This document shows positions 1 through 64,000 of a stretch of DNA of 64,000 bases, piece by piece (within the stretch, counting starts at the first letter, position 1; the number at the start of each line of letters is the position of its first letter). Origin of the DNA: Lobulomyces angularis. Lineage: Eukaryota > Chytridiomycota > Chytridiomycetes > Lobulomycetales > Lobulomycetaceae. The position numbers and the translations under genes are program-made. The notes under the pieces were generated by a model. That model was not told where the DNA came from, searched no databases, and was given only the letters and a program-made list of their open reading frames with translations. The stretch spans positions 1 through 64,000 of the forward strand of contig JADHYX010000062.1 in assembly GCA_027604685.1 (NCBI GenBank). The letters are read 5' to 3'.

Positions 1-30
1 AAAAAAAAAAAAAAAAAAATAATTAATATA

Positions 31-430
31 ATGAATGCTATTAGATTACTGAGATCAAGTTTAAAGATACCTACGAATAAGCCAGAGCAAGTTTTAAAAA
101 GTAAAGCCCACAATTTATTGTCGTATCATCCGGCTGATATCAATTTAAAAAGTTTTGCTAATCAAGATTTGGAATTGAGACCTTTAAAACTAAGAGATGT
201 TTGGGTGGAGCAAAGATATCGCAGGGAAGTTTTTGCCAAAACTAGAGGAAAATCTGTTAGAGTTTCTGTTTTGTATGACTTTTTCTAAAATTTTCAAAAG
301 AATTCAATTAATTTTTAATAATTGTTATTCTTAATGAAAAATTTTTTTATGTTTTCTTTTATTCTTTAGGTTTGGGAGAACCAGAAGCGCTGGAAAAGCG
401 AGTGATAAAAAGAAGAAAAAGAAGAAGTAA
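31..430 (+). CDS. Small basic protein with C-terminal lysine run (unrecognised)
   Basis: Two exons, 31..272 and 370..430, give about 100 residues. The intron starts GTATGA, ends TTCTTTAG, and the join keeps frame to a TAA at 428-430. The protein is basic. Its N-terminus (MNAIRLLRSSLKI) resembles an amphipathic mitochondrial presequence, the middle is rich in charged residues (LKLRDVWVEQRYRREVFAKT), and it ends in a run of seven lysines. I do not recognise the family. A mitochondrial ribosomal or nucleic-acid-binding role fits size, charge and N-terminus, but this is inference only. The ATG lies 11 bases after a poly-A stretch that opens the window, so an upstream exon cannot be excluded. Confidence 0.6.
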
Positions 431-779
431 CCTCGGAATGAATTCTAATACTTTTTACAATATTATTTATTGCAATATTATAATAATATATTATTGAGTT
501 TAAAACCAGCAAATTATTTCTTAAAATTAAAGATGTTTTTAAATGCAACCCCATTAGAAAAATTTTTAGTTGTTGATCTATTTTCAATAGTCAGATACTC
601 TCTATACCATTTTGTTTTATACAACACTGTTGCATAAATATGTTATGATGTTAATTTAGAATTGTTTAGCAAGTTAAATAAAATATATGTAGAATGAGAA
701 GATAGTTTGTAATTTTTTTTAAACTCAGATGACACGCTGAAATATAAAATTATAAAACACACATCTTAATAAAACAACT
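431..779. other. Intergenic, no gene seen
   Basis: AT-rich spacer between the small basic gene and the A-B tandem cluster. The minus-strand reading frame over 366-587 has no family resemblance and overlaps exon 2 of the upstream gene, so I treat it as chance. Confidence 0.6.
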
Positions 780-1255
780 ATGGAGGAAATCGATTCTTTC
801 AAATCTTATCTGGATGACTTGGTGAAAATGTTTTTAAAGGACAAACCTGTGAAACCGCCAACTTTTAGAAACCATTGTAGTCCTAAGAAAACTAATTACC
901 AAATTTGGAAAGAAAGTGAAGAATCAAAATTGTTATATGCGAACATGGATAACCCATACTCAAAAAAAAAAATAGAATTACCTGAAAGTGTTGAAGTTAA
1001 TCTGGAAAATGTGCACCAAAAACTTGTTTTACCTGATCTAAAAAAAAAAATGGATGTATTATTGGGTGTAGCAGAGTTCAACTCAAGATTTGGTGAAATA
1101 GATGAAAGGGTAACATTAAAGGAAAAAAAATCTGCCACTGAAATCTTAAATTTAAAATATATCTGCTATACCTATGTTTACCACATTTAATAACTGTCTT
1201 TAATTATTTGCTTTAGTCGAAACTGTTGGGAATAGGTTCATCTTCTGCCACGTAA
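780..1255 (+). CDS. Gene A: small acidic protein, first copy of tandem pair
   Basis: Two exons, 780..1109 and 1217..1255, give about 122 residues. It begins MEEIDSFKSYLDDLVKMF, has a PTFRN motif and an aromatic YQIW motif, then a conserved LLGVAEFNSRFG block near the C-terminus, ending SKLLGIGSSSAT. The second copy (A', 2591-3115) shares all of these blocks and the same exon layout with a phase-0 intron before S-x-LLG, which supports both models. I do not recognise the family. No signal peptide or membrane segment is seen; the N-terminus could form a short amphipathic helix. It lies directly upstream of an R-SNARE gene in both copies, so a linked membrane-traffic role is possible but only inferred. 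Confidence 0.75.
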
Positions 1256-1315
1256 AATAACTCAAAATAACTCTAATACAATAAAATATAAAAAAAAAAC
1301 TTTAAAAGTATTGAT

Positions 1316-2261
1316 ATTGAAAGTAATGTGACTTCAGATGGAAAAAAAATTTTAAACGAATGCAACATTATTGCAGATTTAACGAATCTGGCCCTACACA
1401 AAATGATGCAAAGAGGCGAAACCCTGTATGATATTAAAGTAAGGGCCGGTAAGAATCTAAAACCATATATTATTTTTTTAATAAATTTAATACCTTCACA
1501 ATTAGATAATTTAAAAGGCGCAGGAAATTTGTTTAAAAAAAAAACGGCTAATGTTGAAAGAGATACTTATGTTCAAAGCTTGAAAGTAAGTAATTTTTAG
1601 AAAAATTCAAGTAAGATATTTCTCTGCAGCATACTGGAATTTTGAAAGGTTTAAGTTTTTGGTTTATGTTTTGTGTAGTTTGTAATATTTAAATACAAAT
1701 TTTAATTGATTTTAATTTTTTTCAGTTATATGTCTAACTTTTGTCATTTGGAGTAAGACTTTAAACCCATTTTTGTTCTATATTAAGTGAAAATTGTTTT
1801 TTTTTTGAAAAAGTTTTCAAATTTATTCTCGGATGGGATCGATCATGTATCGGTGCTGCACCTGGTACTGTTTGGGGTTGCCCAATTACATGCACACCTG
1901 GAACTTTGGGTAAGATTGCATTTGAATTGATTTTTTTAATTAAAATCATTTAGGTTGTCCACTAGGAATGCCCCCGGTAATGCCTGGAGTTCCTGGAGCG
2001 CCGGGAGGAGCACCTATGGTTCCTGGAGCACCTTCTGGAGCACCCACGATTCCTGGTGCACCTCCTGGAGCACCTATGATTCCTGGGGCTCCTCCTGGAG
2101 CACCTGCTACCCCAAAACCACCATCAGTTTACATAACGTATAGTTCTCTAAACTATGTAAAAGGATATTTAAAAAATCTATGCATTAAAATAAAAATGTT
2201 TAATTTCAGGGAAAAGGCACGCAAAACTCAAACTTGGATTAATTATAACAAACCGTTATAG
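1316..2261 (+). CDS. Gene B: R-SNARE (synaptobrevin-like) with PGAP-repeat lumenal tail
   Basis: Six exons: 1316..1448, 1506..1585, 1630..1681, 1726..1752, 1814..1909, 1954..2261. The first four match B' in length exactly. The SNARE core has the zero-layer arginine in MMQRGETLYDIK, followed by RADNLKGAGNLFKKK and a juxtamembrane VERDTYVQSLK, aligning without gaps to synaptobrevins. A single membrane helix follows (FWFMFCVVFICLTFVIW). After it, instead of ending, the protein continues on the lumenal or extracellular side with WDRSC, two more cysteines, and about 60 residues of PGAP/PGAPPGAP repeats. An alternative last splice (2126 to 2210) would end at 2242. No in-frame ATG exists upstream; the codon matching the B' ATG is ATT at 1316, and GTG follows at 1328. 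Known: R-SNAREs drive vesicle fusion. Inferred: the tail is exposed after fusion. Confidence 0.8.
1954..2126 (+). repeat. PGAP/PGAPPGAP-coding tandem repeat
   Basis: Imperfect tandem DNA repeats built on a GGAGCACCT...CCTGG unit encode Pro-Gly-Ala-Pro with interspersed Met, Val, Ile and Thr. This lies in the last exon of gene B. Paralogue B' has only GCPIGAPAVPPIKLPGT at the same place, so the repeat probably expanded after duplication. Confidence 0.85.
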
Positions 2262-2280
2262 GAAAATTACAGTTGAATTT

Positions 2281-2286
2281 AATAAA
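2281..2286 (+). terminator. Putative poly(A) signal AATAAA for gene B
   Basis: AATAAA lies about 20 bases past the stop of gene B. The motif is common by chance in such AT-rich DNA. Confidence 0.35.
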
Positions 2287-2590
2287 TATAAAAATTTATT
2301 TATCAATATTTTTGTGAAAATAAAAAATTTACAAGCTAATTTTTGATATTTTAATTTAATCCAGTATTCCTCTTAGTTCTTTAAGTTAATGTAAATACCA
2401 TTGTTTTATTGATGCATTTCAGTTTAATACAGATTCCTTTTTATAAGTTATTAACGTTATAGTAAATTCTGAGCCTTTTTCTATTTTTTTTTTGTAATTT
2501 CATTTGTTAACCAATCAGAGTGAAAATTAAACCAAACAAATTGTTTCAAGTGTTTTGTATATTACAAACTATTATTAACCTCCAAAATAT

Positions 2591-3115
2591 ATGGAAGAAA
2601 TCAACTCTTTCAAATCATACCTAGAAGATCTTACTAATATTTTTTCAATAGAAAAAGAACTTCAACCGTTGCCAACTTTTAGAAACCGCAATAGCCACCA
2701 AATAGATAAAATTCAAGGCAGTAATTACCATATCTGGAAAAATAATGTTGAAGTTAAAAAGATGTTAAGAAATGAGAACAATATTCCAAAAAAAATTGTA
2801 TTAGATGAAAATAAAGATAGCAACAGCAATAACAATACTGAAGGAAATGAAGTTAACGAAAAAGAAAATGAACCAGTTCTAATTACCATAAAAAACAAGA
2901 CTCGGTTAATCTTGGGTGTTGCAGAATACACCTCCAAATACGAAAATGGTGAAGATGCAGACGAAACGGTATTCTAAATTTTTCTTTTTACTTTAAATTG
3001 TTTTCCCTTTTATTTAATTTCGTTTTAATTTTATTTTTTTAAGTCAGCATTATTAGGTGGTTGTTCATCTACAAGGTGCAGAAAAGAAATTATTTTTAAT
3101 TTTATTAATACATAG
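2591..3115 (+). CDS. Gene A': second copy of gene A
   Basis: Two exons, 2591..2968 and 3044..3115, give about 149 residues. It begins MEEINSFKSYLEDLTNIF, has PTFRN, the aromatic YHIW motif, and LILGVAEYTSKYENGE, then SALLGGCSSTRC after the phase-0 intron. It is clearly a paralogue of gene A but carries an insertion rich in Asn, Glu and Lys around residues 75-95 and a longer C-terminus. Family unknown. The order A-B-A'-B' on one strand shows the pair was copied as a unit. The central Asn/Glu stretch looks disordered and shows the copies have diverged freely there, while the N-terminal block and the LGVAE block are held, so those are the likely functional parts. Confidence 0.75.
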
Positions 3116-3148
3116 CATCATTATTAAAAAATTTTAACTAGAATAAAC

Positions 3149-3850
3149 ATGCAGTATAATTCAACAAATGATGAGCGGGAAATATTAAAGGAATGTGATC
3201 TTGTGACATCGATGGCAAATTCTGCTGTACATAAATTAATACAGCGAGGTGAAGCAATAGTGGATATAAAGGCCAGGGCAGGTACCAGCAAAAACTGAGA
3301 TTAATTAGTATTTAATTGAAAAAAGATAGTTTAAAAGGCGCCGGAAAATTATTTAAAAAGAAAGCAGTGAATGTAGAAAGAGACAGCTATGTTCAAAGTT
3401 TAAAAGTATTTTCTTTTTTTGTTACATTCTTATAATTTTTTGGGTAATATAGCATACAGGAATATTACGCGGGATAAAAGTATGGTTTGTCCTATGTGTT
3501 GTTTGTAAGTTGAATTAAGAAAATAACATATTTTATTAAGTTAATTTTTTTTTTAGTTATTTGTTTAACATTTGTGATTTGGGGTAGGAAAATTTTATAC
3601 AATCTAAGTACTTAATTGCACTTTTAAGTATTTAAGTTCATTCTTAGTTGGGATCGATCTTGTGTAGGGGCACCTCCTGGAACAGTGTGGGGATGTGGTG
3701 GTTGCATACCAGGGACTGTTGGTAAAATATTAATTATTTAAAAATCTTTTAAAATGTATATTTTCAATAATAAACAATTTTTTTAAATGATTAATAGGAT
3801 GTCCTATTGGTGCACCTGCAGTTCCTCCAATCAAACTTCCAGGAACATAA
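3149..3850 (+). CDS. Gene B': R-SNARE (synaptobrevin-like), short lumenal tail
   Basis: Six exons: 3149..3281, 3326..3405, 3453..3504, 3557..3583, about 3629..3721, 3798..3850, giving about 145 residues. It starts at a clear ATG (MQYNSTNDEREILKECD). The R-SNARE core has LIQRGEAIVDIKARAD with the zero-layer arginine, then LKGAGKLFKKKAVNVERDSY. The membrane helix (VWFVLCVVFICLTFVIWG) is followed by FKFILSWDRSCVGAPPGT, a GCGGC cysteine cluster and a short Gly/Pro-rich end. The post-membrane Cys/Gly/Pro segment is therefore common to both copies and not an artefact; typical synaptobrevins have only a few residues after the helix. Splice phases agree throughout. A vesicle-fusion role is known for the family; the specific compartment is not evident. 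Confidence 0.85.
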
Positions 3851-4142
3851 GTAAAAAAAAATTAGTGATTAAATTTTTTAAATTAGAAAATTTATTTGCA
3901 AATAAATACTATTATATTTCAAATTTCTTCTTTACACCTAAACTTTAAAATTTTTTACTCATTTTTAGTTTCTTGTAAACTATGTCCAAAAAAGGGGCGT
4001 AAAGGCTTGATAAAAATTTAAGAAGAGTTTGTTACCTTTAATCATTATTATTTGATTTTATTTACGCCAAAGCTTTTTATTATTACAAGATATTAGTTAT
4101 TAAAAATAAATAGTAGAAAATTAAATATTGAAAATGAATGAA

Positions 4143-5444
4143 TTAAAAATCAAGAAAAAGTTCACTATGAAGATCTGCACCTGGAAGCCCATATGGTTCA
4201 TAATCCTCAACATACACATCAAAATTACTCGCATCACCAGGATGCAATAGTTTTGGAATGAAAGGGGCGGGAATATTCCTCTTTAGTAACGCATCCCAAT
4301 TAACCCCTACAAACCACTTATGCAGTTTAATATCTTCCACCCCATTTTTTAAGTTTCCAAATCTTTTGGATAAATCTGGTGTTAGTAACTTTTTCACCAA
4401 GTCTTTCGCTATTGGATCAAAAAATGATGGAAATTGTAATTTACAAGAAACAATTTTTTCGTATAGTTTAAAATGATCATCATCAAAAAATGGAGGATGA
4501 CCAGCAATCATCTAGTAAAAGAAATATTCAAACATACACATTTATATTCTTTAGCTCCATACCTCATAAATTAAAATTCCTAACGCCCACCAGTCTACCG
4601 CTTTTCCATAACCTTTAGATTGAATTATTTCTGGTGCCAAATAATCTGGTGTACCGCACAAAGTCCATGTCTGATCCGGAACAAATTTGGCAAACCCTAT
4701 ATAAATTTTTGTTTAACATCGTTTAATGAGAAAGCTTATACCAAAATCAGTAATTTTAATATTTCCTTTTGAGTCAACCAAAAGATTTTCTGGTTTTAGA
4801 TCACGATAAATGATATCCCGCTCGTGCAAATGTTCAAATGCTAAAACAACCTCAGCTGCGTAAAATTTGGCAACTTCTGCAGGAAATCTTCCAGCCTTTC
4901 GCAAATAACTAAACAATTCTCCACCCTATATAATTAATGTGAAAATCAAGATATAAAACTCATTAAAAGAAATTATTACAGAAACGTATTCTAAAACAAG
5001 AAATAAGTGAACGCTATCTTGAAATGTGCAAAATAAATTCACAGTAAAAGGCATAGAAACTTGCGCTAAAATTTTCTTTTCATTTAAAGTGTGCTCAACT
5101 TGTTTCAATCTAACAATTTCACTTTTTTTTAAAGCTTTCATTGCGTAATAAACCCCGCTGCAATTTAACTTTACCAAATGAACCCTACCAAAGCTTCCTG
5201 TTCCCAAAGTACGCAAAACAGTAAAATCAGAAAGAGAGTAACTCAGATGGCTCTTCGAACATAAAGAAAAATGATTTTCGGTCTCACCAGGTTTTGCATG
5301 CAATGGTTGGTTTGATATCTTTAAATTTGCAATTTCCTCTATGGTCAAGTCTTTGAAGTTTATTTTCGGTTTATTTTCAACAATGCTTCGAAATGAATGT
5401 AAATCACTTTTAATATTGTTTAAATTTTCGGTCTTCACTAACAT
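4143..5444 (-). CDS. cAMP-dependent protein kinase catalytic subunit
   Basis: Four exons on the minus strand (5444..4980, 4925..4742, 4696..4563, 4511..4143) give about 383 residues. A variable N-terminal region of about 75 residues precedes the kinase domain. Visible are the glycine loop [11 protein letters not shown], the lysine in YAMKALKK, the catalytic loop YRDLKPEN, the DFG magnesium motif split by an intron, the activation segment [13 protein letters not shown] with the phosphorylatable Thr, and the AGC tail ending FLDF, the terminal F-x-x-F motif typical of PKA. The start is the first ATG in frame with the kinase domain ([10 protein letters not shown]). Known role: phosphorylates targets when cAMP releases the regulatory subunit. 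A cAMP-receptor-like GPCR lies in the same window (38.9-40.4 kb). Confidence 0.95.
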
Positions 5445-5714
5445 CTTTTGAAAAGCTTGAAGGAAATTGTAGAAAATTTTTTTAAAAAAAATTCTGATTG
5501 CCACATTTTTTCAAATTAATACCACTATCAAACAAATGAGGTTAAAGTTGTTATAAGCATGATTACGAGGCAGGACTGATATTTGATATGAGAGCTGCAT
5601 TATAACTATATTTTCAAGTTCATTTCATTCAAAATGAAATTAAATTTCTTATTCAACTTTATGTGCTATTTACATCAGTTATATTAAGTTAAAAAAAAAA
5701 GTTGAAAGCAGTTT

Positions 5715-6171
5715 TTAGTCAAATAAGCTATTATTTCTTGAGATTTCGTAGTTTGGTCCCTCGGTTAATAAATCGTCTTGTTCATTTGCTTCACTTTGCA
5801 CAACTTTAGGGTGTAATATCTCTTTTTCCAATGCTGAATTTTCATCAATGTCATGTAAACTTATTTCTTTAAATGACAATCTTCCTGGTAACAGATAATT
5901 TAAAATAATTAGTATTACTAGTTTTCAAAGTTGACTTTGTTTTCTAAGAAATTTTCATATTGTGTTTACCAGAAATAGAAGACTTTCTAGGTTTAGCAAC
6001 GGAAATCCTTTGATCTTCACCGCTGTACTTCACTTGTGTTTGTTCTTCCAGTTTTTTAAAATTATCAGTTAACCTTTTGTTTGATCTTACTAGATAAATA
6101 GTCAGTGCTACAAGACAAGAAACTGCCACTAAAATGATAGCTATTAATACTAAGATTAGATTGATTTCCAT
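5715..6171 (-). CDS. Small single-pass membrane protein (unrecognised)
   Basis: Two exons, 6171..5970 and 5884..5715, give about 123 residues. The N-terminus is a strong membrane segment (LILVLIAIILVAVSCLVA) starting almost at residue 4, without a clear cleavage site, so it is a signal anchor or type III single-pass protein. The remaining roughly 95 residues are hydrophilic and acidic toward the end, with a possible short coiled coil (NKRLTDNFKKLEEQTQ) and basic, serine-rich PRKSSISGRLSF, which contains an R-K-S-S / R-x-S type site that a PKA-like kinase could phosphorylate (inference). I do not recognise the family. It lies between PKA and acireductone dioxygenase on the same strand; no functional link is implied. 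Confidence 0.65.
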
Positions 6172-6720
6172 AGAGATTTTTCTTATTCAAAATGTTAATA
6201 ATTTTCGCACTTTTTTCTTAAAAATTTTACAAAAATTTTACTTCATTAATTTTTCGTTTAATTTTTGTTTCAATCTACACAACTTATTTAACTATTATAT
6301 TTCGTAATTTAACTTTAAAATAAGTAAAATTAATTTTCCTTAAATTAATGTTCTATGAATAGTGTATATTTGTTATAAGTGAGGATGAGTGTAATCAAAG
6401 TTTGGGCATATGGGATGTAAATTAGAGTTGTAATAAAATCTTCCTTTTTATTACTTCAATATTTTATCAACAGTTATTTTGGAGTTTAGTTTGCGTAATA
6501 GAGAAATGAAAAAAGATCAAATTCTTTGCAGTTGCATTGTTGACTGGGGATGTGTTAATGGGTTATTCTATTCAATAAAAATTAACTGAACAACACTGAG
6601 AATCAAAGAGTTTTGTTTATTAAGAGAGTAAAAGATTTTCGAAAAAATAACCTTCAAAAAGAAGTTATCAATAATCGCAATTCTACAATCGACTAAGTAA
6701 GTAAAACAACTTTAAACAAC
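6172..6720. other. Intergenic, no gene seen
   Basis: AT-rich DNA between the start of the small membrane-protein gene and the 3' end of acireductone dioxygenase. No reading frame or RNA gene could be supported. Confidence 0.6.
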
Positions 6721-7509
6721 TTAATTTGTAATGACAGATTTCAGATAATTCACTCGAGACTGACCTTCATCTGCTTCTTTACCACGATTAACAGGCGTCC
6801 TAAAATAGTAATAAAGAATTTGGCTGTGGTCAAAGTTATCATTTTTACCATTTAGGTTCATCCTTAAAAAGCCTTATTGCTATAGAAAAATAAAATGTAA
6901 TTTAAAAAATGCGCAAATGCGCAAAAAATACCTTGAATATAATCGTTTGTATCTGGAATAAAACGATGGTAAATTCCAATAGGTAAGATAATTAGATCAC
7001 TTTTTGCAACATGAATTCTGATCCAATTATCATTTTCATTACGAACATCGAAAAAACCTGAAAGTAAATAATAAAACCTTTTGGATAATTACATGATTTT
7101 ACCAGTCCCATCAATAATAAAACGAATTTCCTCATCATCATGTAAGTGCTCAGTAAAAAACATTTTAAGCTTCTCATCATAATCTAAAACAAACGTTGTT
7201 AAAATTACTGTGAAGTTGAAATCTAATACTTGGTAGTTTGTCCTTAGAAACACAGATAATATCCCTATTTTTATAGTCTCTTTCCTTTGCGAACGCATTA
7301 ACTTTATCCATATACCCGTCAGTATCAACATCAAAGTTGAAGTAAATTACACCTAATAATGTAAGAATTTTAAGTAATTAAATAGTAGTAGTTAAAGCTA
7401 AATTACCGATACGTTGCAAATCGCCAATAGTGACTTCTCTGTTTGGAGAATACTGATGTAGTTCTCTAGGATCACTTGAATCATCTTGATAATACCAAGC
7501 TGAAACCAT
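6721..7509 (-). CDS. Acireductone dioxygenase (methionine salvage)
   Basis: Six minus-strand exons (7509..7407, 7352..7230, 7183..7103, 7057..6932, 6879..6849, 6799..6721) give about 180 residues, the usual length of the family. The cupin metal-binding motif is in [15 protein letters not shown] (His-x-His and Glu) and the last ligand in GIYHRF. Also conserved are [14 protein letters not shown], with NY created by splicing, and [15 protein letters not shown] near the end. Known role: oxygen-dependent cleavage of acireductone to the keto-acid precursor of methionine (Fe form) or an off-pathway product (Ni form). The intron at 7229-7184 is only 46 nt; an apparently shorter alternative acceptor would break the conserved sequence. 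Cytosolic or nuclear location is usual. Confidence 0.95.
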
Positions 7510-7899
7510 TTCAAAAAAAAAAAAATTGATTTTCAGCCCCCAACAGAAAGAAGGTGGAATAAAAAATGTTTTGTAAAATTTTATTAATATGTAATGATAT
7601 ACTGATTATGTGTTGGTCTCTGCAAGATATCTTTTTAAAGTGTATAAAAATTTTAACAAAAATCAACCCAAAGGTTTTCTGAGAAGAAATTATTTCACAG
7701 TTCAAGAAATTCATAAATAATCCATCGACCGATACGTATTATATTGGATAATTAAACATTCAGCCACAGTAGGTATTTGCGTTTATAATCTACTGGTATC
7801 TTTAAAAATACGTGCTATCTTTTTTGCACTGAAGGTGAATTTTTTTTTCTAAACGCGAGAAATTTAATATTTTAATTTTTTTACTTTGTGGAAGAAGCA
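7510..7899. other. Divergent promoter region between ARD and dynein genes
   Basis: The two flanking genes are transcribed away from each other, so this stretch must hold both promoters. I see no recognisable motif; a poly-A run (7511-7524) lies just upstream of the ARD start codon. Confidence 0.5.
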
Positions 7900-21842
<13,943 letters not shown>

Positions 21843-21928
21843 CATAAAATGCAAAAATATATCTGGTAGCTGGAAAAGTCATTTATGTACTAGGTTAATA
21901 TAAAAATTAGTTATTATTTAGAAAAATC

Positions 21929-21938
21929 AATAAATAAA
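21929..21938 (+). terminator. Overlapping poly(A) signals after dynein gene
   Basis: Two overlapping AATAAA hexamers lie about 90 bases after the dynein stop codon, a fitting position for 3' end formation. Base composition makes the motif weak evidence alone. Confidence 0.45.
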
Positions 21939-21942
21939 AAGT

Positions 21943-22239
21943 GTAATTAAATTAAAGACCATTTAAAAAAAGCGTATTTTAATTAAATTTATCTGAGAGA
22001 GAGACCGGGCATGGTACAGGACAATTTGTACCATAAATTTTAACGCCCATAAAGTCTCAATTTTCCACAATTTAAACCAAGCAGTAATGAAATTGTGAAG
22101 GAAATTACATTAATTCAACAGAAGTTTTGCTGTCCAGATAGTCTCAATAAGCCACTAAAATTCCTTCCCACAGCCACAATTGCGCCACTAAAAATTCGTT
22201 TAAAAATTTTTTTTTTTTTTCTTGACAAAACTTTAAAAA
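21943..22239. other. Spacer before the decayed island, no gene seen
   Basis: Holds no supported gene. A GA-rich stretch (GAGAGAGACCGGGC, about 21994) and a long T run near 22208 are the only notable features. It marks the change from the intact dynein gene to the degenerate island. Confidence 0.5.
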
Positions 22240-23348
22240 ATGAAATGGAAAAAACAAGTATTTGTAGAATACAGCCATGACAACAATAATAAAATTCTAT
22301 ATCATCTTGAATTGAATAATCCTCTTTTCAAAAACATAATTCAATCTATCATCCAAAATGATACTGGTCTTGACAACATTAACATTTCTCACATTTACTC
22401 CACTTCTCCTCTGTCCTTCATCCTCACACTGTAAATCGTATTGGAAATGTTTAAAGTTTAAAAAAAATTTTAAGCGAAGTTTATACAAAGTTAAATCTTA
22501 CGATGACATTGATCCCACGGATATTGACATCCTTGATTTTTCAGAAATTCATAAATGTGGTGATTTTAAGTGTAGTAATGGTAAAAAAATAGTACAAACA
22601 AATCATAAATGTTTTTTACAACCAACAAAAAAGCTGGATGTAAAAACTAGATTAATATTTTTTGATTATGAAACTCAAACCAATGAAAATAAAATCCATG
22701 AAGTAAATCTAGCCACTGTCGAATACGAAGACCCTGATGAAAAAATTGTTTTTTATTCAGTTGAAGAATTTTATAATTTTGTTGTTGATGTTAATCACGA
22801 TAATTGTACTTTTATCGCCCACAGTGGGAAAGGCATTGACTTTCAGTTTATATTAAAATATATGGTTAACAATGGATTTACGCCTGATGCTACTACCAAC
22901 GGCAATAAAATAATGAAGATGCAATGCAATTTACAGGATCGAATAAAATCAAAAATTTCAAAAATAACATTTATCGACTCTTTAAATTTCTTTAATACTT
23001 CATTGGCAAAACTTCCTGAAATGTTTGGACTAGAGGATCAAGTTCGTAAAGGTTTTTTTCCATTCTTTTACAATGAAGAAAAAAATATGGACTTCCAAGG
23101 ATGGTTTTCAGAAATAGATATTGAGATGGTTGGTTATGGTGCAATGATGCCAAAGATGGCAGAAAAATATATGGTATAACACATATAAGAATTTACCCTA
23201 CAATTTTAAAAATTAGTTAATTGAATACTGCAAAAATGATACAATGATGTTGAAAAAATGTTGCTTAAAATTTAGAGAAATATTTAAAAATATTACTTCT
23301 TTAGATCCTTTTCAATACTCAATTATCGCTTCTGCATGTTTGTACTGA
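22240..23348 (+). pseudogene. Truncated protein-primed DNA polymerase B (Polinton/Maverick-like), exonuclease part
   Basis: The best-preserved frame runs 22358..23173. It shows a Cys/His cluster (HKCGDFKCSNGK), an Exo I-like FFDYETQT, an Exo II-like TFIAHSGKGIDFQFIL and TFIDSLNFF further on, as in protein-primed family B polymerases of Polintons and related elements. It reads on in phase across a 43-nt intron-like gap (GTATAA...TTAG, 23174..23216) into 23217..23348, which has YCKNDTMMLKK and DPFQYSIIASAC, then stops. The polymerase palm motifs expected downstream are absent. A possible N-terminal part (from ATG 22240) is in another frame. Alternatives: a linear-plasmid or virophage-type polymerase. 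I regard it as a broken mobile-element gene, not a working polymerase. Confidence 0.8.
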
Positions 23349-23539
23349 AAATGGTAGTGTAGATAGTTACAATGTAGTTATATTATAAGGTTTTCTTTGT
23401 TACACAAACCCTTGCTTGTTTGTTCCATTAATGGAAGACTTATAACTTGATCTATTTTATACTATTGTAATTTATCGTTTTTTTTTATATAATATTTCTA
23501 TTTTATTATTCTCATTTTTAATAATTTTTAAAATTTTAT
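23349..23539. other. Low-complexity T-rich DNA downstream of the polymerase remnant
   Basis: No coding potential seen. This is where the missing polymerase domain would be expected if the element were intact. Confidence 0.5.
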
Positions 23540-23917
23540 TTTTTTATAATCATTTAATCCATCTTCAATTAGTTCTCTCAATTCCTTTTCATCAATTCCT
23601 TTTATATTAAACCTTCTTATATTTAGTTGTTTACGATTTCCATTTATGAAATGAATATCTTCGCGAAACCTAAACTAATTGATTCATCTTCAATACCAAA
23701 ATAATTATAAAGTTCACCGAATAATACTGCTAACTTTTTATCACTGCATTTTGTCAAATCAAATTCAAAATAGGCATCATTTGGTAAAAAACATGATTTG
23801 AAGTAACTCCATTAAATCACGTTTATAAAAATCATCTGAATCAATGTAAGAAACACATGAGGAATCGATAGTGGTTTCAGTATAGTTTAATAAGCAGTCA
23901 AATCTTCTTTTTACCAT
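23540..23917 (-). pseudogene. Frameshifted remnant of an unknown gene
   Basis: On the minus strand an ATG at 23917 opens MVKRRFDCLLNYTETTIDSS and continues acidic/aromatic (YIDSDDFYKRDLMELLQ). It then needs a frame change into a segment with PNDAYFEFDLTKCSDKK and GELYNYFGIEDESISLGF, and another into REDIHFINGNRKQLNIRR and GIDEKELRELIEDGLN. Each segment looks like real protein and runs into stops outside its frame, so this is most simply a gene with two frameshifts. An intron explanation is less likely because no good splice sites sit at the changes. The family is unknown. It lies beside the polymerase remnant, so it may be another part of the same element. Confidence 0.55.
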
Positions 23918-24560
23918 TTAGTTTTTACCATTTAAAAAAAAGAAAAAGATTATTGGAACTAAAAAGTAGATTAATATAATAAAATGCTGTTTGAAAATGA
24001 AAACATCAGTTATTTTCTTATTGCAAAAGCACTCTTAAAATAACTAAACTTGTTTATTTTCACTAATTTACTTTTTTACTGTACTTTCCAATTGACCACT
24101 GTGATAAAAGAAAACTTCAAAACCCTAAAAATAACTTTTAATTAATACTATAATCAAAAGCAACTACTTTATATTAACACATTAACATCTAATTAAATAT
24201 TTTATTATCTCATTCATCTTTTCCTTTTTTTTAAGATGTCATTAATTTTTTACTTTTTTTAATTTTTTACTTTTTTTAATGTTTACTTTAAATTCATAAC
24301 TTTAACTAAAAGCTATCTGAAATATTAGACAAAAATTTAACTTACTCAAGTATCTCAATAACATTCATCCTTCACTTTTTTTTTTTTTTTTAACTTTTAA
24401 CTTTAATTTTTCATTTTTTAACTTTTTAACTTTAATTTTTCATTTTTTAACTAAAATTACCAAAATATGACTATTTTATTCCTTTTTTTTAATCAATCAA
24501 CTTATCTATTTATCAATTTTTTTATGTAATTATTTTATTTTTACTTTTAATTAGTTAGCT
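23918..24560. repeat. Long AT-rich low-complexity tract
   Basis: Almost entirely A/T with imperfect tandem motifs, for example repeated ACTTTTTTTAATTTTTT (about 24250-24285) and TAACTTTAATTTTTCATTTT repeated with small changes (about 24390-24450). No gene seen. This is typical of decaying transposon-derived or intergenic DNA in AT-rich genomes. Confidence 0.6.
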
Positions 24561-24877
24561 TTTCAAATTGTCTTCCAAAGTTAACACCACTAGAAAAAAA
24601 CCTTAAAATTTTAAATGATGAAGAAAAGGAGAATGAAGCTCCTTTAAATATATCGGTATTTTTTAATTTATTTTTTTTTTTCGTAGTAAAAATCTTTATA
24701 TTGATATTTAAATGATTCAGGGATTGAAATCCAAATGTTCCCGTTGTGCATGCTTGGAAAGATCCAAGAAGAGAAGTGGTGTCATCACTTCTTTAAGTTA
24801 TAAGAACAATGGGGAAAAATTCAAAAGATGCGATCAGTGTAGTTCCTCTAATGAAGTCGGAAGCTTTAAAAGGAGCC

Positions 24878-24925
24878 CCAAAGTTGGTTCTATTATGATC
24901 CTATTTGGGGGTTTCGATTTTTATT
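24878..24925 (+). repeat. 48-bp direct repeat, copy 1
   Basis: Nearly identical to 25148-25195. The shared core includes GGTTCTATT and TGATCCTATTTGGGGGTTT, with only a few substitutions across about 48 bases. Copy 1 is in an exon-like frame reading GSIMILFGGF. Confidence 0.8.
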
Positions 24926-25147
24926 TATCAATTATTTATCAAATTAAATACATCGCCTCTTTAGAAATGCGTCGCTAGAAAAAACGGAATCATATGTTTT
25001 AATCCTTCCTGCAGCAGGAAAAAAACATCCTATCTGGACGAAAATGATAACAATTGGTTCTGTGAAGAGGGATGTTTTAGAAAATACAGAGCTACATTGG
25101 AAAAAGTAAGAATATTGATGAAGTACAATAAATAATTTTTATGAAAC

Positions 25148-25195
25148 CCAAATTTGGTTCTATTGTGATCCTATTTGGGGGTTTGGATTTATATG
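25148..25195 (+). repeat. 48-bp direct repeat, copy 2
   Basis: Second copy of the element at 24878-24925, about 270 bases downstream, here in what looks like an intron. It reads GSIVILFGGL in one frame. A G-rich core (TTTGGGGGTTT) makes it stand out from the AT-rich surroundings. Confidence 0.8.
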
Positions 25196-25325
25196 CACTT
25201 TTTTTTATTAACATAATTTACTAAAATTAATTTTTTATTTTAACTTAAATTATAAATTTTTTTTTCTTCTTAATTTGTAGAATGCGCTGAAAAAAGAAAA
25301 TGAGTTGAAGAGTTTAAGAATAGTT

Positions 25326-26404
25326 TAGCTCATCATCATTATAACCGAGATTTATACCTCTCTAGTAATGGACGCGTTGGACCAGTAAAATTTTCATACA
25401 AAAAAAATTATCTGACTTAATTTTTAAGATTACATCAAAAGAGGAATGGACTTCAATTACAAATTTTACTTTGAAGACGAAACTTTAAAAGAATTGATAA
25501 GAAATTCCTTGTATTTTGGAAAGGAATTAATTTTTTTCGATGTTCAGGACGATTCCAGTTTTCTTTTCAACGTGGCAAAGATAACTGGACATATTTCTTG
25601 TGTTTTTTACTTGGTCTGTTACATTAGATCGCTTCTTCCAAGCAAAGGTACATAATTTAAAAAAAGAATATTTTTGTAATTACTTTATTTACACTTCCGC
25701 GAAGAGGATTAGATAAAACACCTCAAGAAAAAATCGATCTATTAATTTTTATTTCAGGCTTAATGGAGCGTCGTGCTTCTCTTCAAAAAAGCCTGTTTTT
25801 TCGAGACCTCTTACTTCTACTGAACGAAAGGTGGTGCTACAAAAATTTAAAAAGCAAGATACTGGTAGAAATAAAGGAAAAGGACGTCGAGTGATGAGTA
25901 AAGAAGATTTTTTTAATTGGTTTAGTGAAAATCGAATTGATGTCATTACTTGGTCTGAGGTTGAAATTACTTCTTAAAATGCCATGTTATCAGCGTCAGA
26001 CGATGCGATTGCGGATGGTATTTACAAAAGAAATTGAAGATGATTTAGTTAGGAGAACCTTCTTTACGCCAAACTACTAATTCTTCTATTTTAGCAGAAA
26101 AAGTTGCAGAAATACAAAGGGAAGGGGGAAAGGCGAAATATGAGGATGTTACAGTGTATCTTACAGGTCCTCTATACAGGTCCTCTAAAATTTTTGATCA
26201 CACTTTTATAGTTTTTTTTTTTTTTTTTTTTTTTTAGATTTGGCTAATTTTGTTAAAGTAAGTTCTACTGGACCCAAAACTGATTCTTTGTGGGAACCTA
26301 ACTTACAAAAATTGTTAATAAAGAAAGCTTTGTAAGTTGTTAATAAAGAAAGCTCAAGATTTATTTTCTGTTAGATCAACAGAATGGGAAAAGTTTTTAG
26401 TTTA
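25326..26404 (+). pseudogene. Coding-like fragments of unknown family in decayed island
   Basis: Several short protein-like blocks in different frames: LAHHHYNRDLYLSSNGRVGP (about 25327-25388); from ATG 25446 MDFNYKFYFEDETLKELIRN with FFDVQDDSSFLFNVAKITG; an exon-like block 25758-25977 rich in Lys/Arg, ending ENRIDVITWSEVEITS; a short block from ATG 25981; and two blocks joinable in phase by a GTCCTC...TTTAG gap (EKVAEIQREGGKAKYEDVTV then DLANFVKVSSTGPKT, ending WEKFLV and TAG near 26402). No family recognised. FNVAKITG faintly recalls KilA-N/MSV199-type DNA-binding domains, but that is weak. It could be one damaged gene or two. Low confidence in any single model. Confidence 0.35.
26312..26354 (+). 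repeat. 18-bp direct duplication
   Basis: TTGTTAATAAAGAAAGCT occurs at 26312-26329 and again at 26337-26354, a 25-nt step. It interrupts the frame of the last coding-like block, as expected of a recent slippage duplication. Confidence 0.8.
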
Positions 26405-26758
26405 AGAACTTTTTTTATGAAGGGGCTTCTGCAAAAAGCTTCAGTTTTCAATGTAATCAAGCCCATATCTTTATTTTGGCTAGTAGTTGCGCTTTGAACC
26501 TTCCATCACTTTTTTCCAATCTGATTATTTCAATATCAATTTATATTTAACATCTTTCGAAATTTACTAACACTTCTTTTTTAATTAAATTAATAACACT
26601 CTTTACAAATCTTTTATTCACTTTTCTGTATTTAATTTTATTTAATTTATTTAATTTTATTTAATTTATTGTTGTAGCAGATCTAAACAACGCATATAAT
26701 TAAAATTCATATTAAATTTAAAGTGTAGTAACAACATAAGAAGAAACTTTAATACTAT
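26405..26758. other. Intergenic, no gene seen
   Basis: AT-rich, with a repeated TTTAATTTTATTTAATTTA stretch near 26630-26670. It lies between the degenerate locus and the 3' end of the KH gene. Confidence 0.6.
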
Positions 26759-27984
26759 TTAATCATCACTTTTTTTATTGTCCTCAAAAGCTAATCTCTT
26801 TTTCCTTTCTTTATCTAGCTGTTCAAATAACATCTTTAAGGCTATAGCATTGGCTGTACTTGTGCCAATAACCGTAAAAATTCTTTGTTCAGATTTTGGA
26901 TCAGACAATTTACTGATTGAGACTCTGCAGCCACTGACTTTTCTAATTTGATTGACAAAAACACCTCCTTTTCCAATTATACATCCAGCCATTCCACTAG
27001 GAATCGGAACATTTCGTGTTTCTAAGACTTCGCTTTCTAGGTTATTTCCGGTTTCGCCATTATTAGTTGTAGTACTTGTTCGAGATGATTGTTGTTGACT
27101 CGTACGCTGAGGTTTACGCAATTCTGCACTAGAACCATAGCGCCCACCGTCTCTTTTTTGATGAGGATAAAGCAAATCTTCCCGCGATGATGTAGATGAT
27201 AATCCTTTCCATTGAGGAACATATAAGATTGTTCCGACCACTTTTGACTGCTCTTTTATAATACATTCTCCAATTTGGTGAACCGCGATTTGTCTATTAG
27301 AAAACTTAATTAAAAAAGAAGTATATGACTTTAAGCATACATTGAATCTACTAGACCATAGAGATCAATGTAGCGCTCAGTACTTTGAGGCATCATTTCT
27401 TTTGAAACAACAGCTTTACAACCGCTTTGTTGTTGGATATCTTTGATTTTAGAGCCACTAAAATAATTATTGTTAAGAAATGTAATTGACATACCCTTTC
27501 CCAATAATTGGCCCAATTAATTGATGTGAGACTAGCAAACGAATTGTAACAGATTCCGGATCATTATAGTTTAAGAAGTGAATTGAAGAAGTTGGTGTAC
27601 GATTTTCCAGTAAAAATCTGGCTATTAAATTATAAGCCTAAAAACAAACATCAAAGGTTGATATTTCAAGTGTAAAAGTTACTTTTGCGGTATTATCAAC
27701 TTGCCCAATGATAGTTAATATCCTTTCATTCACACCAACATAAGCTTTACCAACCCCTAAAATTCGTAGGGACATTTAGTTTACTCTAATAAATCTTTCA
27801 ATATACCAGCTTTAACTGAAGTCAATTCTCTGACTTTTTGCACATTTTTACCACCTACACCAATAATAATTCCAGCCTCCTTTCCTGTTATGATGCTCCT
27901 TAAAGTCAAAAGATTTGAATCTGGAGCTTGATTAGGAGTTTTCTTCTCTAAATTATTTTGGTTTGATTCAGAAGTTGTAGACAT
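26759..27984 (-). CDS. Three-KH-domain RNA-binding protein (Rnc1/PCBP-like)
   Basis: Five minus-strand exons (27984..27807, 27756..27683, 27637..27495, 27457..27341, 27293..26759) give about 348 residues. KH1 has EAGIIIGVGGKNVQKVRE and, across the splice, AGVGKAYVGVNERILTI. KH2 has LVSHQLIGPIIGKGGSKIK. KH3 has IPSGMAGCIIGKGGVFVNQI and ends near the C-terminus. Each shows a G-x-x-G loop (GVGG, GKGG, GKGG). A Gln/Ser/Thr-rich low-complexity linker (about residues 220-265) separates KH2 and KH3. The donor GTATATTG at 27806 is chosen because it restores the KH1 consensus; reading on gives an early stop. Known relatives bind pyrimidine-rich RNA and control mRNA stability or splicing. Target RNAs unknown here. 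Confidence 0.93.
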
Positions 27985-28697
27985 TATAAAAAATTTCTCT
28001 CTATATTTTAAAAGTTGAGATACTCTGTAAAAAAAAGAAGTAAAAAGTTAAGAAACTTTATAAAACTTAAAATTTTTTATTTTTTTTTTGTACCACTGAA
28101 GAGATGATTTTATAATCAATCATACAAATTGCAGAAAGGCAGTTTTAAAATTTGTAACTGAAAGATTTTTTTTTGAATAGTCAAGATCATAAGGTGCATT
28201 ATGTGTTTCTGATATTTGTGAGTTAGTTTTTGTTATTAATGGGCCGTTTGAATTTGTTCTGTACAGTTAGTTTGAAAAAATTATTTTTGAAAGTACAAAT
28301 AGAAAGGGTGAAATAATTAGGTCAGATTGAAGTGAGGTAGGAATAGTAGCGTGGTAACTTTGTAGAGAAAAAACAACTTACAGTAGATTTCAGAAGTAAT
28401 TAGACGAAAGATTATTGTATTCATAGTTCTCCCAGTAATTAAGTAGATGATCGTTCTTATTACAGCTATCATCGTATGATTTCGAAGAATATTTGTTAAA
28501 ATAATACTTTTTAGTTTGTGAATTGTTAATAAACTTTACAGTGAGGACAGATGGACGGAAGCGCGCGGCTTGAAATTGCTGATAACAAAATTGATTTTTT
28601 TTTTTTTGAAATTCAACTTTTGAAGTTGTTGCTTTAATTGAATAAAACTAATTTAATTCTTCTTCTTTTTCTACTTCAATCATTACTCAAGCGTTGG
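27985..28697. other. Divergent intergenic region, no gene seen
   Basis: Upstream of both the KH gene (minus) and the transporter gene (plus). It contains a short GC-richer patch (GGACGGAAGCGCGCGGC, about 28552-28568) that stands out and could be a promoter element, and long T runs. Confidence 0.5.
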
Positions 28698-30154
28698 ATG
28701 TATTATTTTTTTAATCAGATGCTTAAACAAAAAACGGCTCCCAATTATAAATATGAAAAGTTAAATTACACCGGCAGACCTTCTTCCTCCAACAATAATT
28801 ATTTCAAAACCTTCTTGCATCTTATTACCCTAGCCTACAGCTCCACCAGAAGTAAAAAATTCAATATAAAAACCAGGCCTACACTAAAAAACATCAAATA
28901 CCTTTTACTCTTTTTACTATGGTATTCTGCATCAGCAGTTACAAACAACATAGGAAAGCAAATTTTGGTTGAATTTAAATATCCCATTACTTTAACCTTT
29001 ATTCAATTTGGCTTTGTTTCGCTATTTGCATATATTTTTAGTTTACTTTTCAAAAATGGTAGTAAAATTCAGAAGCTGGATCTTCATGTTATTAATTCCA
29101 CTGCACCATTAAGTTTATTTCAAATTGTAGGACATATTTTTAGTAGTATAAGTTATACTTATATTGCTGTTAGTTTTGCTCACACCATAAAGGTAATTCC
29201 CATACTTTTCTTTAGGTTTAATTAACAAAATTTCATATCGTATTTTATTAGGCTTTAGCACCACTATTCACAGTTCTAATATATCGGATTTTCTGGCAGG
29301 TTATTTACAGTAGAAGAATTTATCTATCGTTGGTACCCTTGACAGTGGGAGTAATGCTAGTGTGTTCCTCAAATGTCAAATTTCATTCTATTGGATTTTT
29401 TTGTTCCTTGATGTCTACTTTAATCTTTGCTACACAGAATATATTTTCAAAAAAGTTATTTTTACATGCTAGACATGCAAATTTAGAACAAATTCAAACA
29501 AAATTAAACAAAAATAATCAAAATAACAGTCTTAATTCACCCATAAATACAACGACGCAAAATATTGGCAATAAAGTGGCGGATTTGAAATTGGACAAGT
29601 TAAATCTACTCTTTTATTCGGCTTTTCTGGCTTTTATTTTAATGTTTCCTATCTGGATGTACACTGAAGGTATTCAGTTTTTTACAGATTATTCCATTCT
29701 GCCAAGTATGAAAGTTTCTTTCTTGTTTTTATTGAATGGGGTTACCAATTTCACTCAAAACATGTTTGCTTTTACCATCTTGAGCCTAGTTTCGCCTGTA
29801 ACATATTCAATAGCAAGTTTGGTGAAGAGAATATTTGTTATAACAGCTTCAATAATATGGTTTGGTGATTCTGTCTCAAAGCTACAAGGATTTGGCATAT
29901 TTTTGACCTTCCTTGGTTTGTGGATGTACGACCAAGCAAGAATGGATGTTGCCAAAAGTGAAGCTAGATTGAATTTAACAGAAAGTACTACCTTGACGTT
30001 ACCAACAACAAATATACTAAATAAAAATAGGGATGAAGAAGAAAAGAGTCGTAGTTGGAATAAAGATAGTATACCAAGATCAAATTCTTTTAATAAAAAT
30101 ATCAACTTAAATGAAATTTATTCAAGAGGGAGCTACCTTAAAGAAGTTTATTAA
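28698..30154 (+). CDS. Triose-phosphate-transporter-family membrane protein (Sly41-like, SLC35/DMT)
   Basis: Two exons, 28698..29192 and 29252..30154, give about 465 residues. The ATG at 28698 (or 28719) is the first in frame; no ATG lies upstream in the open frame. About ten hydrophobic segments begin at YLLLFLLWYSASAVTNNIGK. Family hallmarks include HTIKALAPLFTVL, with the intron between K and A, QNIFSKKLF, and the pair SVSPVTYSIASLVKRI (here SLVSPVTYSIASLVKRIFV). A hydrophilic Asn/Gln-rich loop (about residues 260-300) and a charged Ser/Arg tail are typical of fungal Sly41-type members. Known: S. cerevisiae SLY41 is an ER/Golgi multicopy suppressor of the Rab GTPase mutant ypt1. The substrate is not evident. 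Confidence 0.88.
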
Positions 30155-30664
30155 ACCTTAAGTTTTAAAACCTTCTTTTAATTTTTTTTAAATTTTTTAG
30201 TTTTTATTAAGATGTTGATATTTTAATTTTATATGGCTGTATTTTAAATTTATTTTCACTAATTTTTATTGTAGACAAAAGATTTATAGAAATTGATATG
30301 AAACTTATTTGAAAATAAACTATCAATGAAATATGTTTTTTTTTTTTTTTATTAAGAATAGTTAAAATTTTTAAGCGTTTCAGAAGAGGTAAAGCTAGTG
30401 GAAATAAAATTGCACTTATTCACTCAGAGTTTGATGCTTGAACAATACTAGAGTATAGAAATTAATCAAATTTCACCTTCGCATTTTACAACACTGCATT
30501 AAAAACATTGGACAACAGTTGTTTCATAAAAATTAAATGCTTTAATTATATTTTACTCTTTTCTCCATAACCTTTTCAAAAAATATAAAACCAAAATGGG
30601 TAAATTTTACAAAGTTCATGTTTTACAAATTAATTTTTTGTGCTATCTAAAAACCATTTTAATT
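30155..30664. other. Convergent 3' intergenic region, no gene seen
   Basis: 3' flank between the transporter (plus) and RabGAP (minus) genes. AT-rich with poly-T; no coding signal. Confidence 0.6.
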
Positions 30665-32361
30665 TTAATTTTTATTCAAATGGCTAGGGCTATTATGGAA
30701 CAAAGATTTATAATAAAAACCTTCGGAGAGCAAAATTTCTACTTCCTTTTCCCCCCAATTTGAAGTTGGTATATTTTGTAAGAATATCATTATTTCTTGA
30801 AAATCCTTCTTTTTTAGCTCTTGGCTAAATTTACATAAGAATGCTGCACAAACGTATAAATGAAAATCTGAAAAACCTTCAGATCCTTCAGCCTTATTAA
30901 TAATTAGTTTAGATTTTTATCAAAAATTAATTTTTTAATTTTACTACCATGTAAGTGTCCCACATCCTAATGGTTGTCTTTAAAGAAACCTCTCTCATTA
31001 ACAAACAGTTCATCCATCTAAAGGCGAATTGAATAAATTCTACCTGCTCCTTTGCAAGATGATTGGAGAGAGTTACTATAATGCCTTAACTTTATAAAAA
31101 TGAATGAGATAACAAACCATCAACTCTATGAACTAATTCTTTCAATCTAGCCACTTGCCTTTGAATGCCAGGTTGAGAAAATGTATAATTATCTTGAATC
31201 CCATCTATTAATTTTGTTAAACACCAAAATGAGTCAGCTTCAACTTTTGTTAAAGTATCCTGTTCCAATTTCGAGACATTAGAAACATCCTGGCAATCTT
31301 TTCATTTTATTTTTATTAATAAATTATTTACAATAAACAATTGACAAATTTTACTTCTCACCAATGTAAGACGATAAAAATACTTGAAAAAATGGGATCA
31401 CCAAGTCGTTTATACCTTGAACATAGCCAGAAGCAGGATGTCTTATTGCCCAGCAATATAGTATTCTTCAATTAAAATATATAATGATAAATTAAGCTTC
31501 GAACGTAAAATTTTATAGCACTTAAATGTATATACCTTTCTAAACATTCTTGGATGGTTGTATTCTGATATAAAGGTATACTTGAATTGGTCCTCAAAAT
31601 GTCAATGTGAATCTAATTTATTAATTAAATAAAAAGATTATAAAAAAAACCGAACTTGATGATGTAAACTTTCATCCAAACCCCCACTTTTTGTTTGAGC
31701 ATAAAACTCCTCGTACTCTTTTCTTTTCCTTTCTAAAGTAGCATCTCTCCTTTCTGTATTTGTAGGTAAATAACCCTAAATAAAAAAAAATTACAAATTG
31801 TTAAAAAAGGTTTATCTTATATAAAACATAATATGGGACTTAATATTTTAATACTACCATAAGAACTTTCCAAACTGTTGCTCTAATTTCCTCTGGAATA
31901 CCGCTCCAACTTAACTTTCGTAATTGTTCTATAATGTTGCTTTATTAAAAAGAAAAATATCAAAACCTGTTCTTACCAAGATCTATAACATTATTTTCCA
32001 ATAACGCTTGAAATTTTTTATATCTAATTGACATGGAATTTAACAAGGCAACATCACTAAGCATCTTTTCTTCCTGATGTGAAGCGGAACTAGAAGTTGT
32101 GACATCACTGAGTGGTGAAGACTGAGATGGAGAAAATGATGTACCGTTTACAAAAATTCCATTTTCTATAGCTAAAAAAAGGTCAATTTATAATATTTTG
32201 TAAAAAGCCTTTCGGTTTGTACATTTTCTATTTGTAGAATCCTTTCTAACAGCAGAAGTGCTATCTTTTTTAGATTTCCAGTTTTCTTTCATTTTTAAAT
32301 TCAAAACTTGTCCAGGTAAATAATTTGAATGTATTGACCAAACTTTTGAAGTGTTACTCAT
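30665..32361 (-). CDS. TBC1D22-like RabGAP (TBC domain)
   Basis: Nine short minus-strand exons with agreeing phases: 32361..32223, 32171..31977, 31928..31858, 31775..31656, 31612..31536, 31465..31362, 31297..31118, 31075..30948, 30892..30665, giving about 413 residues. No exon is long enough to stand out alone. The first about 110 residues are Ser-rich and variable. The TBC domain begins EQLRKLSWSGIPEEIR, followed by GYLPTN and RDATLERKRKEYEEF. The arginine-finger motif is HIDILRTN (I-x-x-D-x-x-R) and the glutamine finger GYVQGIND. Then come EADSFWCLTKLIDGIQDNY, RWMNCLLMRE, MWDTYM and FHLYVCAAFL, as in TBC1D22. Known role: stimulates GTP hydrolysis by Rab GTPases, acting around the Golgi. Both catalytic fingers are intact. 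Confidence 0.95.
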
Positions 32362-32786
32362 ACACAGAATTCAAACTATGGTTTGAAAAAAAAAGGAAAT
32401 TTTTTTTTCAAATATATGTTTTTTTGAAATGTTCCACATCAAAAACTAAAAAATGAGAAAAAATTTTTTTTCTGATCAACTGTTAAATTTAAATCGAAAA
32501 TTCTGGAACTAAATGATTAAAGTGAATAAAATATTGCCGTTTTCCTTTTAATATTAACTTCAGTTAGATTTTTGGTTAATCTTTTTTTTAAGAAAGTAAA
32601 TTTTCTGAAAATTTTTAAGTGCTAACATGATAGTAAAAAAACTAGCATTATTTGATGAATTTTGGAAATAATTTTACAATTATTGCTGTTTTAATAAAAT
32701 ACTTTTTTTTTGTTCATTCCATAAATGCTCATTTTGAATATTAAAAAATGAGATCTTGAAAAAAAAAAAAAATCATTAAAAAAATC
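32362..32786. other. Divergent intergenic region, no gene seen
   Basis: Promoter space between the RabGAP (minus) and RanBP3-like (plus) genes; AT-rich, no recognisable motif. Confidence 0.6.
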
Positions 32787-34200
32787 ATGAACTCTACTGC
32801 AGAGGTTGATAATAACACCATTAAAAGAAAAATAAACGAAACTGAAATAGAAAAAGAATCAGAGCATAAAGTAGTAAAGGGTCCTGAAGGAAAACCGAAA
32901 AAAACTAAACCAAATATTGTTGAGGAAGTGAAAGCGAGTGACAGTGACAAACCAGTAATAGACTCCCCCTCTAATTTAAAAATAAATGGTATTGCATTAA
33001 ATTATACTCCTGGACTAAAACCTTCTGGACTGGGTAATAAAAATATATCATTTTGATTTCTTACATGCAATTCCATTGAAAATAGGGTTGTTTAGTAGTG
33101 AATCTCTTAAACAAGCTGATGAACCGGTTTCAAGCTTGTTTGCAATAAAAGGCTCTGGTAAATTAAGTGATTCGTTAAGCACAGAGTCGGAAAACATCTT
33201 TGGAGGTTCTAGCGTAAAATCCGGCAAAATTAATTCAGGAGAAAGTATTTTTGGTAGTACCACAGGTGTTAAAAGTACTGGTAGTATATTTGGTAGTGCA
33301 TTTGGTGCAGGTAATGGTTATTGAAAAATATCAAGGTACTGAGATTTTTAAATCCTGTTACTTTTTAGGTGTAAATAACAACACAGAAACTGCAGAAAAT
33401 AATTTTTCGGAATTGTTAAACAGTAACGTTAAAACTAATAAGGCGGAGGAAGACTCGGAAACTTTAGAAAATGATAATTTTAAACCTGTTGTACAGTTAG
33501 AAAAACTTAATGAAATCATCTCAGGAGAAGAAGATGAAGAAACACTACTAAGTTTTAGATGTAAATTATTTGGTTTTGATGATACACTGAAGTCCTGGAA
33601 AGAAAGAGGCGTAGGAATGTTTAAACTCAATAAAAGAAAATGGGTAATGTATTATTTTTGTTAAACATAGAGTATGCTAGCAATTTTTGTTGCAAGCAAG
33701 AAAAAATAAAAGTACCAGAAAAATTTAAATAGAATTTACCTAAAGCTATTCTAATTTTTCACCAATATAGGCAGCAAACAAAGAAAAAAGTATCAGTATT
33801 GATAAAGACGCAGTGGAAAAAGATGCTGAAAATGATGTTGAGGAAAAAGGCACCGTTGAAAAAGATGGCAAAAAAAATGAAGCAACCGAAAACAAAAATA
33901 TCGTAAAAAGTCAAAATAATGCAGAAAATTATCGATTTCTGATGAGAACTGAAAAAATTAATAGGCTAATTTTAAATGTTAAGGTAATAAAAGGTAAAAT
34001 GAAATTTTCTAGTTTGAATGAAAAAAGCTTCAGTTTTGTTGGCTGGGAAGAGCAAGAAAAAAGAATGAAATTTTTAGTTTTGGTAAATTAAAAACGTTAT
34101 TTATCAAATATTGGTTAATTAACAAAAAAAATATGTTTAGTTTAATAATCCTGCCAGTAAGACAGAAAGTTTACAAAAACTAGAAAAAATTTTAGAGTAG
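32787..34200 (+). CDS. RanBP3/Yrb2-like nuclear transport factor
   Basis: Five exons with consistent phases: 32787..33033, 33086..33310, 33369..33643, 33771..34082, 34141..34200, giving about 372 residues. The N-terminus is charged, with a possible nuclear signal (KPKKTKP). A middle region has FG-type motifs (ESIFGS, GSIFGSAFGAG) like nucleoporin repeats. The C-terminal Ran-binding domain has EEDEETLLSFRCKLFGFD and WKERGVGMFKLNKRKW, then RFLMRTEKINRLILNV and FSFVGWEE. An acidic Lys/Glu insertion of about 45 residues splits the Ran-binding domain (coded at about 33.77-33.93 kb), which is unusual. Known: Yrb2/RanBP3 is a cofactor of CRM1/exportin-1 nuclear export. The FG motifs favour this over plain RanBP1. 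Confidence 0.85.
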
Positions 34201-34468
34201 ATAAAAAAATTTTTTATATAAAAATTTTATTTTAAATTTTTTTTTTTAATGTATTATTAACAAATACTATTTTTTACTTGTCTAATTTTTTAACTGTACA
34301 AGTTATACACAATTATGCATTTTTTTGTGTTAACAGTTATAACTTAAAACATTTAGCAATATTTTTACCTTCTATCATGGCCATAGAGCTACCATAAACG
34401 ATTTCTGTATATTTTAACCTAAAATCTTATGCCGATATTTTGTGCATTAAAAAAAAAATTACATTTAA

Positions 34469-35595
34469 ATGAAATTTGATATTCACAGAATTAATACAAT
34501 CTTAGATGAAACGTTATCTACATTATCAAATAGTAAAAATAACGAATTTAATTCCAACAAGAGCAATTTGTACGCCAGAGAAAAAGTTTTGAATATGATA
34601 AAGAGTGACTTGTATTTGTTCTTGGAAAAATTTGGTTATTATTTAAAAAAAGAAGACTTGCATTATTTTTTAAGCCTAAACCGTAATTAATAAAAAAAAT
34701 CTTTTAATAAGATATTTTATTTCTTAATTTTTAAGAAAATAAACAAATTTGAATTAAACAAATACTTTATCTTTCTTAAACTTAACTTATTTGCTAATGC
34801 TATTGTAGCCGGATACGAAGTGGCATTTACTATAAATAATTTGCTGAAGAATAATTACGTTTCTTCCAAACAGATTAAAAATAGAAGGTAAAAGCATTAA
34901 ATTAAATCAAAATTTTCACCACTACACCAATTTTCTTAAAACTTTTTAGAAAAGTTTTTTTAACTAAATATTCTGATGAATATTTTTCACTAGAAGCGAT
35001 GAAATTTAGATATCCTAAACTTTACGAAGAATATATTGGCCGATATATTAAGAGTTCTGAAGTTGAAATTCCATTTGGTATTTACAAGTACAAAGTGACA
35101 AAGTTAAACTATTGTACTAACATATATTTAGATGATTCAGTTTCCTTAGTAGATAGAATTTATCAAGGATACGATGAAAGCACTTACAAGGAATTATTAG
35201 ACACAGGATACCCAGTGAATTTGGAGGTTTTTGAAGAGTTCGATTCAGATGAAGAAAACTCAGTTCATGGTAATGAAATTACATTAGATGAACGAAAGAT
35301 ATTGGAGGTTGAATTTATCGAACTGATTCACAATATGTTCTTGTCAGGAAAAGATGTATTTCATTAAAAAAAATTTTTTAAGAAAAATCTGAATTTAAAT
35401 TAATTTAATTTTTGTTATCAAAACTTTATCAAGACCGACTTCGATTACTTTACAGTAGACAATAATCCAAATTTTGATGACTTGGATAAAATTGAGATGG
35501 ATATGGAAGATTCATATTTTGATTCAGAAATTCCTAGCCAAAGTGCAAAGCAGATAACATTCGCAATTGATAATGAGGAGTTTTTTGATTATTAA
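34469..35595 (+). CDS. CCDC97-like (DUF2052) protein
   Basis: Four exons, 34469..34682, 34809..34887, 34950..35355, 35434..35595, give about 286 residues. The first intron (GTAATT...TTGTAG) must run to 34808; ending it at the nearer AAG would leave no phase match, while this join yields NPGYEVAFTINNLL. Family motifs: FLEKFGYYLKKEDLHYFL, then NRRKVFLTKYSDEYFSLEA, MKFRYPKLYEEYIGRYI, the acidic EEFDSDEENS, MFLSGKDTDFDYFTVDNN and an acidic tail. This matches the domain order of CCDC97 proteins, which have been reported in association with the SF3b splicing complex; that role is carried over from the family, not shown here. Confidence 0.85.
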
Positions 35596-36235
35596 AAATG
35601 AATTTTTTTTAGAAAGATTATTCTTTTTTAATAAGCAAATTACATATGTTATGTGCATAATTTCCATTTAAGCTTGATTTTCTCACAATCCTGTTGGATA
35701 CATAAAAAGTAGATAAGCATATGAATATTTATTTGAATGAAAATACTCAAAATTCAGAGTTTTCTAAAACAAAATGATCTTGAAAAGTACTGATATTTAT
35801 GGCATTCATACATTATAAATATTTCTTTTTAGATAACTCACTATTAAATTAAATTACACATGTTTAGCATTTCATTATTACAGTGAATACTAATCTACAT
35901 AGTACTATAATACCACTTAAATCAGTTTCCGAAATCAATTTTGAAACAGTATAATCATAAAATTGCAAATTCTTAAAATTGCTGGAGAATAATGAAATCA
36001 TAGAGTTAATATTTCAACATCGTCAGATTTTATTTTATTAACCTGTTTAGTTTTTATTTTTGTACTAACATTTGAATTTTAACATTTGGTTTACATATAT
36101 TTTTTTTGCCTTTTTTTAAATTGATGTATATATAAACTTAATCTTTTGTAACAATATTAGAAAATTAACAAAAAAAAGTTGGTATTATAAAAAAACAAGG
36201 AATAAAAAAACATCGACATTGTAAGGAATATGCAA
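35596..36235. other. Convergent 3' intergenic region, no gene seen
   Basis: AT-rich DNA between the CCDC97-like (plus) and CBS/PB1 (minus) stop codons. No coding or RNA gene signal found. Confidence 0.6.
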
Positions 36236-38580
36236 TCATTGCGTCAATCTATGGAAGACCCAACCTGCAATAACTATTATACCAGCGGACAAGGCTACAT
36301 TTACAGGGAGAGGTGCATTATATAAAAATTGTAAAACTTGGGAATTGTTGTCATTCGATAGCTTCGAAATTGCATTGTTGCTGTAGTCTTTCTTTTTTTC
36401 CATTGCAGAATCAACAAAATCTAGGTAAATTTGAACCCTTTTAGTATTTTCTCTCTTGGAAACATTGACTGCTTCTCTTAAATCTCTGTCACATTCAATT
36501 AAAACTAAATCTCCTAAAAAATTTTTATTTAAGAGACATTAAAAAAAAAAAATTGATTTTCAACCTTCATCATCTTCATATGTTAACCTAAAAATACTGC
36601 TATTACTTTTACCATTTAACTTTTCTTTTATCAAGTTCAATAATAGTTCATAATCATCAAAAGTTGAAGTAATCCAGAATTTAGTGTCGTTAATTAAATC
36701 TTTGATTTTAAAGGGATAACTTAAATTTTTTTCCTCCATCACAAAGGAATTATTTACAATTTCGGATTCTATTGTAGAAAGATTTTGCTGTTGTGGAGAC
36801 GAAACAACAGTTTTGCCATGATGTGTCAAAGAACGCAGTTCTGATCGTTGACTGTTTGATCTAGAATGATGACTTTGCCTCTTCGTACTATTTCCATAGT
36901 CAACAGAGTTTCCACCAGCAGATGAAATGGATAAATTGTCACTAAAATCATCTATCTGTGAATGAGAATTTCCTATGCTATTCGTATGAGGTGCAAATGT
37001 GGAATTCCAAAATTTATTCCACATTGGACCACTTTCTTGGTTGTTTGAGACATCTTTACTAATGAGATAGTTTAACATTGCCATAGTCAACTGTTGCACG
37101 TCTAACAATCCGACAGGGGTTGTCCCACTCACTACTGGAAGGTGCAAGTAGTGACCAACTAGAATCAATTATTATTTACTTAAAAGGTTAAATAATGTAT
37201 ACTGTGCAATTTCTTTAAAGCATCCAGAATAGTTGTATTCACTGTTACAGAGTCAGGGTGTGGCGTCTAAAAAAATAAATTTTTTCTAGTTACAAAATAA
37301 AGGTGATACCATCACTCTAATAACTGATGTTGTTGCAGGATCTAGACCGGCAGCGATAACCCTTAATACTACATCTTTCGTAGTGAAAATTCCTCCTAAC
37401 TTATCGAACTCTGGACCATCCGTCGAATGATTTAGAACAAGAACTGCAGTGTGGTGCCTTTCTTTCATAACTTTAGCAGCATCTCTTACAGAAGCCTGAA
37501 GATATTTTAAGAATTATTCTATCTTTAATATTTCAGTACCTTTACAGAAACCTCGCATAGTATATCGAGGCCATCATGAATGGATGAAATTACGGAGCCG
37601 ACGTCAGGACACCCAAAAGATGGTGTAGAACCGGCAGAAACCACAGATCCACCACCTCTTCTTTCAAGAGTTTCTAAAGCTTTGATAATGTTTTCATCTA
37701 AACAAATGAAAAAATCAACACAAAATAATACAATAATTAAATTACCTTCATTAACTTTCTTTTCTAAATCATCTAATCTATCAAACACACATTTGGTAAT
37801 ATCTAGTAAACCAACTACGTTTGTCCCAACACCTGAACCTTCACCTTCACTATTAACTTCACTCTCTTCATCTACAGCAACTTCAGAAATGACTGGCAAA
37901 TGTCTACATTTGTTACGCACCAATAAAAAATATGATTATCGATGAAAATACCTAAAGTTGCGTTCCGTCATTATTGATAATGCCTCCGTTCTGCTTCCTT
38001 TATCAAAAACAAAGATGGGATTTGGAGTCATAACTTGAGCAACGCAAGTAGTTCTACTGTCCAAACCAGCGGCAACAACTCGGAAACAAATATCCTTATC
38101 AGTTAAAATTCCACTAAGTTGACCTTCTTCGTTCACCACTAAAACGGCATCAGAACGTTTTGCAGCCATTAGCTGCGCAACATTAGCAATTCTAGCAGAC
38201 TCTAAAACGCTAAATCAAATAAAAATTAAGATTAAAGGATTCCCGAATTTTTATAAACTCAAAGAGAAATTTGTTAAATAAGTTACGTTATTGCTGGATT
38301 TGGTTTTAATGAAGCAACAGTGCCCTTCAAAGCGTTTCTCTTTGCTTGAAGCGTCATAGAACTAGTTTTTCTGGCTGGTTTTTTTCTACTTAGCTCTTGC
38401 TCAACCTTTCTTCTGATAGCATCATCTCTGTAGAAAAAGTTTTAAGCATTACATTTTCAAAAGTTTAAACCTTCTCTTATTTCTGGAACGAGCAGCTTCA
38501 CCACTAGTTAAAGTTTCAGATGGCCGAGGTATCGAGGTAGTTGATCTTCTACTGCTTAATTGAGAAGAATTTGCCAGCAT
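36236..38580 (-). CDS. CBS-pair and PB1-domain protein with C-terminal membrane anchor (Mug70-type)
   Basis: Multi-exon minus-strand gene starting MLANSSQLSSRRSTTS at 38580. After a Ser/Arg-rich N-terminus come CBS motifs: KRSDAVLVVNEEGQLSGILT, the VVAAGLDSRTT block, RHLPVISE with VVGLLDIT, a second pair with AVLVLNHSTDGPEFDKLGGIFT and the VIAAGLDPATT block, and LHLPVVSGTTPVGLLDVQQL. A Ser-rich linker follows, then a PB1 domain (FRLTYEDDEGDLVLIECDRDL, the acidic OPCA-type motif). The end is hydrophobic: NVALSAGIIVIAGWVFHRL, stop at 36236, a likely C-terminal tail anchor. Known: CBS pairs bind adenosyl nucleotides and PB1 mediates pairing with other PB1 proteins. Fungal Mug70-type relatives share this layout. 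The precise role is unknown. Confidence 0.88.
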
Positions 38581-38895
38581 TTTTGACTTCTAAAGAGGTT
38601 TTGTAAAAAAGTAAAAAGTTCCAATAAATTGAATCTTTTTGGGGCTCAGATTAAGGACATGGTTAACAGAAATATAAATATAATATTGTAAACATTAGAT
38701 TATTTTTTATTTATTAAATTTAAAAAAATAAGAACACTTTTCTTCTTGCTTTATTACTACTAAACTCTTCAGTAAATGGATTTACGGCTTATAAGTTAAA
38801 TACATTGTAACCCAACATATATTTTTGTTTGTAATAAAATTAGAAAAATTGTAATATTGGATGAGAAAAAAATAAAAATTAAATCTAAATCAATA
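38581..38895. other. Intergenic, no gene seen
   Basis: Between the receptor stop codon (minus) and the CBS/PB1 start (minus). AT-rich; would contain the CBS/PB1 promoter. Confidence 0.6.
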
Positions 38896-40366
38896 TTAGC
38901 TTAAAGTATAACTTGGACCGGATTCAAATGAATACAAAGAATTATCTGAAACACTTTTTGAATCAAAATTACTACTGGGATTAAAATCAAACATTTCCAA
39001 ATTATTATTCACGTAAGACTGGTCAGTGTACTTTTTTATATTGCTATTATTATTTCTTTTTAAAAACGTATCTCCAATAACTCCTACTGCGTCACTTACA
39101 TTGCAACGTTCTGTTTCTGTTTCCTGCTCTATGGATTTTTGCTTTCGAATAAAAAGCTGTGGATAAAAGTAAATCATAGATAAGAAAAATCCTCCTAAAG
39201 GAGTAAAAACCTACAAAAATTAAAATTATTAAGAAATCGGCAAATCACGTGTTTTTTATTTTAATTTATTAATTACCACCACTAAGGTTAACAGCATTTC
39301 CGGAGGTTTCACTACAGTTACACCATCCCAAATTCGCAAGATTGTACAAGGTATCCAAACAATTAAAAAAGACAAGTACAAATTTGACATATAGATTGTT
39401 AAATTTTTTATATAAGTTAGCTTTTTCAAGTTGTCACTCTTTTTTAAATTTAATTCCGTATCTTGCAAACTTTTCAACTCTTTCTTTATTATTTTCAAGC
39501 TAAAAAAAAATTACATAATTAACAATTCATTTTCTTATTATTTTTCCACTTACTCTTTCTGTTCTTTAAAAAAAAAATTTACCAAATAAAAAAACAGCAA
39601 TATATTAAAAAAAAAGGTGACCCAAACCGGCCCATACAGAGATAGTCGCATTAATTTATTATTTTGCCTACCAAACCGCAAAAAGATAAAATAAATTATT
39701 GTTAAGAGAGAATATAATTCTTTACCCAATCCAGCACCACAAGTCAGTTGGACCATACACATAGATACCTTGATTTATATCAAAGGGGCTATAATTAACT
39801 TTATCATCGCTGTTTAAGAACGCAATCAAAAAACTAATTATGAGCGGTAGTAAAAAGCAATAAACGAAGCCAGTCAGTTTCAAAATGAAAATACTTTTTT
39901 TAAATCGTTTCGTTTGATTTTTGATCATTTTTTGGTATTTAATTGTTAAAAACAATTTGAGAGTTAAAAAATTAATTAAAAATATATTAGCCAAGTTAAA
40001 AAACTGAATGGAAAACGCTAGTACAAGAATAAAAATTATTAAATGTATAAGTTTTTATTACCTTGAATTGAACACATAGACAACCCAGGAAAAAAACCGA
40101 TAATGGGTTTTTGGTATACTTCATTAATAACAAAATGACTAAAAAAAAAATTATTGTTTTTTAAAAAATTTTGATTTTTTTCTTTACTTTGAAACAACCC
40201 TAAATATCGAGGAGCAAAATTCCGTCAAGGCCAAATAAAAAATTATATTGAATTCACGAATTTTTCCATTTTTATAGCATATAATAGTATGTATTATGAT
40301 AAGAAATGAACCAGTGAGAGATAACGAGGCTGAAATTCTATTAACTGTAACATTTACTTCATTCAT
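38896..40366 (-). CDS. Seven-helix receptor, cAMP-receptor/Git3-like (class E type)
   Basis: At least six minus-strand exons. Start MNEVNVTVNRISASL at 40366; the N-terminus has an N-V-T glycosylation site. Helices: SLSLTGSFLIIIHTIICY, EFNIIFYLALTEFCSSIF, FNLANIFLINFLTLKLFL, LKLTGFVYCFLLPLIISFLI, TFFFNILLFFYLVNFFF, LYLSFLIVWIPCTILRIW and LVFTPLGGFFLSMIYFY. Between helices 4 and 5 lies DLWCWIG, then (across an intron) the LSLYGPVW motif, the W-C-W-I...Y-G-P signature of cAMP-receptor-like GPCRs. The intron acceptor is placed at TTTGGTAG (about 39669), dropping stops. The tail is about 100 residues, rich in Asn and Ser, with possible phosphorylation sites. Known: such receptors couple to heterotrimeric G proteins, often upstream of adenylate cyclase and PKA. 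The ligand is unknown. Confidence 0.85.
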
Positions 40367-41023
40367 TTGTGCACGCTTTATTTGGTGTTAATTCCGAATA
40401 AACCAGCTAGTGCTTGACCAATATACGTACTCCTCAAACAAATTGCTGTTACTCTATTTAATTGAATTTTTTTTTTTGGGAAAATTCAATTGGTATAAAA
40501 TATATATAAAATTGTAAGGAGAAATTTTTGAAGACTCTTTGAAATCGGGTTCTTGATTAAGTACTACATATATATAAATGAAAATTGAGACATTCTCTGA
40601 CTTCTGACTGGGATCTAGTAGTCATGTTTGTCCTCAATCACTGCAAAAAAGATATATGTAACTGAATGTTTAAGCAAAACCAAAATTAAAGAAATTTTCT
40701 TAAGTCTCGTTTAAACAACAAAAGGTTCATTTCAATTTACAGGCAGAGCAGGAACATAATAGCCTTACTTAGAGTCTACTGAAAAGGGTACGGCTCTTCA
40801 ACATCTTGGTTTAAAAACACTGACATTGCATGTCATCACGTTAGAGTTGAAATGAGTATTTAATTTGACAAATTATGTGTTTAGAAAACACATCTTTCTT
40901 TTTTATAAATAAATTCTAAAAAAAAAAAAAACTTAATTCGAACTATAAAAAAAAACATCAATTTCCAGGTAAAGCTCAAAAAATTAAAACTCCGTGAAAA
41001 ACTTTTTTTTTTGTATTGACTTA
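40367..41023. other. Divergent intergenic region, no gene seen
   Basis: Upstream of both the receptor (minus) and coiled-coil (plus) genes. Contains a short TA-rich repeat (ATATATATAAATG, about 40568) and several poly-T runs; nothing else recognised. Confidence 0.55.
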
Positions 41024-44000
41024 ATGATTAATTCCACGGAACGGTCAAGGTTAATAGAATCATTGCTAAATAAGGATGATGGATCTTCTAATTTTAATCA
41101 TGAAGATTTGCCTAACCCATCGTCGCGATATAATTCAAGTATAAAAAATAATTTATATATTATACATTAAAATTATTTAAGATCAAGATGTTAGCCTAAA
41201 AAACAGTTTATCCTTCTCAACATCTCCTAGTGTATTTTAAAAAATAGTTTTGAGTTAAATTTTCTTTTTATTATCAAATTAGATGAAGTCAGTAAATATC
41301 CCTGAATTTGTCAAAGAAGCACCAGTAGAGATGCAGCGAAGTATCAAAATTCAACCAAAAACACCAGAAAAAAACAGCATTTATGCAGAAACTAAAACGC
41401 CAGAACGAGTTAGCACCTATACAGAAACAAACACTCCAAAAAAAGATATGGTTTCTACTCAAACTACTTTAAACACAAGCACCGACTTCACACAAACGAC
41501 AAAAGAAACAAAATCCAACTTACCGCTACGAAAGCCTACAGAGTCCACAAAAATGAACATTGAACAAAAGGATATATTGGAATACATTAAAAGAATTAGG
41601 GATTTGGAGGTAACAAGAATTTAAGCGCAATGTGGACTAAAAAATAAAAAATAATTATATTTAGCTTGAGAACAAAAGCTTGTCAGCGAAAAACGATTCT
41701 TTACAGAGGGAAAACAGTTTACTGCAAGATAAGGCATTGAATACTGTTAACTCTGTTGCCCATAAATATCAGTCTTCTTTTGCCGACATGTAGCCTACAT
41801 ATATAATTTTTTATTAACTGTTAAATTATCTTTATAGAAAAGAATTGAATGAAAAAATTAATGTTTTAATTAGAGAAAATGACATTTTGCTGGAGCAAAA
41901 TAAACAATTACAAAGTGAAGTGGCTGTTTTAGAAGATGAAAAAAATAAGCAAACACAAGAAGGTAAAAAAGTATATCAATTATTTTAATAATAATTTAAA
42001 TTTTACTTTTTTAAGTTTTAAATTACGAGGAAAAGTACATTGAAACAAAAAATGAAATCAGAAATTTGGAACAGGAGATAAAGCAGCAACACATAAAAAA
42101 TGACCTTAATGAGAAAGTTTTTAGAACCCAAACAAGAACTAATGAAGAAATGAGCTTGGATTTTGTTAATTTGGAAGAAGAATTACAACGATACAAAAGT
42201 GAATCTCGGCAGCAAGCAATGAAAATTGCTGAAATGAAAAGGTTTTTGTTTCATTTCAGTTTACTAATTTTTTGTTTAGGTCGTTAGAAGAAGTTTCCAG
42301 CAGATACCAAACCCACGTTACGGAATCAAAGCAGTTAGTTTTACGTGAACAGGAATTAATGGAAACATTGAAGTTAACTGAATCTGAATTGAATGGTAAT
42401 TCCAAGACTGTGCAAATTTAAATGCAAAATTTTTATTTTTTAAGATTTTAAAGTTAAATATGATATTCAAAAAAAGGAAAGTGAGAGTTTAAGTTTAAAG
42501 CAAGAAGATTATTCAAAGTTGACTAAAAGTTTAGAATTGATTATAAAAGAGTTCAAGGATAAAGAAGCTGAGTTGCATGAAAAAGTTCAATCAAACATTG
42601 AAAAGGTAAAATTTAAAGAAAATTCCAAAAAATGCTAAAATTGGATGACACATACATTTTTAGGCAGAAGAAGCAAATTTGGAAAAAGAAAGATGCACTT
42701 TACGGGAAGAGCAAACACTAAAGGAGGTTGAACGATTACAGAATAAAGTTGCTGATATCCAGAATAAATACAAACTTAAGGCAGACACTGAGATATCAAG
42801 GTAGATTAAAATTTTTAAGATCTGTTTCCCATTACTTTATGTTATTGTAGCTTAAGAAATCATTTTAATGCAGAAAAAAAGAGATTAAATGAAGAAATAA
42901 GCATACTGGAATCTTCCAGGGCCCACATGCAGGTATTGAAATTATTTTATTTGTTTTGCAAGTTCTTAATATTAGTTTTTAGAATCAAATGGAAAGAGCA
43001 ATAAGGGAAAAAAGATCTACAGAGAATGAATTAGAAAAATTGACAAAACATATTCCTTTGGAAACTGAACGATTAAGTCAGGTTTTGGATGATTTGACAA
43101 CTAGGTTGCGAAAGGCACTACAGGAAAAGTTTGAATGTCAACAGAAGCTTGAAACCTTTCAATCTAAATGCATTAGAGAACAGAATAAGCTGGAAAGAGA
43201 AAAAGCCCAAATCTTAAATTACAAGGAAGATGATTACAAAAAATTAAGAAAATTCGAGACTCTAGTTGAAAATCTAAAAGAAGAAAAAATTAAATACCTG
43301 GAAAATTTTAGCGAATTAGACCACAAGCTTAAAAGGCTTACGGAATATAATGAAAAATTAAAAGCTGAAAAAGAAAATGAATTAAATTTAATTCGCAGCA
43401 AATATGAATATCAGGTTACCGATTTAACTGCAAAATTAGAGCAAGTATCAGAGTCTAACTCAAAATCATGCAATGAAATGCAACGATTACTTTCTGAGCA
43501 GCGTCAACTGAGTGAAAAATGGTAAAAATACAGCTTTAATACGAAAAGTACAAAACCAAATTATCATTTTTTTAGGAAATTTGAATCCAAGTCCATACAA
43601 GAGAATTACGAATTAATTTTGAAGGATATAAAACAAAAAAATTATGAATTAAGTGTGAAAATTGAAGAGAAAGAGGAAAATTTGTTAAAATTAAATTTAA
43701 ATGCTAACTTTCTTAAGCAAGAATTTGATAAAGAAAAACTTTTTAACAAAAAAAACTTAAACTTAATTAAAGTTTTTGAAGAGAAACTAATATTAAAGGA
43801 TGGATTTTTGAAGGAAAGTATCAACAGAGAAAACGAAATTTTAAATGAGAAGAAATGGTAGTCAAAAAATTTAAATTTATTATATATTAAAAAGTTTATT
43901 AACAGCTTGGAAAAGGAATTGGATAAAGCCTTACTGGAAAAAGAAAAGCTGGAAAAATTAAAAATCTTCAAGTTGAAGTACAATAACATTAACAGTACTG

Positions 44001-44248
44001 ACAATTACAGTCCTAAAGTTAAATTTAATCATGTTAATGTCGACAAAAGTAGCAATGAAAAAAATTTAAAACAGGTATGCTACATAAAGTTGAAAAAGTT
44101 AACTTGCCCTTATTTACAGGTTAGTGAGTTGTTAGCAGAGATCAGTAGAGTTAAAGAGAGGTCTAGGACGCGAAAGAATCCAAATGAAAATTATAAAATT
44201 TCAGAGTTTAGTAATAGTGATGGAGATGAGGAAAGCGAGGACGAATAG
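41024..44248 (+). CDS. Long coiled-coil protein (centrosome/flagellum candidate)
   Basis: More than ten exons starting MINSTERSRLIESLLN at 41024. The N-terminal about 150 residues are Ser/Thr-rich with repeated T-P-E/T-P-K motifs (KTPEKNSIYAETKTPERV) that look like proline-directed kinase sites. From about 41.55 kb on, nearly every exon has heptad patterns rich in Leu, Glu, Lys and Gln, for example the exon at 42989-43522 (TENELEKLTKHIPLETERL and RLRKALQEKFECQQKLETF). The end is acidic (SDGDEESEDE, stop 44246). There is no motor, kinase or membrane segment. The family is not recognised; its general look recalls CEP135/TSGA10-like basal-body proteins, but this is only by composition. Small exon boundaries are approximate. 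Confidence 0.7.
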
Positions 44249-44458
44249 TTTTGTAATAGATTTAGCTAGTTAGATAATTTATACAATAGAGTATTATACA
44301 GCAATTTTTACTTAACAGCTCCAGTGCTGAAATTATGGATCCACTTATCCATGCCACTAGCAAATTCAATTCCAATAATTAAAGGTGAAAATTTAAAAAA
44401 AATATTAAAAATGATTTAAAAGTAGGTTTTTCGAACCAATATCTGTGTAACAAAAAAA

Positions 44459-47400
44459 ATGTCTGATGAAATTAAACTGTTGAAAAGACCTTCAAAAAAT
44501 GACAATTTTGACGATATTCTCCAACAAGTATGCATATGTTTCACATTAATTTATATTTTCTATGATGTTTCCATAATTAGCACCAGCAATACATCAACAG
44601 TGGCATTAAGCCTAGTGCAACTGTCATAAGTAAGAAATCGGTTGATAACAGGAGGAAAGAGAGAAGTGTTAATGCTGAGTTACCTAAAAAAGAATCCTTA
44701 TTTAAGCAGCGCTCAAACAAGCTAAAGTCTGGTGAAAAATTTGAAGTTAGCAATCAAAACCTGGTTTTGAAGGACGTTGTAAAGGAAAATGTTGTTGCTA
44801 TGGAAAATATTAAAGATGTTAATTTCAGCAGTAATGAAATTTTAACTAAAGGTGGTTTTCCTCCCACTTTTCATAGAAGTGATGAGAGTAATGTCTTGTT
44901 TTCCAAAAAAATACTTAAGAATGATGAAGAATTGAAGCATGGCAATTTTTCTAGTTTCAGAAATTTTCAAGGAACCGAACTAGAGAGAGAAATTCATGAT
45001 GAAAATTTTAAGCTGTTTACTAAACTGTCTCCAAAAGAAATAGAGGAAGAAAGGTAAATTTTGATATTATATCTAATTAATAATATATTAGAGAACAATT
45101 GTTAGCCAAACTTGACCCAAAAATGCTTGCTTTTATAAAGAAGAATGCCGAAAAAAAATGTATTGTAATATGTATTTTTTATTTTAAATGAAAGACATTT
45201 AGATCAATCTTTAGATGATGGTGCTCAAGGAAAAAAAAAGAAAATATTGGATAATAATAAAATTTTTAAAAGTAAACCGGTTTCCTTAGAAGAAAAAAAG
45301 CTGGAATGGATTAACACCCCAAGTTCATTGGAAGCACCTTCAATTAAGGATCAACCAAAGGTTGCCGAATTTAGATTTGATTTCAAAGGACTGATACTTA
45401 AGGAGGGCTGTGATTGTATGCTAATTTCTATTACTGCGACTTTAAAATTATTTAAAAAATAGCTTTCGATAATAGTTTATACCACCACGGGGATCAACAG
45501 CAAAATCCTGGCTACACTATTCAGGAAGCTTTATATTTTACTAGATCAAAGTTGGATGGTCAGCGATTGATTGGATTAAAAATTTTAGGTACTGCACATT
45601 TAACATTAATGTAATAATTTAATGTTAAAGGGGAAATATTATATAATTTGAGAGAGACAGATTTATATAAGGGTGATGGTGTCGATATCGAATATTGGTT
45701 ATATCAGTTAAATTTTTTGGTTTATATCAGGTAAATTTTAATTTGTAGAAGTAAATAATAAGGTGGAGCAGGTCTGCACTGGTTGATTCAAATATGCAAG
45801 TGGTAAGGTTAGCATTACAAATATTGCACGTATTTTTCAACGTACAACAATCTGAAGTATTTGGTAATTTGTTTGATACCAAACTTGGTTTGAAAAGGTT
45901 TTGCCTCAGTGTGGAGTCAGTTAAAGGATTTAGAAACCAAAGTCTAGGTTTAGTTATTCAAAAAGTTGAGGATAATGATGTGGTTTCAGTTAATGACAAC
46001 AGTACTATGGAAGCGGTTGTTAAATTAATGAGGGAAGATATTTTTAAGGGTCTATTAAAAATGAATGTTCTTGACCAAATGACATATTTCTTGGAGAAAA
46101 ATATTGAAAGGACAATATGCTTTGAATTATTGACAATTTTTTCCATGCATAGTGTGGAAGTTAGTGATACGTTGATTAATACAAATGGATTTTTAAAAAT
46201 TTTCCTGGAGATTTTAGCAGTAAATTGGCCTTTGGAGAAACCAACGGAAGCTTCGTTGATTTTTTTAAAACAATTAATGCACAGTTCTCGGAAAAATTGC
46301 GATGCAGTTTTAAAGGCAGGACTAGTGGACTGCATAATGCGATTTGTGACAAAACCATTTCCAGAGGATGACCAAATTTATATTTGGCGACTAAGAAAGC
46401 AATGTTTTTGTTGTCTTAGAGTTTTATGGTCGTTCAAACTGGGAATAAGAATTTTTGATGAATATGCAACTTTAATATTTGAAAGTTTTATATTGAATAA
46501 AACTGAAAAGAACTTAATTGTTTATATGTCACCTTGGATAAGAATGGTTTTGAGTTTAATTAATTTTGAAGATTTCCAGTTTGAGTTTCATTTTAAATAC
46601 ATATTCAATGAAATTATAAAATTTTTTCAGTCTGACACCTTTTTGCACTGCACAGAAAGCATTGGACAAAATGATTTAGGATTTTATGAGTTGTGCTCCT
46701 CTATTGTTGAATTTTTAACTAATTTTATTGTTAATTTGAATAAGAATGAAAAATCGAAAATAACATTTTATATAAATTCTATTGCAAAATTGAAATTACA
46801 TCAGTCTACCTTTTTCAAATCTACCTTGAATTTATTAACAATTGAAAGCACTAGCGAGAAAAATGAGAAAGGAGCTTATTACCGATATCCGAGCTTTTTG
46901 GAAAATTCCATAATTGGTTTAGGAAATTTTAAAGCGATTGCAAATGCTACCATTTTATTGAATTTAACATGTAAATGTAATTTTGTTAGCTCTATAATAG
47001 ATGCATTCAGATCCTTCTCAATTATTGATGATACTTCAGAGTGGAGCGAAATTTTACATTTAACTTTAACTTCTGATGCAGTGATTTGTTTACTAAATAG
47101 GGGTGTTGAAAAAGGTTATTGGGGTTTTCACTATGGCATTGAAAGGTGAATTGCAAAGGATTAACTTTTTACTAATTTAAATAGGTCAAATTTTTTGAGA
47201 TTTTTTGGATATGGTTGGAATGAGTTTCAAAGGATCTGGCTAGAAGCTGTTGGAGCAACCACTCCAGTGCATGCAATATATGATTTTGAGCCAGTCCCAT
47301 TATTACCTTATATGAAAACTGTACTTTTGAATAAATCACAGTTGAGTAACTTAGCTCCGTTAATTTTTAAAGTTGGCTTAAATTTGTTGACTGACCTTTT

Positions 47401-48834
47401 ACCTGTGAAGTTAAATAAACTGAATTGAATATTAAGTCTTAATTTTTATTTCATTAAGGGGGATGAAGTAGTTGGATTGAAAGTACTTAATACATTAATA
47501 TTTGGCGAGTCGTGGATGAAAATGACTTTAGGGTTAGATCAAACCGAAGATAGAAGAACTTGGGTTTATCTGAAAGAGTAAATAATTCGGAACATTAGCG
47601 AAAAGTAAAATTTTTTTAGGTACTTTGAGATGAATTGCTTTGATAAAAATTCTATAAAGAAGTCTGAGTGTTTTTATCAATTAAAAACTTGTAATAATTT
47701 AATAGACTTTACATGGGATTTGTCAAAAGTCGGCAAAATTACATTTCCTTTACCTCTAAATTGGATATTTTCACCAATAAAAGTAGTTGCGGACCAAATG
47801 AAACTTTACTCAAATGCAGAAAATGGTGATGACTCAGATGTAAAGGATATTGATTTGGTACTGTTGAATTTAAGAGTTCTGTATTGTATCGAAACAAAAA
47901 TTGACGAAGGCTACGAAGGAAATGGAAAGAAATTTTGCAGATATCCATTTTTGAAAATTTCTGATGAACCTCAACTCTTTGGTTTAGGCAATAAAATTCT
48001 AAACATTTTCGAACTTTTTTTAAGTGGCGAAAAAGTATTCTTGGACAAGCAATTTATTACTTTAACGAAATCCTTACTTGTTATGTATTTTAAACGCGTG
48101 AAAATTGATGACAAAACCTCCTTAGAAATTTTTGGAAGAAAATTTAGTCTGTTAATGGAGCAGTCTGTAGGAGGTCAAATGAAATTTTTTAAATTTTACA
48201 AAGAAGCTCTGGAAATATACGCTTCAGAATCGTATTGTAATAGTTAATTTACCAATAAAAAATTTAACTAATTTTTATAAAAGGCGATGAGACTTTTACA
48301 AAACTAATTCTGTTACCAATACAAATGGGCTTTTCTTCAGATTACAGAGAATTGTTTTTTAATTCTTTAGTGGATAGCTTTAAGACAGTTAAAAATTTTG
48401 AACCGTTTCATTTCGGCGATAAAAATGGATTAAAACCCTATTTTTTCCCAACAGAGTCGCATTTTGGAACACTGACATTAATGCTAAAATGCCTAATTGA
48501 AATAGAACCATTATTCGGACTGGGAAATTCTTTTTTGCAAAATTTTTGTTCCTATCACTTATCTTCTTTCCTATTTCGCGATCTTCATACTATGGTTAAG
48601 GGTGCTAGCAAAAATTTATTTCAAGAAGTGTCTAAGATTAATTTTTTTGATGAAAGAAGAAAACTTTTGTTGGGTCTTAAGGCAGTAGAAAAAGTTTTTG
48701 AAAAAATATTGTGGTTTGATTTCGCCCATTGTTTTGAGAATCTTGTTAATGGTGCTGATGAATTTTGTACCACAAACGAAAATTACAATGCTAGAAAAAA
48801 CTTTTGTGAAATTATTTTATTAGAAAAGATATAG
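44459..48834 (+). CDS. RNA polymerase II-associated protein 1 (RPAP1) homologue
   Basis: Multi-exon gene starting MSDEIKLLKRPSKNDNF at 44459. The N-terminal RPAP1 motif is ELEREIHDENFKLFTKLSPK, continuing across an intron into EQLLAKLDPKMLAFIKK. The RPAP1 central motif is AEFRFDFKG (about 45.38 kb), followed shortly by YTIQEALYFTRSKLDGQR. The remaining about 900 residues form a helical, repeat-like region without other known motifs, as in the family; the exon 45794-47149 is the largest. The stop is TAG at 48832. Known role: RPAP1 helps assembly of RNA polymerase II and its link to nuclear import factors or Mediator. The length fits the family. Some boundaries (about 45.45-45.80 kb) are uncertain. 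Confidence 0.85.
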
Positions 48835-48864
48835 TTTCATAGAAAGGAACAATTAATAACTATT

Positions 48865-50064
48865 TCACTTTTTCTTTTTAATTGCTACTTCGGTACTAGA
48901 ACCTTTTTTTCTATATCGCGCCCAAGGATCTTTACCATTTTCATTTGTCTTTTTAACATAAACTTTAGGGGAGAATGGTATACCAAACCCACTTAAAAGT
49001 AAAACTAAATCCTTTTCATTTGCACAGTTTGAAAAAATTTTTATATCAGTGTCAAATAATCTTGGATACATATCGAAGTGTGGTTCAATATCCGGAAAAT
49101 ATCCAACAGCATGATCTGGAAGGCTAATAGTTATGCTACCTATAAAAATATAGGGAAGATAATTTTAGTGCAAGGATAAGTTGAATATACCGTCCCTTCC
49201 CATGGAAGGATGAACCCCTTCCCACTCCCTTAATCTTGGTAGTACAGTTTCTTTCAGCTTATCCAAAAATTCGTACATATCTTTTCCTGTAAGATCAACT
49301 TTCGCACCCATTGGCATTCCTTCCCTAATTTTTTTGGTTGAATCGCCTTTCTTGGCAAATAATGGTTCGGCTCTTTTTCCAGTTATTGATGATATAGACA
49401 TTATTGCAGGAAAAAGTAATTGCCTAAATTTTAATTTAAGATTTTAAAAGAGATGAATTTCATTACTTGTTGTTAACCGCACTTTCAGTCCAAATTTGCA
49501 CGGCGATTTTCGAAATAAATGGTGCTTTTGATACCAAACTATCAAATAACTTTGAATCAGGATTTTCTTTTTTGCAACCTTTCGATTTATCTCCTTCAAT
49601 CAAAAACTAACAAAAGTTAAAATCAAAATCAAACTTAAAAAAACCTTTTTGTCAATTGGTGTGTAATCAATAGGGTTGTAAATTGCCCTCTGCCAATTTC
49701 TCCTTTTAAATTTATTTTGTTGTTTGCAATTTATACTAGTAAAAACATTCCCTGTTGTTAATTTTAAAGTCTCAAGATTTTTTAGTGGTTTGCCAAATAA
49801 GTTTATTATATCGGAATATTTGCTGTTGAATTCACTTAATTTTTCCGGATGTTTATGATCATAAGTTAAAGTAAGCAAGTCCGGCAGAAGTGACTCATAA
49901 TAGTGGTGTTCCAATCTAATAACAGTTAGTAAACAATAAAGAAATAATCTATAAATGCATAACCTTGCCGGACAATAAGTGAGATCATTTACCTCTGAAT
50001 TTGATAAGTAAATAGATGGCTTAAAGTTATTTGTAGATAATGACCTTTTAAATATTTTAATCAT
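48865..50064 (-). CDS. Mitochondrial large-subunit ribosomal protein uL5m (MRPL7-like)
   Basis: Minus-strand gene starting MIKIFKRSLSTNNFKPS at 50064, a plausible mitochondrial presequence. The first exon is split by an intron removed between CPAR and LEHHYYESLLPD. Next come NPIDYTPIDKK, AVQIWTESAVNNKQLL, then the L5 core: SSITGKRAEPLFAKKGDST, REGMPMGAKVDLTGKDMYEF and LRLREWEGV-like VLPRLREWEGVHPSM. The C-terminal segment has ITISLPDHAVGYFPDIEPHF, ending in a lysine run at a TGA (48865-48867). Known role: binds 5S-rRNA-equivalent or central-protuberance elements of the mitoribosome. This indicates that the organism keeps mitochondrial translation. The stop lies only 30 nt from the convergent RPAP1 stop. 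Confidence 0.92.
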
Positions 50065-50258
50065 TTTGGAAAAAATAAAAAAAAAAATTCAACTACAAAA
50101 ATTTTAACAATTTTGATATTAATTACTTTTGAAAACCTGTTCCCCTTGTAATTAATTTTCTAATTTTCTCTAGTTCTATAGATATTTTATTTTACCATAA
50201 GTCTTTTTCTTCAAAAGTAGTGGAGTAATTCTCTGGTTGTAATTTTACTTAATTACAG

Positions 50259-52214
50259 ATGGAAAGAGAAATATCAGTTGAGAGCATTCATGAAAAAAAA
50301 AGAATTAAGTTTACAAACAATGAGGAGGATAATTTGAAAGGTTATGACTCGGAAGAAACTATAATAGACGATATTTCAAATAATTACGAAAGTAAAGTAA
50401 TGGAAAAAAATTGTAAACAAGTTGATACTGGTTTCAAGTTAACTGTTGTTAGAGATTTGCCCTTAAATTGTAACATAGACTGTGTAACACTAGGTCAGCT
50501 ATTACACTTAGATGGAGAATTGTCCGGTATTTACATTTAGTAACTAATTCTATCTTAAACGTGCGTTTTAGAAGTGTTCCAATTTAATTACATGCTAGAA
50601 ATTGATTGGTTCTTAACCAATGTTCCTAATCATTCAAAGAATATACCATTGACATTTGTGCACGGACAGCAGCATTTACAACTTGAATTTAAAGAATATT
50701 CCAAGAAGTTTAAAAACTTAAAATTTTTTGTACCAGATCTGTATGTCTATAACTATTTATTCTAAATATCTGTTATAGTCCTATATTGTATGGTACACAC
50801 CATACAAAAGCAATGTTTCTTTTCAACAAAAAGGAAACTTTAAGAATTGTGATTCATACTGCTAATTTAATTGAGCGGGATTGGAGGTGAGAAAATTAGG
50901 CTTTTTTTTTTGGAATTAAAAATTAGAAACAAAACTCAAGGCGTATGGATTTCTCCTCAAATTGCGAAAAAAACTTCAAACTCCCCACCTTCTTGCGAAT
51001 TTGAACTAGATTTAATAAAATATTTAGGTAATTATGGTTCATTTTTGGATGATTTAAGAAATAAATTGACTGTTTACGATTATTGCGGTGTTAAAGCGAA
51101 GCTAATTTACAGGCAAGGCTCTTTTTTTAATTGCTGTAGATGAATTTCTTTTTTAGTGTGCCTGGACGACATAAAGGAAGTGAACTTAATAAATATGGAC
51201 ATTTAGCCTTAAGAAAAGCGCTCGAAAAAGCTGAGTGTGAAAAAGAAGTTTTTGATGACTCCTCCCTAATCATGCAGGTCTCATTCTTATGTATAATTTA
51301 ATTATTAATATAAAAAAATAGTTTTCTTCAGTGGGCTCACTTGGAAAAGATGAAAATTGGTTAGTTAATGAGTTGAAAGCATCGTTTTTGAATGTAAAAA
51401 ATAAATTTATGCTCAGAAATCCTAAATTGAAACTAATATATCCCACTGTGGAAAATGTTCGAAATAATTTAGATGGATGGGCAGGTACATACATTAATTA
51501 ATAGTTTATTTTATAATTTTTTTTAGGCGGAGGTTCCTTACCATTTTCTAAAGAAAATTATGGCAAGCAGAAAAATTACATGAAAAAATACTTGAATTCC
51601 TGGAAAGCCCTAACTGCGAAAAGGTGATTTCCATTTAATATTAAACTGTGTCTTTATTTTTTATTTCAAAGGCAAATGGCAATTCCTCACATTAAGGTAG
51701 ATTTTATTAGCCGTTCCCAATTTTAATTTTTTTAAGACGTATTGTAGGATTTCAAATACCGTAGAAGATAGGCTTGGCTGGTTTTTATTGAGCAGGTAAG
51801 GGAGGGATTGACAAATTTAATATTTGATTAGTTGTAACTTATCTAAAGCAGCATGGGGCGAGTTACAAAAGCAAAATACACAATTGCAGATTAGAAGTTT
51901 TGAATTGGGAGTTTTATTATATCCTGAATTGTTTAAAGTAAGTTTGACTTATTAAAATCAAAAACATTAATGAACTATTAAATTAGAATAAGGGAAATCA
52001 AAGAGTAATAATGCATCGAAAAAACCTGGAGAGAGGCATTTTTTGTGATAAAGATTATGGAATTATTACTGATAATGAAATTCTGATTCCGATATGTCTA
52101 CCATATGACTTTCCTTTGTTAAGATATGAAGAAGGAGATGAATGTTACAATTCGAATGAAAATTATGGTCTTTTAAGAGATTGTTTTGGACGGACTAAAG
52201 CCTCTTATTATTAA
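50259..52214 (+). CDS. Tyrosyl-DNA phosphodiesterase 1
   Basis: Multi-exon gene starting [18 protein letters not shown] at 50259. An acidic N-terminal region precedes the catalytic part. HKD motif 1 is [11 protein letters not shown] (His and Lys of H-x-K). HKD motif 2 is MAIPHIKTYCRI, built across an intron, with [14 protein letters not shown] following after another splice (acceptor TTTGATTAG). [13 protein letters not shown] and NIPLTFVHG are typical N-lobe motifs, and [11 protein letters not shown] lies near the end. Stop at 52212. Known role: hydrolyses tyrosyl-DNA 3' phosphodiester links left by stalled topoisomerase I. Both catalytic His-Lys pairs are present, so it is probably active. 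It converges with the fibrocystin-like gene with about 140 nt between stops. Confidence 0.93.
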
Positions 52215-52356
52215 TTATTTTAAAGACTTTTAATCAAATTTTGATAGTGAGTGAATTTTTGTTGAAGTCTATTGATATGATATATTTACTTAATAGAATC
52301 AATAATATATTTAAGAAACTATAAGTACAAAAATAGGTTTTAACCCACGTATTTGC

Positions 52357-55300
52357 TTAATAATAATCTGGTACAGCAAATGGAGATTCAAAATCAGCTG
52401 CACGTATTGAAGTCTGCTCTTTATGCCTTTTGGCAACTTGTCCATGATAAACTTCTGCACCTTCCAAACTTTCGTAACTTCCCATTTCGCTACCCCCGAT
52501 TTCACTTTCAATAGAAATAAATCTAGTTCCTTCGTTAACTTTAACCAGCTGTTCGGAAGCCCCATTTGTATGACCATATTCTGTTTTTTCTTCGATTTTT
52601 CTTAGTGCTGGTAGCACATTAAGTGGAATTAAATGATGTTCATTATGTTCCATAATGGTAGTTTTATAAATGCTGGAGAGACGACTGTCGTCATCTTTTA
52701 TTGCTGATACAAATCTTGATGGGAATCTTCCTGTATGATTTTTGCTTAAAGAATGTCCAAAAAACCATTCGTTGTCGCTGGATACCGATGTAACATGAAT
52801 AATATCTCCGATTTCCAGTGACAGTTCATCCTGAAATATCTTATCAGGAACGTATGTCTCCATAACCTCATAAAATGTTTTGGGCTTTTGAGTTACTGCC
52901 GCTGGTGATCGAGCTCCTAAAAATTCACTTGACTTATCAACCTCCTCTTTTTGTCCTGTTTGTTCTTCAGGTTCCGATATAATTGGAGAAATTTCTGCAG
53001 ATCTTAACGCAATTTGTTGGCTGACATTGATCGATATTCCCTCTTCCAATTTTTTTTCTTTATTAACAAATGGAGCAACTCTTGAAAAATTATCTCTCTT
53101 TTTTTTCTTTCTCGAAATTGCTGCAAAGGAAGCCCCAGCTACAATAAATACAAAAGCAACACTTCCTATTATTACAGCAATTAACGTCATGTTGTTCTTT
53201 TCCGAAGCGGTTGCTACCTCAGAAGACTCTTCCAAGTATTGAAATTCACCTGTGTTGTAAGAAAACTTTGAAATTTGTAGCTTTTGAGAAACAGGGACAA
53301 AATTCAAGGAATAATTTAAACCATAAACAGATATTTCTAAGTCCGAAAAAGAAACAGTTCCGTTTTCAAATGGCTTTAATGTTGTACCCAATAGTTTCGG
53401 ATTTTCTAATTTTCCTGTTTCTACTGAAGACGAAGTATTATCAAATATTAGCGTAGCATACAAGTACCAAGCTGTATCGTCAATTCCAAGTTTTTCTACA
53501 AGCTGTTGGCTTTTATCTATCACCTTAAAACTGAATGTCGGTAGCTTTTTTACATAAACTGACTGCATTTCATTTAAATTTTTTAGCTCCTCTGGAATTT
53601 GAAAGTCTATGGTGGAAGCACTATTATCTTTAGTAGAATTAGCAGCGATCTGTGAATCAGCAAGTAACTTAATCAATGATGAATCTATGGTTGTATTTAA
53701 TAAGTTAGCTGGTAATTGTGGTACTGAAGCTGGCGGTGGGAATGCAATTTTTATGCTGCTCACGGACGCAGATGAAAATACCGATGAACCTGTTCCTAAC
53801 TGTACAGCTGATATAACTTTTTGAGCGTTTTGATTTAGCATTGATATTTCTTTATTGGCATCATTAAACTGATCTAATTCTGTACTTAGGTTTTCTATGG
53901 CCGCCTCCGTGGAATCAGTTGAGGTAGGAGTTTTAACAACAAAGCTATCTGCAGGTGGTTTACTGACAATGGAAAATGTCACACTTCCGCTAATGGTTGC
54001 TGATCTCTTCGATAAACTGTTTTCCGACACCACATTCACGACTCGAATATTTATTGGGCTTATTTGCAGAAAAGATGCTAAATTATTTATCAATGATCCT
54101 GTGTCGAAGAACGCATTTGCATCCAGTGAAACTGATGAAGTTAGTCCAAAAGTCAAAACCACAGTTGGTGTAGATTTGATTATAATAGGCAAGTTTGAAC
54201 CTAATATTAATGTTAACTGTAAATTTACCGAATCAAAATGGTTTGAGCCAATTGAATAAGATAAATCTGGAATATAGCTGGATTTCGTATTTGAGTTGGT
54301 GTGGGTAACGTTGTAGTCGGTTGAATCGACTTTATTACCATCAACATAGACAGTCAATGACTGCCAAGTTGGCCAATCTATCACTACCTTTAATTTATCA
54401 GTAGGGCTACCATTTAAGGTTAAAAATCTTAGCGATTGTGGAACTGTTCCGGTAAACCCGATTCTATAATTATTATTCGTTGCTACTACACCAAAAAAAG
54501 TTGACATTCTTCTCAAGCAGCTGTCGGACCCACACCACCCCATATTTTTTGGACCATTTAGTAAGTCAATAAAATTTCCTTGATCTGCATCTTCAGCCAA
54601 AATACCCACTGGTGAAATAGTTCTAATATACAAAATAAAAAAATAAAAATTCAAAGATTTTGTTTTTCATACCTAGACTGAGAATCTGAATCCAAACTCT
54701 CTATTACAAGCATTTCATAAATTGTATCTTCGCACAGGTAATAAGTACCATGAAATTGGCATTTTGAGTTATTTCTATAAATTCCGTAATTTGAAGCAAA
54801 CTCTTCTAAATCAACAACGGTGCCAATCATAGTTGTCCTCATAACTGCTGGAATTCTTTCTGGATTGAATCGCAATTCTGCTGCTGCTACTGCAGTACTT
54901 CTAGTTGTTCTTCCAAAAAAGGAGCCGTCAGTATCTATAAGCAATGAATGTTTTGGTCCATCACAATCCATTGAAACGCACAAAGATGGAGTTATCCAAC
55001 TGGGGTTCGGTTCGTAGAAGTAAACTTTTGCTTTTTCACTTACATTAATAAGTTTTGTATTCTTTATATAATGTGGCTTTGAAGCATCCTGATAAAAAAT
55101 AATATTAATTAAGGAACTTTGATTAAAACAAACCATTTCATTGAAGAAATTGGTAACTGCGTAACTTGTTTCATTGCAAATTTCATTTACAGTATAATTT
55201 ATAAAAATGGTATCTGATATAGAAACTTTTCCGTTTATGATGGGCCAACTGTGAACATGTCCAAGATCCCCTATATTAAAATTAAACATTTTTAATAGCA

Positions 55301-58300
55301 GATTTCGCATTAAATGTTTACCTTTCTTCATAAAATCTTCAGGTAGAATTAAAGCCGAACTATCAGCAAAAAGAGAAAATATTATTCCTGCCGTTGGTAT
55401 GGCAGACCCAAAAGTAAATGGAGCAGTAACTTTTGGTGGAGTATGATTTTGCACACAAATTTTGTCATTTGTAGACCCAATAAAAATTGAATTTTCAATC
55501 GTAAAAAATTTGTCAACTAACTCATGCATAGCAGCCCTAGGACCTACAGTTGCTCCGAGAAAACCTGCTCTGCTATCAGCGACGAGTAGATTTTTACCTA
55601 TGAATGAATCTGATAAAAATGGGAAAATTCCAATGATCCAATTTTTGTATGTTGAAAAATTTTCCAGGGTTGTACATGAAGTTTGAGTATCTGTAGAGGA
55701 ATATACTAATGCACCATACATGTTCGAATGCGCAATATTATCAGCAATATTTTCCCATTCACCACACTTTTGACCAACAATAATAAAGCCGACACTTTCG
55801 GAGCCAGCAGCTCTATTGTTTATTAAAATGTTAGTTGTTCCCATGCTTTCATATGTTCCAATATATCGACTTGCTTCTGAATCTAACTGAAAACTATAAG
55901 TTGTATATTTGGTTAACAAAGCTAAATTTTCAGTAAGTGAGACGCCTTCAGCGAAAATTTTAAAACTGCTTTCTAAAGTGTTAAAGACAATATTATTTTT
56001 GAGAGTTGCTGCAATAGGACCATAACCAACAAAAGGAGTATCTATTGCCATCACTGCAATAGCAGAATTGTATGTATCATGAACTACACAGTTTTCTACT
56101 ATGGATGTTTGAAATTGATTTAATCCCACCTCACCATAATCAAATGTAATTGCAGCACGATAATCCAGATAATCCAAAAATCCACTTTGACCTGCATTTC
56201 TGATTTCCACATTTTTTAAGACAGCAAATCCCCCTTGGTCACTTCTTACATTATTCAATCCCGATACCAAAATTCTGGCACCATACTTCTGCAGCTCTAA
56301 GGCCCCAGTTTCGTCTTCGGCGCCTTGAATCACAATATTCCTGTTTAACAACATTACTTCTGCAGACATATCGAACCCTCTGTTCCCTGGTAAATCAGAC
56401 TTAAATGACGCGTGAGTATGCATTAGAGGAGTGCTTAAGGTGATTATACGACCATCATTTGAAATGGAAGAAATCGTAACAACTTCTGATTCACTAGCAT
56501 CGTAGTTGGTGCTTGCTATTACAATTTTATCACCAGTATTCCAATCAACTTAATAAATATAAAATAATAATCGTTTTAACAGTTATATACATTTAAGTTA
56601 TTTTACCGGATTCAGAAAGTGATATTTCATTCATTCCCATCAAGGCTGTCCTCGATAAAACTGTCCAAGGCACTGAAGTTTTCAATTGACCTATAATCTT
56701 TAGTTCACCAAATACAGCTAAAAAAGTGTTACGATTAGTCTATAAAACCAATAGTGGTTAAACTTTACTAATCGATTTAGATAGGCCATGTAATCTTTCA
56801 GAAAATGTTGTAGTATTGGTCGTTCTATTCCCAAATAAGGTGATTACAGCATTGTGTTCAAACGGGGTGCTCTCATCTCCAATCTTCATAGAATATTAAT
56901 AATTTGGGTTAGTTATAACGCACCAAAAATTTTCCACCATTTAATACAAAAATATTCGTAGCATTCAAAAATATATCTTTCGAGTCATCAAACCTTAAAA
57001 TACCGCTGATATATATATTTCTAACATGCGTATCGACATCTAATGCAACTTGCGTTGTGCTTAATTTAAGTTCATTAGTTGTAATTTAAGATATATTCTG
57101 TGTACCCGTTGATATAAACGTCTTCCATAGCTGTAGGAAGGGTATTATTTGGCCAAAATGAAACATCTTCAATTGAAAAATAAGACAAAAAATTTTATTC
57201 TTAATTTGAATACCTGACCAAACAAAAAAATGGGAAATTTCCGTCGAATTTGAGTTGGGTTGTTCTGTATCCGGCACTTCTGTAGAAGGGCATCCAGAAA
57301 TAGGGCAATAACTAACAGACCAATCTACCCACTTACTGTGCGATCCTTGATTTCCATTAACTATGAAAGCGTTGACATTGGTTGCATTATCATACGTCCA
57401 AGTTCCCGTATTGTCCAGCAGAGTTAGAGAAGTATTACTTGCAATATTATTTCCATAAACTGTGAAGTGATCTACATCTTGCACCATTTTTACATTAAAG
57501 ATGACCCAGCTAATAATCACCGTTAATATTTAATAACAAAAATATAAACACCTTTCTATATATGGCATGAATAGGGTAAAATATGTTGGATCAACTGGTG
57601 CTAAATTATCTGGATTAAAATCAAGATTGTAACTTAAGTCTGATGCAATTAATGCCATGTATCTTTGAATTTCAGAAATTAGTACATAATAGTTAACTAT
57701 TTCAAGTTACCCTGGCCAGTATTGACGATTATGCTCCCACTTTAAGTTCATGGAACCATGCATGTTACTTATTTTAATATCCTTACCCCAAAATTGGTAC
57801 CATGGGTCTGGATATCTTATTTGTAATTTTGTCACTTTTACGTCATTACTACACCAACTTCCATTAACCCCGCCCCAAAAGTTTACTCCTAAGCTATAAG
57901 ATGAAATATCTTGAAAGCAATATTCTTTTGGCAATAGATCGGAATTTGGCATTATCATTCCTGGTGAACCTGACAACGTTCCGTCGAGATCAGTAAACCA
58001 TGCCTAATAATTAAAAATTTGCTTATATAAAACTATATTCACCTCTTGATTATGATGAAAGCCAACGACATTCTTGGTTGAATTAATATAACTGATTTTT
58101 GAAAATCTAGCCTCATAACCTCCATCAAAAGCATGATGGCAACCAGAGCAAGGTACTAGATTTATTCCCTATAGAGCATTAAATTTTAACAATGTTTACT
58201 ATTTTTTACCCCATAAGTGTCAAAATTAACGAAAGTAGTTGAATCTATTTGAAAGTAAAGCGAGTTTGGGGTGTGAATTCCAAAATTAACAGCACTAAAT

Positions 58301-61300
58301 TGAAACGATGAATCTGATTCCATGCTTTTTATATATTCAATTGAATGAGACATTATTACCGAATTAGTTACTAAAAATATTAGTATTTTCAATAACATAT
58401 AAAAAATTACAGTAGCTTTTCCAGTAATTTTCGGGAACACTAATCCTATCCAACGCAAATTGATAATATCTATTATCTGCAGATTTTAAATTTACGAATT
58501 GCAAAGCACCACCCTCAGTGATTTCTACTCCAACCTAAATATTACAGATGAGGCTCAAAAACATCGCATACTACATACATTGTTTCCCCATGTAGTTAAG
58601 TTTAAAAATTGGGTTTCCATTGGATACCACATACCGCAACATTCACATGAAGACGGTATATACCTTTCCCATATTCTAAAGCCAAAATCATTGGAATGTG
58701 CTTTATTGTTGAAAAATGATCCCAGATTTTTGTTAACAGGGCACACGCTAACCGTTTCGGAAGGGCCAGTAGGATGGTTCTGCAGATCAATAAAGAAACC
58801 AGATCCCTCTGAGCCTGCTGCTGAGTTATTTACGTAATTGTTGTTAGGATTTGTTATCCAGAATGTCTAAAAGATGATAAATAATAGTTGCTTATATAAC
58901 TTACAGCAGGAATTTGGTCAGTGTTTAGCAAAGAATATGATTTTTTGGTCAGGATCCCCAGATTACCAATAAAACTGTTATTTTCTTCAATTCCATCTTC
59001 AACGAAATATGTATGACCCATTATATTGTAAGCTACATTATCCTTAATTGTAAGACTTGTAACCTAAAGTCGAATTTTTTTATTAGTATAATTAAATTTT
59101 AATCGTACTCCATGTGCTGTAATTGCTCTATTGAAAGATTCATGAATGGAGCAACCTTCAACAAACGAGTTATTTCCCACAGTTGGATTTAAATGCCTTT
59201 CGGAAGAATTATATTAATATTTCCAATTTTAATATGGGTACTTTTACCAGTGAATCGGATATCGTCCAAGTTGAAACGCTTGCCCCATATGGTAGAGTTC
59301 TACAAAAGAAAGTTGAGCGTGGGAAGGAACTTCCGCATTCATTGATGGATGCACCTAGAATTTAATTGTAAGAGTAGTTTTATTTGAAATAAAACCATTA
59401 TATGTCCTCCAAATTGATCATCGTATGAATCTGAAATTGGAGAAGCTTTGCCATTATTGAGAACACCTTCTATAACTATGTTTCTACTTAAGAGTCCGAC
59501 TTCAGCTTTATAACTGATTTTGTGACCATTCACAACACTCTCAACTCCAGAATGCGTAAAATTAAGATTTGCATCTAATTTTAATATTGTGCCAAATTTT
59601 CCTACTTTCATATCCAATATATGAGCTGTTTCAGCGTCGTGTGGATTAAAAGAAGTAGATGCAACAACAATTTTCCCTCCTACTGGCCAATCAACAAAAG
59701 TATTTAACGATAATTCATTGCTATTTTTTTCAGCTGTTTTTTCTAAATGCGTCCAGGTAGAATTTAATGGAGCACCAAAAATATCTAACTGCCCATTTCT
59801 GAGTGCTAATACTTTTGATCCATAAATTGGTAATGGCTAAAAAAAAATTTAGAGTTTGATGTTGCATAATATACTTTTGTTCTAATGTTTCCCCATAATC
59901 TAATTCTTCCTTGATTTATATATGGAACATCTTTTGAACCAATTTTTAGTTTTCCGCCATTGTGAATAAAAATATATGTCGCTTCTAATGTAATATTTTT
60001 TGCTAAATCAAATAACAATGTCCCTTCAATAAGTACTAAATTTAAACGGGGAGTGTCAACATCAAGCATTACTACTTGATTTGGTGCTATCCAAACACTT
60101 TGCCCTATGGAAGGTAAATCTTGATTTCCCCAAGTGAACCTTTAAAGAAAAATGAACGAACTTTTCATTAAATAGCTAACCTAGATGACCACCTGTCCAT
60201 ATACCAAAATTGGACGTCATCGTTAGTATGGCTTGATCCCAATAATTCAGATGTAATAACTGGTGGAAATTTTCCACCATTATTATTCTTTCCAGTAATG
60301 CAGTTAATGGTAGTTTGATTTAAAAAGGTGATTTTACAATCGGCGTTTCCAATACTGACAGAAGTGGAATTTATTGTTCCATTAAACCCAGTTCCCGTTA
60401 TAGTGATAAAGGTCCCACCTGCAGTACCTCCAATTGTTGGAGAAATAGATACAACTTTTGCAGTAAGATGGGTTTCATACGTAAAATTAAAAGAGGCGGT
60501 TAGTGGAGCAGCATTAACATTTGAAAGTACGATTGGACAACTAATTGAATTTGAATTTAAAGAGCTTGCATTGTCCGAAAATGCTGGTACAATGCATGAA
60601 ATGGAAGTAACGTTGAAATTTACTGTGATGCATAATTTATCACATATTTTTACAGTGCTTCCTGCACCGAATCCTTTTCCGAATATTTTCAAAGTAGTTC
60701 CTCCATTAACGCCTTTTCAACAGGAAAAGTTATAATTATCATTGGTTAAATGGCATGAATACCTGATGACAGCGGCGAATCAAAGCCGTCAATTCTATGA
60801 TTGTAAGTAAACTTTACTTTTGCGGAACTTAGTCCATATCCATTCCTAGATACTTGTACTCCAACTATTGCAGTTTCCTGCTCCGGTATAATACCTGTGA
60901 GAATTGTATTGTTTCCTGAAACGGTCAATGAATTAATCGTTAAAATAAAATCTCCAAGATAAGCATCAACAAACGCGGCATTGTTGCCGATCCCAGTTCC
61001 AATTATTGTTACTGTGTCGCCTCCGTAGCCAATTGCTAAAAATACTATTAAATACATTTAATACAAAAAGACAAACTGGGAGAGATTGATGTAACATTCG
61101 GTGTAACTGTAATTCCAAATTGAAATCCACAATCACTAATCGGGCAATTTGTAAATGATGCATTTACCGAATTGTCAATTAGTATAGTTGGAAAAACTGA
61201 AGCCATTCCTTCAAAGTATTCCATTGTTGGTGCTTTTAGAGTGTAACGGTAAAAAAATTTATTTTTTGTAAATTATTAAACCTGTGAGACATTGAATTAA

Positions 61301-64000
61301 TGTAGAGTTCCAGAATTGAATCTCGCATGGAGATGCACCCAAAAAAACTGTCCCATTAAAGGGATAGGTTTTTGGACTGGGGCTAATTCTTATATTCACC
61401 TAAAGAGTGATAAACTAAAACACAGCATTAATTCATACCATTGTGCTTCCGGATACACTAGCGATGTTTGGTTGAACACTTAAAAGGTTGATAGTAAACT
61501 TAAATGAATTATCAACGTTCATAAAAGCGTTTCCTAGTGTTGATTCATGTACTGAAATTTTTTTATACCCAAGTACTCCTTCTTGGACCAAACATTGTAG
61601 TAAATCATTTCCTGAATAAATTACTTTACAGCTGGAATTTCCTAAAGAAACTGTAGACTTATTTGTAAAGCCTGTACCTGTAATATTTACTACAGTTCCA
61701 ACAATACCCTCAGCAGGGGTAATTAAATTTACAAATGGAGTGAGAGACTTTTTATAATTAAAAAAAATTGAAGAGTTTGACACGAATTGGTCTAGTTTAA
61801 GACTTTCCACGTTAGCTTCATTAAACGGTAGGAATGCTACATCTCCAAACGAGGAACCAACATATTTTATATCAACGTTGAACCTATATATATCGAGTAC
61901 TGTTAAAAACTTGCTTTCAAGCTCAAAAATTGGTAAGCTGGTGGTAAATATGGAGATATTGTCAATGTATCCTATGAAATTTCCAAAATAGCTTAACAAA
62001 TTTGCATTTCCTCCAGCATATAAATCATTAAAATTGAATGGCGTAATGTTGCTATCCAGGTTTCGGGAACTGCTTTTCGTTGCATTAACAAATAATTGCT
62101 GCAAATTATTAGTCCTCATTCCTACAATGTGAGTTATTCCCGAAGAAATGCTCAGATAATTTCTCACAACCGACCAGACACTCACAGTAGTGTCACTTAC
62201 ATTTACATTATAATTCTTTTCCAAAATTTTTAAACCGCCACAAAGCATATTATCTGTGCAATTATCTCTACTAACCCAGCCATTTTCGTCAGAATTGACT
62301 GATCCGTTTGTAAAGAACGTTGCATTCATGTCGGTTTTTAACCAGTACTCTACAATCCCACTTGGTAAGTAAACAAACATAAAAGTGTTGCTTTTATTCC
62401 CTAACCCATCTGATAAAAGCATTCCTGTTTCGTTTAATCCTATATCTGGCTTCATCCAAAATTCAATGGTAGCATTGGCGAATGTGCCACTGTGTGAAGT
62501 ATTTAGTTTGGAAAAAGTGCCACCTTCATATAAATTGAATTCCAGATTTTGAGTTTTGTCAGAATTATTCACATTTTGATTTTTATAGCTAAAGCTTTTT
62601 AATAAAGACTTGCTAGAAATCAAAAAAGCTGAGTAATCAGGGAGTTTTCCAGTAGTGCATCTTAAGTTGGTTTTTTCAGCATAAACAACTTTGCAGTCGC
62701 TACCTCCTATGCTTAACTACCAAAAATATTAAATAGATTATTTCAGATATAGTACCTTATAAGCAGTGTTAGAACTTAGGAAATGATCACCATAAATATC
62801 AATAGTGGTACCTCCGCCAAATGATCCTTGGTTTAAAAGGCCAATGCCATTTTCGACAATGGTTTCCTTGTAAAAAACTGATTGGGAGTGACCATTTTCG
62901 TCCGAAACAAAGACATTATGAATTCCACCAGGTAAGCTTTGATCTGTATTGCACTGAATAACGGTGGAATTTACGTATGCCGAAGCACACTTTGCTTTCC
63001 CTATCCACACAACTGAACTTAAAAGCGAAAAATTTTCCCCCAGTACTTCAAATTGAGTTGTGTTAAGTTTCTTAAATTGTTTAATAGTAGAAGTCAATTC
63101 TTGTCTATAAAGGTATGTTATTCCAGTTACATTGCTACCTGTTAATATTTATGAAGTTAAATACCAAAATTTGTTAATTTTACCGCTGCTTTCTTCCCGC
63201 TTTACGAGACCATTTTTACCGTCTGAACTCTGATACGTCACTTCATTTGAGTCAGAAGAAATTCTAAATGAGAATTCCGAGTTTTGCCTTTGCTTAGAAG
63301 ATAACACATAAATTTTTCCAAAACATTTAAAAAAATCGTTCATGTAATTATATAGTCCTACGTATTGAAATTTTATTTCAATTGAACTTAAGGTTTTATT
63401 TAAACTTGAGAAACCGTGGTTGTTTGGTGGGAAAGAAAAAGAATCCTTGCCCAAAATAATCTGAAAAACATTTGAGATTTGATCGATTTTCCCAGTATAA
63501 TTGTTGTAGGTGTTTTGTGCATCTGCCCAATCAATATTGACTATGTCCCCAGGTATTATCTCAAGATCTGCTGGTGAAAATTTGAAAACTGGTACGGCTG
63601 GTGTAAAATTGGCTATCAGCTGTACATTATGGCGTGTTACCAGAGGTGACGTATTAACTATTAAATTGGTGTAGTTCGAAAATACTACTCGCCCCATACT
63701 AATTGAATAATTTGCTGTTTTGTGGCAATCGCTAACTCCTCTAGGACAAAACCCTTCTCCTAAAACTGTAATGTTTTGACCGCCATGGAATGATCCACTG
63801 GTTTTGGTGGTGTTAAAAACAGTTAGCTTGTAGTCAAAGGTTACATTAGCGCTGATGGCAGCGTATCCTGAAAATCCTGTTATCATCGATATTTCAAAAT
63901 TTGAATTTGGTTTGAAGGAGGGTGTAATACAATTAACACTGCTAGAAGTAACGCTCTTTACCTCACAAGATTTGGTTCCAAAATAAACGGATACATTGCC
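52357..64000 (-). CDS. Giant fibrocystin-L-like surface protein with SH3 cytoplasmic tail (5' end outside window)
   Basis: Minus-strand, many exons, reading open to the window edge, so the N-terminus is missing. In order: IPT/TIG repeats (about 63.9-62.7 kb, GGGTTIDIYGDHF); a LamG/concanavalin-like block (about 62.5-61.9 kb, NATIEFWMKPDIGLNETG); more IPT/TIG (GIVGTVVNITGTGFTNKST, GGTAGGTFITITGTGFNG); a first G8 domain (60.1-59.8 kb, VLIEGTLLFDLAKNITL); parallel beta-helix repeats; a second G8 (57.2-56.8 kb, NIYISGILRFDDSKDIFL); beta-helix repeats (56.4-54.7 kb); a membrane-proximal region; a membrane helix (LIAVIIGSVAFVFIVAGASF) followed by RKKKKR; and a cytoplasmic SH3 domain (ETYVPDKIFQDELSLEIGDI, NEWFFGHS, GRFPSRFV). 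Many N-x-S/T sites. The ectodomain order matches PKHD1L1; the SH3 is not part of the animal proteins I know. Likely adhesion or receptor role. Confidence 0.9.
52690..52890 (-). other. SH3 domain-coding segment of the fibrocystin-like gene
   Basis: Within the last exon: ALYDY-like opening YEVMETYVPDKIFQ, then DELSLEIGDIIHV (acidic RT loop and n-Src side), NEWFFGHS (the conserved Trp), and GRFPSRFVSAI (G-x-F-P...V ending). All landmark positions of an SH3 fold are present in the right spacing. Confidence 0.9.

What the first reader, a model, noticed from the sequence alone, without database searches (positions are those of the whole stretch)
52357..64000. Fibrocystin-L-like giant ectodomain joined to a cytoplasmic SH3 domain
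The C-terminal exon reads without a break from the beta-helix-adjacent ectodomain through a membrane helix and an RKKKKR stop-transfer signal into a complete SH3 domain. Seen directly: the helix, the basic stop and the SH3 landmarks lie in one exon (52357-54654), so this is not a mis-join. Known: animal PKHD1L1 and PKHD1 have IPT, G8 and PbH1 repeats, a membrane helix and a short tail without SH3. Inference: in this organism a ciliary or surface adhesion receptor is wired directly to proline-rich cytoskeletal or signalling partners.
Basis: partly seen in the sequence, partly recalled or inferred. Interest (0 to 1): 0.8.

Follow-up and report, generated by a model that had tools for sequence, protein, structure and literature searches.

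The report
Fibrocystin-L homologue with an SH3 tail
An unidentified eukaryote carries a giant surface-type protein of the fibrocystin-L family, known from the coat of inner-ear hair cells, whose inner end bears an SH3 docking domain not seen in the relatives examined.

Summary
On the minus strand a gene with about 40 short introns ends in one exon (54622-52357). It reads without a stop from fibrocystin-L ectodomain through a membrane helix and RKKKKR into an SH3 domain. The outer part of this exon matches 116 of 128 relatives, so it is the true last exon of a fibrocystin-L gene. A database record from a longer contig (P0121) has the same tail. The SH3 passes Pfam cut-offs and beats 2000 shuffles. 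None of 128 other relatives examined has one; 514 more were not listed. The gene runs past the window edge and is the only copy found. So this is a new variant of a known family. That the SH3 couples the coat to actin or endocytic partners is inference. Structure prediction without an alignment was uninformative, and the organism was not identified.

The parts
52357..54622 (-). last exon: distal ectodomain, membrane helix, basic stop-transfer, linker, SH3, C-terminal extension, stop TAA (52359-52357)
   Evidence: last 260 residues identical in P0121
53191..54621 (-). distal ectodomain, homologous to the C-terminal ectodomain of fibrocystin-L proteins
   Evidence: E <= 1e-5 in 116 of 128 relatives
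53134..53190 (-). membrane helix
53095..53112 (-). RKKKKR stop-transfer
52705..52866 (-). SH3 domain (Pfam SH3_2 match; SH3_1 match 52833-52717)
52360..52704 (-). C-terminal extension after the SH3 domain, no family assigned
54673..56548 (-). exon with second beta-helix (CEMIP_beta-hel 26.4 bits, just under its cut-off of 27.3)
56607..57059 (-). exons of the second G8 domain
58579..59354 (-). exons of the first CEMIP-type beta-helix, with the GRYPIHWH block
59396..60139 (-). exons of the first G8 domain
60205..61035 (-). TIG/IPT exons
61439..62716 (-). exon with Laminin_G_3-like domain and a TIG
62756..64000 (-). TIG/IPT exons; the gene runs off the window and continues to about position 69,100 of the contig

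Best explanation
The gene encodes a fibrocystin-L (PKHD1L1) homologue, a type I membrane protein of about 4.8-4.9 thousand residues. It has a TIG/IPT stalk, two G8 domains with TMEM2/CEMIP-type beta-helices, one membrane helix and a 251-residue cytoplasmic tail with an SH3 domain. Shown by sequence: domain order, one-exon continuity of ectodomain to SH3, no second copy found, presence in a second record. Inferred: the ectodomain sits on the cell or ciliary surface as a coat or adhesion layer (as PKHD1L1 does on stereocilia), and the SH3 domain binds a proline-rich partner of the actin cortex or endocytic machinery, so anchoring or relaying the coat. The family keeps its ectodomain and changes its tail by lineage; this lineage acquired SH3.
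For: Conserved region 45% identical to Klebsormidium fibrocystin-L over the 476-residue query, E 2.5e-153. Pfam on P0121: 9 TIG stretches, 2 G8, CEMIP_beta-hel 204 bits, SH3_1 26.8 bits, cut-off 22.9. Exon continuity. Outer part of the exon homologous to relatives' C-terminal ectodomains. SH3 by Pfam, by PDB sequences (best osteoclast-stimulating factor 1, E 1e-4; then beta-PIX, CIN85 and sorbin-type adaptors) and by an own-genome profile. Tails differ between relatives. Mouse PKHD1L1 is a stereocilia coat protein (abstract and passages of PMC6707252).
Against: The SH3 first strand and likely part of the ligand groove are degenerate, so classical PxxP binding is uncertain. AlphaFold2 without an alignment gave no SH3 fold: mean pLDDT 51.6 and 51.2 for 75 and 65 residues; at that confidence it counts neither way. 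No partner, localisation or expression data. The SH3 tail was seen in one organism only.
Confidence: 0.6

Rival explanations
1. The fusion is real, but the SH3 domain is a trafficking or ciliary-targeting element, or binds an atypical ligand, and does not link the coat to the cytoskeleton.
For: Degenerate ALYDY strand; PSRF where the PDB relatives shown read PSNY or PSNF. PKHD1's tail carries a ciliary targeting motif (passage of PMC13424714).
Against: The tryptophan, the glycine-x-x-proline block and the acidic stretch before ELSL are kept.
Confidence: 0.27
2. Assembly or annotation artefact: SH3 belongs to another gene or transcript.
For: No other relative examined carries SH3 (0 of 128). 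No RNA evidence was available.
Against: One uninterrupted frame with coding-like codon use through ectodomain, linker and tail; identical last 260 residues in a record from a longer contig with a few residue differences elsewhere; no intron between helix and SH3.
Confidence: 0.03
3. The segment is not an SH3 domain but a chance resemblance.
For: Two single-sequence structure predictions did not give an SH3 fold.
Against: Two Pfam SH3 models above cut-off (a third, SH3_9, is under its cut-off, 25.2 against 30); best of 2000 shuffles 9.2 bits against 21.7; models at pLDDT about 51 carry no weight.
Confidence: 0.03

Closest known systems
Fibrocystin-L (PKHD1L1)
   Same: TIG stalk, two G8 domains, CEMIP/TMEM2-type beta-helix with the GRYPIHxH block, homologous distal ectodomain, single membrane helix near the C-terminus
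   Different: 251-residue tail with SH3 instead of 8-9 residues in human and mouse; a Laminin_G_3-like domain (29.9 bits in P0121, cut-off 27.6); no PA14 match at E <= 0.05 in the first 1542 residues or at E <= 0.001 in P0121
Lytechinus and Saccoglossus fibrocystin-L-like proteins (P0041, P0063)
   Same: same ectodomain plan with a long cytoplasmic tail that carries a known intracellular domain
   Different: the tail domain is a MYND finger (24.6 bits, cut-off 22.7, in P0041; listed for P0063), not SH3
Fibrocystin (PKHD1)
   Same: large ectodomain of the same family, single helix, 192-residue tail in human (passages of PMC13424714)
   Different: the term SH3 does not occur in that review; the review regards PKHD1 as a late vertebrate protein
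P0024, unnamed ENA protein of 4548 residues
   Same: nearest sequence in the tree (support 0.61); 9 TIG stretches, 2 G8, CEMIP helix, weak Laminin_G_3 under its cut-off
   Different: about 101-residue tail without SH3; Kringle domains

Membership tests
Fibrocystin-L (PKHD1L1) family | multiple TIG/IPT domains | tested here: met
   9 stretches in P0121; 4 in the first 1542 residues of the window model
Fibrocystin-L (PKHD1L1) family | two G8 domains, each followed by a beta-helix | tested here: met
   2 G8 and CEMIP_beta-hel 204 bits (1 stretch) in P0121; second helix just under its cut-off in its exon (26.4 against 27.3)
Fibrocystin-L (PKHD1L1) family | homology of the distal ectodomain up to the membrane helix | tested here: met
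   116 of 128 relatives; many matches cover only the first half of the segment
Fibrocystin-L (PKHD1L1) family | signal peptide and single C-terminal membrane helix | tested here: inconclusive
   helix clear; first exon ambiguous, two alternative hydrophobic starts, and P0121 starts without either
Fibrocystin-L (PKHD1L1) family | very short cytoplasmic tail (human, mouse) | tested here: not met
   251 residues with SH3; tail length varies widely in the family, so not treated as defining
SH3 domain | profile match above curated cut-off over the domain | tested here: met
   SH3_1 29.6 bits, cut-off 22.9, profile 11-48 of 48; SH3_2 28.1 bits, cut-off 21.8, profile 4-53 of 55
SH3 domain | SH3 beta-barrel fold | tested here: inconclusive
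   single-sequence AlphaFold2, pLDDT about 51
SH3 domain | binds proline-rich ligands | not testable with these tools
   conserved tryptophan and proline present, ALYDY strand degenerate

The most novel reading that the evidence does not exclude
In this lineage fibrocystin-L is a one-component receptor: the giant coat protein itself recruits cortical or endocytic machinery through its own SH3 domain, and the family as a whole evolves by putting different intracellular modules (SH3 here, MYND in two deuterostome invertebrates, proline-rich sequence in Klebsormidium) behind an ancient, fixed ectodomain.
Probability: 0.3. Interest if true: 0.6.

Novelty: new variant of a known kind. Interest (0 to 1): 0.42.

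Why it matters
The human and mouse fibrocystin-L tail is only 8-9 residues, which gives few clues to what the protein does inside the cell. A relative that carries a recognisable protein-binding domain gives a handle: its SH3 partner can be pulled down and its homologue sought in animals. It also shows that the family changes its intracellular end between lineages.

Tried and rejected
Searching the exon alone found nothing at E <= 0.01 among 7992 scored candidates, because full-length relatives fall outside the length limit. Two single-sequence models were uninformative, and no fold search was run on them. An alignment of the distal ectodomain with 18 whole relatives (A2) scattered the short row over the long ones and was dropped; a similar local trial was. 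A text pattern of mine for MYND fingers found none; it was too strict, as it misses P0041, which Pfam confirms. Mis-join and chance readings were rejected. The three aphelid genomes of PMC10608142 Table 1 (passages) differ in size and G+C (18.9 Mb at 52.05%, 24.7 Mb at 40.50%, 13.6 Mb at 39.93%; here 20.8 Mb, and 24-36% G+C in the window's 2-kb steps). This is only a rough exclusion.

Full report
What is there. The finding lies on the minus strand of a eukaryotic contig (G000:C62, 75,620 bases; the window is its first 64,000; genome 20.76 Mb in 533 contigs). A splice-aware reading of the contig gave 46 exons and 45 GT..AG introns, mostly 38-60 bases, ending at the stop codon at 52359-52357. 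The first four exons and part of the fifth belong to an upstream same-strand gene whose sequence looks like TFIIA gamma (recalled, not searched); I cut the model there, which leaves about 40 introns for the gene of the finding. The first exon is not settled: two alternative hydrophobic starts exist, and the database model P0121 begins just before the first TIG. My model has 4917 residues, P0121 has 4821. They differ in some internal exon choices, and I take neither as exact.

The last exon. It runs from 54622 to 52357 and has no stop or intron between the ectodomain and the SH3 domain. Its order is 477 residues of ectodomain, a membrane helix, RKKKKR, a linker, SH3 (Pfam SH3_1 and SH3_2 above cut-off, SH3_9 under it), then about 115 residues without a known family. 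Codon use is coding-like in the reading frame in every segment. In the script the SH3 and post-SH3 segments were cut one base off frame, so for these two the reading frame is the column 'f1'.

It belongs to fibrocystin-L. The G8 plus beta-helix region finds 634 proteins at E <= 1e-5, of which 120 are listed, headed by Klebsormidium fibrocystin-L (45% identity) and including many vertebrate PKHD1L1 proteins. Of 11 relatives printed, local alignments run from the TIG region into the distal ectodomain. The ectodomain part of the last exon alone matches 116 of 128 relatives at E <= 1e-5, mostly near their own C-termini; many matches cover only its first half, and some rows are secondary matches elsewhere. 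So this is the natural last exon, extended by an SH3 tail. The genome search with G8 gave 3 matches, all in this gene, and the exon has no second copy.

Is the fusion particular to this organism? None of the 120 listed relatives, nor the 8 others, lists an SH3 Pfam domain. P0121 does, but it is the window's own protein. A profile built from eight other SH3 pieces of this genome finds the window protein and P0121 (21.7 and 21.8 bits) and none of the other 128 (best 3.6 bits); the best of 2000 shuffled tails has 9.2 bits. Not seen: 514 further relatives, and any beyond the 7984 candidates scored. P0121 (2 member sequences, 1 contig of 92,740 bases, source not shown) is the same protein, with four single-residue differences apart from gene-model differences, and an identical last 260 residues. 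It argues against a local mis-join, though I cannot tell whether it rests on independent reads.

Tails across the family. By a simple hydropathy rule 92 of 120 relatives show a helix in their last 700 residues, followed by tails of 0 to 322 residues. Some records may be incomplete at the end. Human and mouse fibrocystin-L have 8-9 residues (passages of PMC6707252, PMC11043200, PMC13424714). Lytechinus and Saccoglossus relatives (2 of 120) list a MYND finger, confirmed for Lytechinus. Klebsormidium has a 322-residue proline-rich tail. A quick tree puts the window sequence next to P0024 (support 0.61) inside a group with Klebsormidium, Astrephomene and unnamed sequences (0.99). It holds 33 sequences: the window and the 32 of 128 relatives with a matched stretch over 400 residues; the other 96 were left out. 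P0024 has a tail of about 101 residues without SH3.

How it may work. PKHD1L1 forms part of the stereocilia coat in mice (abstract and passages of PMC6707252), and its beta-helix region is TMEM2-like, with a conserved histidine site (passages of PMC11043200). A GRYPIHWH block is present in that region here, and a corresponding pattern is in 127 of 129 proteins; I did not map it to the exact histidine. The most likely working is a surface or ciliary coat or adhesion protein, with its cytoplasmic SH3 domain recruiting a proline-rich cortical or endocytic partner. The surface role is by homology; the SH3 role is inference. Nearest PDB sequences are adaptor SH3 domains (OSTF1, beta-PIX, CIN85, sorbin; E 1e-4 to 3e-4). 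The first strand is degenerate (VMETY), the usual last tyrosine is F and the usual asparagine is R, so ligand choice may be atypical.

What is not settled. AlphaFold2 without an alignment gave no fold at pLDDT about 51, which tells nothing either way. The organism was not identified: the rRNA search did not complete (13 tries, listed in Tried and rejected). The window holds a DNAH7-like axonemal dynein exon, so a motile cilium is likely.

Literature. PKHD1L1 with SH3 and fungi: 2 papers, unrelated by title. Fibrocystin with zoospore: 0. Fibrocystin-L with SH3 domain: 4, unrelated by title. Fibrocystin, choanoflagellate, domain architecture, SH3 (three of four): none of the 12 listed of 38 holds fibrocystin. 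PKHD1L1, fibrocystin-L and evolution, choanoflagellate, chytrid, flagell- (three of six): none of the 20 listed of 1,066 holds either protein name. Further listings were seen but only PMC13424714 and PMC11043200 of them were opened, by passages. Searches cover open-licence PMC papers only. In these searches I saw no description of an SH3-tailed fibrocystin.

Noticed in passing
window 9546-21347, + strand: Open frames of an axonemal dynein heavy chain; the 618-residue frame at 9546-11402 matches dynein axonemal heavy chain 7 best in the PDB (E 2.4e-118).
   Followed up: partly
window 22340-23179, + strand: Open frame with a DNA polymerase B domain of the organellar/viral type (DNA_pol_B_2, 40.7 bits), right behind the dynein frames; perhaps a mobile element or virus-like insert.
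   Followed up: no
window 50871-51143, + strand: Frame matching tyrosyl-DNA phosphodiesterase (40.4 bits), the convergent neighbour of the finding.
   Followed up: no
relatives P0041 and P0063: Two deuterostome invertebrate fibrocystin-L-like proteins list a MYND finger in their cytoplasmic tail, a second case of a tail domain in this family.
   Followed up: partly
relatives with source 'ena' among P0002-P0118: Many fibrocystin-L-like proteins of about 2300-3600 residues from unnamed contigs, some several megabases long; their organisms are not shown and would be worth finding out.
   Followed up: no
window 61439-62716, - strand: A Laminin_G_3-like domain between the TIG repeats; the nearest tree neighbour P0024 has it weakly too, under the cut-off.
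   Followed up: partly
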